A stretch of DNA of 54,808 nucleotides, taken from NCBI RefSeq assembly GCF_020515525.1, contig NZ_JAIYEP010000024.1:1-54808 (forward strand). Reading direction: 5' to 3'. The notes beneath the pieces were generated by a model. That model did no database searches and was not told where the DNA came from. It saw nothing but the letters and a program-made list of their open reading frames with translations. The stretch comes from Rhodococcus yananensis (lineage in GTDB: Bacteria; Actinomycetota; Actinomycetes; Mycobacteriales; Mycobacteriaceae). A program made the position numbers and the translations under genes. Of the stretch, positions 1-54,808 are shown in pieces. The first letter of the stretch is position 1. Each line of letters opens with the position of its first letter.

Positions 1-40
1 GCTCGATCGAGTCGAGCCAGCGATACATTCGCTCCGACGC

Positions 41-78
41 GGGGGTGCGGCGGGGGGTGACGCGGGGGGCGGCGGGGG
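41..78 (+). other. G-quadruplex-forming G-tract cluster
   Basis: Four runs of five or six G (41-45, 52-57, 64-69, 74-78) are separated by loops of 6, 6 and 4 nt, which fits the G3+N1-7 quadruplex pattern. It lies about 50 bp upstream of the promoter of the first gene. The rest of positions 1-126 shows no gene that I can support. Confidence 0.45.
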
Positions 79-126
79 TGTGTCCCACCCCGTCGGGGTG
101 TTTCACCGCGGGTGCCGGAGGGCTGA

Positions 127-132
127 CATACT
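127..132 (+). promoter_or_regulatory. -10 box CATACT of a leaderless gene
   Basis: CATACT is followed after 7 nt by the ATG at 140, the spacing expected when transcription starts at the start codon. The same string TGACATACTGC occurs upstream of fba at 14824-14834. Confidence 0.5.
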
Positions 133-139
133 GCCTCGC

Positions 140-712
140 ATGGCGAACGGGGAGCCCGGACGGGTCGAGGTGCGAGTAGCGGTGGAAAGTACCGGCGACG
201 CCGGGGCCGGACCGGACGGACGTCGTGCTGCGGCGCTGCGCACCGTCGATCCCGTACCCCGGGTCTGCTCCCGCCACGGCGAACCCGAAGCCGAACGGGT
301 GCGGGTGACGATCTCGTCCGACAGTGCGCCCGCGGAGTCGGGTACGAGCCGGATCGGGTCGGCTCTGACGTCGGTGTACACGGTGCAGGTCGCCGCGGTG
401 GACTGGCCGGTGTGCAGGCGGTGCGTGGCCACCCGGATCCGCTGGCAGATCGCGGCTGCGGTCACCTGCACCGTCTTCGCTCTGATCTTCCTCGCGTTGG
501 TGTTCGCGGTGATCCAGGGCGCGACCAAGACCTACGGCATCGCGATGCTGGTGGTGTTCGCGTTGTCCTTCGTCCCGATGTACGTGGCGCTGCGCATGAT
601 CGAGCACCGGCGCACCGCCATCGGGGTCGGGTTGGCCGACGACGGATCGGCGCTCGTCGTCGCGGACGCGCACCCGGCCTTCGCGGAGGCCGTCGCCGCG
701 GGCCGTTCCTGA
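140..712 (+). CDS. Two-TM membrane protein with paired Cys/His motifs, function unknown
   Basis: This 190-residue protein has no family that I can name. The N-terminal half is soluble and carries a C-x2-H element (VCSRHGEP) and, about 50 residues later, a C-x2-C element (WPVCRRC), which could together bind a metal such as zinc. Two hydrophobic segments follow (about residues 105-125 and 132-150), then a short hydrophilic tail. An upstream in-frame start at 80 is possible, but the ATG at 140 sits exactly 7 nt after a -10 box and is preferred. Its neighbour downstream is convergent, with its stop at 759. Confidence 0.7.
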   Translation: MANGEPGRVEVRVAVESTGDAGAGPDGRRAAALRTVDPVPRVCSRHGEPEAERVRVTISSDSAPAESGTSRIGSALTSVYTVQVAAVDWPVCRRCVATRIRWQIAAAVTCTVFALIFLALVFAVIQGATKTYGIAMLVVFALSFVPMYVALRMIEHRRTAIGVGLADDGSALVVADAHPAFAEAVAAGRS

Positions 713-758
713 ACACCGATGTTCGGTCCGGGGCGCCGGTGCTGCGGGCGCCGCCGCC

Positions 759-1934
759 TCACAGCGGGTCGAAGCTGATGTTCTGGCGCGGGGTACCCGC
801 CGCGGACAACGCGTACAGCGTCGTGCGGATCATCGTCGGGGAGCCCGCGATCTGGATCTGGTGAGCCGACCAGGCCGCGTGCTGTTCCACACCGTGCCGG
901 GCGACGACCTTGCTGAGCTTGCCCTGCACCGGGCGGGCCAGGCCGGGGGGACCTTCCCGAACGGGAACCGGATGCCACCACGGGTTCTCGGTCTCCTCGA
1001 CGACCGGCACGACCGTCAGCCACGGGTTGGTCATGGCGAGTTGCCACAGCGTCTCGAGGTCGTACAGGTCGCACGGATACTTGCCGCCGTAGTACACGTG
1101 GACGCGAGGATTGTCGCCGCGCATCGCCATCTCCATCAGCTGGGCGCGCAGCGGTGCCAGACCGGTACCCGATCCGATCATCAGCACGTCCCGCCCGGAG
1201 TCGCGGTCCACGTGCAGGCCACCGAGCGGTGGGCCGATCGTCCAGCGGTCGCCGACGGACACCTCGGAGATGAGCGCGCCGCTGACCCAGCCCGTGGACA
1301 CCCGGCGGACGTGGAATTCCATCTGGCCGAGCGGGTTCGGGGGGATGGCGGCCGACAGGTAGCGCCACATGTTGGGGCGCTGCGGAATCTGCACGCTCAT
1401 GTACTGGCCCGCGTGGTAGGGGATGGGGGTGTCGGACTCGAGTCGGACGATCGCCAGATCGGGCAGGATCCGCTCGTGCTGGACGACGGTCGCGCCCCAC
1501 ACCGCCGGCAGATCGTCCTCCTCGGTCGCGACGGCCATCGTCTCGACGAGGTGGCCGATCACCTCCCGCCACGTGCGTTCGAGGGCTGCCGTCCACAGGA
1601 TCAGGGGAGTGCACTCGCGGACGGCGACGAGCAGCGCGTGACCGGCGGCGCGGAAATGATCGGGGTGCACCCCGTACTTGCGGTGGTCGCGTGCGAGTTG
1701 CGCGAGGAAGGCGTCGAGCGCGTCCATGTCGGAGAGCTTCTCGACGGCCCACGCGACGGCGGTCGCGAAGCGGCGGCGCATCGTCTCCATGCCCGCGGGG
1801 AACATCGCGCGGAGGCCGTCGTTCTCGCTCCACAGGCAGTTGAAGAAGGCGGTCGCGAACCGTTCGGGGCCGGTCGGTGTGGCGACGATCGAGGCGAAAC
1901 TCAGCTGAACTCGGGCGATGGCGAACGCCTCCAC
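759..1934 (-). CDS. Type II flavohemoglobin-like protein (globin + FAD/NAD reductase)
   Basis: The protein has an N-terminal globin domain (about residues 1-140) with the F-helix His in ARDHRKYGV. A ferredoxin-reductase module follows: an FAD-binding stretch RYLS near HAGQYMSVQI, and an NAD-binding glycine motif IGSGTGLAPL. Flavohemoglobins of this form transfer electrons from NAD(P)H to heme; the type II group, represented in M. tuberculosis by Rv0385 beside clpB, is thought to differ from classical NO dioxygenases. I chose GTG 1934 because it has a GGGAGGG ribosome site and gives 391 residues, close to Rv0385. The frame stays open to 2219, with ATGs at 2090 and 2081, so a longer form cannot be excluded. 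The gene is divergent from clpB. Confidence 0.8.
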   Translation of the reverse strand: MEAFAIARVQLSFASIVATPTGPERFATAFFNCLWSENDGLRAMFPAGMETMRRRFATAVAWAVEKLSDMDALDAFLAQLARDHRKYGVHPDHFRAAGHALLVAVRECTPLILWTAALERTWREVIGHLVETMAVATEEDDLPAVWGATVVQHERILPDLAIVRLESDTPIPYHAGQYMSVQIPQRPNMWRYLSAAIPPNPLGQMEFHVRRVSTGWVSGALISEVSVGDRWTIGPPLGGLHVDRDSGRDVLMIGSGTGLAPLRAQLMEMAMRGDNPRVHVYYGGKYPCDLYDLETLWQLAMTNPWLTVVPVVEETENPWWHPVPVREGPPGLARPVQGKLSKVVARHGVEQHAAWSAHQIQIAGSPTMIRTTLYALSAAGTPRQNISFDPL

Positions 1935-2097
1935 GCCACCCTCCCACGTACTGCGCTGACTGGCCGTGCGGACACAGTGTTGCCGAGCGGCCTCCTCGGA
2001 CGCCGCCACTGTAGTCGTTTCCGCACCGCTCGGCCACAAACCTTGTGCGTAGGCACCCTCCCGGGCGAACGTGATACGCATCACCCACATCGCCGAA

Positions 2098-2130
2098 CTT
2101 GAGTGGAACAAACTCAACTTTGGGGTCGTT
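2098..2130 (+). promoter_or_regulatory. clpB promoter: HspR operator (HAIR) overlapping an ECF-sigma promoter
   Basis: CTTGAGT (2098-2104), 7 nt, then ACTCAAC (2112-2118) matches the HAIR consensus CTTGAGT-N7-ACTCAAG except for the last base. GGAAC (2105-2109), lying inside the HAIR spacer, and CGTT (2127-2130) are 17 bp apart, which matches the -35/-10 pattern of mycobacterial SigE/SigH promoters. HspR bound here should block the promoter. Transcription would start near 2137, leaving a leader of about 105 nt. The whole divergent gap (1935-2242) holds nothing else I can support. Confidence 0.8.
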
Positions 2131-2242
2131 GATTCGATCGACAGCCCGCGGACCCCGTCCGTGGGCGCATCATCGATGAAGAGACGACACGGATGTACCC
2201 GGAATTGACACGGGTGCACTCGAGAACGGAAGGAGCCCGTAC

Positions 2243-4798
2243 GTGGACTCGTTCAACCCGACGACGAAAACACAGGCTGCGCTGACCGCTGCGCTCCAGT
2301 CGGCGTCCGCTGCGGGTAACCCGGACATCCGTCCGGCGCACCTGCTCGTGGCGTTGCTCGACCAGACCGACGGCATCGCGGGGCCGCTGCTGAAGGCGAT
2401 CGGCGTCGACGCCGCGCAGGTGCGCCGCGCCGCGCAGGACCTCGTCGACGCACTGCCCACCGCCACCGGCGCGACCACGACCCCGCAGCTCGGTCGCGAG
2501 GCCATCGCCGCGCTGTCCGCCGCCCAGAAACTCGCCACCGAACTGACCGACGAATTCGTCTCCACCGAGCACGTCCTCGTGGGACTCGCGGGCGGAGACA
2601 GTGATGTCGCGAAGCTGCTCGCCGGGCACGGCGCCACACCCGCGGCGCTGCGCGAGGCGTTCACCGCCGTCCGCGGCACCGGGCGGGTCACCAGCGCCGA
2701 TCCGGAAGGCACGTTCCAGGCGCTCGAGAAGTATTCGACCGACCTCACCGCCCGAGCCCGCGACGGCGAACTCGACCCGGTCATCGGCCGCGACAACGAG
2801 ATCCGCCGCGTCGTGCAGGTGCTCTCGCGGCGTACCAAGAACAACCCGGTGCTGATCGGTGAGCCGGGTGTCGGCAAGACCGCGATCGTCGAGGGGCTCG
2901 CCCAGCGCGTCGTCGCCGGTGACGTCCCCGAATCGCTGCGCGGCAAGACCGTCATCTCCCTCGATCTCGGGTCGATGGTCGCCGGTGCCAAGTACCGCGG
3001 TGAGTTCGAGGAACGCCTCAAGGCCGTCCTCGACGAGATCAAGGCCTCCGCGGGGCAGATCATCACGTTCATCGACGAGCTGCACACGATCGTCGGTGCC
3101 GGAGCGACCGGTGAGTCGGCGATGGATGCCGGGAACATGATCAAGCCGATGCTCGCCCGCGGTGAGCTGCGGCTCGTCGGTGCCACCACCCTCGAGGAGT
3201 ACCGCAAGTACATCGAGAAGGACGCCGCCCTCGAACGCCGGTTCCAGCAGGTGCTCGTCGGTGAACCGAGCGTGGAGGACACCATCGGTATCCTGCGCGG
3301 GCTCAAGGAGCGCTACGAGGTGCACCACGGTGTGCGGATCACCGACTCCGCGTTGGTGTCGGCCGCAACGCTGTCCGACCGGTACATCACCTCGCGGTTC
3401 CTGCCCGACAAGGCCATCGACCTCGTCGACGAGGCCGCGTCGCGACTCCGCATGGAGATCGACTCCCGCCCCGAGGAGATCGACACCGTCGAACGCGTCG
3501 TCCGTCGCCTCGAGATCGAGGAGATGGCCCTGCAGAAGGAGACCGACGAGGCGTCGAAGGATCGGCTCGACAAACTGCGCGCCGAACTCGCCGACGAACG
3601 CGAGAAGCTGAACCAGCTCACCACCCGGTGGCAGAACGAGAAGACCGCGATCGACTCGGTCCGCGAGGTCAAGGAGCAACTCGAAGCGTTGCGCGGCGAG
3701 GAGGAACGTGCCGAACGCGACGGTGACCTCGGCAAGGCCGCGGAACTGCGCTACGGACGCATCCCCGAACTGGAGAAGAAGCTCGAGGCCGCTGCCGCTG
3801 CCTCCGGCGGCTCCACCGGCGACGACGTGATGCTCAAGGAGGAAGTGGGGCCCGACGACGTCGCCGACGTGGTCGCCGCGTGGACCGGTATTCCCGCCGG
3901 CCGGATGCTCGAGGGCGAGACCGCCAAGCTGCTGCGCATGGAGGACGAACTCGGCAAGCGGGTCGTCGGTCAGGCCGACGCCGTGCAGGCCGTGTCCGAC
4001 GCGGTGCGACGCGCGCGGGCGGGCGTCGCCGATCCGAACCGGCCCACCGGATCGTTCCTGTTCCTCGGCCCGACCGGGGTCGGTAAGACCGAGCTCGCCA
4101 AGGCACTCGCCGACTTCCTGTTCGACGACGAACGCGCCATGGTGCGGATCGACATGTCGGAATACAGCGAGAAACACAGTGTCGCCCGGCTGGTCGGTGC
4201 CCCTCCCGGCTACGTGGGTTACGAGTCCGGTGGCCAGCTCACCGAGGCCGTACGTCGCCGGCCGTACTCGGTGGTGCTGTTCGACGAGGTCGAGAAGGCG
4301 CACCCGGACGTCTTCGACGCGCTGCTGCAGGTGCTCGACGACGGTCGGCTCACCGACGGGCAGGGTCGCACGGTGGACTTCCGCAACACCATCTTGATCC
4401 TCACCTCCAATCTCGGTGCAGGTGGGGACAGGGACCAGGTGATGGCCGCGGTGCGGATGGCGTTCAAGCCGGAGTTCATCAACCGGCTCGACGACGTCGT
4501 GATCTTCGATCCGCTGTCGGAGGAACAACTCGAGCAGATCGTCGACATCCAGCTCGGTCAGCTGTCCGAGCGGCTCGCCGCACGCCGGCTCACGCTCGAC
4601 GTCGACGGATCGGCCCGCATGTGGCTGGCCGTGCGCGGATACGACCCGCAGTACGGTGCTCGCCCGCTGCGCCGGCTCATCCAGCAGGCGATCGGCGACC
4701 AGCTCGCCAAGAAGCTGCTGGCCGGTGAGATCCGCGACGGCGACACCGTTTCCGTCGGGGTCGGTGACGACGCCGATCACCTGGTCATCGGTGCCTGA
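2243..4798 (+). CDS. clpB: ATP-dependent disaggregase ClpB
   Basis: ClpB is a hexameric AAA+ chaperone that extracts polypeptides from aggregates together with DnaK. The 851-residue protein has the Clp N domain (about 1-145), a first AAA+ module with Walker [10 protein letters not shown] near residue 206, a coiled-coil middle domain rich in Glu/Lys/Arg (about 405-525), and a second AAA+ module with Walker [10 protein letters not shown] near residue 609. The length is typical for actinobacterial ClpB. The GTG start has a strong GGAAGGAG site. The HAIR and ECF elements upstream predict heat and envelope-stress induction. A large palindrome follows the stop codon. Confidence 0.97.
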
Positions 4799-4801
4799 CA
4801 C

Positions 4802-4845
4802 CCGTGCGCACTTCTGGTAGCGCCGGCTACCAGAAGTGCGCACGG
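4802..4845. repeat. Perfect 20-bp inverted repeat, palindromic element copy A
   Basis: The left arm (4802-4821, CCGTGCGCACTTCTGGTAGC) and right arm (4826-4845) are perfectly complementary around a GCCG loop. It starts 3 bp after the clpB stop codon and could act as a terminator. The core GTGCGCACTTCTGGTAGC matches the arm of the palindrome at 41538-41577 at 15 of 18 positions. No T-tract follows it. Confidence 0.85.
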
Positions 4846-4862
4846 CTACCCTGGGGAGGGTC

Positions 4863-5729
4863 ATGACGAATCCGGAGGACCCGCGCACGCCGCAGGAGCG
4901 CGCCTACTCGCTCGACGAGCCGGGCGACGACGACGCGCGCGTGCTGTACACCGACGACCCGACCGAGGCGTACGGGCGGCCGGCCGCCAACCCGACACTG
5001 GTGTATCCGCAGTACGATCCGCGGTTCGACCCGTCGGCACCGCCGCCCGGCGACACCCGTCCACTCGGTGACCCCTACGCGCCGACACCGCATCATCCGC
5101 AGTACGCACCGACACAACAGTTCGGAACTCCCGGGCCGTACCAGCAACAACCGCAGTACGCACCCCAGCAGTACGGGCCTCCCGGTGCCCCTCCCGCGGG
5201 GCCGGGGCAGGGCGACGGGCCCGGTGGTTCCCGCGGCCCGCGCTGGGGGCTGCTCGCGCTCTTGGCCGCCGGCATCGTCGCGTTCGGCGCGGTCGTCGGC
5301 CTGCTGCTCGGCACCGTCGGCAGCGGCGACGACGCGACCGTGGCGGCACCGACCACCACGACCGCGGCCCCCGCACCCACCACCACGCGACCACCGGCGA
5401 CGACACAACCGTCGCTGCCGACCATGCCGCTCGACCCGCTACCCGGCCGGGTCGCGGAGGAGCTCGCCGCGTCCGGCATGGTGGTCGGCACCGTCACCGC
5501 GAACGACGGCACCAGCATCACCGTCAGCGCGATCGGTGGTTCGCTCGTGACCGTGCAGATCACCGAAGCCACCCGCATCATGACCCGGAACGACGACGTG
5601 TCGGACATCGAGGCGGGGGCGACGGCGGTCGTCTACGGCTCCCCGGTCGAGAACGGCCGCATGACCGCCGACAGGATCGTCAGCGCGTCGCTGCCGTCAT
5701 TCGGCGGTCCCGGCACCGGTCCACGCTAG
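4863..5729 (+). CDS. Pro/Gln-rich membrane-anchored protein with DUF5666-like domain
   Basis: The 288-residue protein has a cytosolic N-terminus of about 130 residues rich in Pro, Gln and Tyr (repeated PQYAP/PQY motifs). One transmembrane helix follows (about 138-160), then an extracytoplasmic Thr/Pro linker. The C-terminal domain of about 75 residues (GTVTANDGTSITV onward) resembles DUF5666, a small beta-fold found in envelope proteins. The role is unknown. The ATG at 4863 is preferred over an in-frame start at 4836, because 4836 falls inside the palindrome and 4863 follows a GGGGAGGG site. A candidate -10 (TACCCT, 4847-4852) follows directly after the palindrome. Confidence 0.75.
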   Translation: MTNPEDPRTPQERAYSLDEPGDDDARVLYTDDPTEAYGRPAANPTLVYPQYDPRFDPSAPPPGDTRPLGDPYAPTPHHPQYAPTQQFGTPGPYQQQPQYAPQQYGPPGAPPAGPGQGDGPGGSRGPRWGLLALLAAGIVAFGAVVGLLLGTVGSGDDATVAAPTTTTAAPAPTTTRPPATTQPSLPTMPLDPLPGRVAEELAASGMVVGTVTANDGTSITVSAIGGSLVTVQITEATRIMTRNDDVSDIEAGATAVVYGSPVENGRMTADRIVSASLPSFGGPGTGPR

Positions 5730-5732
5730 GCT
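5727..5732 (+). promoter_or_regulatory. -10 box TAGGCT, leaderless start at 5740
   Basis: TAGGCT overlaps the stop codon of the preceding gene and is 7 nt before the ATG at 5740. This predicts a transcript beginning at the start codon. Confidence 0.55.
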
Positions 5733-5739
5733 GGCAGGG

Positions 5740-6408
5740 ATGACGTTCATGTGGTTCGGTCTGGCTGTGATCGCGGCGCTCGGCGCCGTGGTCCTGCTGT
5801 ACATCGACCGTACGCGGCGCGAGCAGTCCGGCCGGGTACGCGAGATCTGGGCGCGAGCGCAGGGATACAAGTACACCTCCGTCGACGACCGGTTGCCGTC
5901 CACGTGGCATCGGGCGGCTCTCGCGAAGCAGGAGTATCTGGGCGCCATCGACGTGGTCCGTGGCATCCGGCGTGGCGAGGACTTCACCTTGTTCGACATC
6001 GAGGAGACCGCGACGATCGTCGCGGTGCGCCGCAAGGTGGGCTCGGATGTCGACGTCGACCTGCGTTTGAAGTCGACGCCGCCGCCGAAGGACGCCGACA
6101 TGAACCTGCTCGGTTCCATCGGGCCACGGATCGTGTTCGCGACCGACCTCGAGATCGCCCGCCGGGTGTGTGATCAGCGGATGGTCGCGTTCACCGAGGC
6201 GATTCCCGATCACATACAGATGCTGTGGAGTGAGGGTCCGTGGACCCTCGGGTCGATGCCCGTCGGATGCAACGGACGCGAATGGGACGCGGCGATCGAG
6301 ACGGTCGCGCGCCTGTCCGGGATCCTGCACGTCCTGCCTCCCGTCGTCGACCCCGTCGACGCCGTGCGGGAGGCCCACGATCCGGGGCGTCCCTCCGCGC
6401 ACCGCTGA
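5740..6408 (+). CDS. Membrane-anchored protein, positional counterpart of Rv0383c
   Basis: One N-terminal transmembrane segment (about residues 4-22, ending in YIDRTRR) is followed by a soluble domain of about 195 residues with no catalytic motif that I recognise. It lies between clpB and pyrE, the place that Rv0383c (a predicted secreted protein) occupies in M. tuberculosis, and the motif VREIWARAQGYKY looks like that group. The function is unknown. It appears to have its own leaderless promoter. Confidence 0.7.
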   Translation: MTFMWFGLAVIAALGAVVLLYIDRTRREQSGRVREIWARAQGYKYTSVDDRLPSTWHRAALAKQEYLGAIDVVRGIRRGEDFTLFDIEETATIVAVRRKVGSDVDVDLRLKSTPPPKDADMNLLGSIGPRIVFATDLEIARRVCDQRMVAFTEAIPDHIQMLWSEGPWTLGSMPVGCNGREWDAAIETVARLSGILHVLPPVVDPVDAVREAHDPGRPSAHR

Positions 6409-6474
6409 CCGCCCGACCGCAGCGGCAGGTCACGGTACGGACACGCCGTTCCGGACACGCCGGAGGCTTCGTCG

Positions 6475-7128
6475 GTGCTCTTCGTCCCGGTCGGTACATT
6501 TCTCGCCGTGACCTCTGTGGCTGTGGTGATGGTTGTGGCAGTGGTGGTCGTCGCGTTGCTGTGGATGCGCGCGGGTATGCGCCGCCTGCAGACACTGCGC
6601 GCCCGCCGACGCGACAGCCTGCGCCTGCTGTTCGACGAACTCGACGATCGCTACGACCTCGTACCCGCCCTCATCGCGGCCTCGGCGGGTGCCGGTGTGG
6701 AACGCAGCCGGATCAGCCCCGTCATCGGTGCCCGGTCACTGGCCATCGAGATGCGCGACCAGCGGCTCGGGCTCGCCGAGCGAGCCGCCGGGGAGAACAC
6801 GCTGTCGGCGGCACTGCACGAACTCATCGGGGTGCTCGACGGCGTCAACCATTGGCCGTTCATCCGGGTCGCGCGGGAACTGCAGAACCGCGAGCAGCGG
6901 ATCGCCGGTGCCGTCCGCGTCCACAACGATCTCGCCGCCGACATCAACGCGGCGGTGACCCGATTCCCCACGTCACTGTTCGCGAAGCTCGCCGGCGTCT
7001 CGCCGGTCGCGTTGTTCGAGGTCACCATGCCGACGACGGAGCAGGAGCAGTCCGCCGCTGTCGTCGCCGCCGCCGAGCGCGACGGGACGGCCCCCGACGA
7101 CGAGGGCTCGGGGACGGCCGCGGCCTGA
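6475..7128 (+). CDS. LemA-like membrane protein
   Basis: An N-terminal hydrophobic helix (about residues 5-30) is followed by a helical domain with features of the LemA family: a DELDDRYDLVPALI segment near the membrane, then EQRIAGAVRVHNDLAADINAAV and FPTSLFAKLAGV, which correspond to the conserved RI..A...YN..V..N....FP..L.A...G signature. LemA proteins have an outward-facing helical bundle of uncertain function. The GTG at 6475 has a GGAGG site 8 nt upstream; a GTG at 6508 is possible. The C-terminus is acidic and Ala-rich. Confidence 0.65.
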   Translation: MLFVPVGTFLAVTSVAVVMVVAVVVVALLWMRAGMRRLQTLRARRRDSLRLLFDELDDRYDLVPALIAASAGAGVERSRISPVIGARSLAIEMRDQRLGLAERAAGENTLSAALHELIGVLDGVNHWPFIRVARELQNREQRIAGAVRVHNDLAADINAAVTRFPTSLFAKLAGVSPVALFEVTMPTTEQEQSAAVVAAAERDGTAPDDEGSGTAAA

Positions 7129-7225
7129 TCCCGCACCGCACCCGGGAGCCGCACCCGAAACGGCTAGGCTTCACGTCGCCGGTGTGCGACCGGCAGTGAA
7201 CGGACCCCGACGGTGAGGAAGAGCG

Positions 7226-7765
7226 ATGAGCGAGCGTGACGAACTGGCAGCACTGGTACGGGAGCTGGCAGTGGTGCACGGGAAGGTGACGTTGTCGTCG
7301 GGCAAGGAAGCCGACTACTACGTCGACCTGCGTCGCGCGACGCTGCACCACCGGGCCGGTCCGCTCATCGGGTCGTTGCTGCGCGACCTCGTCGCCGACT
7401 GGGAGTTCGATGCCGTCGGTGGTCTCACGATGGGTGCAGACCCCGTTGCTCTCGCCGTCATGCACGCCGCCGGCCGCCCGATCGACGCGTTCGTCGTCCG
7501 CAAGGCCGCCAAGGCGCACGGCATGCAGCGACAGATCGAGGGCCCCGACGTCGTGGGCAAACGGGTCCTCGTCGTCGAGGACACCACCACCACCGGGAAT
7601 TCACCGCTGACCGCGGTGAGGGCGCTGCGGGACGCCGGTGCGACCGTCGTGGGTGTCGCGACCGTCGTCGACCGCGCGACCGGCGCCGACGAGGTCATCG
7701 CCGCCGAGGGCGTCGAGTACCGGTCGTTGCTCGGTCTCGCCGACCTGGGTCTCGACAACTCCTGA
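7226..7765 (+). CDS. pyrE: Orotate phosphoribosyltransferase
   Basis: PyrE condenses orotate with PRPP to form orotidine 5'-phosphate in pyrimidine synthesis. The PRPP-binding motif VLVVEDTTTTG is present near residue 113, the KEADYYVDLR substrate segment near residue 30, and the flexible-loop lysines (VRKAAKAHG) near residue 92. At 179 residues it is the usual short actinobacterial form. A GAGGAAGAG site precedes the ATG, and a TAGGCT box at 7163-7168 may be the promoter. M. tuberculosis has pyrE (Rv0382c) in the same relation to clpB. Confidence 0.95.
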   Translation: MSERDELAALVRELAVVHGKVTLSSGKEADYYVDLRRATLHHRAGPLIGSLLRDLVADWEFDAVGGLTMGADPVALAVMHAAGRPIDAFVVRKAAKAHGMQRQIEGPDVVGKRVLVVEDTTTTGNSPLTAVRALRDAGATVVGVATVVDRATGADEVIAAEGVEYRSLLGLADLGLDNS

Positions 7766-7770
7766 CGGTC

Positions 7771-8889
7771 GTGATCTCCCGGGTGCGGCAGACGGCGACA
7801 CGGCTCGCGGACGGTCGTGACCTGATCTACTTCGACGACGCGACCACGGCGCCTCGAACCGCGGTCGACCACCGGGATCTGCCGGTGGCGGCGGTGCGCT
7901 CGCATCTGCGGTGTGATCCGCTCACCGGGGAGTGGGTGACGTTCGCGGCGCACCGCATGGACCGCACCTTCCTGCCGGCCGCCGACGACTGTCCGTTGTG
8001 CCCGACGCGGCCGGGTCACGGGACGGAGATACCCGACTCCGACTACGACGTGGTCGTGTTCGAGAACCGGTTCGCCGCACTCGGCTCCCGGGACACGGAC
8101 ACGACACCGGTCGACGACGAACGGCTGTGGCCGAGGAGACCGGCCGGCGGACGCTGCGAGGTGGTGGCGTTCACCGCCGACCACGACGCCCGCTACGCCG
8201 ATCTGCCGCACGAGCGGGCCCGTACCGTCGTCGACGCGTTGGCCGCGCGCACCGCAGCGTTGTCGCGCTCACCCGGCGTGCAGCAGGTGTTCTGCTTCGA
8301 GAACCGCGGCATCGAGATCGGGGTGACCCTGCAGCATCCGCACGGCCAGATCTACGCCTACCCGTTCGTGCCACCGCGCACCCGGACGCTGATCGACCGC
8401 TCGCGCGATCACCGCATCCGGACGGGCCGATCACTGCAACGCGACGTTCTCGATGCGGAGACCCGCGCAGGCACCCGGATCGTGTGGTCGGGGAGGTACT
8501 GGAGCGCGTACGTGCCCGCCGCGGCCCGCTGGCCCGTCGAGGTGCATCTGGCTCCCCACCGTGACGTGCCGGATCTCGCGGCGTTGGGCGACGACGAACG
8601 CGACGAGTTGGTCGACGCCCAACGCGACCTGCTCACCCGCCTCGACCGGTACTTCGATCCGGCGGCCGACCCGTCGCCGGTGCCGTACATCGCGGCATGG
8701 CATCAGGCGCCGGTGGGGGAGGGACGCGAGTTCGGCCGACTGTTCTGGCAGTTGTTCTCGCTGCGCCGCGCACCCGGAAAACTCAAGTATCTGGCCGGGT
8801 CCGAATCGGCGATGGGGGCGTGGATCGGCGACACCGTCCCCGAACGGATCGCGGGCAGGCTGCGTGAGGTCGCGCGTGACGGTCTGTGA
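7771..8889 (+). CDS. galT: Galactose-1-phosphate uridylyltransferase
   Basis: GalT exchanges UMP between UDP-glucose and galactose-1-phosphate in the Leloir pathway. The active-site motif HPHGQIY is near residue 189, with the nucleophilic His in it, and a zinc-type CPLC pair is near residues 73-76. The length of 372 residues is normal. The GTG start is 5 nt after the pyrE stop and has no clear ribosome site, which suggests translational coupling to pyrE. It overlaps galK by 14 bp. Confidence 0.95.
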   Translation: MISRVRQTATRLADGRDLIYFDDATTAPRTAVDHRDLPVAAVRSHLRCDPLTGEWVTFAAHRMDRTFLPAADDCPLCPTRPGHGTEIPDSDYDVVVFENRFAALGSRDTDTTPVDDERLWPRRPAGGRCEVVAFTADHDARYADLPHERARTVVDALAARTAALSRSPGVQQVFCFENRGIEIGVTLQHPHGQIYAYPFVPPRTRTLIDRSRDHRIRTGRSLQRDVLDAETRAGTRIVWSGRYWSAYVPAAARWPVEVHLAPHRDVPDLAALGDDERDELVDAQRDLLTRLDRYFDPAADPSPVPYIAAWHQAPVGEGREFGRLFWQLFSLRRAPGKLKYLAGSESAMGAWIGDTVPERIAGRLREVARDGL

Positions 8890-9991
8890 GCGCGCTGCGC
8901 GGGTGTTCGCGGAGGTCTTCGGGATCGATCCCGACGGGGTGTGGTGCGCTCCCGGACGCGTGAACCTCATCGGTGAGCACGTCGACTACGCGGGCGGACT
9001 GTGCCTGCCGATGGCGTTGCCGCACGTGACCGCCGTGGCGGTGCGCACGCGCAGCGACGGCCGGTTGCGTCTGCACAGCGACGGGTTCGACCCGGTGGAC
9101 GCGGACCTCTTCGGCGACCGGGTGGACGGCTGGGGCGGGTACGTCGCCGGTGTCGCGTGGGCGCTCGACGTCCCGGGTTTCACGGGCGCGGACATCGCGG
9201 TGGTCTCCGATGTGCCGGTGGGGGCCGGGCTGTCGTCGTCCGCGGCGCTCGAGGCGGCGACGGCACTGGCGTTCGCGTCGCTGTACATGCTGCCCAGCGA
9301 CGAGGCGGGCCGCGACGCCCTCGCGCGGGCCTGCGTGCGCGCCGAGAACGAGTACGTCGGCGCACCCACCGGAGGCATGGATCAGCAGATCGCGTTGCGT
9401 GCCCGGGCGGGGCACGCGATGCTGCTGGACTGTGCGGACGGGCGTGCCGAGCACATCCCGTTCGACGCGCAGACACACGGGGTGACGGTGCTGGTGATCG
9501 ACACCGGGACGGGCCACCGGCTCGTCGACGGCCGGTACGGCGATCGGCGCGCCGAGGTGGACGCCGCCGCGCGACGGGCCGGCCCGCTGCGGGATCTGTC
9601 TTCCCCACCGGCCCTCGACGACACCGTTCTCCGGCGCCGGGCCCGGCACGTCGTCACGGAGATCGCGCGGGTCCGTGACGCGGTGGCGGTACTGCGGGCG
9701 GGCGCGGTGCGGGATCTCGGGCCGATCCTCGATGCGTCGCACCGGTCGTTGCGCGACGATTTCGAGGTCAGCTGCCCGGAACTCGATGTGGCCGCCGATG
9801 CGGCGCGTGCGGCGGGCGCGTTCGGTGCCCGCATGGTCGGCGGTGGTTTCGGCGGGTCGGTGCTCGCACTGTGCGACACGGGTGACGTGCCGCGGATCGA
9901 GGAGGCGGCGCGCACCGCCGCCGCGGGTCGGGGTTTCCCGCGACCGTCCTTCCTCGAGGCCGTTCCGTCGTCCGGGGCGCGCCGCTGTTGA
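8876..9991 (+). CDS. galK: Galactokinase
   Basis: GalK phosphorylates galactose at C1 with ATP. The GHMP-kinase motifs are all present: GRVNLIGEHVDY (substrate, about residue 27), VPVGAGLSSSAAL (ATP loop, about 113) and GARMVGGGFGGS (about 318). The GTG at 8876 lies inside the end of galT and fits the family N-terminus, giving 371 residues. galT and galK thus form a coupled pair downstream of pyrE; galE is not in the window. Confidence 0.95.
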   Translation: MTVCERAARVFAEVFGIDPDGVWCAPGRVNLIGEHVDYAGGLCLPMALPHVTAVAVRTRSDGRLRLHSDGFDPVDADLFGDRVDGWGGYVAGVAWALDVPGFTGADIAVVSDVPVGAGLSSSAALEAATALAFASLYMLPSDEAGRDALARACVRAENEYVGAPTGGMDQQIALRARAGHAMLLDCADGRAEHIPFDAQTHGVTVLVIDTGTGHRLVDGRYGDRRAEVDAAARRAGPLRDLSSPPALDDTVLRRRARHVVTEIARVRDAVAVLRAGAVRDLGPILDASHRSLRDDFEVSCPELDVAADAARAAGAFGARMVGGGFGGSVLALCDTGDVPRIEEAARTAAAGRGFPRPSFLEAVPSSGARRC

Positions 9992-10027
9992 CCGGCTGCG
10001 ACGGGTACCGTCGCCGGCCGCGACGGG

Positions 10028-10033
10028 TACTGT
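10028..10033 (+). promoter_or_regulatory. -10 box TACTGT, leaderless start at 10041
   Basis: TACTGT is 7 nt before the ATG at 10041. A near-copy of the surrounding string (GCGACGGGTAC, then CGTC) occurs about 25 bp upstream, so the promoter region is partly duplicated. Confidence 0.5.
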
Positions 10034-10040
10034 CCGGACC

Positions 10041-10760
10041 ATGGGATGGTTCACGGGACGCCGGTGGGGCGCAGAACATGCGGTGTTCGCGGCGGCGAGC
10101 GCAGCCACGGTGGTCGGGGGTGTCCTCGGCAACGAGAAACTGCAGAAGGTCGCCAAGCCGCTGATCATGCCGGCGCTCGCCGTGCGGGTGCTGCGCCGCT
10201 CCGGCGACACCGACCGGGTGGACACCGCGTTGCTGCTCACCGGAACGGCCGCTGCGACCGCCGGTGACGTGTTCATGATCGACCCGGACGACGACGCCCG
10301 CATCCTGCGCGGCGCCGGTTCGTTCGCGGTGATGCAGACCGTGTACTCGATCCTGCTCGCGCGGCACGGTGCGCGGCCCACCCGGCCCGCGGTGCTGCAG
10401 CGGATACCGGCGGTGCTCGGCGCCGCCGGTCTGCTGGGGGCGACGAGCCGCCCCGTGGCGGTGCCGCTCACGGCGTACGGGAGTCTGCTCGCGACCACCG
10501 CCACGTTGGCTGCCGATCCGTCCCTCGTGCCCGATGCCCGGACGGTGGCGGGCACGGTCGTTCCCGGCGCCGACCGCCGCAGCTGGCTCGCCGTCGGCGG
10601 GTTGGTGTTCACCGCATCGGACGGGACGATCGTGCTGCGCCGCGCGCTGCTGACGAATCCGCGGGCCCGGGCGGCCGCGGAAGGGTTCGTGCTCGCCACG
10701 TATGCGCTGGCGCAGTTGCTGCTCGTCGAGGGGATGCTCGCACTGGTGCGGCGGAAGTGA
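10041..10760 (+). CDS. YhhN/TMEM86-family membrane protein (putative lysoplasmalogenase)
   Basis: This is a 239-residue polytopic protein with about seven or eight hydrophobic segments. It has the YhhN-family pattern: a cytosolic VAKPLIMPALAVRVL near residues 35-50, an internal TAAATAGDVFM with a membrane Asp, and a C-terminal YALAQLLLVEGM. Animal relatives hydrolyse the vinyl-ether bond of lysoplasmalogen; the bacterial substrate is usually unknown. The GTG/ATG region has a leaderless promoter. It is convergent with the next gene. Confidence 0.75.
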   Translation: MGWFTGRRWGAEHAVFAAASAATVVGGVLGNEKLQKVAKPLIMPALAVRVLRRSGDTDRVDTALLLTGTAAATAGDVFMIDPDDDARILRGAGSFAVMQTVYSILLARHGARPTRPAVLQRIPAVLGAAGLLGATSRPVAVPLTAYGSLLATTATLAADPSLVPDARTVAGTVVPGADRRSWLAVGGLVFTASDGTIVLRRALLTNPRARAAAEGFVLATYALAQLLLVEGMLALVRRK

Positions 10761-10778
10761 GCGTGCCGGCCGCGACGG

Positions 10779-11237
10779 TCAGGGCATCAGCATGATGTGG
10801 CTGCGGTCCTCGGGGTCGACGAACACGGTCAGGATCTCCCCGGGGGCGAACCGCGGGAGGTCGCTGCGCCGCACCTCGTAGACGACGCGGCCGCTGTAGG
10901 ACTCGGATCCGGGCACCGTCAGATCGAGTTCGAGCGCGGTGATCTGCGCGTCGCCGGTGGGTTTGCCGAGCGGTGTGGCGGCGCGGATCGTCGCCCAGCC
11001 TTCGAGCCCGTCCCGTTCGATGCGGCGTTCGATGCGCCGTTCGGCGCGCGGGCTCCGACCCGCGACGATCATCGCGATCCCGAGGACCGACCCGTACAGG
11101 CACACCAGGAACATCACCTGGAATCCTTCTGTGCCCGGGGGTGATCCGGGAAGGAACAGGTTGATCCACAGAGACAACACAATGAGGTGGCCGACGGTGA
11201 CGAACGCGACCGCCGCCACGATGCGCCTGTACTTCAT
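10779..11237 (-). CDS. Two-TM membrane protein, unknown
   Basis: This 152-residue protein has two transmembrane helices (about 5-28 and 42-60). A basic stretch (ERRIERRIERDG) follows, then a cytosolic beta-rich domain of about 80 residues ending in VFVDPEDRSHIMLMP. The tail resembles the small domain of DUF3592-like proteins (conversion of a value from a structure field, FAPGEILTVFVDP), but I cannot assign it firmly. The ATG has a strong GGAGGAG site. It is divergent from the lipoprotein gene that follows. Confidence 0.65.
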   Translation of the reverse strand: MKYRRIVAAVAFVTVGHLIVLSLWINLFLPGSPPGTEGFQVMFLVCLYGSVLGIAMIVAGRSPRAERRIERRIERDGLEGWATIRAATPLGKPTGDAQITALELDLTVPGSESYSGRVVYEVRRSDLPRFAPGEILTVFVDPEDRSHIMLMP

Positions 11238-11354
11238 CGCTCCTCCGTTCCCAGGTTAACCCGTTCCCTCCCACGCGTACCCCGGTCGATAGAGTGGCCG
11301 ACCGGACGGATCGTACGGTCGGGTGACGATGCGGCCGGCAGCGGAGGGAGCGGT

Positions 11355-11972
11355 GTGCGGGTTCGGGTGGTGACGACGGTGACGGCGTCGGCGGTTCTGC
11401 TGCTGACCGGGTGCGGGGGATCCGCCGACGGATCCGCGGCGTCGCCCACGGTCGAGGCGCAGCCCACCGCGACCACCACCGCGACCAGCACGGCGGTCAC
11501 CACCACCGAGGTGCCGGCGCCTGCCGTGCCGGAGACGACGACGGACACCGCCGCGTCCACCACGGAGCCGGTACCGGCCCCGACCTCGCTCGTCGACGTG
11601 CAGTTCGAGCAGAACGAGTCGTACTACTTCACGAGTCCCGACGGGCAGTTCACCTGCGGCATCGTGCAGTTGCCGGGACGCACCGAGGCGGGGTGCGAGG
11701 GGATCACCGATCCGGTGCCGCCGCAGCCCGACGACTGCATGGTGAACTGGGGCCACGGCATGCGGGTGGTCGACAGCGGAGAGGGCGAGTTCCTGTGTTC
11801 GGGAGGCCCCGTGTACCTGCCGGTCGAGGGGACGGCGTCGGTGCTGCCCGCCGGTGCGCCGCTGTCACAGCTCGGCTACACCTGCGTCACCACTGCCGTG
11901 GACGTCACGTGCGTCAACGACGGAACCCGGCACGGATTCACCATCGCGTCGTCGTCGAACGAGACGTTCTGA
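11355..11972 (+). CDS. Secreted lipoprotein with Thr/Pro linker, unknown
   Basis: A signal peptide ends in the lipobox LLTGC (Cys about residue 19), predicting lipid attachment to the outer face of the membrane. A Ser/Thr/Ala/Pro-rich linker follows (about residues 22-75). The C-terminal domain of about 125 residues contains several Cys (FTCGIVQLPGRTEAGCEG, DDCMVNWGHG, FLCSGGP, YTCVTT, VTCVND) that probably form disulfides. This pattern is common in uncharacterised mycolata lipoproteins. GTG 11355 follows a GGAGGGAG site. The gene ends 2 bp before the methyltransferase start. Confidence 0.75.
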   Translation: MRVRVVTTVTASAVLLLTGCGGSADGSAASPTVEAQPTATTTATSTAVTTTEVPAPAVPETTTDTAASTTEPVPAPTSLVDVQFEQNESYYFTSPDGQFTCGIVQLPGRTEAGCEGITDPVPPQPDDCMVNWGHGMRVVDSGEGEFLCSGGPVYLPVEGTASVLPAGAPLSQLGYTCVTTAVDVTCVNDGTRHGFTIASSSNETF

Positions 11973-11974
11973 TC

Positions 11975-12688
11975 GTGAACGACCGACCGGAGCACCCCGC
12001 CGTCCCGGAGCACCCCGCCGTCCCGGACGCCACCGACGCGCAGGGACCGACCGAGTGGGGCGAGCACCCGCACGGGCTCGGACCGTGGGTGGACGAGTAC
12101 GGCACGGAGCCGCCCACCGACGCCCGCTACGACCCGGAACTGCTCGCCCACGGAGACCGCCGCAACGTCGTCGACGCCTACCGGTACTGGACACGGGATG
12201 CGATCGTCGCGGACATCGACGCGCGCCGTCATCCGCTGCACGTGGCCATCGAGAACTTCGGGCACGACGCGAACATCGGCACCGTGGTGCGTACCGCCAA
12301 CGCGTTCGCGGCGGCGGCCGTGCACATCGTGGGCCGTCGACGTTGGAACCGGCGCGGCGCGATGGTCACCGATCGGTACCAGCATCTGATGCACCACACC
12401 GACGTCGACACGCTCATCGAGTGGGCGGCCGACCACGATCTGACCATCGTGGCCGTGGACAACACACCGGGCAGTGTTCCGCTCGAGACGGTGACGTTGC
12501 CGCGCAACTGTCTCCTGCTGTTCGGTCAGGAAGGGCCGGGAGTGACGGAACGGGCCCGGGAGATCGCGTCGATGACCGTGTCGATCGCGCAGTTCGGATC
12601 GACGCGGTCCATCAATGCCGGTGTCGCCGCGGGCATCGCCATGCACGCGTGGATCCGGCAGCACGCAGACCTGGGCGACGCCTGGTAG
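11975..12688 (+). CDS. SpoU/TrmH-family RNA methyltransferase
   Basis: SpoU enzymes 2'-O-methylate ribose in tRNA or rRNA and contain a C-terminal trefoil knot. The three motifs are visible: ENFGHDANIGTVVRTANAF near residue 93 (motif 1), LLLFGQEGPGV near residue 177 (motif 2) and ISIAQFGSTRSINAGVAAGIA-like sequence near residue 205 (motif 3). The N-terminal 45 residues are Pro-rich and contain a tandem EHPAVP repeat encoded by an exact 18-bp duplication (11990-12025). Rv0380c occupies a similar place in M. tuberculosis. The RNA target is not known. Confidence 0.85.
   Translation: MNDRPEHPAVPEHPAVPDATDAQGPTEWGEHPHGLGPWVDEYGTEPPTDARYDPELLAHGDRRNVVDAYRYWTRDAIVADIDARRHPLHVAIENFGHDANIGTVVRTANAFAAAAVHIVGRRRWNRRGAMVTDRYQHLMHHTDVDTLIEWAADHDLTIVAVDNTPGSVPLETVTLPRNCLLLFGQEGPGVTERAREIASMTVSIAQFGSTRSINAGVAAGIAMHAWIRQHADLGDAW
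11990..12025. repeat. Two exact tandem copies of an 18-bp unit
   Basis: The unit GAGCACCCCGCCGTCCCG occurs twice head to tail and adds EHPAVP to the variable N-terminus of the methyltransferase. Copy number probably varies between strains. Confidence 0.8.
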
Positions 12689-12775
12689 GGCACGATCCGG
12701 TAACGCCGGTCGTGCCGCGCGGGATGTAGAAGCGCGGACCATTCGCGTCCGCGCTGCTCGCGGGACAAGGATGAT

Positions 12776-13915
12776 GTGGATATGCCGGAACTGTGGTCCG
12801 ACCGGGCGGACGCGGCCGAAGCGGCGGTCACGTCCCGGCACGTACGTCGACTGTGGGGGCTACCCGGTACCGCGCTCGGTGTCGTCGGCTGGCCGGCCAC
12901 CCGCCGCGAACGCGCCTTCGGCAGCTGGCACTACTGGTGGCAGGCCCATCTGATCGACCTCGCCGTCGATGCCGCTGTCCGCGTCCCCGACGCGGATCTT
13001 CCGGAGGGCGACGGTGGTCCCCGTGGTCGCCGTCGCGTGGTGCGCCTGACGCGCAGCCACCGCATCCGCAATCTCACGGGGTGGACGAACAACTACTTCG
13101 ACGACATGGCGTGGCTCGGGCTCGCGCTCGAACGTGCCCAGCGGCATCTGTACGTCGATCATCGGGGTGCGGTCACCACCCTGGTCGACGAACTGTTCGA
13201 CGCGTGGCAGCCGGAGCGCGGTGGCGGCATCCCCTGGCGGCGCGGCGACGACTTCTTCAACACGCCCGCCAACGGACCCGCGGCGTTGCTGCTCGCCCGT
13301 GCCGGCAGGCTGTGGCGCGCGCAGGAGATGGCGGACTGGATCCACGAGATGCTGCTCGACCCCGGCACGGGGCTGATCCTCGACGGAATCCGCGACGGCC
13401 GGATCGACCGTGCCGTCTACTCGTACTGCCAGGGCGTGGTGCTCGGGGTCGAGACGGAACTGGCGGTGCAACTCGACGATCCGCGGCATCGACTGCGGGT
13501 GCACGCCCTGGTCGACGCCGTCGATTCGGAACTGACCGATCGCAGCGTCGTCGTCGGCGGTGGGGGCGGCGACGGCGGACTGTTCAACGGGATCCTCGCC
13601 CGTTACCTGGCGATGGTCGCGACGACCCTGCCGGTGCACGACAGCGACGACGTGCGTGCCCGTGCCTCCGCGCGGCGGATCGTGCTCGCCTCCGCCGATG
13701 CGGCATGGGAGAACAGATTGCAGATCGAGGGACTGCCGCTGTTCGGGCGGGATTGGTCGCTGCCGGCGAAGCTGCCCGGTTCGTCGGGTACCGTCGCGCA
13801 GTTCACCGCGGGCAGTGTGCGACCCTCGTCGATCGCCGAACGCGACCTGTCGGTGCAGCTCGGGGGCTGGATGCTGATGGAGGCCGCGCACGCTGTGGCG
13901 TCCGCGGCCCCCTGA
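12776..13915 (+). CDS. GH76-family glycoside hydrolase-like protein
   Basis: The sequence fits the alpha-1,6-mannanase family GH76: an (alpha/alpha)6 fold with the adjacent acidic pair in TNNYFDDMAWLGLAL (about residues 101-115), plus WHYWWQAHLID and RGDDFFNTPANGPAAL. It has no signal peptide, so it acts in the cytosol unless exported in another way. In mycobacteria the counterpart beside fba and dedA is Rv0365c (376 residues); this one has 379. A substrate such as an alpha-mannan fragment of lipomannan is possible but unproven. GTG 12776 or ATG 12782 could be the start. Confidence 0.8.
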   Translation: MDMPELWSDRADAAEAAVTSRHVRRLWGLPGTALGVVGWPATRRERAFGSWHYWWQAHLIDLAVDAAVRVPDADLPEGDGGPRGRRRVVRLTRSHRIRNLTGWTNNYFDDMAWLGLALERAQRHLYVDHRGAVTTLVDELFDAWQPERGGGIPWRRGDDFFNTPANGPAALLLARAGRLWRAQEMADWIHEMLLDPGTGLILDGIRDGRIDRAVYSYCQGVVLGVETELAVQLDDPRHRLRVHALVDAVDSELTDRSVVVGGGGGDGGLFNGILARYLAMVATTLPVHDSDDVRARASARRIVLASADAAWENRLQIEGLPLFGRDWSLPAKLPGSSGTVAQFTAGSVRPSSIAERDLSVQLGGWMLMEAAHAVASAAP

Positions 13916-13928
13916 GGATGTTCGGCGT

Positions 13929-14735
13929 TCAGTCGCGGACGGTGGGCAGCGGCCGGGTCTCCGCGTTCGCGTCGTCGGTGGTCGCGGTGCCGGCATGGTC
14001 GGCACGGGGGTTCACGGTGTCGGGGTTCGCGGTGTCGGGGTTCGCGGTGTCGGTCCCGTCGCCGTCGCGGCGCGACGCGAGGAACCGCTTGACGACCTCG
14101 CTGATGATGGGCAGCACCGACACGAACACGATCAGCAGGAAGATGATGTCGACGTTGTCGGCGATGAACGTGATCTGCCCGAGCAGGTAGCCGAGCAGGG
14201 TCACACCCGCACCCCAGACGATGCCACCGATCACGTTGTAGGTGATGAACACGCGGTACGGCATCTTCGCGGCGCCCGCGACGAGCGGCGCGTAGGTGCG
14301 GACGATCGGCACGAACCGGGCGAAGAAGATCATCGCCGGGCCGTGCCGCAGGAAGAACGCGTGTGCTTCGTCGATGTACTTCTTCTTGAAGAGTCTCGCG
14401 TTGTCGTCCTTGAACAGTCTCGTGCCGCCCTTGGTGCCGATGAAGTAGCCCACCTGGTCGCCGAGGACCGCGGCGATGGGGATCGTCACCATCAGCACCC
14501 ACAGGGGTGCGAACGGCTCGACCTCGGCCGACTTCGATGCAGCGATCAGGCCCGCGGTGAACAGCAGTGAGTCGCCGGGGAGCAGGGGGAACAGCAGACC
14601 GGACTCGACGAACACGACGACGAGCAACCCGACGAGCATCCAGGTCCCGAACGAGTTCAGCAGGTTGACCGGGTCGAGGAAGCCCGGCATCAGGGCCAGA
14701 TCGGTCACGGATTCCGAGGCTTCGAGCAGATTCAC
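13929..14735 (-). CDS. DedA-family membrane protein
   Basis: DedA proteins are polytopic membrane proteins; some members translocate lipids such as undecaprenyl phosphate. The family signatures are present: ESGLLFPLLPGDSLLFTAG (about residues 45-65), GDQVGYFIGTKGG, and FFARFVPIVRTYAPLVAGAAKM with the conserved Arg residues. The GTG at 14735 has a GGAG site. The hydrophilic C-terminal tail includes a five-residue repeat (NPDTA). It is divergent from fba, as Rv0364 is from Rv0363c. Confidence 0.9.
   Translation of the reverse strand: MNLLEASESVTDLALMPGFLDPVNLLNSFGTWMLVGLLVVVFVESGLLFPLLPGDSLLFTAGLIAASKSAEVEPFAPLWVLMVTIPIAAVLGDQVGYFIGTKGGTRLFKDDNARLFKKKYIDEAHAFFLRHGPAMIFFARFVPIVRTYAPLVAGAAKMPYRVFITYNVIGGIVWGAGVTLLGYLLGQITFIADNVDIIFLLIVFVSVLPIISEVVKRFLASRRDGDGTDTANPDTANPDTVNPRADHAGTATTDDANAETRPLPTVRD
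14007..14051. repeat. Three 15-bp tandem repeats in the DedA tail
   Basis: The unit GGGGTTCGCGGTGTC occurs three times; the first copy differs by one base. It encodes the NPDTA repeats of the cytosolic tail and keeps the reading frame. Confidence 0.8.
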
Positions 14736-14906
14736 GGACTCCAGCGTACCGGCGACGGAGAACACGGCCGTGCTCGAGTGTGCGCGAGTGGACCCGGTCC
14801 GGCTGTGTTCCGGGGCGATCGGTTGACATACTGCTGGGACAACCGCGGCACCCGCAGTACCCCCCCGCGGGCAAGCCGATCGACTCTCACCTGGAGGACA
14901 GCCGCT

Positions 14907-15959
14907 GTGCCTATCGCGACTCCCGAGGTCTACGCCGAGATGATCGCCCGCGCGAAGGAGCACTCTTTCGCATTCCCGGCCATCAACTGCACCTCGTCCG
15001 AAACCATCAATGCCGCCATCAAGGGCTTCGCGGACGCCGGCAGCGACGGCATCATCCAGTTCTCGACCGGCGGCGCCGAGTTCGGTTCCGGTCTCGGTGT
15101 CAAGGACATGGTGACCGGTGCCGTCGCGCTCGCCGAGTTCGCGCACGTGGTCGCCGAGAAGTACGACGTGACCATCGCGCTGCACACCGACCACTGTCCC
15201 AAGGACAAGCTGGACGGGTTCGTGCGGCCGCTCATCGCGATCTCCCAGGAGCGCGTCGACGCCGGCCGGAACCCGCTGTTCCAGTCGCACATGTGGGACG
15301 GCTCCGCCATCCCGATCGACGAGAACCTGGAGATCGCGCAGGAACTGCTCGCCGCTGCGGCAGCCGCGAAGATCATCCTCGAGATCGAGATCGGTGTGGT
15401 CGGCGGTGAGGAGGACGGTGTCGAGAACGCCATCAACGAGAAGCTCTACACCTCCGTCGAGGACTTCGAGAAGACCGTCGACGCGCTCGGTGCCGGCGAC
15501 AAGGGGCAGTACCTGCTCGCCGCGACGTTCGGCAACGTGCACGGTGTGTACAAGCCCGGCAACGTCAAGCTGAAGCCGGCGGTGCTCGCCGAGGGGCAGG
15601 CCGCTGCGACCCGCAAACTCGGCCTGAAGGAAGGCTCGAAGCCCTTCGATCTGGTTTTCCACGGCGGATCCGGATCGTTGAAGTCCGAGATCGACGAGGC
15701 GTTGGGTTACGGCGTCGTGAAGATGAACGTCGACACCGACACCCAGTACGCGTTCACCCGTCCGGTCGCGGGACACATGTTCGGCAACTACGACGGCGTG
15801 TTGAAGATCGACGGCGAGGTCGGGAACAAGAAGGTCTACGACCCCCGCAGCTACCTGAAGAAGGCCGAGGCGTCGATGACCGAACGGGTCGTCGAGGCAT
15901 GCAACGACCTCAGGTCCGCGGGCCGATCGGTGTCGGCCGGTCAGGTCGCCGCAGGCTAG
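14907..15959 (+). CDS. fba: Class II fructose-bisphosphate aldolase
   Basis: This zinc-dependent aldolase interconverts fructose-1,6-bisphosphate with DHAP and glyceraldehyde-3-phosphate. Class II motifs are clear: HTDHC (zinc and catalytic Asp, about residue 93), the EIEIGVVGGEEDG segment (about 155), GNVHGVYK (about 212) and FHGGSGS (about 252). At 350 residues it is a long-form class II enzyme like Rv0363c. The GTG has a GGAGG site 9 nt upstream; a TTGACA at 14823-14828 and the CATACT box at 14827-14832 lie in the promoter region. Confidence 0.97.
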   Translation: MPIATPEVYAEMIARAKEHSFAFPAINCTSSETINAAIKGFADAGSDGIIQFSTGGAEFGSGLGVKDMVTGAVALAEFAHVVAEKYDVTIALHTDHCPKDKLDGFVRPLIAISQERVDAGRNPLFQSHMWDGSAIPIDENLEIAQELLAAAAAAKIILEIEIGVVGGEEDGVENAINEKLYTSVEDFEKTVDALGAGDKGQYLLAATFGNVHGVYKPGNVKLKPAVLAEGQAAATRKLGLKEGSKPFDLVFHGGSGSLKSEIDEALGYGVVKMNVDTDTQYAFTRPVAGHMFGNYDGVLKIDGEVGNKKVYDPRSYLKKAEASMTERVVEACNDLRSAGRSVSAGQVAAG

Positions 15960-16008
15960 ATCTCCGCAGGCAGGATCTCCGCCGTCGCGGCAGGACGCGA
16001 CGTCATCA

Positions 16009-16053
16009 CACGGCCCGCGACGCCGCCGTTCACCGGCAGCGTCGCGGGCCGTG
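16009..16053. terminator. Perfect 15-bp hairpin between convergent fba and LysR genes
   Basis: CACGGCCCGCGACGC (16009-16023) pairs perfectly with 16039-16053 around a 15-nt loop. It lies about 50 bp after the fba stop and 25 bp after the end of the opposite LysR gene, so it can serve as a bidirectional terminator. No T-tract follows, as is usual in this group. Confidence 0.75.
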
Positions 16054-16077
16054 CGCGCGGCGCGGGTCTGCGGGTCG

Positions 16078-16998
16078 TCACCGGTCCGGCCGCGTGCCGA
16101 CGCCGAGGATCTCCGCTGCCGCGGCGACGGCGTCGACGACGAACTGCAACGACACCCGGCCGGTGTTCGTCGTCCGGTAGGTGATCGACACCGTCCGGAA
16201 GAACGTGTCGTCGAGCGGGACGATGTCGATGTCGTCGGGCATCAGGCGCAGACCCAGATCCGAGACGAGCGTCACCCCCAGGCCGGCACCGACCATCGCC
16301 AGGGCCGTGGCCTGTTCACCGACCTCGTGCACGACGGTCGGTTCGAATCCCGCGGTCTGGCATGCGGTGCGGACGGCGCGTCCGAAATGGGACCGGCGTC
16401 CCGACAGGATCCACGGACGGCGTGCGAGATCGGCGAGCGCGGTGCTGTCACCGACCCCGGACCCGGGTGGAAGCGCGGCGTACATCCGCTCCAGCGCGAT
16501 GATCCGGCGGGTCAGGTACGGGTCCGGGGGCATCGGGTGGTTCGAGTAGTCGATCACGAACGAGAAGTCGAGCGAGCCCTCACGCACCGCACCCGCGGTG
16601 TCCTCCGGTGCCAGTTCCCGGGTGAACACCTCGATGCCGGGGTGTTCACCCGCGAGCAGTTTCAGAGCCGTCGGCAGCAGGCCCGCCGCCACCGACGCCC
16701 ACACCCCCGCGGACAGTTGCGCCGACACCCCGTTGCGGGCGGCCTCCACCGCGATCGCCGCCCGGTCCACCGCGGCGAGGATCTCCTCCGCGTGCCGGGC
16801 GAGCACCACACCCGCTTCGGTCAGCACGACGCGCCGCCCCTGCCGTTCGAACAGTCGGGTGCCCGCGTCACGTTCCAGCTGCGCGAGCTGCTGGGACACC
16901 GCCGACACCGTGTATCCGAGCGAGTGGGCGGTGGCCGTCACCGTGTCCCGCCGCACGAGTTCGCGCAGGAGCTTGAGGCGATGCAGCGACAACTCCAT
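16078..16998 (-). CDS. LysR-family transcriptional regulator
   Basis: The N-terminal winged helix-turn-helix (about residues 3-62: LHRLKLLRELVRRDTVTATAHSLGYTVSAVSQQLAQLE) and the C-terminal periplasmic-binding-like effector domain (about 90-300) define the family. The length of 306 residues is normal. ATG 16998 is preferred over an in-frame start at 17082: it begins at the usual MELSLHRL position, and a -10 box TATGGT (17005-17010, minus strand) is 6 nt upstream, predicting a leaderless mRNA. It is divergent from the amino-acid dehydrogenase gene, which it probably controls. Confidence 0.9.
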   Translation of the reverse strand: MELSLHRLKLLRELVRRDTVTATAHSLGYTVSAVSQQLAQLERDAGTRLFERQGRRVVLTEAGVVLARHAEEILAAVDRAAIAVEAARNGVSAQLSAGVWASVAAGLLPTALKLLAGEHPGIEVFTRELAPEDTAGAVREGSLDFSFVIDYSNHPMPPDPYLTRRIIALERMYAALPPGSGVGDSTALADLARRPWILSGRRSHFGRAVRTACQTAGFEPTVVHEVGEQATALAMVGAGLGVTLVSDLGLRLMPDDIDIVPLDDTFFRTVSITYRTTNTGRVSLQFVVDAVAAAAEILGVGTRPDR

Positions 16999-17022
16999 TT
17001 CTGCACCATAGGCCCACACCGA

Positions 17023-17070
17023 CCGTCCACGGATGGTGAACGGATCCGTCCACGAAATGTCGCTGGACGG
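17023..17070. promoter_or_regulatory. Operator array with three CCGTCCA half-sites
   Basis: CCGTCCA occurs at 17023-17029 and again at 17046-17052; its complement TGGACGG lies at 17064-17070. The last two form a perfect 7-bp dyad with an 11-bp spacer, the geometry of LysR-type sites. The array lies between the divergent LysR and dehydrogenase genes, close to the LysR -10 box, so autorepression and activation of the dehydrogenase are likely. Confidence 0.6.
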
Positions 17071-17137
17071 CCGCCCGCGCACGACCCCATCCTGGTGTCA
17101 CGGACCGAGCACACGCCCTGACGTCGGGAGGCACGCA

Positions 17138-18373
17138 GTGACCATCGTCGAGCATCCCCTGGAGCGGCCGGAAGAGTCCGCGTTCACCCCGGTGACCCCC
17201 TTCGTCGAGGGTGCACCGCGACGCCGCGAACCGACCATGCGGATCGAATGGAACGATCCGGTCACCGGTGCCCGCGGATACCTCGTGATCGACACCCTCG
17301 TCGCCGGACTCGCCACCGGCGGTACGCGAATGCGCAAGGGCTGCACCCTCGGTGAGGTGGAGGATCTCGCAGCCGGCATGTCGAACAAGACCGCCGTGTT
17401 CGATCTTCCCGTCGGCGGCGCCAAGGGCGGCATCGACTTCGACCCGAAGGATCCGCGCTCCACCGGTGTGTTGACCCGGTTCTGCGAGGCGATGCGGCCG
17501 TTCCTCGACCATCACTGGGTGACCGCCGAGGATCTCGGGGTGCCGCAGCATCTGCTCGACGACGTGTTCGACGCGCTCGGACTGCAACAGTCGTATCACG
17601 CCGCGATCGCACGCTCCGCCGACCCGGAACGGACCGCCGCCCGCATCAGGGCCGGGCTGGCGGTGCGTGCCCGCGGCGGATCGCTCGGCGACGTCATCGG
17701 AGGATACGGCGTGGCGCAGGCGTGCCTGGCCGCCGTCGACCGCCGGGGCCGCGGCCACGCCGGGACGACCGTCGCGGTGCAGGGGGTGGGCACGATGGGC
17801 GGGGGCGCCGCGTGGTACCTGCACGATGCCGGGCTGCGGATCGTGGCCGTCGCCGATGCCGTGGGAACACTGTTCGACCCGGCGGGACTGGACATCCCCG
17901 CGTTGCTGGACACCCGCGACGTCTACGGAGAGATCGACCGGTCACGTGTCCCTCGCCACGTGCAGCAGTTGCCGCGCGAGGTGGTCCTCGGACTCCCCGT
18001 CGACGTGCTCGTCCCGGCGGCCGTGTCGTATGCGATCACGAGCCGGAACTGCGCCGACGTCCACGCCGGGCTCGTCGTCGAGGCAGCGAACTCGGCGACC
18101 ACCCCCGACGCGGAACTCGACCTCACCGCCCGCGGAATCACGGTGATCCCCGATTTCATCGCCAACGCGGGGGCCGTGGCCTGGGCATGGTGGTTGCTCC
18201 TCGGGTACGTCGGTGAACGCGCCGACGATTCGTTCGAGCGGCTCCGCAAGGAGATGCACACGAAGGTCGACGAGTTGCTCGCCGGATGGGACCCGTCGTG
18301 CGGGCCGCTGCGCCGGCGGGCCGTCGCCACGATCCACGAGGTGCGTGTGTCGCGGGACATCCACATTCCGTGA
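17138..18373 (+). CDS. Glu/Leu/Phe/Val-type NAD(P)-dependent amino-acid dehydrogenase
   Basis: The protein oxidatively deaminates an amino acid to its 2-oxo acid, or does the reverse. The catalytic motif PVGGAKGGID with the active Lys is near residue 94, a second conserved part TAEDLGVPQ near 130, and the Rossmann motif VQGVGTMGGGAAWYL near 216. At 411 residues it fits glutamate dehydrogenase-like members as well as branched-chain or aromatic dehydrogenases; sequence alone does not decide the substrate. GTG 17138 follows GGGAGG. The LysR partner suggests induction by the amino acid substrate. Confidence 0.85.
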   Translation: MTIVEHPLERPEESAFTPVTPFVEGAPRRREPTMRIEWNDPVTGARGYLVIDTLVAGLATGGTRMRKGCTLGEVEDLAAGMSNKTAVFDLPVGGAKGGIDFDPKDPRSTGVLTRFCEAMRPFLDHHWVTAEDLGVPQHLLDDVFDALGLQQSYHAAIARSADPERTAARIRAGLAVRARGGSLGDVIGGYGVAQACLAAVDRRGRGHAGTTVAVQGVGTMGGGAAWYLHDAGLRIVAVADAVGTLFDPAGLDIPALLDTRDVYGEIDRSRVPRHVQQLPREVVLGLPVDVLVPAAVSYAITSRNCADVHAGLVVEAANSATTPDAELDLTARGITVIPDFIANAGAVAWAWWLLLGYVGERADDSFERLRKEMHTKVDELLAGWDPSCGPLRRRAVATIHEVRVSRDIHIP

Positions 18374-18398
18374 CGGCTCGGGTGTTCCCGGTCGGGGA

Positions 18399-19538
18399 TC
18401 AGTCGTTGCACACCCGCCACACCTCGTCCTCACGGGTGAGGTCGAAGGTGCGGGCCGTCTCGTCGCCCGGATCGGCGGCGGTGTGCGCGGTGACCTCCAC
18501 GATCGCCGTGTCGTCGGTGATCTGGACCTTGTCGATGCTCGTCACGACCGGCACGGATCCCTGCTCCACCGCCAACCGGTGGATGCTGCGGAACTCGTCG
18601 GGGTCGACCGTCTCGTAGAACTCGGCGAGCGAACCGCACGTCGTGCTGCTCAGCCGGTCGAGGTCGCCGCTCGTCAGGGCATCGACGAACGCGTCGACGC
18701 TGTTGCGGACCGCGGCCTCCGGAGAATTCGCCGCCCGGAACTGCACCACGAGGAACACTGCGACGACCGCGACCACGACGACGGCGACCCCCGCGATCAG
18801 TGCCCGGCGGGAGCTGCCCCGGTTCTCGGCCGGGGGGATCCGGGTCGGTGTCGGTGCCGGTGAGAACGGTGCAGGTTCCGGTTGCGGGGGTTCGGGGACG
18901 CGCGGTGCGATGCGCTGCGGTGGTGCTTTGGGGGAGTGCGCCGTCACCGGGATCTGCACCGTCGGTGCCTCCGACCCGGAGGACGGGCCGGCGGGGTCGT
19001 CGGCGGTGGGCTTACTCAACTTCGGCATCGCCACCGTCGCGGCTTCGGATGGTTCCGTGCCTGCCGGTTCGGGCGCTGCCGGTTCGGGGCCTGCCGGTTC
19101 GGGCGCTGCTGCGGGTGCGGTGTCGGCGGGTGTGTCGGGGTCGTCGGCGCGACCCGTACCGGAGGTCTCCTCGACCGTAGGGGAGTCCGCACCGGCGGTG
19201 GGCTGCTCATCGGGACCGGAGGTGGGCTGCTCATCGGGACCGGCATCGGCCGATTCGCCGTCGTGCTCCGCATCCGCTGCGGCGGGCGGGGTGTCCTGCG
19301 CGGCGGCGGGAGCGTTCCCGGTGTCGGCTTCGGTGTCGGCTGCGGTGTCGTCGCCGGATCCGTCGTCGGAAGCATCGGGACCGGTGGAGGCGTCGGGTGT
19401 CTCGGCGGGATCGGCGGGATCGGCGGGATCGGCGGCGTCGGTGTCCGGTGCGGGCCCGGTCGACGACGTCTCCTCGACCGGCGGTTCGGGCGTGCTCGAC
19501 GACTCCTCGATCGGTTCTTCGTTCTTCCGGTCCGACAC
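18399..19538 (-). CDS. Membrane protein with long acidic Pro/Ala repeat domain (Rv0361-like)
   Basis: The N-terminal half (about 1-235) is cytosolic, low complexity and acidic, with repeats such as PADPADPA, DEQPTSGPDEQPTAG and EPAGPEPAAPEPAG. One transmembrane helix follows a basic patch (RRALIAGVAVVVVAVVAVFLVV, about 255-275). The outer C-terminal domain of about 100 residues (FRAANSPEAAVRNSVDAFVDALTSGD to EVWRVCND) resembles the small alpha/beta domains of lumazine-binding or DUF4878 type. The place beside DUF3151 matches Rv0361. The GTG at 19538 gives the expected MSDRKN start. Function is unknown. Confidence 0.7.
   Translation of the reverse strand: MSDRKNEEPIEESSSTPEPPVEETSSTGPAPDTDAADPADPADPAETPDASTGPDASDDGSGDDTAADTEADTGNAPAAAQDTPPAAADAEHDGESADAGPDEQPTSGPDEQPTAGADSPTVEETSGTGRADDPDTPADTAPAAAPEPAGPEPAAPEPAGTEPSEAATVAMPKLSKPTADDPAGPSSGSEAPTVQIPVTAHSPKAPPQRIAPRVPEPPQPEPAPFSPAPTPTRIPPAENRGSSRRALIAGVAVVVVAVVAVFLVVQFRAANSPEAAVRNSVDAFVDALTSGDLDRLSSTTCGSLAEFYETVDPDEFRSIHRLAVEQGSVPVVTSIDKVQITDDTAIVEVTAHTAADPGDETARTFDLTREDEVWRVCND
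19197..19243. repeat. 24-bp tandem duplication in the Rv0361-like gene
   Basis: Two nearly complete copies of GGTGGGCTGCTCATCGGGAC plus four bases lie head to tail and encode DEQPTSGP and DEQPTAGA. Related short repeats (GATCGGCGG about 19405-19434; CTGCCGGTTCGGG about 19055-19105) occur in the same gene. Confidence 0.75.
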
Positions 19539-19628
19539 GCGGTGCACCCCGTTCGACGTTCTGTCCCTGTGATTGCTGTTCCTCGGGGAGCCTATCGACC
19601 GATGCACCCCGACGGGCACAATGACCCC

Positions 19629-20045
19629 ATGACGTCTTTCGGTGATCTCCTCGGACCCCAGCCCACATTGTTGCCCGGTGACGACGAGGCGGAGTCGGCA
19701 CTGCTCGATCGCGAGGATCCCGCGGCGGTGGCCGCGGCGCATCCCACCGCGTCGATCGCGTGGGCGTATCTCGCGGAGGCCGCGTTCGAGAGCGGCGAGA
19801 CCATCGCCGCCTACGCGTACGCCCGCACCGGCTACCACCGTGGTCTCGACCAGTTGCGTCGCAACGGCTGGAAGGGATTCGGTCCCGTTCCCTACAGCCA
19901 CGAACCGAACCGCGGGTTCCTGCGGTGCGTCGCGGTGCTCGCGCAGGCCGCGAAGACGATCGGTGAGAACGATGAGCACGCCCGCTGCCTCGACCTGCTC
20001 GAGGACTGCGATCCGCGCGCGGCCGAAGCACTCGGAGTCGAATAG
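19629..20045 (+). CDS. DUF3151 protein (Rv0360c-like)
   Basis: This 138-residue soluble protein matches the actinobacterial DUF3151 group: start TSFGDLLGPQPTLLPGD, a tetratricopeptide-like helical middle (AWAYLAEAAFESGETIAAYAYARTGYHRGLDQLRRNGWKG is the conserved part), and NRGFLRCVAVLAQAAKTIG. The biochemical role is not known. A CACAAT box (19617-19622) is 6 nt upstream of the ATG and suggests a leaderless transcript. It is divergent from the Rv0361-like gene, the same arrangement as in M. tuberculosis. Confidence 0.85.
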   Translation: MTSFGDLLGPQPTLLPGDDEAESALLDREDPAAVAAAHPTASIAWAYLAEAAFESGETIAAYAYARTGYHRGLDQLRRNGWKGFGPVPYSHEPNRGFLRCVAVLAQAAKTIGENDEHARCLDLLEDCDPRAAEALGVE

Positions 20046-20050
20046 CCTCG

Positions 20051-21295
20051 GTGTCCGCCAAGTCTGATCCGCCGAAGCACGCGTCGCCGAAGCATGAGTC
20101 GTCGAGCGGGGCTGCGTCCACGAGGACCGTCGGGTGGCGCGGACGGACCCTCGGGGTGCACCGGAGGGTCGGTCCCGCGGCAGCGGTGTTCCGGGGCCGG
20201 GTGACGGGATCGGCGGCGCGTCTGCGTTCGTCGGCGCTGCCGATCCTGCAGTGCGCGATCGCGGCGGGAGTCGCGTGGTGGGTCGCGACGAGCGTCATCG
20301 GCCACTCCCAGGCGTTCTTCGCGCCGATCGCGGCCGTGGTGTCGCTGGGGTTGTCGTTGGGAGCGCGGCTGCGCCGGTCGATCGAACTGGTCTGCGGCGT
20401 GGCCATCGGGATCGGCGTCGGCGACCTGCTGGTCTCGCAGATCGGCAGCGGGCCGTGGCAGATCGCGCTCGTGGTGGCGATGGCCATGGGCACCGCGGTG
20501 ATGCTCAACAGCGGGCCGATCTTCTCGATGCAGGCGGGTAACTCGGCGGTGCTCGTGGCGACGCTGCTGCCGCCGGGTGGCAGCGGCGGCATCGAGCGGA
20601 TGGTCGACGCGCTCGTCGGCGGACTCGTGGGTATCGCGGTCGTCGCGCTGATTCCCACCCATCCCGTCCGCCGCGCCCGCAAGAACGCCGCGGACATCCT
20701 GTCCACCGCGGCATCGGTGCTGCGCGATGTCGAGTCCGGTCTGGTGGAGAACACGCCGGCACCGATCGTCGACGCGTTGAAGACCGCCCGCGCCACCCAG
20801 CCGGCGATCGATGCGATGCGGTCGAATCTGAAGGGCGGCCACGAGATCAGCCGGTTGTCGCCGCTGTACTGGAACAGCCGCAATCGGCTCGCCCGGCTCA
20901 CGGCGGCGGCCGATCCCCTCGACAATGCGATGCGCAACATCCGGGTGCTCTCCCGCCGCTCCCTGACGGTGGTGCGGGACGACGAGATCCTCGACCCGAG
21001 GATCGTGGCCGTCATCGCGGATGTCGCCGACGCACTCGATGTTCTGCACGACATGGCGATGGCCGAGCCCGGGGAACATCCCGATCAGGCGGACGCGGCG
21101 CGGGTGCTGCGCACCGTCGCGAAGAAACTGAAACCGGATCTCGTCGAGGGGGCCGGTGTGTCGGCGACGGTGGTGTTCGCGCAACTCCGGTCGTTGCTCG
21201 TCGACCTGATGCAGGTGGCGGGGCTGCGCCGGATCTCGGCGATCGCCTTGCTGCCGCCGACCGTCGAACGGCCCGCCTACCCGCCGCAGGAGTGA
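20051..21295 (+). CDS. FUSC-family inner-membrane exporter-like protein
   Basis: The N-terminal half has five or six transmembrane helices (about residues 60-205), with the FUSC-type segment GHSQAFFAPIAAVVSLGLSLGARLRRSIELVCGVAIGIGVGDLL. The C-terminal half is a helical cytosolic domain of about 200 residues. Relatives export aromatic acids or similar compounds. The GTG start is 5 nt after the DUF3151 stop, so the two are probably cotranscribed. The 3' end overlaps the convergent FhuF-like gene by 19 bp. Confidence 0.8.
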   Translation: MSAKSDPPKHASPKHESSSGAASTRTVGWRGRTLGVHRRVGPAAAVFRGRVTGSAARLRSSALPILQCAIAAGVAWWVATSVIGHSQAFFAPIAAVVSLGLSLGARLRRSIELVCGVAIGIGVGDLLVSQIGSGPWQIALVVAMAMGTAVMLNSGPIFSMQAGNSAVLVATLLPPGGSGGIERMVDALVGGLVGIAVVALIPTHPVRRARKNAADILSTAASVLRDVESGLVENTPAPIVDALKTARATQPAIDAMRSNLKGGHEISRLSPLYWNSRNRLARLTAAADPLDNAMRNIRVLSRRSLTVVRDDEILDPRIVAVIADVADALDVLHDMAMAEPGEHPDQADAARVLRTVAKKLKPDLVEGAGVSATVVFAQLRSLLVDLMQVAGLRRISAIALLPPTVERPAYPPQE

Positions 21296-22038
21296 GCGCC
21301 GACGACCCGCTCGAGCAGCCGCGCATGCCGTTCGGTGGGCGTGCGTCGGGGGCAGGTGCTGCACTTGTCGCCGCCCGTCGCGGTGTAGATCAGGCAGCAC
21401 GAACACCTCCGGACGAATCGTTCGCCGCGACCCGCCCCCTCGATGTCGACGTATCGCGGTGTCGGCATCGGCGCGACGGTCACGGATTCCGCGAGTGCGC
21501 ACCCGTCACCGATCCGGCCGAGCGCGCGGCCGGCGGTGAGGGCGCGACCGGCGATCGAGTCCGCGGCGATCGCCCACAGCGCGCGGGGCGCGGCACCCGA
21601 CACCGCGGCCAACGCCGAGATCATCGCGTCGTGCGCAGCGACGAGAGCCGTCGAATAGTCGCCCATCCGGAGCAGCCGTGGCGACCGCACCGCGGCGAGG
21701 TAGCCGTTCTCGCGCAGCGCACACCGCAACTGTGTGAGATCGGGGTCGGGAGCGAGGCCGTCGGTCAGGAGCATCGCCAACGGTGCGGCAACCAGGGTGG
21801 AACTCGCCGAATACCACCACAGTGTGCCGTTGACCCGGGCGTCGTCGCAGCCCCAGCGTCGTCCGGTGTCGGCGACCCGATCGGCGAGCCATTCGGGATC
21901 CGTCAGCAGCAGCCCGGGGAATTCGTCGTGGCCGGTGAGGTCCGTGGTGTGGGCGAACTCGCCGAGCGCTGCGGTGACGCGCCGGTAGGCGGCCCCGGTG
22001 TGTTCTTCTCGGGGGACTTCCGTGGAGCGCTCAGTCAT
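21277..22038 (-). CDS. FhuF-like [2Fe-2S] protein (putative siderophore or corrinoid reductase)
   Basis: The C-terminal motif CC-x10-C-x2-C (CCLIYTATGGDKCSTC, about residues 216-231) is the unusual [2Fe-2S] site of FhuF-type ferric-siderophore reductases. The N-terminal domain (about 1-200) has the helical FhuF fold pattern. The gene is the last of a four-gene operon, and its start codon lies inside the ATPase gene (8-bp overlap). Since a cobalamin riboswitch leads the operon, reduction of an imported corrinoid should be considered as well as iron release; that is inference. Confidence 0.8.
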   Translation of the reverse strand: MTERSTEVPREEHTGAAYRRVTAALGEFAHTTDLTGHDEFPGLLLTDPEWLADRVADTGRRWGCDDARVNGTLWWYSASSTLVAAPLAMLLTDGLAPDPDLTQLRCALRENGYLAAVRSPRLLRMGDYSTALVAAHDAMISALAAVSGAAPRALWAIAADSIAGRALTAGRALGRIGDGCALAESVTVAPMPTPRYVDIEGAGRGERFVRRCSCCLIYTATGGDKCSTCPRRTPTERHARLLERVVGAHSCGG

Positions 22039-22806
22039 CGACGAGCCCGATCAGGTCGAGTACGCGTCGGCCGTCGACGGCGCGCAGTTCTCCCCGGACC
22101 CCGAAGACGTCGCCGAGCAGCTCCGGGGTGAGTACGTCCTCGGGTACGCCGACGTCGACGATCGAACCGTCCCGCAGCACGGCCATGCGGTCGCAGTACT
22201 CCGCAGCCAGGCGCATGTCGTGCAGTGTCACGAGCACCGCGAGACCGTCGGCGGCGAGTTCGCGCAGCACACCCAGAACACCGAGTTGGTGGCGGAGGTC
22301 GAGATGGTTCGTCGGTTCGTCGAGAAGCAGCACGTCGGGTTCCTGGGCGAGGGCCCGCGCGATCGACACCCGTTGCCGCTCTCCACCGGACAGGGCCGCG
22401 ACGTCCCGGTCTGCGTGGTCGGTGAGCGCGACCCGGGCCAGCACGGAGCGGACCACGGCATCGTCCTCGGGACGGAACGGCTCGAGCCATCCGCGTTGGA
22501 CGGACCTGCCGAGCCGCACGGATTCGCGCACCGTCACCCCGCCGTGCACCGTGGGTTCCTGCGTACTGACACCGATCGTGCGCGCCACGTCCCGGCGGCG
22601 CATCGTGTGGACGGCGGTGTCGTCGAGCAGAATCGCGCCGCCGCTGACCGACAGCGCCCGATAGCAGGTGCGCAGCAGGGTGGTCTTGCCGCTTCCGTTG
22701 GGACCGACGAGTGCGAGCACTTCACCGGGCGCGACGTCGAGGTCGACGCCGTGCAGTACCGTCCGTTCGCCGAGGCGGGTCTCGACTGCGGATGCGCGTA
22801 GCCGGG

Positions 22807-22810
<4 letters not shown>
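22031..22810 (-). CDS. ABC transporter ATPase, FecE/BtuD type
   Basis: This is the nucleotide-binding subunit of a metal-chelate importer. Walker A GPNGSGKTTLL is near residue 36, the signature LSGGERQRVSIARAL near 137, Walker B DVLLLDEPTNHLD near 158 and the switch His in LVTLHDMRLA near 190. It has 259 residues, a normal length. It overlaps the permease gene by 4 bp (ATGA) and the FhuF-like gene by 8 bp. Confidence 0.92.
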
Positions 22811-23927
<1,117 letters not shown>

Positions 23928-23931
<4 letters not shown>

Positions 23932-24938
23932 GCGTCGAAGACGTCGGGGTGCAGGCCGCGGGCGATGGTTTCGACGGAGGTGACCATGCGGGAGCTCTCG
24001 AAGAAGTCGTCGAGCGGGACCACGATGAATCGATCGTTCTGCACGGCGGGGGTGGTCATCATGATGGGCTGGTTCTTCAGGAACGCGATCTTGTCGTCTG
24101 CGCTGGTGGCTCCGTAGTCGAGCACGACGATCGCCTCGGGCTGCCGCTCGCCGATCACTTCCCAACTCGCCTTCGGGTAGGGCTTCTCACCGTCGGAGGT
24201 GATGTTCTCGGCACCGGCGTAGTCGCTGATGAGCTGACCGCTGCCGACGCCGCCGACCGACATGGCTTCCGCTTCGCCGGAGTCGTAGAAGAAGGTGCGG
24301 ACGGGATCGACCCCGGCGGCATCGAGCCGGTCACGGACGGCGTCGAGGCCGGTGGTGATGCGCTCGGTGAGCGCCGCAGCACCTGCTTCCACGCCGAGGA
24401 GCGCGCCGAGTTGCGTGAAGTCGTTCTCGAGCAGGCCGATGTCGGGGAATCCTTCGCCGCAGTACTCGGAGAACAGGAAGGTGCCGATTCCGGCGGCTTC
24501 GAGGCTGTCGCGGCCGAGGCCGTTCTTGTCGTCGAAGGCGCTGCGCATGCCGCCGACGACCAGGTCGGGTTCGAGGTCGAGTACCTGCTCGGACGTCGGG
24601 TACTCCTCGGCCAGCGCCGGGATCGCGGCGAACTGCGCGGCCGTCTCCGGCAGCGGGTCGTCCTGCTTGCCGTACCCCATGCCGACGATGCGGTCGCCCG
24701 CGCCCATCTGGATGAGGGTTTCGGTGACGTGGTCGTTCATCGAGACGATCCGTTGCGGGGGTGCGTCGAACGTGGCGGTGCGGTCGCAGTTGGTGACGGT
24801 CACCGGTTCCGCGAACGCTACCGCCTCGGCGGTGTCGGCGGTGCCGGTGCCGCGTGAGCAACCCGTCACCAGTACTCCCGCGACGGCGAGGACGGTGACG
24901 ACGGTGGACGTGGAGCGTGCTGGACGGACGGGGAGCAT
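23928..24938 (-). CDS. Substrate-binding lipoprotein of ABC importer (BtuF/FecB type)
   Basis: The lipobox VLVTGC (Cys about residue 27) predicts a membrane-anchored binding protein. The two-lobed BtuF/FhuD-type fold is indicated by PPQRIVSMNDHVTETLIQMGAGDRIVGMGYG (about 60-90) and LDLEPDLVVGGMRSAF (about 118-133). It could be annotated as a siderophore- or F420-0-binding protein, but a cobalamin riboswitch lies upstream (25066-25198), so a corrinoid is the likelier ligand. It is the first gene of the operon, which runs through permease, ATPase and FhuF-like protein. The 127 bp between riboswitch and ATG would hold the expression platform. Confidence 0.88.
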
Positions 24939-25065
24939 GGGACCTCGTGCTCTGCTGGGGTGGGCTGCGGCCGGACTCCACCACGACAGCGCGCCGCCCG
25001 GATCGCGGGTGCACGAACTGCCTTGCCGGACCCCGTTTCGCAGACCACGGCGATTGTCGGAGTCG

Positions 25066-25198
25066 CGGACACCCACGCAGGTATTCGGGCTCACTGTCGA
25101 TTTCGACAGTCCACCGTTGCGGGTCAGCGCCGGATTTCGACCGGACTTCCCCTGCTGTGGGCGTCAGCAACGCTGGCGTCATTATGCACAGGTGTCCG
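25066..25198 (-). promoter_or_regulatory. Compact cobalamin riboswitch of the ABC/FhuF operon
   Basis: On the minus strand the terminal stem P1 is CGGACACC (25198-25191) with GGTGTCCG (25073-25066). Between them are the conserved core GGGAAGTCCGGTC, AAATCCGGCGC and GACCCGCAACGGT, an 8-bp hairpin (ACTGTCGA and complement), and AGCCCGAATACCTGC, matching the AGTCxGAxGACCTGC end of cobalamin riboswitches. It is about 133 nt, shorter than the cob-operon switches, and has ACGGTGG in place of the common CCACTG box. A possible -10 (TACGTC) is at 25215-25220. Confidence 0.82.
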
Positions 25199-25224
25199 GG
25201 GGCGCCCACGGAGGGACGTAGCCG

Positions 25225-25253
25225 TTGAACATATGCGCATCTATGCATACGAT
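25225..25253 (+). promoter_or_regulatory. Promoter with metal-sensor-type dyad for the cation-efflux gene
   Basis: TTGAAC (25225-25230) and TACGAT (25248-25253) are 17 bp apart, a good housekeeping promoter. The spacer is filled with a dyad, TATGC-N8-GCATA (25232-25249), within ATATGCGCATCTATGCATA. ArsR/SmtB-type metal sensors such as NmtR and KmtR bind AT-rich dyads of this style over promoters. The site also lies just upstream of the divergent riboswitch operon. Confidence 0.55.
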
Positions 25254-25274
25254 GGCCGCGGCGGAAGGAGCAAC

Positions 25275-26201
25275 ATGGGGGCCGGTCACGGACACTCGCA
25301 CGGGGTAGGCGGCGGTCACGACGCTGCCGGGCCGTCGAACACCACCATCCGGAGGATGGCGATCTCGCTGGGCATCCTCGGCGTATTCCTCGTCCTCGAG
25401 GCGGTCGTCGGCCTGTGGATCGGATCGTTGGCGCTGCTCGCCGACGCCGGCCACATGCTCACCGATGTCGTCGGTGTCTCGATGGGGATGGTCGCGCTCC
25501 TCCTGGCGCGCAGGGGCAGCACCGCGGCCGCCCGCACGTTCGGGTGGCACCGCGCCGAGGTGCTCACCGCCATGGGCAACGCCGTGCTGCTGCTCGGAGT
25601 CGCCGCGTGGGTCATGTACGAGGCGATCGGGCGCATCGGCGACACCCCCGAACTGCCCGGCCTGCCCATGATCCTCACCGCGCTCGCGGGACTGCTCGCC
25701 AACCTCGTCGTGATGCTGATGCTCCGCACGGACGCCAAGGGCAGCCTCGCCGTGCGCGGCGCCTACATGGAGGTGCTCGCCGACGCCGTCGGATCCGTCG
25801 GCGTGCTCGTCGCAGGATCCCTCGTCCTCGTCTTCGGCTGGAGCTTCGCCGACGTCGTCGTCGGTGTCCTGATCTCCCTGTGGGTGGTGCCGCGCGCAGT
25901 ACGCCTCGCCGCGGAGTCCCTGCGCATCCTCACCCAGGCCTCCCCGGCCCACCTCGACGTCGACGCGGTCCGCGGTGACCTGCAGGCCCTGCCCGGTGTC
26001 GCGAGCGTCCACGACCTGCACGTGTGGACCCTCACCACCGGAATGGACGTCGCCACCGTCCACCTCGTCAGTGACCACGACGCGCAGTGGGTGCTCGAAT
26101 CGGCCCGCACGACGCTCGCCGCGCACGGACTCGACCACGCGACCGTCCAGGTGGAGTCGACCGTCGACGGGCAGCAGTGCGCCCGCGACGTGACCTGGTG
26201 A
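25275..26201 (+). CDS. Cation diffusion facilitator (metal efflux)
   Basis: CDF proteins export divalent metals by proton antiport. There is a His-rich N-terminus (GHGHSHG), six transmembrane helices (about residues 27-200) and a cytosolic C-terminal ferredoxin-like domain (about 210-300). The TM2 metal site is H60-x3-D64 (DAGHMLTD). The TM5 site is E166-x3-D170 rather than the His-Asp pair of zinc transporters, which may shift selectivity. A GGAAGGAG site precedes the ATG. Its place between two cobalamin riboswitch operons suggests cobalt (or nickel) export; M. tuberculosis Cdf, controlled by KmtR, is a precedent. Confidence 0.88.
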   Translation: MGAGHGHSHGVGGGHDAAGPSNTTIRRMAISLGILGVFLVLEAVVGLWIGSLALLADAGHMLTDVVGVSMGMVALLLARRGSTAAARTFGWHRAEVLTAMGNAVLLLGVAAWVMYEAIGRIGDTPELPGLPMILTALAGLLANLVVMLMLRTDAKGSLAVRGAYMEVLADAVGSVGVLVAGSLVLVFGWSFADVVVGVLISLWVVPRAVRLAAESLRILTQASPAHLDVDAVRGDLQALPGVASVHDLHVWTLTTGMDVATVHLVSDHDAQWVLESARTTLAAHGLDHATVQVESTVDGQQCARDVTW

Positions 26202-26202
26202 C

Positions 26203-26223
26203 CGGGACGTCTCGACCGTCCCG
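26203..26223. terminator. Short hairpin between convergent genes
   Basis: CGGGACG and CGTCCCG form a 7-bp stem around a 7-nt loop, directly after the efflux gene stop and before the end of the opposite phosphatase gene. Confidence 0.5.
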
Positions 26224-26233
26224 CGGCGCGGTG

Positions 26234-26770
26234 TCAGCCGAGGCGCAGCGTCCAGCGTTCGCCGCGACCGTGCAACCGGGTCACGCTCACCGGCCGCACG
26301 TCGATCCGCCAGAACGCGGATGCCGGCGCCGACAGCGTGTGTACGAGCGCGGCCCGGATCACGGCGGGATGCGTGATCGCACCCACCCGTTCGTCCGGAT
26401 CGCCGAGATCCGCCAGCCACGCACCGACCCGCGCGATCAGGCCGGTGAGCGACTCACCACCGTGCGGTGCCGCATCCGGATCGGAGAGCCATCGTGCGAG
26501 TTCCGACTCGGGGACGTCGTCCATCGGAAGGCCGCGCCACACACCGTGGTCGAGGTCCCGGAGACGCTCGTCGACGACCGCGGTGACGCCCCACGCTGCT
26601 GCGGTGCCGACCGCGCGGCGCTCCGGGGCGCTGAGCATCCGATCGACGACGGGAGGCTCGACGCGGATCGTCTCCCGCAGTCCCCGATCGGCGAGGCGTT
26701 CGTCGTCCGGGAACCGCACGTGACGCTGCGCGTCGGTGGAGGCGTGGGCGATGAGGAACAGTCGGGGCAC
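26234..26770 (-). CDS. Histidine phosphatase-family protein with altered RHG motif
   Basis: The protein has the histidine phosphatase fold: LIAHAST at residues 6-12, LSAPERRAVGTA, DHGVWRG, GGESLTGLIARV and THPAVIRAAL near residue 133. The usual catalytic LIRHGET is changed to AHA, keeping His9 but losing the phosphate-binding Arg and the Gly. The second His (THPAVIR) is present. It is beside cbtB-cbtA; in B12 loci such proteins are often compared with CobC-type alpha-ribazole phosphatase, but the altered motif makes activity uncertain. It is divergent from the cbtB riboswitch. Confidence 0.8.
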   Translation of the reverse strand: MPRLFLIAHASTDAQRHVRFPDDERLADRGLRETIRVEPPVVDRMLSAPERRAVGTAAAWGVTAVVDERLRDLDHGVWRGLPMDDVPESELARWLSDPDAAPHGGESLTGLIARVGAWLADLGDPDERVGAITHPAVIRAALVHTLSAPASAFWRIDVRPVSVTRLHGRGERWTLRLG

Positions 26771-26807
26771 ACACGCATTCTCGCGTGCTCACCCGCACGA
26801 TCGCCGC

Positions 26808-26836
26808 TTGACAGGAGAAGACCGCCGGTGGAATTG
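26808..26836 (+). promoter_or_regulatory. Promoter of the cbtB operon
   Basis: TTGACA (26808-26813) is 17 bp upstream of GAATTG (26831-26836). Transcription would begin near 26843, at the front edge of the riboswitch. Confidence 0.5.
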
Positions 26837-26837
26837 T

Positions 26838-26948
26838 TCCTCGGTACGCATGTGCCGAGGTGCAGGTAATCCGGTGGGACACCGGAGCGGTCGCGCCACT
26901 GTGACAGGGGATCCCCGGATCGTCCTGGAGCCAGAAAACTCCCGCGGC
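26838..26948 (+). promoter_or_regulatory. Cobalamin riboswitch of cbtB-cbtA-cobQ-cobK
   Basis: The conserved core GGTAATCCGGTGGGACACCGGAGCGG is followed by GCGCCACTGTGAC, which contains the classic CCACTG box. The 3' element GAGCCAGAAAACTCCCGC is the counterpart of AGCCAGGAGACCTGCC. A hairpin with CCTCGG/CCGAGG arms (26839-26860) opens the element. A GGGA...TCCC pair (26966-26980) just before the AGGAGG ribosome site of cbtB could be part of the expression platform. Ends are approximate. Confidence 0.85.
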
Positions 26949-26993
26949 GCGTGTCCTTTCACGATGGGACGCGTAATCCCAGGAGGTTTCGTT

Positions 26994-27188
26994 ATGGCCG
27001 TGGTCCACACCCCGGATGACTCGCTCGGCACCGCGGCGCTCGCCGCGGCCCTCGCCGCGGTGATCGTGCTGGCGATGCTCGTGCTCTACCTGGTCGGTTT
27101 CGATCAGGGAGCCGTGTCGCGCACCGGCATGTTCATGCACGAGCTCATGCACGACGGCCGGCATCTGCTCGGCCTTCCGTGCCACTGA
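26994..27188 (+). CDS. cbtB: Cobalt transporter subunit CbtB
   Basis: CbtB is the small subunit of a predicted cobalt importer. It has 64 residues with one transmembrane helix (about 14-38) and a C-terminal His-rich metal-binding motif, HELMHDGRHLLGLPCH. The ATG has a strong AGGAGG site. It lies directly downstream of a cobalamin riboswitch, so cobalt uptake should fall when B12 is abundant. Confidence 0.93.
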   Translation: MAVVHTPDDSLGTAALAAALAAVIVLAMLVLYLVGFDQGAVSRTGMFMHELMHDGRHLLGLPCH

Positions 27189-27202
27189 GAGCGGGCCGAT
27201 CG

Positions 27203-27970
27203 ATGCCTGGAACATTCGTTCAACTGTTGTTGCGTGGTCTGCTCGCGGGCCTGCTCGCGGGTCTGCTCGCCGGTGCGGTCGCCTTCGTCGTCGGCGAACC
27301 GCACGTCGACTCGGCGATCGCGCTGGAGGAGGCCGCCGCGGACGCGCACTCGCACGATGCGGGTGCGGCGGCCGAGGACGCGGAGGCAGGGCACAGTCAC
27401 GGCGACGACGCGGAGGTGAGCCGCACCGGCCAGAAGGCCGGACTGTTCCTCGCCACCGCCCTCGCCGGAACGGCGCTCGGTGCGCTGTACGCGTCGGTGT
27501 TGCACTTCGCGCGCCGCCACACCGACCTGCCCGGCTGGAAACTCGCCCTCACCGGTGCCGGACTGGCGTGGCTCGCGATCGCGGCCGTGCCGTTCGTCAA
27601 GTACCCCGCGAACCCGCCCGCCGTCGGTGACCCCGACACCATCGACGAACGCACGCTGCTGTGGCTGGCCGCGGTCGTCCTCGGTCTCGTCGCGGTCGCG
27701 GTGGCGGTCGCGGTGGCGAAGGCCGTCGCGACGCAGGAACTGCACACTGTCCGGATCATTGCCCCGGTCGTCGCGTTCCTCGTCGTCGTGGGCCTCGGGT
27801 ACCTGGTGCTCCCGACCATCGACGAGGTCGGTGAGGACTTCCCGGCGTCGCTGCTGTGGCAGTTCCGCGTCGCCTCCGTGTCGGTGCAACTCACCCTGTG
27901 GGCGGCGTTGGGCTTCGCCTTCGCGTTCCTCACCGAACGGTCGTCCCGCCGCGTCTCCGTCCCGGCCTGA
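27203..27970 (+). CDS. cbtA: Cobalt transporter subunit CbtA
   Basis: CbtA is the polytopic partner of CbtB. The 255-residue protein has about five or six transmembrane helices. The first loop is rich in His, Asp and Glu (DAHSHDAG and AGHSHGDDAEVS, about residues 45-75) and probably binds cobalt. Family segments include GKxGLFLATALAGTALGALYA-like sequence and VKYPANPPAVGDPDTI. It is 14 bp after cbtB and its stop is 1 bp before the cobQ start. Confidence 0.93.
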   Translation: MPGTFVQLLLRGLLAGLLAGLLAGAVAFVVGEPHVDSAIALEEAAADAHSHDAGAAAEDAEAGHSHGDDAEVSRTGQKAGLFLATALAGTALGALYASVLHFARRHTDLPGWKLALTGAGLAWLAIAAVPFVKYPANPPAVGDPDTIDERTLLWLAAVVLGLVAVAVAVAVAKAVATQELHTVRIIAPVVAFLVVVGLGYLVLPTIDEVGEDFPASLLWQFRVASVSVQLTLWAALGFAFAFLTERSSRRVSVPA

Positions 27971-27971
27971 C

Positions 27972-29465
27972 GTGGGGCGGGGCCTGCTCGTCGCCGGAAC
28001 GACCTCGGACGCGGGAAAGTCCGTGGTCGTCACCGGACTGTGCCGGGCCCTGGCTCGCCGCGGACTGACCGTCGCGCCGTTCAAGGCGCAGAACATGTCG
28101 AACAACTCGATGGTCGCGGTCGATCCCGGCACCGGCGACGGTGTCGAGATCGGCCGCGCCCAGTGGGTGCAGGCCGTCGCGGCGCGCGCCGAACCGGAGT
28201 CGGCCATGAACCCGGTGCTGCTCAAACCCGGAAGCGACCGGCGCAGTCACGTCGTGGTGCGCGGGCGTCCGGCCGGGACCCTCGAGGCCGGCGAGTTCGC
28301 CGGGGGGCGCCGTCATCTCGCGGAGGCCGCGTTCGCGGCGTTCGACGACCTGCGTGGCCGCGTCGACGTGGTGGTGTGCGAGGGGGCGGGTAGCGCCGCC
28401 GAGATCAACCTGCGTGCACACGACTACGTCAACATGGGCCTCGCGCAGCATGGTTCGTTGCCCACGATCCTCGTCGGCGACATCGACCGCGGTGGCGTCT
28501 TCGCCTCGATGTTCGGGACGGTGGCGCTCCTCGACGCCGCCGACCAGGCCCTGGTCCGCGGATTCGTGATCAACAAGTTCCGCGGCGACGTCGGCTTGCT
28601 GCGGCCCGGGCTCGACTCGCTGCACGACCTGACCGGCCGCCCCGTCCTCGGGGTGGTGCCGTGGTTGCGCGACATGTGGCTCGACTCCGAGGATTCCCTC
28701 GCACTGACGTCTCGGCCTGCCCACGACGGGGAGGGTGCGCTCACGATCGCCGTCGTCATGTTGCCGCGCGTCAGCAACTTCACCGACGTCGATGCACTGT
28801 GCCTCGAACCGGATGTGCGGGTGCGCTTCGTCGACGATCCACGCGCGCTCGCGGACACCGATGTGATCGTCGTACCCGGCACCCGCGCGACGCTGGCCGA
28901 CCTCGCCTGGCTGCGGTCGCGGGGTCTGGACGCCGCGATCGTCGAGCACGCCCGCCGCGGGGGCGTCGTGCTGGGGATCTGTGGCGGATTCCAGATGCTC
29001 GGCGGTGAGATCCGCGACCCGCACGGTGTCGAGGGTGAGGCCGGGGCCTCCGCCCGCGGCCTCGGTCTGCTCGACGTGCGCACCGAATTCGGTTCCGCGA
29101 AAGTGCTGCGGCTCCCGGTCGGCGACGCACTGGGGGTGCCCGCGTCGGGGTACGAGATCCACCACGGCCGAATCGACCGTCTCGGCGGCGACGAATTCCT
29201 CGGTGGTGCCCGCGCCGGTGCCGTGTTCGGCACGATGTGGCACGGCAGCCTCGAAGGTGATGCGCTCCGCGGTGCGTGGCTGCGCGAGGTCGCCTCGCTC
29301 CGTGGCCGCGAGATCGTCACGGGCACGGTGAGTTTCCCCGCCGCCCGTGAAGCGCGCATCGATGTGCTGGCCGACGCGATCGACGAGCATCTCGACGTCG
29401 ACGCCATCCTGGCGATGCTCGGCGACCTCCCCGCGCCGCCCACCCTCACGGCGGCGCTGTCGTGA
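27972..29465 (+). CDS. cobQ: Cobyric acid synthase
   Basis: CobQ amidates the b, d, e and g side chains of adenosylcobyrinic acid a,c-diamide, using glutamine and ATP. The dethiobiotin synthetase-like ATP domain (about 1-230) has the P-loop GTTSDAGKS and PFKAQNMSNNS. The glutaminase domain (about 250-450) has GICGGFQMLG with the Cys nucleophile near residue 336, and a catalytic His in MWHGSLEG near 422. It has 497 residues. The GTG start follows the cbtA stop without its own ribosome site, which suggests coupling. Confidence 0.96.
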   Translation: MGRGLLVAGTTSDAGKSVVVTGLCRALARRGLTVAPFKAQNMSNNSMVAVDPGTGDGVEIGRAQWVQAVAARAEPESAMNPVLLKPGSDRRSHVVVRGRPAGTLEAGEFAGGRRHLAEAAFAAFDDLRGRVDVVVCEGAGSAAEINLRAHDYVNMGLAQHGSLPTILVGDIDRGGVFASMFGTVALLDAADQALVRGFVINKFRGDVGLLRPGLDSLHDLTGRPVLGVVPWLRDMWLDSEDSLALTSRPAHDGEGALTIAVVMLPRVSNFTDVDALCLEPDVRVRFVDDPRALADTDVIVVPGTRATLADLAWLRSRGLDAAIVEHARRGGVVLGICGGFQMLGGEIRDPHGVEGEAGASARGLGLLDVRTEFGSAKVLRLPVGDALGVPASGYEIHHGRIDRLGGDEFLGGARAGAVFGTMWHGSLEGDALRGAWLREVASLRGREIVTGTVSFPAAREARIDVLADAIDEHLDVDAILAMLGDLPAPPTLTAALS

Positions 29466-30196
29466 CCGTGCTGATCCTCGGCGGCACCGGCGAAGCGCGA
29501 GCCCTCGCGCGTGAGCTCGCTTCCGCCGGAACGGTGTTCCTGTCGTCTCTGGCGGGGCGCGTGCGCAATCCGGCGCTGCCGGTGGGGGAGGTGCGGATCG
29601 GCGGATTCGGTGGTGCCGACGGACTCGCGCGGTTCCTGCGTGAACACCGGATCGTCGCGGTCGTCGACGCCACCCATCCCTTCGCTGCCGGCATCAGCAC
29701 CAACGCCGCTGCCGCGTGCACCGCGACGGGGACACCGCTGCTGCGGCTGCAACGTCCCGGATGGTCCGATCCGTCGGGGCGGTGGACGTGGGTGGACGAT
29801 CACGACGATGCCGCCGCCGCCGCATCGTCCGGTGGCCGCATCTTCCTCAGCACGGGTCGGCAGACGCTGCAGCGGTTCGTCGGCCCACTCGCCGACCTGC
29901 AGGTGCTCGTGCGCGTCGTCGATCCGCTCGGGTACGAACCCCCCGCAGGGTGGACGGTGCTGTGTGCGCGCGGCCCCTACACCCTCGACGGTGAGCGGGA
30001 ACTCCTGCGCGACAACGCTGTCGACACGCTCGTCACCAAGGATTCCGGTGGCGAGCTCACCCGAGCCAAACTCGATGCCGCCGCCGAACTCGGGATCCGG
30101 GTGATCGTCGTGCGACGGCCCGCCGCCCCCCTCGGTGTCCGGACGGTCGACTCGGTCGACGACGCGGTGGGCTGGGTCCTCACGCAGGCGGAATGA
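29462..30196 (+). CDS. cobK: Precorrin-6A reductase
   Basis: CobK reduces precorrin-6A to precorrin-6B with NADPH in the aerobic B12 pathway. The N-terminal VLILGGTGEARALA and VDATHPFAAGIS (about 70-80) motifs, the TGRQTLQRF segment and the C-terminal VTKDSGGELTRAKLDAA are diagnostic. It has 244 residues. It starts at a GTGA overlap with the cobQ stop. Confidence 0.95.
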   Translation: MTVLILGGTGEARALARELASAGTVFLSSLAGRVRNPALPVGEVRIGGFGGADGLARFLREHRIVAVVDATHPFAAGISTNAAAACTATGTPLLRLQRPGWSDPSGRWTWVDDHDDAAAAASSGGRIFLSTGRQTLQRFVGPLADLQVLVRVVDPLGYEPPAGWTVLCARGPYTLDGERELLRDNAVDTLVTKDSGGELTRAKLDAAAELGIRVIVVRRPAAPLGVRTVDSVDDAVGWVLTQAE

Positions 30197-30208
30197 CGGA
30201 GTCCGTCA
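30194..30208. terminator. Palindrome at the convergent cobK end
   Basis: TGACGGA, one G, TCCGTCA forms a perfect inverted repeat that contains the stop codons of both cobK and the opposite gene. It may act as a weak bidirectional terminator. Confidence 0.4.
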
Positions 30209-30754
30209 CAACTCCGGACCCCGGGCCCGCAGATCGTCGACCTTCCTCATCGCCTCCCGCAGCTCGGTGAGCCACTCGTCGGCGTGCCGGCCGGCCAACC
30301 GCACGGTCCACTTGAGCGCATCGGCCCGCGATCGCGCGACCCCCGCGTCGACGAGGGTGTCGAGCACCTTGCGTTCCGGTTGCCGGAGCCTGGTCATCAC
30401 CGGCACCGACAGGTGGGTGAACAGCACGTGCCGGTCGCCGAGTGTCACCGCCCACGCCACCTTGCGGCCGTAGCGGGCCTCGGCTTCGTCGGCGATGCGC
30501 ATGCGTTCGGGTCGGGTGGATTCGCGGAACCGGGCGATGCGACCGTCGGCTGCGGCACCGGAATCGTCGTCGGGCGCGGGTAGTTCGCCGGTGACGACGA
30601 TCTCCTCGCGGTCGACCTCGACCGTGGCGGCTCCCGTGAACCAGTCGTCGGGTAGGCGTCCGGCGAACCACTCGGCTGCGTCGCTCGCGTCGGGGACGTC
30701 GGCCTGCTGCCAGCCGCCCGGACGTCCCGGTCCGAAATGGTGTGGATGTCGCAT
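30206..30754 (-). CDS. Conserved actinobacterial protein with RHH-like C-terminus
   Basis: This 182-residue soluble protein has no firm family name that I can give. The N-terminus has a short His-rich stretch (RHPHHFGPG), the middle is a beta-rich region (VEVDREEIVVTGELP), and the C-terminus (ERKVLDTLVDAGVARSRADALKWTVRLAG, of which VARSRADAL resembles the ribbon-helix-helix sRsEAL motif) could bind DNA. ATG 30754 has a GAGGAGGG site and is preferred to an in-frame start at 30793. A dyad lies about 40 bp upstream. Autoregulation is possible but unproven. Confidence 0.65.
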   Translation of the reverse strand: MRHPHHFGPGRPGGWQQADVPDASDAAEWFAGRLPDDWFTGAATVEVDREEIVVTGELPAPDDDSGAAADGRIARFRESTRPERMRIADEAEARYGRKVAWAVTLGDRHVLFTHLSVPVMTRLRQPERKVLDTLVDAGVARSRADALKWTVRLAGRHADEWLTELREAMRKVDDLRARGPEL

Positions 30755-30787
30755 GATCGTCCCTCCTCGGGAGTGCGACGTGCGAAA

Positions 30788-30810
30788 TTGCACTGATTAC
30801 AGTGTTGCAC
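30788..30810. promoter_or_regulatory. Candidate operator between divergent genes
   Basis: CACTG-ATTA-CAGTG (30791-30804) is a perfect dyad, flanked by direct repeats TTGCAC at 30788-30793 and 30805-30810. It lies in the gap between the RHH-like gene and the lipase-like gene and is clearly AT-richer than its surroundings. Confidence 0.45.
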
Positions 30811-30908
30811 ATTCGGGTGACCGGCGTCAGCGGACGGGACGTTTGTCCGTGACGCGCCGTCTCGGCTACCGTGTCCGCAATCACAGGCGCGACGGAGAGG
30901 ACATCCGG

Positions 30909-32273
30909 GTGCGAGGTAGATCTGGACGACTCGTCCTTCCCCGCGTCGTGGCCGCGGTGTCGGCGTCGGCACTCGTGGTGCTGGGATGCGCGGCGACCGC
31001 GATCGCCCAACCGGTGGGTGACGCCCCGGTCGACACGCCCGCACCCGACGAGGTCTTCAACGGATACGTCCTCGGCACGTTCGAGGACGCCACGATCGCC
31101 ACACCGCAGGAGATCATCGACGGTGCGACCGGCCATGACCCGTTCTACGACGAACCACCGCTGCACGGCGACGAGGCACCCGGCACGCTGCTGAAGGCGA
31201 AACCGTTCGACGTACTGTTCACCGTGGTGAAACCGGGCAACGTATCCGCCTGGAAGATCATGTACGTCACGGAGAACCTCGACGGCAGCCCCGACATCGG
31301 CACCGGCGTGGTCATGATTCCCGACGACGGCCGCGACAACGCCACCCGCCCGATCGTCGCCTATCAGGAAGCCAACGACAGCGTCGGAGCGCGCTGCCAC
31401 CCGTCGTCGCAGTGGTCCGGCGGTGCCGTCGGTGACGCCTCCGCGTGGTCGGCGCTCGGTCCGCTCGCCCTCATGTGGGGGCAGGGCCTCGCCACCGTCA
31501 TCTCCGACGTCGGCAACGACGCCGACCCCGCGCCGCACGGCGTGTTCGCCGGAAAATACGCTGCGAAGACGCTGCTCGACGGTGTCCGCGCGGCCTTCGC
31601 CGTCGACGACGCCGGACTGAGCCGCGACGCTCCCGTCGGCGTCTTCGGGATCGCGGGCGGTGGCGTCGGAGGCGCGTTCGCTGCCGAACTGCAACCGACG
31701 TACGCACCGGAGATCGATCTGAGGGCCACCGTCCTCGAGGGCATGGTCGTCGACCAACGCAACTTCATCCGCTTCGCCGGTGGCGGAATCGGATCCGGAT
31801 TCGTGTTCGCGACGCTGCTCGGTCTCGAGCCCCAGTATCCGGAGATGCGGCTCGACGAGAAGTTCAACCCCGCCGGCAAGGCCCTGGCCGACGTGTGGCG
31901 GACACAGTGTCAGAACTCCTACTTCTTCACGCCGTTCCTGCCGCTCGAGGCGATGTTCACCTCGGGTGAGAACCCAGCCGACATCGCCGACTTCCAGCAC
32001 GTCTACGACGACAACCGACTCGGCGTGGGTGACGCACCGCGATCGCGGATCCTGATCACCTCGTGCGGCGCCGACGACTCGTTCATGTCGGTGGTGCCCG
32101 CGCAGGACTCGCGTGACCTCGCCGACCGTTACCGCGCAATGGGCACCGACGTCGTCTACCGGCCGTCCGACTGCAGCATGTCGGTGTTCTTCACGAATCT
32201 CTACCGGTGGGGCACCGATCTGTTCGGCATGCAGACCGTCGACTGGCTCGCCACCGAACTCTCCCGGCCCTGA
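30909..32273 (+). CDS. Secreted lipase-family protein lacking the catalytic Ser (pseudoenzyme)
   Basis: An N-terminal signal peptide (about residues 8-38, ending near AIAQP) predicts secretion. The rest follows the secretory lipase (LIP, Candida lipase A-like) family: RPIVAYQEAND, LMWGQGLATVISDVG, then FGIAGGGVGGAFAAELQPTYAPEIDL where active members have GYSQGGGAAxWAAExAPxYAPELxL. The nucleophile position is Ala249. At the C-terminus the expected His region reads PSDCSMSVFF, with no His. It is probably a binding or structural protein rather than a hydrolase. GTG 30909 has a GGAGAGG site; a TACCGT box at 30867-30872 may be the promoter. Confidence 0.75.
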   Translation: MRGRSGRLVLPRVVAAVSASALVVLGCAATAIAQPVGDAPVDTPAPDEVFNGYVLGTFEDATIATPQEIIDGATGHDPFYDEPPLHGDEAPGTLLKAKPFDVLFTVVKPGNVSAWKIMYVTENLDGSPDIGTGVVMIPDDGRDNATRPIVAYQEANDSVGARCHPSSQWSGGAVGDASAWSALGPLALMWGQGLATVISDVGNDADPAPHGVFAGKYAAKTLLDGVRAAFAVDDAGLSRDAPVGVFGIAGGGVGGAFAAELQPTYAPEIDLRATVLEGMVVDQRNFIRFAGGGIGSGFVFATLLGLEPQYPEMRLDEKFNPAGKALADVWRTQCQNSYFFTPFLPLEAMFTSGENPADIADFQHVYDDNRLGVGDAPRSRILITSCGADDSFMSVVPAQDSRDLADRYRAMGTDVVYRPSDCSMSVFFTNLYRWGTDLFGMQTVDWLATELSRP

Positions 32274-32358
32274 CCCCGACCCTGCTCCGGAGCACCCCGG
32301 GGCACCATCCGGCCGCGCGCCGTCCCGGCATGCGCCCGTCCCGAATGAGGCACCTCCC

Positions 32359-33615
32359 ATGAGTCCACTCTGCAGTCTCGTCAGGCGCATGATCGCTGTC
32401 GCGGTCCCCGTGGTGACGGTGGCATCGATCGTGTCGGCTCCCACCGCATCCGCGGACAGCGTCGCGCCGTACCTGAACCTGCCGTTGACCAATCGGTTCG
32501 CGACCGAAGGACCGGGCGGAGTCGACGCGTCGCTACCGACCGACCCGGATCTGCTCGGAGCGCTCGTCGACCGGGCCCGCGCGTCCGGCGTCCCACCCAC
32601 GTCCTATGCGGCGCTGCTCGCGCAGTATCGGCTGGCGCAGGCAACGACCGAGGCCGGCATCGACCTCGCGGCGTGGGACCCGCACACCACCCTCGCCGTG
32701 GGCCGCGACAATCTGATCCGGTCGTACCGGTACTACGAGGACTTCCAGCTGTCGCACCGCGAACTGCAGTGGGCCGGTATGGGCGGGCAGGTCGGAGCGG
32801 ACTTCGGCGGCGGACTCGCCGATTTCGAGCTCGCCACCGACATCTACGATCTGCCGGGGCTCGAAACGGCCGCCCGTTCGGTCGTGGGGGCCGTCGAGTC
32901 CGCGTTCGGTCCGGCCGCGGTCGAGCAACTGCCCGAGGGCCTGCGCGAACTCGCCGATCACGGTGCCGACATCACGGTCGACGACCTGCGGTGGTACATC
33001 CGGCAGGTCCTCGTGATGCAGAAGGCGATCTTCTCCGACCTGATGCCGATGCACTACATGTATGTGCACGAAGGTCTCCCGGCGATCGAGGAGTTCCGGG
33101 ACGTGGGTCTGATCGGCGACGACATCGTCGCGGCGTGGCACGACATCGCGTCCGGGGATCCCGACCGGATCGCCGCGGGCAACGCGGTGTTGTTGCACCG
33201 CGAGCAGTACACGGTCGTGGGCGACCTGTGGGATGCCGTGCGCGGCTACGGCGACGGCATCGGCAAGGCCCTCACCTACGCCACGACCGTCGCCGGATCG
33301 CCCTCGATCGCGGGAGTGCCGCCGCTGCGCAACCACGATCCGATCCGGATCACCGGTACCCTCGCCGACGGCCGCGTCGCCACCCTCACGACCCCGCTGC
33401 CGGCGTGGGACTGGTCGGTGTTCGAGGCGCGCTGGGAGTACATCACGGCGTGGCTGCTGCCGAAGTATCGCGACGCCGTCGAGAACGACTGGCCCACACT
33501 CGAAGCGCAACTGCGGGTGCCCTACGAGGTGCAGTTCGAATCGCACCGCCCGCTCAACAACATCCCGAGGATCCTCACCGACGCGGCAGCCGCGCTCGTT
33601 CTGACGATCGAATGA
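32359..33615 (+). CDS. Secreted protein of unknown function
   Basis: A signal peptide (about residues 1-32, cleavage near ASADS) leads a mature protein of about 386 residues without further membrane segments. The sequence is helical, with many aromatic residues (YRYYEDFQLSHRELQW, PMHYMYVHEGLPAIEEF) and no catalytic motif that I recognise. It lies 85 bp after the lipase-like gene on the same strand, so the two may be cotranscribed and act together at the envelope. It is convergent with cotH. Confidence 0.7.
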   Translation: MSPLCSLVRRMIAVAVPVVTVASIVSAPTASADSVAPYLNLPLTNRFATEGPGGVDASLPTDPDLLGALVDRARASGVPPTSYAALLAQYRLAQATTEAGIDLAAWDPHTTLAVGRDNLIRSYRYYEDFQLSHRELQWAGMGGQVGADFGGGLADFELATDIYDLPGLETAARSVVGAVESAFGPAAVEQLPEGLRELADHGADITVDDLRWYIRQVLVMQKAIFSDLMPMHYMYVHEGLPAIEEFRDVGLIGDDIVAAWHDIASGDPDRIAAGNAVLLHREQYTVVGDLWDAVRGYGDGIGKALTYATTVAGSPSIAGVPPLRNHDPIRITGTLADGRVATLTTPLPAWDWSVFEARWEYITAWLLPKYRDAVENDWPTLEAQLRVPYEVQFESHRPLNNIPRILTDAAAALVLTIE

Positions 33616-33672
33616 GCGCCGGACGACCCGGGCGTCCCGGATGCGCGGCCGAGCGCCGCCGTCGCGGAGCCG

Positions 33673-35187
33673 TCATGGCCGTTCGGCGGCAAGGGCGTCG
33701 GTGCGCTGCAGGATCCACGTGCGCATCGACTCGGCGCTCTGGTGCAGCGTCTCGGCGGTGAGGCCGTCGCTCACCGGAACCGATGCGACGACGTCGTCGA
33801 GCACGTCGAGTGCCCGTCCGCTGCCGTAGATCTGCTCGTACAGATCCCAGTACGCACTCTCGTACAGTTCGGTGAACGCCGTCGATGCGAGGAATCGGGT
33901 CTTCAGTGAGTTGCCCGCACCGAATCCGCCGCGCCCCGCACCTGCGCCACCTGCACCTCCGCTCATCGAAACGGAGTCGTGGGGTCCGGCATCGGTGCTG
34001 CCCTGCATGGCCAGGTTCAGATCCCACGACACCACCGACAGCTTCTTCGTCTCCGTGTCGTACCAGAGGTAGTAGTTCTGTCCCGGTCCCGCCATGTCGT
34101 CCGTGTTCACCAGAAGATTCTGGGTCGCCACATATCTCGCGAACGACTCGACGTCGACGCGGTCTGCGAGATGGGCGTCGAATTCCTCGTCGCTCGCCGA
34201 ATCCAGCCACTTCAGGAAACCGATGATCGGTTGTACGTCGCCTGTTCCTTCGGCGTTGATCTGCTTGAACTGGCCGGTGTAGTCGGCCTGATCGTCGCCG
34301 ACGTAGACGAAGCTCGACGAGGCATCGGCCTTGTACAGGTAGCCGTCGGAGTCGAACAGCGAATCCGCGTACCCGTCGTCCGGATGCTCGAGCAGCAGCC
34401 GCGTCGTGGTCGCGCTGCCGTTCACCGAATACGTCGAGTACGTGTAGCGCTGGGACGGCTGGCCGGTGTCGGCCGTCAGGGACAGTGCCGTGGCCTCGTT
34501 GAGCACCGGAGTGCCGGGACGCACCGAGATCTCGGTCATGCCTTGGTAGGCACGACCTTCGATGTTCTCGTCGAAGCTGATCAGCAGGGGGAGGGAGGTC
34601 GGATCGTCCGCCGACAGTGACGTCGTGCCGCCGGGACCGCCCATTCCCTCGGGACCGCGCCCGACCTGTCCCGCCATCGCCTCCGGGCCGAACTCGTCGG
34701 GTGGAGCGAATCCCTCGGGCGGCTCGAATCCTTCGGGCGGTTCCATTCCTTCCGGAGGGCCGAGGCCTTGGTCGTCACCGGTCGCCCGCAGACCCCTGAG
34801 CGTCGAATTGCCCTTCAGTCGAACCGCCGCGTCGGTGATCACGGTCCCGTCGATGGTGACCGTCGCGTTCACCCACTTCTTCTCGCCGTCGTCCTGGTAC
34901 GCCACGATCATGTCGTCGTACTCGACGTCGCTGATCTCGACGGATACCTCGTGCTCGACCGACATGTCGAACAGATCCACGGTGCCGGCGATGTTCTCGG
35001 TGATCTCCGAGGCGATGACGGTGGCGTCGCCGGTGATGTAGGGGCGGACCCGGACGGTGCCGAACGCTGCCGCCATGATCACCACGAACGCGACGAGTAC
35101 GGCCGGAACCTTCCAGTGCTGACGCAGCGACGTCGGGATGCGGTGCCGCAGCGGGCGTCGCGGTGGAGCGGTCGTGTCGTCGCTCAT
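33673..35187 (-). CDS. CotH-type protein kinase, membrane-anchored
   Basis: The protein has a short cytosolic N-terminus, one transmembrane helix (about residues 27-45) and a large outer domain. The CotH kinase motifs are present: VRLKGNSTLRG (about 122), NTDDMAGPGQNYYLWYD (about 355) and VVSWDLNLAM (about 380), the latter two supplying the conserved catalytic and metal-binding Asp residues of this atypical Ser/Thr kinase fold. An insertion of PPEG(M/F) repeats (about 143-160) and a Gly-rich stretch (SGGAGGAGAGRGGFGAG) are unusual. In Bacillus, CotH phosphorylates spore-coat proteins. It overlaps the DUF4956 gene at ATGA. Confidence 0.88.
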   Translation of the reverse strand: MSDDTTAPPRRPLRHRIPTSLRQHWKVPAVLVAFVVIMAAAFGTVRVRPYITGDATVIASEITENIAGTVDLFDMSVEHEVSVEISDVEYDDMIVAYQDDGEKKWVNATVTIDGTVITDAAVRLKGNSTLRGLRATGDDQGLGPPEGMEPPEGFEPPEGFAPPDEFGPEAMAGQVGRGPEGMGGPGGTTSLSADDPTSLPLLISFDENIEGRAYQGMTEISVRPGTPVLNEATALSLTADTGQPSQRYTYSTYSVNGSATTTRLLLEHPDDGYADSLFDSDGYLYKADASSSFVYVGDDQADYTGQFKQINAEGTGDVQPIIGFLKWLDSASDEEFDAHLADRVDVESFARYVATQNLLVNTDDMAGPGQNYYLWYDTETKKLSVVSWDLNLAMQGSTDAGPHDSVSMSGGAGGAGAGRGGFGAGNSLKTRFLASTAFTELYESAYWDLYEQIYGSGRALDVLDDVVASVPVSDGLTAETLHQSAESMRTWILQRTDALAAERP

Positions 35188-35864
35188 CAGATGTCCGTCT
35201 GGTCGTACCCGGTGAGAACGGTGACGCGCTGGCCGGAGTTCACCCCGCTGAGAGCATCGATCAGATCGCTGCTGTCCTTGCCTTTGCGCAATCGAGCCGT
35301 GTAGTACAACTCGTTGAGTGCACCCGAGCGCACGGATTCGGTGGACACCAGCTCGAACTCGCTGCAGTACCGGATCAGCACGTCCTGGACCATCGCGGTG
35401 TAGCCGGGTTCCGGCGGAACCTGCACCTTCACGACCTGGCGCTGCACGTCCAGCTTGAACCAGTCGAACTTGTTCATCAGCACGAGCACGAGGCAGATCG
35501 CGACGGTCGCGGCGATCGCCAGCAGGTAGAAGCGGGTGCCTGTCGTCATGCCGACGGCCATCACCAGGAAGATGAAGCCGACGTCACGGGTCTCCTTGAT
35601 GGCGTTGCGGAATCGCACCACCGACAGAGCGCCGACGAGCGCGAACGCGCGAGCGATGTTCGACCCGACGACGAGCATGATCAGCGCGATGACCATCCCC
35701 ACCATCACGAGGGTCTGGACGTAGGACTGGCTGTAGGACACGTTCTTGTGGGTGTAGCGGTAGACCCAGCCGATGACGGCCGAGAGCACGAACGACAACA
35801 CCAGCGACACGATGACGTCGAGGGTCGTGAACGTTCCGCTGAGGTCTTGCAGGTCGAAGTTCAT
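35187..35864 (-). CDS. DUF4956 membrane protein
   Basis: This 225-residue protein has four or so transmembrane helices in the first 130 residues and a cytosolic C-terminal alpha/beta domain. The hallmark ARAFALVGALSVVRFRNAIK followed by ETRDVGFIFLVMAVGM is present. The family is typically encoded beside VTC-domain and CotH proteins. Its function is not known; channel or scaffold roles are possible. ATG 35864 is preferred over the 16-codon upstream extension, since it starts at the usual MNFDL position. Confidence 0.88.
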   Translation of the reverse strand: MNFDLQDLSGTFTTLDVIVSLVLSFVLSAVIGWVYRYTHKNVSYSQSYVQTLVMVGMVIALIMLVVGSNIARAFALVGALSVVRFRNAIKETRDVGFIFLVMAVGMTTGTRFYLLAIAATVAICLVLVLMNKFDWFKLDVQRQVVKVQVPPEPGYTAMVQDVLIRYCSEFELVSTESVRSGALNELYYTARLRKGKDSSDLIDALSGVNSGQRVTVLTGYDQTDI

Positions 35865-35933
35865 CGAAATGATCCTGTGATCGGTGTGTGAGGACGACAC
35901 GGCGGTGCGCACACGCGCGTCACCGCCGCGATG

Positions 35934-36851
35934 TCAGTGGACGGGCAGGGCCCGGAAGGCGTCGGTCGGTGTCTCGGGTCTTCCGTCGGGAAGAACGGTT
36001 TCGGGTGCGCCGAAACGGGATCGGGGAGCGAGCCCGAACGCCTCCACCGACCGGCAGTACTTCGACACCCGGATCACCGACATGTCGAGGCGCGCCGCGA
36101 GATCGGTTGCCCAGTACGGGACGCGTTCATTGGCCTTGATCTCGACGACGGCGAGTTTCGGGGGGATCGTGAACCGGTTCTCGGCGTCCGCCCCGAAACG
36201 GAAGTCACGGTCGCGACCGTGGATCCGGTGATCGATCGTCACCCGCAGACCGAGGTCGGCGTCGGTGCCGACGAATGCCTCACGCAGATAGCCCGTGGTC
36301 ACGACCGGCCGCAGGTCGAGGTTGCCGACGAGGGTGGTGACCTCGTCGACGAATGCCCGCTGCGACGGATCGCACGTGATCGGCTGCCGGTCGTCGAGCC
36401 ACCGTCGAGCCTCCCCGTAGGGAAGCGCGATGCGCCGCTTCTGGGTGACGCGGTTGACGCGCTGCTTGATCTCGACGTGCACGGACGACTCGTCGGTGCA
36501 CTCGTCCGGGGCGCCGTACAGGCGCATCCGGACCTTGCGCCGGAACTTCAGTCCCTCGATCTTCTCCCAGTAGAAACGCAGATCGGGGGTGTCGTAGTAG
36601 AGCGAGGCGACCGGGTAGCCGCCGTGCGGGGAGAACGGGTCGTTCTCCATCCGCGCGGTCAACTCCTCGCGGAGCTCGGGCACCTGCAGTTCGTCCACGA
36701 GGTACTTGATCTCGTAGCGGTTGAACGCGTGCAACCTGCTCGCCGTCTGCTGGTAGCCGGTCGGGCGGGTCGGAACATCCTCCGGGACATCGCTTCGCGG
36801 CCCCGATGCCGCGCCGCGCGTTCCCGCGCGGAATCGGTCGAACACACCCAT
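35934..36851 (-). CDS. VTC-domain protein (putative polyphosphate polymerase)
   Basis: The VTC domain is a triphosphate-tunnel fold that in yeast makes polyphosphate from ATP. The tunnel residues are visible in order: FNRYEIKYLV (about 42), FRRKVRMRLYG (about 105), VHVEIKQRVNRVTQKRRIAL (about 125; E-x-K and Arg/Lys) and LAVVEIKAN (about 235). It has 305 residues and no membrane segment, so it acts in the cytosol. It is the first gene of the operon VTC, DUF4956, cotH. A GAGGTGG site precedes the ATG. Between this gene and cobD (36852-37005) I see no other gene. Confidence 0.88.
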   Translation of the reverse strand: MGVFDRFRAGTRGAASGPRSDVPEDVPTRPTGYQQTASRLHAFNRYEIKYLVDELQVPELREELTARMENDPFSPHGGYPVASLYYDTPDLRFYWEKIEGLKFRRKVRMRLYGAPDECTDESSVHVEIKQRVNRVTQKRRIALPYGEARRWLDDRQPITCDPSQRAFVDEVTTLVGNLDLRPVVTTGYLREAFVGTDADLGLRVTIDHRIHGRDRDFRFGADAENRFTIPPKLAVVEIKANERVPYWATDLAARLDMSVIRVSKYCRSVEAFGLAPRSRFGAPETVLPDGRPETPTDAFRALPVH

Positions 36852-37005
36852 GATCCACCTCGTCGTCTGCCGTGCACTGCGTGAACGAAGCAAGTACATG
36901 CGGTGACGCTCGAGGGGACGTGCGAGCGCCCTGGCAGTTCCCTGTGAGCAGGGTATCCGCGCAGGTCGACCCCATCCCCGGGCCCGGCCGAGCCCGCCGC
37001 CCGCG

Positions 37006-37959
37006 CTACGGGTACAACCGAAGTGGACGACGAGAACCGCAGCGGGAACGTCGGACAGCGATGGCGGTGAGTGCGGCGACGACGAGGGCGCCGGTTCCGA
37101 CACGCGACGCCAACGTGGCGGTGGGGTCGATGTCGGCGGGGGTGGGCGAGGGCCCGTAACCGAGCGTACCGCGATCCTCGACGACACCGTGGTAGACGTT
37201 CACCCCGCCGAGCCGGACACCCAGGGCACCCGCGAACGCGGATTCCACCGGGCCGGCGTTGGGGCTCGGGTGCTTGTGCGCATCCCGCCGCCACGCGCGC
37301 AGTGCGGCGCGCGGACGCGGACCCAGACCGGCGGCGAGCAGCGCGGTGAGCCGGGCCGGCACCAGGTTGAGCACGTCGTCGAACCGTGCCGAGGCCCAGC
37401 CGAACCGTTCGAGCCTCGGGGTGCGGTGCCCGACCCGCGCATCCAGGGTGTTGGCGGCCCGGTATCCGAGCAGTCCCGCCGGGCCGAGCAGTGCCCCCCA
37501 CACCAGCGGCGCGACCACCGCGTCGGAGGTGTTCTCCGCGACGGACTCGATGGTGGCGCGGGCGATTCCGTCACCGTCGAGCATCGACGGATCCCGGCCG
37601 ACCAGATGGGTCACCTGGTTGCGCGCGGCGTCGAGGTCGCCGCGCCGCAGTTGCGCGTCGATCGTGCGGGCCTCCCGTTCGAGGGAACGACCGCCCAGCA
37701 CCGTCCACGTCGCGACAGCGGTCACTGTCGTGTCGAGCAGCGGTCGCGACCGGCACGCGCGTTCGGTGAGAAACCCCGCGCCTGCCGCTGAACCGACGAG
37801 CACCGTCGTGAACACGACACCGGCGCCGCGGTTGTCGGCGTACAGCCCCTTCTCGGCGGCGCGGGCGAGCCGCCCGAATCCGCTCACCGGATGCCACCGC
37901 CGGGGATCACCGAACACCCGATCGGCGACGTAACCCAGGATCAGTCCGGCCGCTCTCAC
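37006..37959 (-). CDS. cobD: Adenosylcobinamide-phosphate synthase CobD/CbiB
   Basis: CobD joins adenosylcobyric acid with aminopropanol (or its phosphate) and is an integral membrane protein. It starts AAGLILGYVADRVFGDPRRWHPV, a diagnostic beginning, and has SVAENTSDAVVAPLVWGALLGPAGLLGYRAANTLDARVGH (about 140-180) and HPSPNAGPVESAFAGALGVRLGG (about 232). It has 317 residues. The GTG at 37959 overlaps the cobB-cobC stop by 4 bp. It is the last gene of the chelatase-cobO-cobBC-cobD operon. Confidence 0.94.
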   Translation of the reverse strand: MRAAGLILGYVADRVFGDPRRWHPVSGFGRLARAAEKGLYADNRGAGVVFTTVLVGSAAGAGFLTERACRSRPLLDTTVTAVATWTVLGGRSLEREARTIDAQLRRGDLDAARNQVTHLVGRDPSMLDGDGIARATIESVAENTSDAVVAPLVWGALLGPAGLLGYRAANTLDARVGHRTPRLERFGWASARFDDVLNLVPARLTALLAAGLGPRPRAALRAWRRDAHKHPSPNAGPVESAFAGALGVRLGGVNVYHGVVEDRGTLGYGPSPTPADIDPTATLASRVGTGALVVAALTAIAVRRSRCGSRRPLRLYP

Positions 37960-40322
37960 CGCACCGCCTTCCACGCGTCGACGAGGGCCCGGGTCGTCGC
38001 GGCATCGCGCACCGCGACACGGACCCACGTGGGTCCGAGTCCGGGGAAGGTATCGCCGCGCCGTACCGCGAATCCCTTCGAACGCAGTGCTTCCCGAGTG
38101 ACAGGCCCGGCGTCGACGAGGACGAACGGTGCGGCCGGCACACCCGAGACCCGTACGTCGATCCCGGCCAGGGCGTCGACGAGGGCGGCACGGTCGGCGG
38201 TGAGCGCGACGGCGATGCGCTCCGCCTCCGCGACCGCCTCCGGGGTGGAGCACGCGATCATCGCGGCTGCCGCAGGCGTCGACACGGACCACGGCGGCTG
38301 TTGCGCCGCGAGGTCGACGAGGACGTCGCGGTCGCCGACGACGTAACCGGCGCGCAGTCCCGGAATCGCCCAGGTCTTCGTCAGCGACCGAGTCACGATC
38401 AGGCCGGGAAGGCGCTCGTGCGTGAGTGTTTCCGATTCTTCCGGTACCGCGTCCATGAACGCCTCGTCGACCACCACGACGCGGCCGGGACGGGTCAGTC
38501 GCCGTAGTGTCTCCGCGGGGTGCAGCACGGACGTCGGGTTGGTGGGATTGCCGACGACCACGAGGTCCGCGTCGTCGGGTACCGCCGCGGGATCGAGCGT
38601 GAACCCGTCGTCGGCGTTCAGGACCACGCGGTGCACCCGATGGCCCGCAGCGAGCAACGCGGCCTCCGGTTCGGTGAACTGCGGATGCACGACGACGGGG
38701 CGGCGCCACGGCCGGGCCCGGGCGATCAACGTGAACGCCTCCGCACCCCCGGCGGTGGGGAGGACCTCGTCGTCGTCGCGACCGTGGCGGTGCGCGAGCG
38801 CGGTGCGCGCGGCACCCGGATCCGGGTAGCGGTCGAGGATGTCGAGGGAGACGCGCAGGGCGTCGTCCAGCCAGCGAGGTCGTGGTCGCCGCGACACGTT
38901 GACGGCGAGGTCGACGAGATCGTCGCCGATCTCGCGGTCGCCGTGGTGGTGCAGGTCCGGTTCGGGAGCGCGGACCGCGAAGGTGGGTGCGGCGACGGGT
39001 GCCGCGGCGCGGGCAGCGGCGACGAAACGTTCCGCGAGGTGCGGGTGCCCGGCCCAGTGCACGTGCAGATACGACGCGTGCACGGTCGCGGTGGCGGCGC
39101 CGTCGGGTCGACCGTCGAGCAGCCAACCCGGCTGCTCGGCCGGATCGACGACGGTGCGGTGGAATTCGTGTCCCGTCACGCGTGTTCCGGTCGGACCGAG
39201 CAGCCCGTCCGACGGTGCGATGCCGGTGCGGTATCCGAGGGTGAGTCTCGGGCTCATCCGTGCGGAGCGGTCCAGCGCGCCGACCATCTCGGCGCCGTCG
39301 ACGTCGCGGCACAGGTACAGCAGGCCGGCGCATTCCGCGACGGTCGGCACACCCGCCGCGATCGCCGTCCGCAGTTGCGAACGCAACGGTACGTTCGCCG
39401 ACAGGTCCGCGGCGTGCACCTCCGGGAATCCGCCACCGAGGTAGATGCCGGCGGTGCCGTCGGGCAGCTTCTCGTCGCGTAGCGGATCGAACGTCACGGT
39501 GCGGCACCCGGCGGCGCGCAGCATCTCCTCGGTTTCGGTGTAGCGGAAGGTGAATGCGCGCCCGCCCGCGAGCGCGATCACCGGTCCGTCCTCGCCTTCG
39601 GCGGGCGGACGCCACGGTTGTCCGGCGAGATCGGGTGCACCCCGGGCGATCCGGACGATCTCGTCGAGATCGACGTGCGCCGTGATCTGCGAGGCGAGCC
39701 GGTCGAGTTGCGCCGCGGCCTCGGCGCGTTCCTCGGCCGGCACCAGACCCAGATGTCGTGACGGTGCACTGATGCCGTCGTCGCGGTGCAGCACGCCGAG
39801 CACCGGGATGCCCGTCGGTTGCAGCGCGGCGATCACTTCGTCCGAATGCCGCGAAGACCCGGCCTTGTTGAGGATCACCCCGGCGATGCGGGTGCCGCGA
39901 TCGTACGAGGCCATACCGTGCACGACCGCTGCGACCGACCGCGACGCGTGCGAGACGTCGACGACCAGGATCACCGGTGCGCCGAGCAGCGACGCGACGT
40001 GCGCGGTGGAGGCGTAGCCGTCGGTGCCGAGCATTCCGTCGTACAGGCCCATCACACCCTCGACGACGGCGATGTCGGCGCCGGCCGCACCGTGGTGGAG
40101 CAGTGGGGCGACGAGATCGTCGCCGACGAGGAACGGGTCGAGGTTGCGTCCGGGACGGCCGGTCGCGAGCGCGTGGTAGCCGGGATCGATGTAGTCGGGG
40201 CCGATCTTGTGCCCCGACACGGTGCGGCCCGTGCGTCGCAGTGCCGCCATCAGCCCGGTCGCGACGGTCGTCTTGCCGTGCCCGGAGGCGGGTGCGGCGA
40301 CGACGATGCGGGGGAGGGTCAC
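37956..40322 (-). CDS. cobB: Fused cobyrinic acid a,c-diamide synthase (CobB) and CobC aminotransferase-like domain
   Basis: Residues about 1-445 are CobB, which amidates the a and c side chains of (hydrogeno)cobyrinic acid: P-loop APASGHGKTTV, FPEVHAADL and the glutaminase Cys in VAECAGLLYLC. Residues about 460-788 are a PLP-dependent fold-type I domain related to CobC/CobD threonine-phosphate decarboxylase: NVSRRPRP, GGAEAFTLIARA, VVGNPTNPTSV and the PLP lysine in SLTKTWAIPGLRAGY near residue 650. That domain supplies the aminopropanol moiety used by the next gene product. M. tuberculosis has the two as separate genes. GTG 40322 is 13 bp after the cobO stop. Confidence 0.92.
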   Translation of the reverse strand: MTLPRIVVAAPASGHGKTTVATGLMAALRRTGRTVSGHKIGPDYIDPGYHALATGRPGRNLDPFLVGDDLVAPLLHHGAAGADIAVVEGVMGLYDGMLGTDGYASTAHVASLLGAPVILVVDVSHASRSVAAVVHGMASYDRGTRIAGVILNKAGSSRHSDEVIAALQPTGIPVLGVLHRDDGISAPSRHLGLVPAEERAEAAAQLDRLASQITAHVDLDEIVRIARGAPDLAGQPWRPPAEGEDGPVIALAGGRAFTFRYTETEEMLRAAGCRTVTFDPLRDEKLPDGTAGIYLGGGFPEVHAADLSANVPLRSQLRTAIAAGVPTVAECAGLLYLCRDVDGAEMVGALDRSARMSPRLTLGYRTGIAPSDGLLGPTGTRVTGHEFHRTVVDPAEQPGWLLDGRPDGAATATVHASYLHVHWAGHPHLAERFVAAARAAAPVAAPTFAVRAPEPDLHHHGDREIGDDLVDLAVNVSRRPRPRWLDDALRVSLDILDRYPDPGAARTALAHRHGRDDDEVLPTAGGAEAFTLIARARPWRRPVVVHPQFTEPEAALLAAGHRVHRVVLNADDGFTLDPAAVPDDADLVVVGNPTNPTSVLHPAETLRRLTRPGRVVVVDEAFMDAVPEESETLTHERLPGLIVTRSLTKTWAIPGLRAGYVVGDRDVLVDLAAQQPPWSVSTPAAAAMIACSTPEAVAEAERIAVALTADRAALVDALAGIDVRVSGVPAAPFVLVDAGPVTREALRSKGFAVRRGDTFPGLGPTWVRVAVRDAATTRALVDAWKAVR

Positions 40323-40335
40323 CACGTGCCGCTCA

Positions 40336-40950
40336 CTACCATTCGATGCCCTTCTGGCCCTTCTGCCCCGCATCCATCGGATGCTTGACCTTCGTCATCT
40401 CGGTCACCAGGTCGGCCACCTCGATGAGCTTCGGGTGCGCGCGTCGGCCGGTGATCATCACGTGCTGGTGCCCGGGACGGGACACGAGGGTGTCGACGAC
40501 CTCGTCGATGTCGACCCACCCCCATCGGATCGGATACGTGAACTCGTCCAGCACGTACAGGCCGTGCTGTTCGGCGGCGAGTCGGCGCTGGATCTCACGC
40601 CACCCGGCGAGCGCGTCCGCGGCATGGTCCTCGTCGCTTCCCTCCTTGCGGGACCACGACCAGCCCGAACCCATCTTGTGCCATTCGATCGGCCCGCCGT
40701 CGCCGCGCTCGTCGTGCAACGCGCCGAGGGTCTCGAACGCGGTCTGCTCACCGAGACGCCACTTCGCGGACTTCACGAACTGGAACACCGCGACCGACCA
40801 GCCCTGGTTCCAGCCGCGGAGCGCGAGACCGAACGCTGCCGTCGACTTGCCCTTGCCGTCGCCGGTGTTGACCATCAGCAGCGGGCGATTGCGACGCTGG
40901 CGGGTGGTCAGCCCGTCGTTCGGCACCACAGCGGGTTGTCCCTTCGGCAT
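40336..40950 (-). CDS. cobO: Cob(I)yrinic acid a,c-diamide adenosyltransferase
   Basis: CobO transfers the adenosyl group of ATP to the cobalt of corrinoids. The P-loop VNTGDGKGKSTAAFG is near residue 28, and the conserved QFVKSAKWRLGE, YVLDEFTYPIRWGW and VMITGRRAHPKLIEVADLVTEM segments follow. It has 204 residues. ATG overlaps the chelatase stop (ATGA). Confidence 0.96.
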   Translation of the reverse strand: MPKGQPAVVPNDGLTTRQRRNRPLLMVNTGDGKGKSTAAFGLALRGWNQGWSVAVFQFVKSAKWRLGEQTAFETLGALHDERGDGGPIEWHKMGSGWSWSRKEGSDEDHAADALAGWREIQRRLAAEQHGLYVLDEFTYPIRWGWVDIDEVVDTLVSRPGHQHVMITGRRAHPKLIEVADLVTEMTKVKHPMDAGQKGQKGIEW

Positions 40951-42905
40951 CAGGCTGCTCTCCTTCGGACGATTCCGGTGAGGGCGTCGGCGTCGACCTC
41001 ACCCACTTCCACGTGTTCGGCGCCGAGCCGGTCGGCGAGCCGCGCGGCCAGCCCCATCCGGAACCTGCCGGTCTCCGAATCGACCACCACCGACGCGACA
41101 CCGGAGGCGGCGATCCGGTCGGCTGCCGTGAGCGACCGGGCCACCGCGTCGTCACCGGAGGTGGCGCGACCGTCGGTGACGACGACGAGCAGCGCCCGCC
41201 GGTCCGGCTCGCGCCGCCGGTGGCGTTCGAGGACTTCGGCGGCCTCGACCAGACCCTCGGCGAGGGGAGTGCGTCCGCCGGCGGGGAGTTGCCGGAGTCG
41301 AGTGGCGGCAAGATCGACCGAATTCGTCGGCGGCAGAACGAGAGTCGCGTTGTCGCCGCGGAACGTGACGAGCCCGACGGTGTCGCGGCGACGGTACGCG
41401 TCGAGCAGCAGCGACAGGATCGCCGTCTTGACCTGGGTCATGCGTTTCTTCGCGGCCATCGACCCGGACGCGTCGACGCACAGCAGCACGAGATTCGCCT
41501 CGCGTCCTTCGATCACCTTCCGCCGCACCTCCCACCCGTGCGCGTTTGTGGTAGCTCCAGCTACCACAAACGCGCACCGCTGGAGGGCGGTGGCGCGGAT
41601 CGTCGCGGGCAGGTGGATGGGGCCGCCCTCGCTCCCGTCACCGCGATCGGCGCGATCCCCGACGGTGCGCCCGATCGTGGTGGTGGCCTTCGACCGTCTG
41701 CCGGCCACACCGCGACCGGTACGGTCGACGGCGAACAGCTTCGCGCGGAACGGCTCGGCGGGTGCATCCACAGTGGTTCCGCTCCCGGCAGCATCGCCGG
41801 GGTTCCGCCCGCCGCGCGGCGGCTCGGCGCCGTCGGACGGATCGGGGGAGCCTCCCCCGTCGCCGTCCGGATCGTCATCCGGGTCGGGTTCGTCGGTCGG
41901 CGGTGGGCTCAGCAACTCGTCGAGCAGATCGTCGTCGTTGTCGTGGCTGTCGAACGGATTGCGCCGACGCCGGTGCGGCAACGCCAGTTTCGCCGCGACC
42001 GCGACGTCCTCCCGGGTCACCTCGTCACGCCCCTCCCATGCCGCGTGTGCGACCGCGGTCTTCGCGGTCACCAGATCGGCGCGCATCCCGTCGACGTCGA
42101 ACGCCGCGCACACCTCGGCGATCGCGAGCAGCGCATCGTCGCCGAGCGTCACCGACGCCACCCGCCGACGAGCGAGCGCGATGCGCTGCGACAGCGCATC
42201 CTCGGCATCGGCCCACCGCGCGGCGAAACCCTCGGGATCGGCATCGAAGGCGAGGCGCCGCCGCACGATCTCGACGCGCACCTGCGGGTCGCGGGGTGCA
42301 GCGACGTCCACGGCCAGGCCGAACCGGTCGAGCAACTGCGGGCGCAACTCACCCTCCTCGGGGTTCATCGTCCCCACCAGCACGAACTGCGCCGCGTGGC
42401 TCACCGACACCCCGTCCCGTTCGACGGTGGAACGGCCCATCGCGGCCGCGTCGAGAAGCAGGTCGACGAGATGGTCGTGCAGCAGATTGACCTCGTCGAC
42501 GTACAGCACACCGCGATGCGCGAGCGCGAGAAGCCCCGGCTCGTATTCGGCGGTGCGGGCCGACAGGGCCTTGCCGAGGTGCAGGGACCCGGTCACCCGG
42601 TCCTCACTCGCCCCGACCGGCAACTCCACGAGACGCGCCGCACGCACGTGCGATTGCGCGTCGGCGGGGTGCGGACCGTCGGGGCATCGAGGGTCGGGGG
42701 AGGTGGGATCGCACGCGAACCGGCACCCTTCGACCTCATCGACCTGCGGCAACAGCGCCGCCTGGGCGCGCACCATCGTCGATTTCGCGGTGCCCTTCTC
42801 GCCGCGCACCAGCACCCCGCCGATCGAGGGCGACACCGCACACAACGTCAACGCCAGCGCCAGGTCGTCGGAGCCGACGACGGCGCTGAACGGAAACACG
42901 ACCAC
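40950..42905 (-). CDS. ChlI/ChlD-like chelatase ATPase with VWA domain (putative cobaltochelatase subunit)
   Basis: One protein combines a ChlI-type AAA+ module (about residues 1-330; P-loop RGEKGTAKST, VLYVDEVNLL) and an acidic Pro/Asp linker (about 335-430). A C-terminal VWA domain follows (about 465-651) with the MIDAS motif DASGSM. With CobN it probably forms the ATP-dependent complex that inserts cobalt into hydrogenobyrinic acid diamide, replacing CobS and CobT; Rv2850c is the mycobacterial relative. Residues about 441-455 (CAFVVAGATTNAHG) are encoded by a perfect palindrome and look foreign. GTG 42905 has a GGAGGT site; the upstream ATG at 42950 falls in the riboswitch stem. Confidence 0.88.
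   Translation of the reverse strand: MVVFPFSAVVGSDDLALALTLCAVSPSIGGVLVRGEKGTAKSTMVRAQAALLPQVDEVEGCRFACDPTSPDPRCPDGPHPADAQSHVRAARLVELPVGASEDRVTGSLHLGKALSARTAEYEPGLLALAHRGVLYVDEVNLLHDHLVDLLLDAAAMGRSTVERDGVSVSHAAQFVLVGTMNPEEGELRPQLLDRFGLAVDVAAPRDPQVRVEIVRRRLAFDADPEGFAARWADAEDALSQRIALARRRVASVTLGDDALLAIAEVCAAFDVDGMRADLVTAKTAVAHAAWEGRDEVTREDVAVAAKLALPHRRRRNPFDSHDNDDDLLDELLSPPPTDEPDPDDDPDGDGGGSPDPSDGAEPPRGGRNPGDAAGSGTTVDAPAEPFRAKLFAVDRTGRGVAGRRSKATTTIGRTVGDRADRGDGSEGGPIHLPATIRATALQRCAFVVAGATTNAHGWEVRRKVIEGREANLVLLCVDASGSMAAKKRMTQVKTAILSLLLDAYRRRDTVGLVTFRGDNATLVLPPTNSVDLAATRLRQLPAGGRTPLAEGLVEAAEVLERHRRREPDRRALLVVVTDGRATSGDDAVARSLTAADRIAASGVASVVVDSETGRFRMGLAARLADRLGAEHVEVGEVDADALTGIVRRRAA
41538..41577. 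repeat. Perfect 19-bp inverted repeat inside the chelatase gene, palindromic element copy B
   Basis: GTGCGCGTTTGTGGTAGCT (41538-41556) pairs perfectly with 41559-41577 around CC. The first 18 bases differ from copy A (4804-4821) at three places (A/G, C/T, C/G), and each change is matched in the other arm. It is read in frame as part of the chelatase protein, between the AAA+ linker and the VWA domain. Confidence 0.88.
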
Positions 42906-42944
42906 TTCCAGACCTCCACAGGCTCCCGCTGGGACGTACACAGT

Positions 42945-43137
42945 CGGCAACCGCTCGAGGGCCGGTCTTCGGACTTCCCGGTCGAGCGTCGCGCGACGAC
43001 CTTCCCGGACCGGACGGTCCAGTGGTTGCGCTCGCGCGCATCGTCGGCGACTCCCGGGTCACCGCAGCGGGCCTGTGCCGGATTCGCACCGGCTTCCCGA
43101 TCATCCCCGTGAGGGGCACCTTCGAGGAGTGTTGCCG
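42945..43137 (-). promoter_or_regulatory. Cobalamin riboswitch of the chelatase-cobO-cobBC-cobD operon
   Basis: The P1 stem is CGGCAAC (43137 end) with GTTGCCG (42951-42945). The core GGGAAGCCGGTGCGAATCCG, then CAGGCCCGC, AACCACTGG and the final GGGAAGTCCGAAGACCGGCC are all canonical. A -10 box TAGACT (43149-43144 on the minus strand) places the transcription start right at the 5' end of P1. About 40 nt separate P1 from the GTG start and contain the ribosome site. Confidence 0.93.
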
Positions 43138-43233
43138 CCGCCGAGTCTATCCGCACCGGTCTCGGCGGGACCCGCCGCCCACACGCCGGGGTGGCACGCC
43201 CGCAGGCCGGAGCATCACGTTCTGCCCGCACGC

Positions 43234-43239
43234 TAGGGT
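43234..43239 (+). promoter_or_regulatory. -10 box TAGGGT of leaderless cobL-cobM
   Basis: TAGGGT is 8 nt upstream of the cobL ATG, so the transcript should start at or next to the start codon, leaving no room for a riboswitch. Confidence 0.6.
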
Positions 43240-43247
43240 TCAACGCC

Positions 43248-44447
43248 ATGGGACCACGCATCACCGTCGTCGGGATCGGCGCAGACGGCTGGGCCGGCGT
43301 GCCGGCGGCCGTCCGCGACCGGGTGCTCGCCGCCGACGTGCTGCTCGGGGGCTCCCGTCACCTCGCCCTGGTGCCGCCCACCGACGCGGTCCGCGAACCC
43401 TGGCCGTCGCCGCTGCTCACCGGGCTGGACGAACTGCTCGCGCGCCACACCGGCACGGTGGTGGCACTCGCGTCCGGTGATCCGCTCGTCTCCGGGATCG
43501 GCACCACGTTGATCCGCCGGCTCGGCGCCGCTGCCGTCGAGGTCATCCCCGCCGTGTCGTCGGTGGCGTTGGCGCGGGCGCGGATGGGGTGGTCCGACGA
43601 GGAGTGCGACACCGTCACCCTCGTCGGTCGCGACCACGCCGCGTTGCGGCGGTACCTCACCCGCGGGCGGAAACTGATCGTGCTCACCTCCACCGGGGCG
43701 AGCGTCGCCCCGATCGCCCGGATGCTCGTCGACGAGGGTTTCGCCGAGTCGCGGGTGGCGATCCTCGGTGATCTCGGCGGCGACGAGACCCGTCGCGACT
43801 CGTCCGCCCGCGAACTGGTCGATGCGACGGGCCCCGACCTGAGCCTGCTGTGTATCGAATGTGCCGGATCCGCAGGATATTCCACGGTTCCGGGGCTACC
43901 CGACGACGTGTTCGACCACGACGGTCAGATCAGCAAACGCCCGATCCGTGTCGCGGCGGTGTGCGCGTTGGCGCCGCGCCCCGGCGAGTTGCTGTGGGAC
44001 GTCGGTGCGGGGGCCGGATCCGTCGGGATCGAATGGGCACGGACCGATCCGCGGTGCCGCGCGATCGCGATCGAGAAGGATCCCGTCCGCGCCGACCGGA
44101 TCGAGCGCAACGCGGCGGCACTCGGGGTTCCGACGGTGCGTGTGGTGCGCGGTGGTGCCCCGGAAGCGTTGACCGGCCTCGACGTCCCGGATGCGATCTT
44201 CGTCGGTGGTGGCGGGAGTCGTGCCGGTGTTCTCGAATCGTGCTGGGCGTCTCTGCGCCCCGGTGGCCGACTCGTCGTGCACGCGGTGACGCTCGAGACC
44301 GAGGCGGTGCTCGTCCGGTGGTTCACCGAGCACGGCGGGGAACTCGGCCGGATCTCGGTGGAGCAGGCCGCACCGATCGGAACGTTCACCGGGTGGCAGT
44401 CGATTCGCCCGGTGGTGCAGTGGGTCGTCGTGAAAGGCGAGAAATGA
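43248..44447 (+). CDS. cobL: Precorrin-6B C5,C15-methyltransferase (decarboxylating)
   Basis: CobL methylates C5 and C15 and decarboxylates the ring C acetate of precorrin-6B. The N-terminal CbiE-type tetrapyrrole methylase (about 1-200) starts ITVVGIGADGW and has LASGDPLVSGIG. The C-terminal CbiT domain (about 215-399) has the SAM motif LLWDVGAGAGSVGIEWAR and IFVGGGGSRAGVLE. It has 399 residues, normal for the fused form. It overlaps cobM by 4 bp (ATGA). The mRNA appears leaderless. Confidence 0.95.
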   Translation: MGPRITVVGIGADGWAGVPAAVRDRVLAADVLLGGSRHLALVPPTDAVREPWPSPLLTGLDELLARHTGTVVALASGDPLVSGIGTTLIRRLGAAAVEVIPAVSSVALARARMGWSDEECDTVTLVGRDHAALRRYLTRGRKLIVLTSTGASVAPIARMLVDEGFAESRVAILGDLGGDETRRDSSARELVDATGPDLSLLCIECAGSAGYSTVPGLPDDVFDHDGQISKRPIRVAAVCALAPRPGELLWDVGAGAGSVGIEWARTDPRCRAIAIEKDPVRADRIERNAAALGVPTVRVVRGGAPEALTGLDVPDAIFVGGGGSRAGVLESCWASLRPGGRLVVHAVTLETEAVLVRWFTEHGGELGRISVEQAAPIGTFTGWQSIRPVVQWVVVKGEK

Positions 44448-45205
44448 CAGTCCATTTCGTGGGATCGGGGCCGGGTGCGGCGGATCTGTTGACGCTGCGC
44501 GCGGCGAACCTGCTCCGGGGCGCCCCGGTCGTGCTGTACGCGGGTACCTACCTCGATGCCGAGATCCTCGCGCACTGCCGCGACGACGCCGAGCTCGTCG
44601 ACACCCGGCATCTCGATCTCGACGCGATCACCGAGCACCTGGTGGACGCGCACCGGCGGGGGCTCGACGCGGTGCGGTTGTGTTCGGGTGACCCGTCGCT
44701 GTACTCGGCGCTCACCGAGCAGACCCGTCGGCTCGACGCCGTCGGGATCCCGTGGGACGTCACCCCCGGTGTGCCCGCGTATGCGGCGGCGGCGGCGACG
44801 CTCGGCGCGGAGTTGACCGTGCCCGAACTCGTCCAGACCGTGGTGCTCACACGCACGCAGGCCCGGTCGACGGCGATGCCCGACACGGAGGCGCTCGTGC
44901 GGGTAGCCGGGTTGCAGGCGAGTCTCGTTCTGCACCTGGCGATCACCCGTATCCGTGTGCTCGCCGAGGAGCTCGCCGGCGAGTACGGTGCCGACTGTCC
45001 GGTCGCGGTCGTGGCGTTCGCGTCACGCCCGAACCAGTTGGTGCTGTGCGGGACTCTCGCCGACATCGCCGATCGTGTCGAGGGGGCGGGGCTCCGGCAC
45101 ACCGCGGTGATCCTCGTCGGGCGGGCGTTGGCCGTGCGGGAACGCAACGATGTGGCGTGTTCGCACCTGTACGACCCGGCTCGGGAGCGGCACCGGGACG
45201 GGTGA
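44444..45205 (+). CDS. cobM: Precorrin-4 C11-methyltransferase
   Basis: CobM methylates C11 of precorrin-4 with SAM. It begins VHFVGSGPGAADLLTLRAANLL, has VRLCSGDPSLYSAL (about 82) and VTPGVPAYAAAAATLGAELTVPELVQTVVLTR (about 106-138), all typical of the family, and is 253 residues long. It is the second gene of the leaderless cobL-cobM pair and is convergent with the MarR gene, 5 bp away. Confidence 0.95.
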   Translation: MTVHFVGSGPGAADLLTLRAANLLRGAPVVLYAGTYLDAEILAHCRDDAELVDTRHLDLDAITEHLVDAHRRGLDAVRLCSGDPSLYSALTEQTRRLDAVGIPWDVTPGVPAYAAAAATLGAELTVPELVQTVVLTRTQARSTAMPDTEALVRVAGLQASLVLHLAITRIRVLAEELAGEYGADCPVAVVAFASRPNQLVLCGTLADIADRVEGAGLRHTAVILVGRALAVRERNDVACSHLYDPARERHRDG

Positions 45206-45210
45206 AGACG

Positions 45211-45675
45211 TCAGCGGCGCAGACCTCGATGGTGCTCGACGAGCCGTTGCAGCAGGTCGAGCAGCCGAGCCGACTCGTCGGGGCCGAGCGCACCGACGAG
45301 CGAGTGCTGCGCGGCGCGCACACCTGCGTCGAGCCGGTCGAGTCGTGCCCGCCCCTCCTCGGTCAGCTGGGAGAGTTTGCGGCTGCCGTGCGCCGGGTCG
45401 GGGGAGCGGGCCACGAGACCGTCGGCCTCGAGCCGGTCGAGGACCCCGGAGACGTCGCTGCGGTCCATCGCGAGTCGGCGTCCGAGCGCCGACTGGCTGA
45501 TCGGGCCGAGCTCGGCGAGCCCGGCCAGCACGGAGTAGTCGGCCCGCTCGGCCGTGCCGATCTCACCGACGACCAGGCGGTGCGAGTCCGCGGCGAGCAG
45601 TGAGATCAGCCAGGTGGGGGCATCCCAGAGTCGTCCGGGCGGAACGATCCGCCCGAACTGGTCCTCGGTGTTCAC
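45211..45675 (-). CDS. MarR-family transcriptional regulator
   Basis: This 154-residue winged-helix regulator has the MarR pattern: YSVLAGLAELGPISQSALGRRLAMDRSDVSGVLDRLEADGLVARSPDPAHGSRK, covering the recognition helix and the wing, flanked by dimerisation helices. The GTG start overlaps the stop of the Cys-tail gene (GTGA), so the two form one transcript. The target and ligand are unknown; regulation of its partner gene is most likely. Confidence 0.88.
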   Translation of the reverse strand: MNTEDQFGRIVPPGRLWDAPTWLISLLAADSHRLVVGEIGTAERADYSVLAGLAELGPISQSALGRRLAMDRSDVSGVLDRLEADGLVARSPDPAHGSRKLSQLTEEGRARLDRLDAGVRAAQHSLVGALGPDESARLLDLLQRLVEHHRGLRR

Positions 45676-46280
45676 TGCGCCGCTGAACCCTGGGCGGACG
45701 GATCGCCGACGGGAATGGTCGCGCCGAGCGTGTCGTCTCCGCATCCGCAGTCGTCGCATCCGCACCCGTCGGTCCCGGCGTCGCCGCACGGACCGGAATA
45801 GGTGACGTCGTCGGCGTCGCAGTCGAGAACGCCACCGAAGCGCGCCGCGAAGTCGTCGTCGAGTTCGTGGGTGAGGGCGTGGATCTCCTCGACGAGGTTG
45901 ATCAGGTGCTGCGGCGCGAAGGGGTCGGCGTCGAGCAGGGTCGACACGAGCAGGTGTCCGCGGTCGAGGACGAACCGCAGACGCGGCCAGCTCTCGCCGA
46001 GTTCGAGCAGCGCGGTCGTCGACTCCGGGCTCTCCGTGACCTCGTCGAGCACCGACGTCCACACGTGCAGCTGAGGCCCGTCCTCCGCGACACCGACGTA
46101 CACGCCGAATCCGTGTACGGGGATCGCGATGTCGCCGTCGTCGTCGACGTCGGGGGAGTCGGAGAGCAGATCGGCCAGCGCTCGCACCGCCAGATCGCGC
46201 AGCTGGTCGCGACTGTCGGTGGCGACGGCGTAGGCGCCGTCGAGTTGCAGGGGCTGATCGGGGGATGCGTGCTCGGTCAC
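45672..46280 (-). CDS. YbjN-like protein with Cys-rich C-terminal tail
   Basis: Residues about 1-150 look like the YbjN / type III chaperone-like fold (FGVYVGVAEDGPQLHVWTSVLDEV, LRFVLDRGHLLVSTLLDADPFAPQHLINLVEEI). The tail (about 158-190) holds six Cys in about 33 residues (C-x9-11-C-x7-CGC-x2-CGC pattern with many Asp), suggesting metal binding. The GTG at 46280 is 6 nt after a TACTGT -10 box, so the mRNA is probably leaderless. Its location among cob genes and coupling to a MarR gene suggest a metal- or redox-related role, but that is inference. Confidence 0.65.
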   Translation of the reverse strand: MTEHASPDQPLQLDGAYAVATDSRDQLRDLAVRALADLLSDSPDVDDDGDIAIPVHGFGVYVGVAEDGPQLHVWTSVLDEVTESPESTTALLELGESWPRLRFVLDRGHLLVSTLLDADPFAPQHLINLVEEIHALTHELDDDFAARFGGVLDCDADDVTYSGPCGDAGTDGCGCDDCGCGDDTLGATIPVGDPSAQGSAAQ

Positions 46281-46286
46281 GCGTCC

Positions 46287-46292
46287 ACAGTA
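46287..46292 (-). promoter_or_regulatory. -10 box TACTGT of the Cys-tail/MarR operon
   Basis: On the minus strand TACTGT is 6 nt upstream of GTG 46280. The promoter would extend into the 3' end of cobIJ, which stops at 46298. Confidence 0.5.
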
Positions 46293-46297
46293 CGCGG

Positions 46298-47815
46298 CTA
46301 CCCGACCGAACGTCGCGTCCACACCTGCCCGCTCGCGGTCACCGAGGTGCCCTCGGCTCCGACGATGAGCAGGCATTTCATGTCGATGCTCGCCGGATCC
46401 AGTTTCTCGAGGGTGGTCACCTCGAGGGATTCGGCGGGTCGTCCGACGTCCCGTCCGATCACTACCACGGTGTCCGGGCGGCGATGCCGGAGCAGAACGG
46501 CCTTCGCGTCGGCGACCTGCGTGGTCCGCGACCGGGACGCCGGGTTGTAGACCGCGAGCACCAGGTCGGCCTCCGCGACCGCGGTGAGCCGGCGTTCGAT
46601 GACGTCCCACGGCTTGAGCCGATCCGACAGGCTCATCACCGCGAAGTCCCCGCCCACCGGTGCGCCGGCCCGGGCGGCGACGGCCTGCACCGCCGACACC
46701 CCGGGCAACACCCGGATGGGAACCGTCGCGTACTTCTCGTCGCCCGCGGCTTCGAACACGGCCGATGCCATCCCGAACACCCCGGCGTCGCCACCGGAGA
46801 CGACGGCGACCGTCTCCCCGGCGAGCGCGAGATCCAGCGCGAAACGGGCGCGGTCGATCTCGACGGTGTTGCCCGTCGAGTGCCGGTGCAGCCCCGGCCG
46901 GACCGGAACCCGATCGACGTACGGGCCGTAGCCGACCACGTGGTCGACGCCGGCGAGTGCTTCCGAGACCTCGGGGGTGATCCACTTCTCGTCGGCCGGT
47001 CCGAGGCCGACGACGAGAAGTTCCTGTGCCGCAACGGGTTCGGTGGTCGATGTGGTGCCGGGCCGCGACCGGTCGGCGACGTGCCGGTTGCGCGGTGCCC
47101 GGTCGCCGGGGGCGAGGACCACCGAGAAGTACGGCACGGTGGACGGATCCACGTCGGCGGCCGGTACCACCCGCTGCGCGTCCATGGACGCCCGTTCCAC
47201 GTACAGCGCATCGTCGAGCCGGCCGGACTGTGCGAGCGCGCCGCGGACGGCGTCGAACGTCCGGCCCAGTTTCATGATCACGGCGCCGTCCGTGTCGGCG
47301 AGGCGCCGCGCCAACTCGGGTTCGGGCAGGGTTCCGGGCAGAACGGTGAGGACGTCGGTGCGTCGCACCAGCGGCTCGGCGGTCGCGGCCGCCGCCGCGG
47401 AGAAGGACGTCACGCCGGGTACGACCTCGGCCGGGTAGGCGGGGGCGAGCCGGTCGTGCACGTACATGTACGAGCCGTAGAACAGCGGGTCCCCCTCGCA
47501 CAGCACCACCACGGTGCGGCCCGCGTCGAGGTGTGCGGCCAGGCGGTTCGCGCAGTCGTCGTAGAAGTCGGCGATCGCGCCGTCGTAGCCGCCGGGGTGG
47601 TCGGTGCTGCCCGTCGTCACCGGGTACACCAGGGGTTCCTCGAGCACACCGGCGGGGATGAGGTCGGCGGCGATGCCCCGCGCGATGGACCTCCCGTGGG
47701 TGCCGGAGTGGTAGGCGATCACGTCGGCCTCGCCGATGAGGCGGGCGGCCTTGCGGGTGATCAGTTCGGGGTCGCCGGGTCCCAGACCCACGCCGTAGAG
47801 CCGTCCGGTGGTCAT
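46298..47815 (-). CDS. cobIJ: Fused precorrin-2 C20- and precorrin-3B C17-methyltransferase
   Basis: Two tetrapyrrole methylases are joined. Residues about 1-250 are CobI (LYGVGLGPGDPELITRKAARLI, CEGDPLFYGSYMYVHDRL, EVVPGVTSFSAAAA). Residues about 262-505 are CobJ (LLVVGLGPADEKWITPE, VSGGDAGVFGMASAV, PGVSAVQAVAARAGAPVGGDFAVMSLSD). CobI converts precorrin-2 to precorrin-3A; CobJ contracts the ring by methylating C17 of precorrin-3B. The 505-residue fusion is the same architecture as in mycobacteria. ATG overlaps the cobH stop (ATGA). Confidence 0.95.
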   Translation of the reverse strand: MTTGRLYGVGLGPGDPELITRKAARLIGEADVIAYHSGTHGRSIARGIAADLIPAGVLEEPLVYPVTTGSTDHPGGYDGAIADFYDDCANRLAAHLDAGRTVVVLCEGDPLFYGSYMYVHDRLAPAYPAEVVPGVTSFSAAAAATAEPLVRRTDVLTVLPGTLPEPELARRLADTDGAVIMKLGRTFDAVRGALAQSGRLDDALYVERASMDAQRVVPAADVDPSTVPYFSVVLAPGDRAPRNRHVADRSRPGTTSTTEPVAAQELLVVGLGPADEKWITPEVSEALAGVDHVVGYGPYVDRVPVRPGLHRHSTGNTVEIDRARFALDLALAGETVAVVSGGDAGVFGMASAVFEAAGDEKYATVPIRVLPGVSAVQAVAARAGAPVGGDFAVMSLSDRLKPWDVIERRLTAVAEADLVLAVYNPASRSRTTQVADAKAVLLRHRRPDTVVVIGRDVGRPAESLEVTTLEKLDPASIDMKCLLIVGAEGTSVTASGQVWTRRSVG

Positions 47816-48462
47816 TCCCGCTCCTGTGCCAGTGCGTTGAGCGCGGACGACGCCATCGCCGATCCGCCGCGTCGACCCCGCACCGCCAGATACGGAATCT
47901 GCAGTCGGTGCGCGATCAGCGCCTCCTTGGATTCTGCCGCCCCGATGAACCCGACCGGGACCCCGACGATCGCGGCGGGCCGGGGCGCGCCGGCATCGAG
48001 CATCTCGAGCAGATGGAACAGGGCGGTCGGGGCGTTGCCGACCGCGACGACCGCGCCGTCGAGGCGGTCCTCCCACAGTGACACCGCCGCCGCCGACCGG
48101 GTCGTTCCCCACTGCCGCGCGAGTTCGGGGACGCGGGGATCGCCCAGCAGGCAGAGCACGTCGTTGTCGGCGGGCAGTCTCCTGCGCGTCACCCCCGCGG
48201 CGACCATGTTCGCGTCCGCGAGGATCGGGGCGCCGGCCTCGAGTGCGGTCCGGGCCGCGCTCACCAGGCCGGGGTGGATCGCGAGGTCGCGGGCGAGGTC
48301 GGTCTGGCCGGAGGCATGGATCATGCGCACCGCGATCTTCTCGGCGTCGGCGGGGACGGACGTGAGATCGGATTCGGCGCGGATCGTCGCGAACGAGCGC
48401 ACATAGATTTCGTCGCCGTCGGTCTCGTACTCGTAGCGGCGGGGCGGGGGAGTGGGTGTCAC
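47812..48462 (-). CDS. cobH: Precorrin-8X methylmutase
   Basis: CobH moves a methyl group from C11 to C12 to form hydrogenobyrinic acid. The catalytic His is in VRMIHASGQTD near residue 46, with DANMVAAGV, GNAPTALFHLLEML and PAAIVGVPVGFIGAAESKE (about 165) as further family motifs. It has 216 residues. GTG 48462 overlaps the cobG stop by 4 bp. Confidence 0.95.
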   Translation of the reverse strand: MTPTPPPRRYEYETDGDEIYVRSFATIRAESDLTSVPADAEKIAVRMIHASGQTDLARDLAIHPGLVSAARTALEAGAPILADANMVAAGVTRRRLPADNDVLCLLGDPRVPELARQWGTTRSAAAVSLWEDRLDGAVVAVGNAPTALFHLLEMLDAGAPRPAAIVGVPVGFIGAAESKEALIAHRLQIPYLAVRGRRGGSAMASSALNALAQERE

Positions 48463-49562
48463 TGTGGAACTCCTGTGTGCGTCGAGCCGTCGGCGAGAAC
48501 GAGACTGTGCGGGGAATTCGGTGCGCCGCAAGCACGTTCGCAACCGACGATGTGCACGCGCGTGTGCGGTGCACCGGCGGCGACGGTGCGGCGGGCCAGC
48601 GACCGCGTGTCACCCCGGGCGAGGTTACACCCGGGCGCGCCGGTGCACGCCGTCACCCGGGGCCACGCCGAATCGCCGGTCAGGACGAATCCGGCGTCGT
48701 GCAGTGCGCCGGTGTCGGTGCCGGCGGGTAGCACCAGCGAACGCCACGGTGTGACGATCACGTCGCCGGGCAGCACGGAGACCATCGCCGGGGTGAGGAT
48801 TCCGAGCGGCACCAGCGCCGACACCGCACCGCCGAGGTCGCCGTACTCCATCTCGGTGGCCCGAATCGGGGGTGCGGTTCCGGTGCCGCCGAGCTCCGCG
48901 CCGCGGCCGGGCAGTTGCCGCACGTGCCACAGCGTGCCGCGGACGCGGGTGAACCGCACCGCGCAGGCGATCAACTCCTCGACGACCTCGGTCAACGGCA
49001 CGGTCGGACCGGCCCGTGGGCCCACGGTCACCCGCGCGGTGTTCTCGTCCACCGCGACCGCCCCCAGATCGCAGCGCAGGGCGGCGACGTCGCCGCGACC
49101 GTCGTCGAATCCGAACAGGAACCGGCCGGGCAGGTCGGCGAGCTCGGGCCGTGCGCACAGCGCTACGTCGAGCTCGCCGGGAAGCGCGCGTACGTCGGCG
49201 AGGCCGCCGACGAGACCGGACAGCGGTGACGCCACGATGTTGCGCACCCGTTCGTGGGTCGCGGACGGCAGGAAACCCGCGTCCGACACGGTGCGGGTCA
49301 GCCCGTCGGGCACCGCGCCGCACTCGTCGAGTGTGATGCCTCTGAGCTGCAGGTTTCCGCGGGAGGTGAGGTGGATGTCGCCGTCGGCGAACTGCTGCGC
49401 CGCCGCCGAGAGCGCGCCGAGCGCCCCGGCGGGCAGCCGGCCCCCGGGTGCGCGCAACCGGATCAGTGCACCGTCGGCCGCGACGAACGGTCGCAGCAGA
49501 CCGGGGCAGCGGTCGGGGGGAAGGTCTGGCGGGACGTGCTCCACGGGGCCACATGGTTGCAC
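48459..49562 (-). CDS. cobG: Precorrin-3B synthase
   Basis: CobG is a monooxygenase related to sulfite/nitrite reductase that uses O2 to make precorrin-3B; it marks the aerobic pathway. Ferredoxin-like half-domains with LTSRGNLQLRGI (about 70) are followed by the [4Fe-4S] ligands in ACTGAPGCNLA and GCERACG near residues 310-350. It has 367 residues. GTG 49562 gives the expected N-terminus but has only a weak ribosome site. It heads the cobG-cobH-cobIJ operon, and no riboswitch is visible on its strand. Confidence 0.9.
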   Translation of the reverse strand: MQPCGPVEHVPPDLPPDRCPGLLRPFVAADGALIRLRAPGGRLPAGALGALSAAAQQFADGDIHLTSRGNLQLRGITLDECGAVPDGLTRTVSDAGFLPSATHERVRNIVASPLSGLVGGLADVRALPGELDVALCARPELADLPGRFLFGFDDGRGDVAALRCDLGAVAVDENTARVTVGPRAGPTVPLTEVVEELIACAVRFTRVRGTLWHVRQLPGRGAELGGTGTAPPIRATEMEYGDLGGAVSALVPLGILTPAMVSVLPGDVIVTPWRSLVLPAGTDTGALHDAGFVLTGDSAWPRVTACTGAPGCNLARGDTRSLARRTVAAGAPHTRVHIVGCERACGAPNSPHSLVLADGSTHTGVPQ

Positions 49563-49582
49563 ATCCCGGAAATCGGGTGCGT

Positions 49583-49588
49583 TAGGCT
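49583..49588 (+). promoter_or_regulatory. -10 box TAGGCT of the cobN operon
   Basis: TAGGCT is 6 nt upstream of 49595, the first base of the riboswitch P1 stem, which is therefore the likely transcription start. It lies only about 20 bp from the divergent cobG start codon. Confidence 0.6.
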
Positions 49589-49594
49589 GTGGAC

Positions 49595-49763
49595 GCCGTG
49601 GTGTACGGGAAGCCGGTGGAAGACCGGCGCGGCCCTCGCCACTGTGAGCGGGTAGTTGCTCACCCTCGTCCGTTCCGGTCCGCCGGAACGGAGACCACTG
49701 GACGCATGTCCGGGAAGGTCGGTGCGGCAGCGGTGATCCGTCAGCCAGGAGACCGGCCACGGC
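49595..49763 (+). promoter_or_regulatory. Cobalamin riboswitch of the cobN-cobF operon
   Basis: The P1 stem is GCCGTGG (49595-49601) with CCACGGC (49757-49763). The core ACGGGAAGCCGGTGGAAGAC, GCGGCCCTCGCCACTGTGAG and GTCAGCCAGGAGACCGGCC are textbook cobalamin riboswitch elements, with a long GTTCCGG/CCGGAAC side hairpin (about 49671-49689). It ends 33 nt before the ATG of a short leader ORF and 65 nt before cobN. Confidence 0.95.
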
Positions 49764-49796
49764 ATGTGTAGTCCACGAGGGTTTTGGAGACTGAAC

Positions 49797-49832
49797 ATGG
49801 CCGTGTGCCTTTGGTTTTGCGGTGCGTCGTGA
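49797..49832 (+). CDS. Short leader peptide coupled to cobN
   Basis: The ORF encodes MAVCLWFCGAS (11 residues) and has a ribosome site (TTTGGAG, 49784-49789) 7 nt before its ATG. Its TGA (49830-49832) overlaps the cobN GTG (49829-49831) in a GTGA arrangement. The same frame is open back to an ATG at 49764, which would give 22 residues starting right after the riboswitch. cobN itself has no ribosome site, so its translation probably depends on ribosomes ending the leader. Two Cys and one Trp are notable in so short a peptide. Confidence 0.6.
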   Translation: MAVCLWFCGAS

Positions 49833-52800
49833 CGCGCCTCGCTCTGCTGTCGACGTCCGACACCGACCTGCTGTCGGCCCGCGCGAGCGGCGTCGACTAC
49901 GCCGTCGGCAACCCGGCCCGGCTCGACGTGACCGGCGAACTCCCCGCCCTGATCGACGGCGCCGACCTGGTGATCGTCCGGATCCTCGGCTCCGCCCGCA
50001 CCTGGCAGGACGGCCTCGACGCGGTGCTCGCCCGCGGCGTGCCCGTCGTCGTCCTCGGCGGTGAACGCACCCCGGACGCCGAACTGATGAGCCATTCGAC
50101 GGTGCCCATCGGCACCGCCGCCGAGGCCCACCGCTATCTCGCGCACGGCGGCCCCGACAACCTCGCGCAACTGCACGCGTTCCTGTCCGACACCGTGCTG
50201 CTCGGCGGTGAGGGATTCGAACCGCCCGTCGAACTGCCCGAATGGGGTGTGCTCGACCGACCGGCCCCCGCGGACGAGAACCTGCCGCGGGTCGGTGTGC
50301 TCTTCTACCGCGCGCACCACACCAGCGGAAACGTGCAGTTCGTCGACGATCTCGCCGACGCGATCGACGCGACCGGCACCGCGCGGGCCACCGTGATCCA
50401 CTGCGCATCGCTGCGCGGTGCCCCCGACGATCTGCTCGCCGAACTGGGCACCCTCGACGCGCTCGTCGTGACCGTCCTCGCCGCGGGTGGCACCACCCCC
50501 GCCGCGGTCGGTGCGGGCGGTGAGGACGAGTCGTGGGACGTCGGTGCCCTCGCCGCCCTCGACATCCCGATCCTGCAGGCGCTGTGCCTGACGTGGAGCC
50601 GCGACAGCTGGGCCGACTCCGACGACGGTGTGTCCCCGATGGATTCGGCCACGCAGATCGCCGTGCCCGAATTCGACGGGCGCATCATCACCGTCCCGTT
50701 CTCGTTCAAGGAACTCGACGCCGACGGTCTGCCCCGCTACGTCACCGATCCCGAACGCTGCCGTCGCGTCGCGGGGATCGCCGTCGCCCACGCGAAGCTA
50801 CGGCACACCCCGCCGGCGCAGCGGCGCGTCGCGATCATGCTGTCGGCGTACCCGACCAAGCACTCCCGCGTCGGCAACGCCGTCGGACTCGACACCCCGG
50901 TGTCGGCGATCCGGCTGCTGCGGGCGCTGCGCGACGCCGGCTACGACCTCGGGGACGGCTTCCCCGGCATGGACGTCGACGACGACACCGACGCCGGGAA
51001 CACCCTGATCCACGCGCTGATCGACGCCGGTGGCCAGGACGAGGAATGGCTCACCGCCGACCAGTTGGCCGGCAATCCGGTGCGGGTGACCGCCGATCAG
51101 TACCGCACCTGGACCGCGGACCTGCCCACCGAACTCGCCGACGCGATGACGCAGGCGTGGGGTGAGGCACCCGGTTCGTTGTTCGTCGACGCGGACGCGA
51201 TCGTCCTCGCAACCCTGCAGGCCGGCAACGTCGTGCTGATGATCCAGCCGCCGCGCGGCTTCGGCGAGAACCCGGTCGCGATCTACCACGATCCCGACAT
51301 GGCGCCCTCGCACCACTACCTCGCCGCCTACCGGTGGGTGGAACACGGATTCGGGGCCGACGCCGTCGTGCACCTCGGCAAACACGGCTCGATGGAATGG
51401 TTGCCCGGCAAGAACGCCGGACTGTCCGCGTCGTGCGCCACCGACGCCGCCATCGGCAACCTGCCGCTGATCTACCCGTTCCTCGTCAACGACCCCGGTG
51501 AGGGTGCGCAGGCCAAACGCCGTGCACACGCCACCATCGTCGACCACCTGATCCCGCCGATGGCGCGCGCCGAATCGTACGGCGACATCGCCCGGCTCGA
51601 ACAACTCCTCGACGAGTACTCGAACATCGCGGCGATGGACCCGGCGAAACTGCCCGCGATCCGCGCCCAGATCTGGACGCTGATCCAGGCCGCGAAACTC
51701 GACCACGACCTCGGGCTCGACGACCGGCCGCACGACGCCGAATTCGACGACTTCCTGCTGCACGTCGACGGCTGGTTGTGCGAGGTCAAGGACGCGCAGA
51801 TCCGCGACGGCCTGCACGTGCTCGGCGGTGCACCCGACGGTGAGGCCCGGGTGAACCTGGTGCTGTCGATCCTGCGTGCGGCGCAGGTGTGGGGCGGCAA
51901 GTCGCACGCCGTGCCCGGGCTGCGCAGCGCACTCGGATTGAAGCCCGACGCCCCGCTCGGCGAGATCGACGCCGTCGAAACGCAGGCCCGTGCCCTGGTG
52001 CAGGCCATGGAGGACGGCGGCTGGACGATCGACTCGGCCGCGGCCACCGTCGAATCCGTCCTCGGGCGTTCCGACGCGGAGGTCGCGAAGGTTCTCGCGT
52101 TCGCCGCCGAACAGGTCGTTCCGCGGCTCGCGCAGACCACCGACGAACTCGACGCCGTGCTGCACGCCCTCGACGGCGGGTACATCCCGGCCGGGCCGTC
52201 CGGATCGCCGCTGCGCGGCCTCGTCAACGTCCTGCCCACCGGTCGCAACTTCTACACCGTCGACCCGAAGGCGGTACCGAGCCGCCTGGCCTACGACACC
52301 GGTGTCGCCCTCGCCGACAACCTGATCGAACGGTATCTGGCCGACACCGGCGAATACCCGACGTCGGTGGGACTGTCGGTGTGGGGTACCTCCGCGATGC
52401 GCACCGCCGGTGACGACATCGCCGAGGTCCTCGCCCTCATCGGTGTCCGCCCCGAATGGGACGCCGAATCCCGGCGCGTCAAGGAACTGACCGTGGTGCC
52501 GCTCGCCGACCTCGGCCGGCCCCGCATCGACGTCACCGTCCGCATCTCCGGGTTCTTCCGCGACGCGTTCCCCCACGTCATCGGCATGCTCGACGACGCC
52601 ATCCGGATGGTCGCCGCGCTCGACGAACCGGACGAGCAGAACTACGTGCGGGCCCACGCGCGGCGCGACGAAGCCGAGCACGGCGACGCCGACCGCGCGG
52701 TGCGCCGCATCTTCGGATCGAAACCGGGTTCCTACGGCGCGGGCATCCTGCAACTCATCGACTCCGGCAACTGGCGCACCGACGCCGACCTCGCCGAGGT

Positions 52801-53425
52801 GTACACGGCGTGGGGCGGGTTCGCGTACGGTCGCGGCGTGCACGGTGTGGCCGCCGCCGACGACATGCGCGCCAACTACCGGCGGATCGCGGTGGCCGCG
52901 AAGAACACCGACACCCGCGAACACGACATCGCCGACTCCGACGACTACTTCCAGTACCACGGAGGTATGGTCGCGACCGTGCGCGCACTGACCGGCACCG
53001 ACCCGAAGGCGTACATCGGGGATTCGACGACGCCCGACGCCGTGCGCACCCGCTCGCTCGGCGAGGAAACCGCCCGCGTGTTCCGGGCGCGTGTCGTCAA
53101 CCCGCGCTGGATCGCATCGATGCGCCGGCACGGCTACAAGGGCGCGTTCGAGCTCGCCGCAACCGTCGACTACCTGTTCGGGTACGACGCGACCGCCGGT
53201 GTCGTGCAGGACTGGATGTACGAGTCCCTCGCGCAGAACTACGCCCTCGACCCGGAGAACCAACAGTTCCTGCGCGAGGCCAACCCGTGGGCGCTGCGCG
53301 GCATCGTCGAACGCCTCACCGAGGCCGCCGACCGCGGCCTGTGGGCCGAACCCGACCCGCAGACGATGCAGGCACTGCAGCAGGCCTACCTCGACGTCGA
53401 AGGCGATCTCGAGGACCGCGCGTGA
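49829..53425 (+). CDS. cobN: Cobaltochelatase large subunit CobN
   Basis: CobN binds hydrogenobyrinic acid a,c-diamide and inserts cobalt with ATPase partners. The 1198-residue protein matches the CobN/BchH family throughout: [18 protein letters not shown] at the start, [14 protein letters not shown] (about 152), [19 protein letters not shown] (about 340), [20 protein letters not shown] (about 514), [12 protein letters not shown] (about 805) and [24 protein letters not shown] (about 905). GTG 49829 is the start expected from relatives; a TTG at 49784 in the same frame is less likely. The gene is behind a cobalamin riboswitch and a leader ORF, and overlaps cobF by 4 bp. Confidence 0.96.
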   Translation: [1198 protein letters not shown]

Positions 53426-54177
53426 GGATCCGGCTCATCGGTATCGGCCCCGGTGGGCCGGACGATCTCACCGTCGCGGCGGTGCGGGCACTCGACAGCG
53501 TCGACGTCATCGTCGTCGCCGACAAGAATCGCGGCGTCGACGACCTCGTCGCCCTGCGCGAGGAAATCCTGGAACGCCACGCACCCGGCCGGCACCGGGT
53601 GGTCGTCGTCCCCGACCCGCCGCGTGACCGGGACCCGGCGTCGTACACGATGGCTGTGCAGGACTGGCACGCGGCGCGGGCCGAGAAGTACGAGTCGGTG
53701 TTGCGCACCGAGATCCGCGACGGCGAATCCGTCGGGTTCCTCGTCTGGGGGGATCCGAGCCTGTACGACAGCACGATCCGCGTCGTCGAGGACATCCGGG
53801 CGCGCGGTGTCCTGCACGTCGACCACGACGTGATCCCGGGGGTGAGCAGTGTTCAGATGCTCGCGGCCCGGCACCGGCTGGTGCTCAACAGGATCGGCGG
53901 ATCGGTCACCGTCACCACGGGGCGTCGGTTGCTCGACGACGCGGCGGCCGGACACGACGATCTCGTCGTGATGCTCGACGGGAAGCTGACCTGTCGCGAA
54001 CTGACGGGCGACTGGGACATCTGGTGGGGTGCGAATCTCGGCACGGGCGACGAGCAGCTCGTCGCCGGCCGGCTCGCCGAGGTGCTCCCCGAGATCGAAA
54101 AGGCGCGGTCGCGGGCGAAGAACGCGCGCGGGTGGGTGATGGACGTCTATCTGCTGCGGCGCGTCGAGGCGTCGTAG
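53422..54177 (+). CDS. cobF: Precorrin-6A synthase (deacetylating)
   Basis: CobF methylates C1 of precorrin-5 and releases acetate, giving precorrin-6A. It begins IRLIGIGPGGPDDLTVAAVRAL and has FLVWGDPSLYDSTIRVVEDI (about 108), DVIPGVSSVQMLAARHRLVLN (about 138) and the C-terminal WDIWWGANLG that separates it from other SAM methylases. It has 251 residues. The GTG overlaps the cobN stop (GTGA). M. tuberculosis has lost this gene, so its presence indicates a complete aerobic route here. The 3' end overlaps the convergent gene by 31 bp. Confidence 0.95.
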   Translation: MRIRLIGIGPGGPDDLTVAAVRALDSVDVIVVADKNRGVDDLVALREEILERHAPGRHRVVVVPDPPRDRDPASYTMAVQDWHAARAEKYESVLRTEIRDGESVGFLVWGDPSLYDSTIRVVEDIRARGVLHVDHDVIPGVSSVQMLAARHRLVLNRIGGSVTVTTGRRLLDDAAAGHDDLVVMLDGKLTCRELTGDWDIWWGANLGTGDEQLVAGRLAEVLPEIEKARSRAKNARGWVMDVYLLRRVEAS

Positions 54178-54689
54178 AGTCCCGACCGGATCAGCGGGGG
54201 TCGTTCGTGCGTGTCGGTGGGGGACCTGCTGAGCACCACCGGTAGCCACTGCGAGGTCAGCGCGACCATCGACACCCACGCCAGCACCATCCCGATTCCG
54301 GGGGCGTGCGGACCGTCGACGATCATCCCGGCCTGCGACCAGTAGCCGAACAGCCCGAACAGCGAACCGAGGCCGCAGCCGAGCATCGCCGCGGACGCGA
54401 GTCGCCAGCTGCGCCGCATCAGCGCGATCGACGACACGATCACCCCGAACACCGTCGCGAGCGTGACGAACATTCGCAGCGGCATGGACACGGGGGCGTC
54501 GCCACCGAACCAGTCGGCGAGCGCCGTCCACGACCACTGCGTCGACGTCAGCGGCAGCATCAGCCCGATGGCCAGCAGAAACACGAGTCCGGCGAGCACC
54601 CGTCGTCGCTTCCCGGCGTCGAACTCGCCCGCGATCTTCTTCTCGATCCGCGCGAAGTCGTTCCGGTACGCCGCCAGGTTCTCAGCCAC
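54147..54689 (-). CDS. Four-TM membrane protein, unknown
   Basis: This 180-residue protein has a short charged N-terminus (NDFARIEKKIAGEFDAGKRRR) and four hydrophobic segments (about residues 30-48, 70-90, 97-118 and 127-148). The tail is basic and overlaps the cobF 3' end on the other strand. Related proteins are common in mycolata but I know no function. GTG 54689 has a GAGGAGG site. The remaining stretch to the window end (54690-54808) holds no gene that I can support. Confidence 0.65.
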   Translation of the reverse strand: MAENLAAYRNDFARIEKKIAGEFDAGKRRRVLAGLVFLLAIGLMLPLTSTQWSWTALADWFGGDAPVSMPLRMFVTLATVFGVIVSSIALMRRSWRLASAAMLGCGLGSLFGLFGYWSQAGMIVDGPHAPGIGMVLAWVSMVALTSQWLPVVLSRSPTDTHERPPLIRSGLYDASTRRSR

Positions 54690-54731
54690 GCGGATGCCTC
54701 CTCGTTCCGTGCTCCCGGTCGCCGACTGTCC

Positions 54732-54745
54732 GGGCCCAAGGTCCC
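54732..54745 (-). promoter_or_regulatory. Possible DosR/DevR-type box
   Basis: On the minus strand GGGACCTTGGGCCC resembles DosR boxes such as GGGACTTCCGGCCC found upstream of mycobacterial dormancy genes. It lies about 45 bp upstream of the membrane protein start. The match could be chance in GC-rich DNA. Confidence 0.25.
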
Positions 54746-54808
54746 ATTATGCCCCCACCCACCACCTGGTCGCCGGGCTTGAGAGCCTGCTCGATCTTGC
54801 GGGAGTTG

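Follow-up and report, generated by a model that had tools for sequence, protein, structure and literature searches.

The palindrome behind clpB in Rhodococcus yananensis belongs to a dispersed family of elements with a fixed length of 40 bp which lie mainly at gene ends and which, in related genomes, flank the gene of a protein with an AbiEi-type wHTH on both sides. Comparisons at the sequence level demonstrated the dispersal, placement and fixed length of these elements as well as the similarity of the palindromes flanking one gene, the replacement of gene and palindromes as a cassette, the swapping of palindrome types and the covariation of wHTH residues with them. We consider it rather probable that the palindromes represent gene-less dispersed members of a two-part system similar to REP/RAYT which employs a different protein.

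The palindrome family and its placement

The window, i.e. the whole stretch of 54,808 nucleotides that was analysed, had been described in an earlier note as containing two perfect palindromes of about 40 bp with a common arm pattern, and both were recovered with 18 bp paired in each (Table 1). Their arms differ at positions 7, 8 and 11, where the partner base is altered in step, so the compensatory variation described before is real. Pairing of copy 1 reaches further out to 4800-4847 with 21 of 22 pairs. The loop of copy 1 was given correctly as GCCG, whereas that of copy 2 is not CC but the four nucleotides TCCA, of which the outer T and A could pair. The pattern had also been judged hard to obtain by chance, in line with four occurrences of the arm pattern in the window (up to three mismatches) against 0.29 expected and with none of 100 shuffles reaching four. 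A third long hairpin of unrelated sequence (16009-16053, 19 of 20 pairs, loop TTCAC) is located 24 nt past the stop codon of a minus-strand gene. For the gene downstream of copy 1, a longer frame of 297 aa starting at 4836 matched no NCBIfam family.

Table 1. Palindromes of the window and the genes next to or around them.
Feature	Position	Strand	Description
clpB	2243..4798	+	TIGR03346 above its cut-off; stop codon TGA, ending 5 nt upstream of copy 1
Type-A 40-bp palindrome, copy 1	4804-4843	.	GTGCGCACTTCTGGTAGC-GCCG-GCTACCAGAAGTGCGCAC, 18-bp arms, perfect pairing
Gene downstream of copy 1	4863..5729	+	Start 19 nt past the palindrome, by custom gene caller
Putative cobaltochelatase subunit, carries copy 2	40950..42905	-	TIGR02442, E 2e-223, 743.5 bits against a cut-off of 779.45; start codon from custom gene caller
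Type-A 40-bp palindrome, copy 2	41538-41577	.	GTGCGCGTTTGTGGTAGC-TCCA-GCTACCACAAACGCGCAC, 18-bp arms, perfect pairing

A search for the full palindrome with up to three mismatches revealed 32 places in the draft assembly that contains the window (178 contigs, 4.25 Mb) and none for a reversed control pattern. Of 301 genomes belonging to the taxonomic family, 47 contain the same pattern, with zero control matches in every genome, which bears out the proposal of a palindrome family dispersed in this lineage, and it is distributed over four of 31 genera. Among the matches listed are Rhodococcus erythropolis, R. qingshengii, R. opacus, R. koreensis, R. jostii, R. globerulus, R. ruber, R. aetherivorans, R. 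zopfii, R. triatomae and others, as well as Prescottella subtropica. In the window's genome, palindrome arms lie within 80 bases of the start in at least 23 contigs and others are found at right ends; because of these extra arms at contig ends, the real copy number is likely to be higher. Many contigs of this genome end at or near an arm (e.g. L158, L170, L173-L176 and L178-L188), so the element may itself break assemblies.

The anatomy of the element was deduced from an alignment of 159 distinct copies with 60 bases on either side, taken from 180 located copies, which gave a core of approximately GTGCGCNNTTYTGGTAGY-NNNN-RCTACCARAANNGCGCAC. The arms match at position 7 in 157 and at position 8 in 151 of these copies. 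Position 18 is C or T on either arm and varies nearly independently between arms (76 mixed, 42 C/C, 37 T/T, 4 with G), as expected if this base is read and not paired. By eye, small-looped side hairpins accompany many copies outside the window's genome, and a stop codon is located in their loop or at their outer edge. Beside one palindrome of R. erythropolis (L278, around 500-580), the right side hairpin is tandemly duplicated, which was unseen in the R. qingshengii ortholog L264. Between two pairs of orthologous copies (L250/L280 and L266/L282), the 4-nt loop is altered at two of four bases in surroundings that are about 97% identical. No target duplication was seen by eye in the flanks of the aligned copies or at the site in the chelatase gene.

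When palindromes of the form GTG..CAC were counted irrespective of arm sequence, 209 were exactly 40 bp long, and none of the other lengths from 28 to 53 exceeded 7; 190 of these 209 are type A and were largely located with a 40-bp pattern, so the independent evidence on length consists of the 19 others, several of which were found via orthologous sites. Other end triplets have peaks too (GCG..CGC with 204 at 36, CTG..CAG with 62 at 44), and we assume that most of these are the same elements with their ends set two bases farther in or out.

Mapping to gene ends, as recommended earlier, showed that 146 of the 159 flanked copies have a stop codon at -20..30 nt. According to our custom gene caller, the 25 copies from the window's own genome are situated between convergent genes (13), between tandem genes (11) or inside a gene (1), and the 134 others at 60 convergent, 62 tandem, 3 divergent and 4 in-gene positions and at 5 locus edges, compared with 84% in-gene and 2% convergent for random positions in the same loci. 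Thus, 5 of 159 copies are in-gene, the in-frame position being established for copy 2 of the window. Among 112 family hairpins that a structure-based search detected in 105 named loci, all selected because they contain a copy, 102 lie near a stop codon, and of the other long hairpins of unrelated sequence (at least 16 pairs) 41 of 56 were found there as well, so that gene ends constitute a general niche for hairpins in these bacteria. Another stop-proximal hairpin family (around GCTGAAGG...CCTTCA) is common to different loci and species (L078 6908-6962, L121 415-471, L082 7447-7503).

A hairpin of at least 14 pairs with up to two mismatches follows the clpB stop codon at a distance of 1-10 nt in 17 of 18 genomes of the genus, and the eighteenth (G205) has an imperfect hairpin behind clpB. 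The arms at this site vary, with type A in several genomes, diverged forms in others and another type (GTGCGTCCTTTGGGC) in G176 and G186.

These data invite an explanation at the RNA level, namely that the palindromes are gene-end hairpins acting as terminators without a U-tract or as stabilisers of mRNA 3'-ends, with selected pairing and with the gene link described below as a by-product. The proximity to stop codons, the 146 of 159 convergent or tandem contexts, the clpB hairpins that diverged in their arms and yet stayed paired, the RNA stems of -36.5 and -34.0 kcal/mol and the unrelated hairpins at stop codons would all be in keeping with it. The pile-up at 40 bp (with the reservation on type A given above), the in-frame copy within an open gene in which pairing is kept and the resemblance of the palindromes flanking one gene argue against this view, and we regard it as quite unlikely. 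The U-tract of intrinsic terminators is rare: only 2 of 159 copies (L092, L110) have five consecutive T within 20 nt to the left or right. We rejected plain terminators as the sole explanation in view of the fixed length, the in-gene copy and the switching of types.

Partner gene and palindrome types

Ten close pairs of palindromes were observed among the loci examined, and all four pairs that were translated (0.97-1.16 kb apart) enclose the same kind of gene; this partner gene is also present in L129. It encodes a protein of about 344 aa for which AbiEi_4, a wHTH model, matches 47 of 49 members. The C-terminal half is matched weakly by DUF559 (9 of 49, best E 0.044), and REase_MTES_1575 (3 of 49, best E 0.12) and the AbiEi C-terminal model (1 of 49, E 0.12) were also seen, while both proteins scanned with PADLOC matched its AbiEi models. 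Arg271 is invariant (52 of 52) and occupies what we take to be the position of the expected acidic catalytic residue in DUF559 proteins, which makes a nuclease activity doubtful. Searches for further relatives gave no match in PHROGs for two partner proteins and none in NCBIfam for one; 58 pattern matches in viruses included no confirmed relative, and the two matches to solved structures (E 0.031 and 0.32) are unrelated dehydrogenases and were taken as chance. In the open-licence PMC literature, no paper with both DUF559 and AbiEi was found.

A protein search (E <= 1e-25) identified the partner gene in 55 of 301 genomes. In the window's genome there is no match at this threshold, only two distant ones (E 9e-8 and 9e-4). 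Upstream of a distant homolog on contig C4 of this genome, about 35 bp before the match, a GTG..CAC hairpin of about 39 bp with another sequence was noticed (L294). In strain IEGM 1409, the partner gene is spread over two frames (L363, 640-1652), perhaps through a frameshift.

For an analysis of the gene flanks, 50 loci were chosen by protein similarity, comprising the 30 best matches, including the query's own locus (G163), and 20 hand-picked lower ones. A 40-bp GTG..CAC palindrome flanks the gene on both sides in 36 of these 50 loci and on at least one side in 45; nine loci have it on one side only (one of them cut by a contig end) and five have none. Control genes, which came from loci chosen for having a palindrome, gave 4/573 for both sides and 166/573 for at least one side, and the four doubly flanked ones are other genes by sequence. 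When three previously known loci are added, the numbers become 39/53 and 48/53. The proteins of G122 and G097 are identical to those of R. qingshengii and R. erythropolis, and these two rows possibly derive from the very same genomes.

The upstream palindrome lies 35-120 bp before the start, and in 13 type-A rows the downstream palindrome starts 17 nt before the gene end and contains the stop codon TAG inside its arm, so that it is the palindrome sequence which codes for the end of the protein (e.g. CAPFW). The distance from palindrome start to gene end is 23 nt instead in G195, G204 and G265. The gene is present in 27 of the 47 genomes bearing type-A palindromes and in 28 of the 254 others, and some gene-bearing genomes without type A carry other palindrome types. 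In within-genus rank tests, which do not consider the tree, copy number was weakly associated with gene presence, with P 0.017 in the own genus (18 genomes) and P 0.043 in genus g24 (28 genomes).

Besides type A, the types B (GTGMGYGGTTAAGGAGTC and close forms), C (GTGAGTACTTATTAACCG), C' (GTGCGCCTTTATTAACCC) and D (GTGTGTCCTTTGGGCGGC) were distinguished, and further ones occur in genomes without type A, such as GTGCGTGAAATTTCACCG in G026 and GTGCGCCTTTTGCACATC in G089. Arms upstream and downstream of one gene differ on average at 2.5 of 18 positions (38 genes). Between genes, the arm differences by protein identity are 6.7-9.2 below 70% (6.7 at 60-70%), 5.8 at 70-80% and 2.3-2.8 above 80%. 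Protein and palindrome distances are correlated (Mantel r 0.58, 0/5000), a correlation that could come from common descent alone. Types A and B do not form separate clades in the protein tree: a type-A group (G195, G204, G265 and the mixed G251, which has type A upstream and type B downstream of its gene) is sister to a type-B group with support of 96/99, and the deep forks of this tree are weak.

In the wHTH, columns 22, 26, 31, 38 and 40 separate type-A from type-B proteins completely, and for residues 8-55 the true labelling is the only one of 462 that yields five separating columns (mean 0.07), compared with two separating columns in residues 56-335, which are reached by 27 of 462 splits. 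This test used 11 sequence clusters (6 versus 5) representing 27 of 53 rows, after exclusion of duplicates, of one short row and of rows whose type was mixed, missing or another one; it counts G265 as type A with one palindrome off-type, and its statistic ignores the tree. The columns are the best individual indication that the wHTH reads the palindrome, and recognition of its own palindrome type by the partner protein is considered likely.

Replacement of palindromes at single sites

The 22 type-A sites of R. qingshengii were compared with the 15 of R. erythropolis (up to two mismatches). A type-A counterpart at the same place in R. erythropolis exists for 13 of the 22, while eight have type B there at the same position and with the same length of 40 bp, and one has a decayed type A. 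As these nine sites were picked because type A is missing in R. erythropolis, the rate of replacement is 8/22 and not 8/9. Two of the eight sites flank the partner gene itself, and two of the 15 R. erythropolis sites are without a partner in R. qingshengii. In strain IEGM 1409, seven of nine sites are type B and two type A. At seven sites away from the gene, R. globerulus has type A six times (once across two places, each matching one flank) and once none, and strain IEGM 1379 has type A six times and once an imperfect type A; one of its six type-A sites is likewise split, the other half being without a palindrome.

At the partner locus, R. qingshengii carries A/A and R. erythropolis B/B palindromes, and the enclosed proteins are 66.5% identical. 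Since both species are about 90-100% identical in the flanks of the sites compared, gene and palindromes seem to have been swapped together as a cassette. This locus is devoid of the gene and of both flanking palindromes in R. globerulus and IEGM 1379. An unrelated long hairpin (GAGCGAACGTACCTTTC...) was found at the same place in these two, where the cassette is absent (L367, L368, L372, L373).

The two sites known from the window were also compared with the palindromes of resident partner genes, using six chelatase and five clpB palindromes. The chelatase gene is present in 16 of 18 genomes of the genus; six of these, the window's own included, have an in-frame 40-bp palindrome at the site, eight have an empty site that is 33-36 nt shorter, and two an altered stretch. 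In the window, copy 2 codes for about CAFVVAGATTNAH. The chelatase palindrome of G166 is nearest to those of its own second gene (1.5 mismatches; next 4.0) and that of G214 to those of its own gene (0; next 1.0). At clpB, the palindromes of both G176 and G186 are nearest to the D-type genes of these two genomes (2.0-2.75 mismatches; next 4.5-4.75). The chelatase palindrome of G176, on the other hand, is closer to the gene of G166 (1.0) than to the one of its own genome (2.5); for G186 there is a tie with the gene of G214, and the palindrome of G027, in which no gene was found, is nearest to G166's. At the level of sequence, the window sites thus track resident genes in some relatives but not in all. 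Three cobalamin riboswitches were observed in the window at 42943-43138 (-), 49582-49775 (+) and 25059-25190 (-), the first of them directly upstream of the chelatase gene with copy 2.

Within the chelatase gene, 64 of 79 differing pair positions, counted over all pairs of the six sequences, are changed on both arms. Because this pairing is kept within a coding region, a terminator role makes little sense there. Conservation of pairing could in principle be a matter of mutation, if template switching in a quasi-palindrome copies one arm onto the other without any selection, and the changes on both chelatase arms as well as the loop changes even between orthologous copies would fit such a process. 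It cannot yield dispersed copies, gene-specific types or the replacement of both arms by another known type, and the independent choice of C or T at position 18 of each arm looks like recognition; we therefore consider this explanation very unlikely.

More serious is the idea of an operator network, in which an AbiEi-like autoregulator or chromosome-wide binder has the gene-end palindromes as its binding sites and these are moved by ordinary recombination and not by the protein. The upstream palindrome, by its distance to the gene start, suits autoregulation, the wHTH residues follow the palindrome type, and the invariant Arg stands in place of the expected acidic residue; if the protein does not cut, this explanation applies. 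In addition, binding of AbiEi proteins to inverted repeats of 23 bp in their promoters is described in PMC7319586, which fits the upstream palindrome of the partner gene. For autoregulation, however, the second palindrome over the gene end would be superfluous, and whole 40-bp swaps at 8 of 22 sites between close species would need frequent exchange among short dispersed repeats. On balance, we hold this network to be unlikely, less so than the RNA-level explanation.

According to the preferred two-part reading, the unit would be palindrome, gene and palindrome. The protein would recognise palindromes of its own type as symmetric binding sites, and cutting or nicking by the protein, perhaps followed by repair from a cognate copy, would result in copying of the palindrome type. 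Receptive places would be other palindromes, hairpins just past stop codons and, rarely, positions inside genes. As no close partner gene was found in the window's genome, its 32 copies are regarded as orphans, which on the REP-like reading would have been left after gene loss. The chances that copying is driven by the partner protein appear about even. Several observations speak against the preferred reading: 13 of 22 sites are unswitched despite the type-B gene in R. erythropolis, the window's genome lacks a close partner, gene and type-A palindromes coincide only in part, some gene loci have a palindrome on one side or none, G251 combines two types, the chelatase palindrome of G176 is closer to a gene of another genome, nuclease activity is doubtful and no insertion junction with target duplication was seen. 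A further-reaching proposal, a new class of selfish repeats in which an AbiEi-wHTH/DUF559-like protein converts or seeds its own 40-bp palindrome at gene ends and a gene switch rewrites the palindromes genome-wide, is put forward only tentatively and with somewhat less than even confidence. If the protein does rewrite palindromes genome-wide, this would provide a testable function for the AbiEi/DUF559 family and a natural case of site conversion, in which the displacement of one protein-site pair by another could be studied. The palindromes may also explain broken assemblies.

Comparison with known systems

REP-like palindromes are known mainly in connection with HUH transposases, and a RAYT-like gene had been suggested as a companion of the window's palindromes. 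In the window's genome, no match to Y1_Tnp (PF01797) was obtained at E <= 1. Y1_Tnp was found in 39 of 301 genomes and is commoner with palindromes (16 of 47 palindrome-bearing genomes versus 23 of 254 others), and the genomes with 52, 67, 40 and 33 copies (G130, G265, G185 and G039) are without it. Despite the association, a RAYT partner was rejected, being absent from the own genome and from several high-copy genomes. Among the earlier guesses, a protein-binding site and a mobile hairpin came nearest, whereas the RAYT-type partner did not stand.

A REP is an imperfect palindrome with a GTAG (or CGTC) tag at one end. The elements described here differ from it in being symmetric 40-bp units with GTG..CAC ends and without a single-sided GTAG tag; GTAG lies inside the type-A arms and, as read by eye in some species, also at side-hairpin ends, and is absent from types B-D. 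In common with REP/RAYT systems and REPINs, short palindromes are dispersed between genes, several types co-vary with the gene and orphan copies exist. For RAYT genes, PMC2817692 reports that two REPs in inverted orientation flank them in every case. Likewise, the cognate gene lies here between two repeats of its own type, in relatives and not in the window's genome, and encodes an AbiEi-type protein; unlike RAYTs, the 49 partner proteins contain no Y1 domain among their Pfam matches. In PMC2817692 and PMC3733652, the words "Rhodococcus" and "actinobacteria" have 0 occurrences. Titles and abstract openings in the open-licence PMC literature contained no description of these palindromes, an absence which is no proof.

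With AbiEi of the type IV system AbiE, the partner protein shares the N-terminal wHTH and the inverted repeats at the promoter, and it differs in its weakly DUF559-like C-terminal half and in palindromes of 40 bp which occur at both gene ends and genome-wide. Rickettsia palindromic elements (RPE) are dispersed between genes and in frame inside genes. The palindromes resemble them in their dispersal, here rarely inside genes (5 of 159), and are unlike them in the length fixed at 40 bp and in having a candidate partner gene. Homing endonucleases with the Vsr-like EDxHD domain offer a parallel in the possible nuclease-like fold and in the replacement of a site by a marked copy; in the partner protein, known here from its sequence, the motif position is altered. 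Taken together, the logic of REPs, with a type matched to the resident gene, orphans and a gene-end niche, is encountered here with a DNA-binding-type protein of the AbiEi/DUF559 kind that is unrelated to those transposases.
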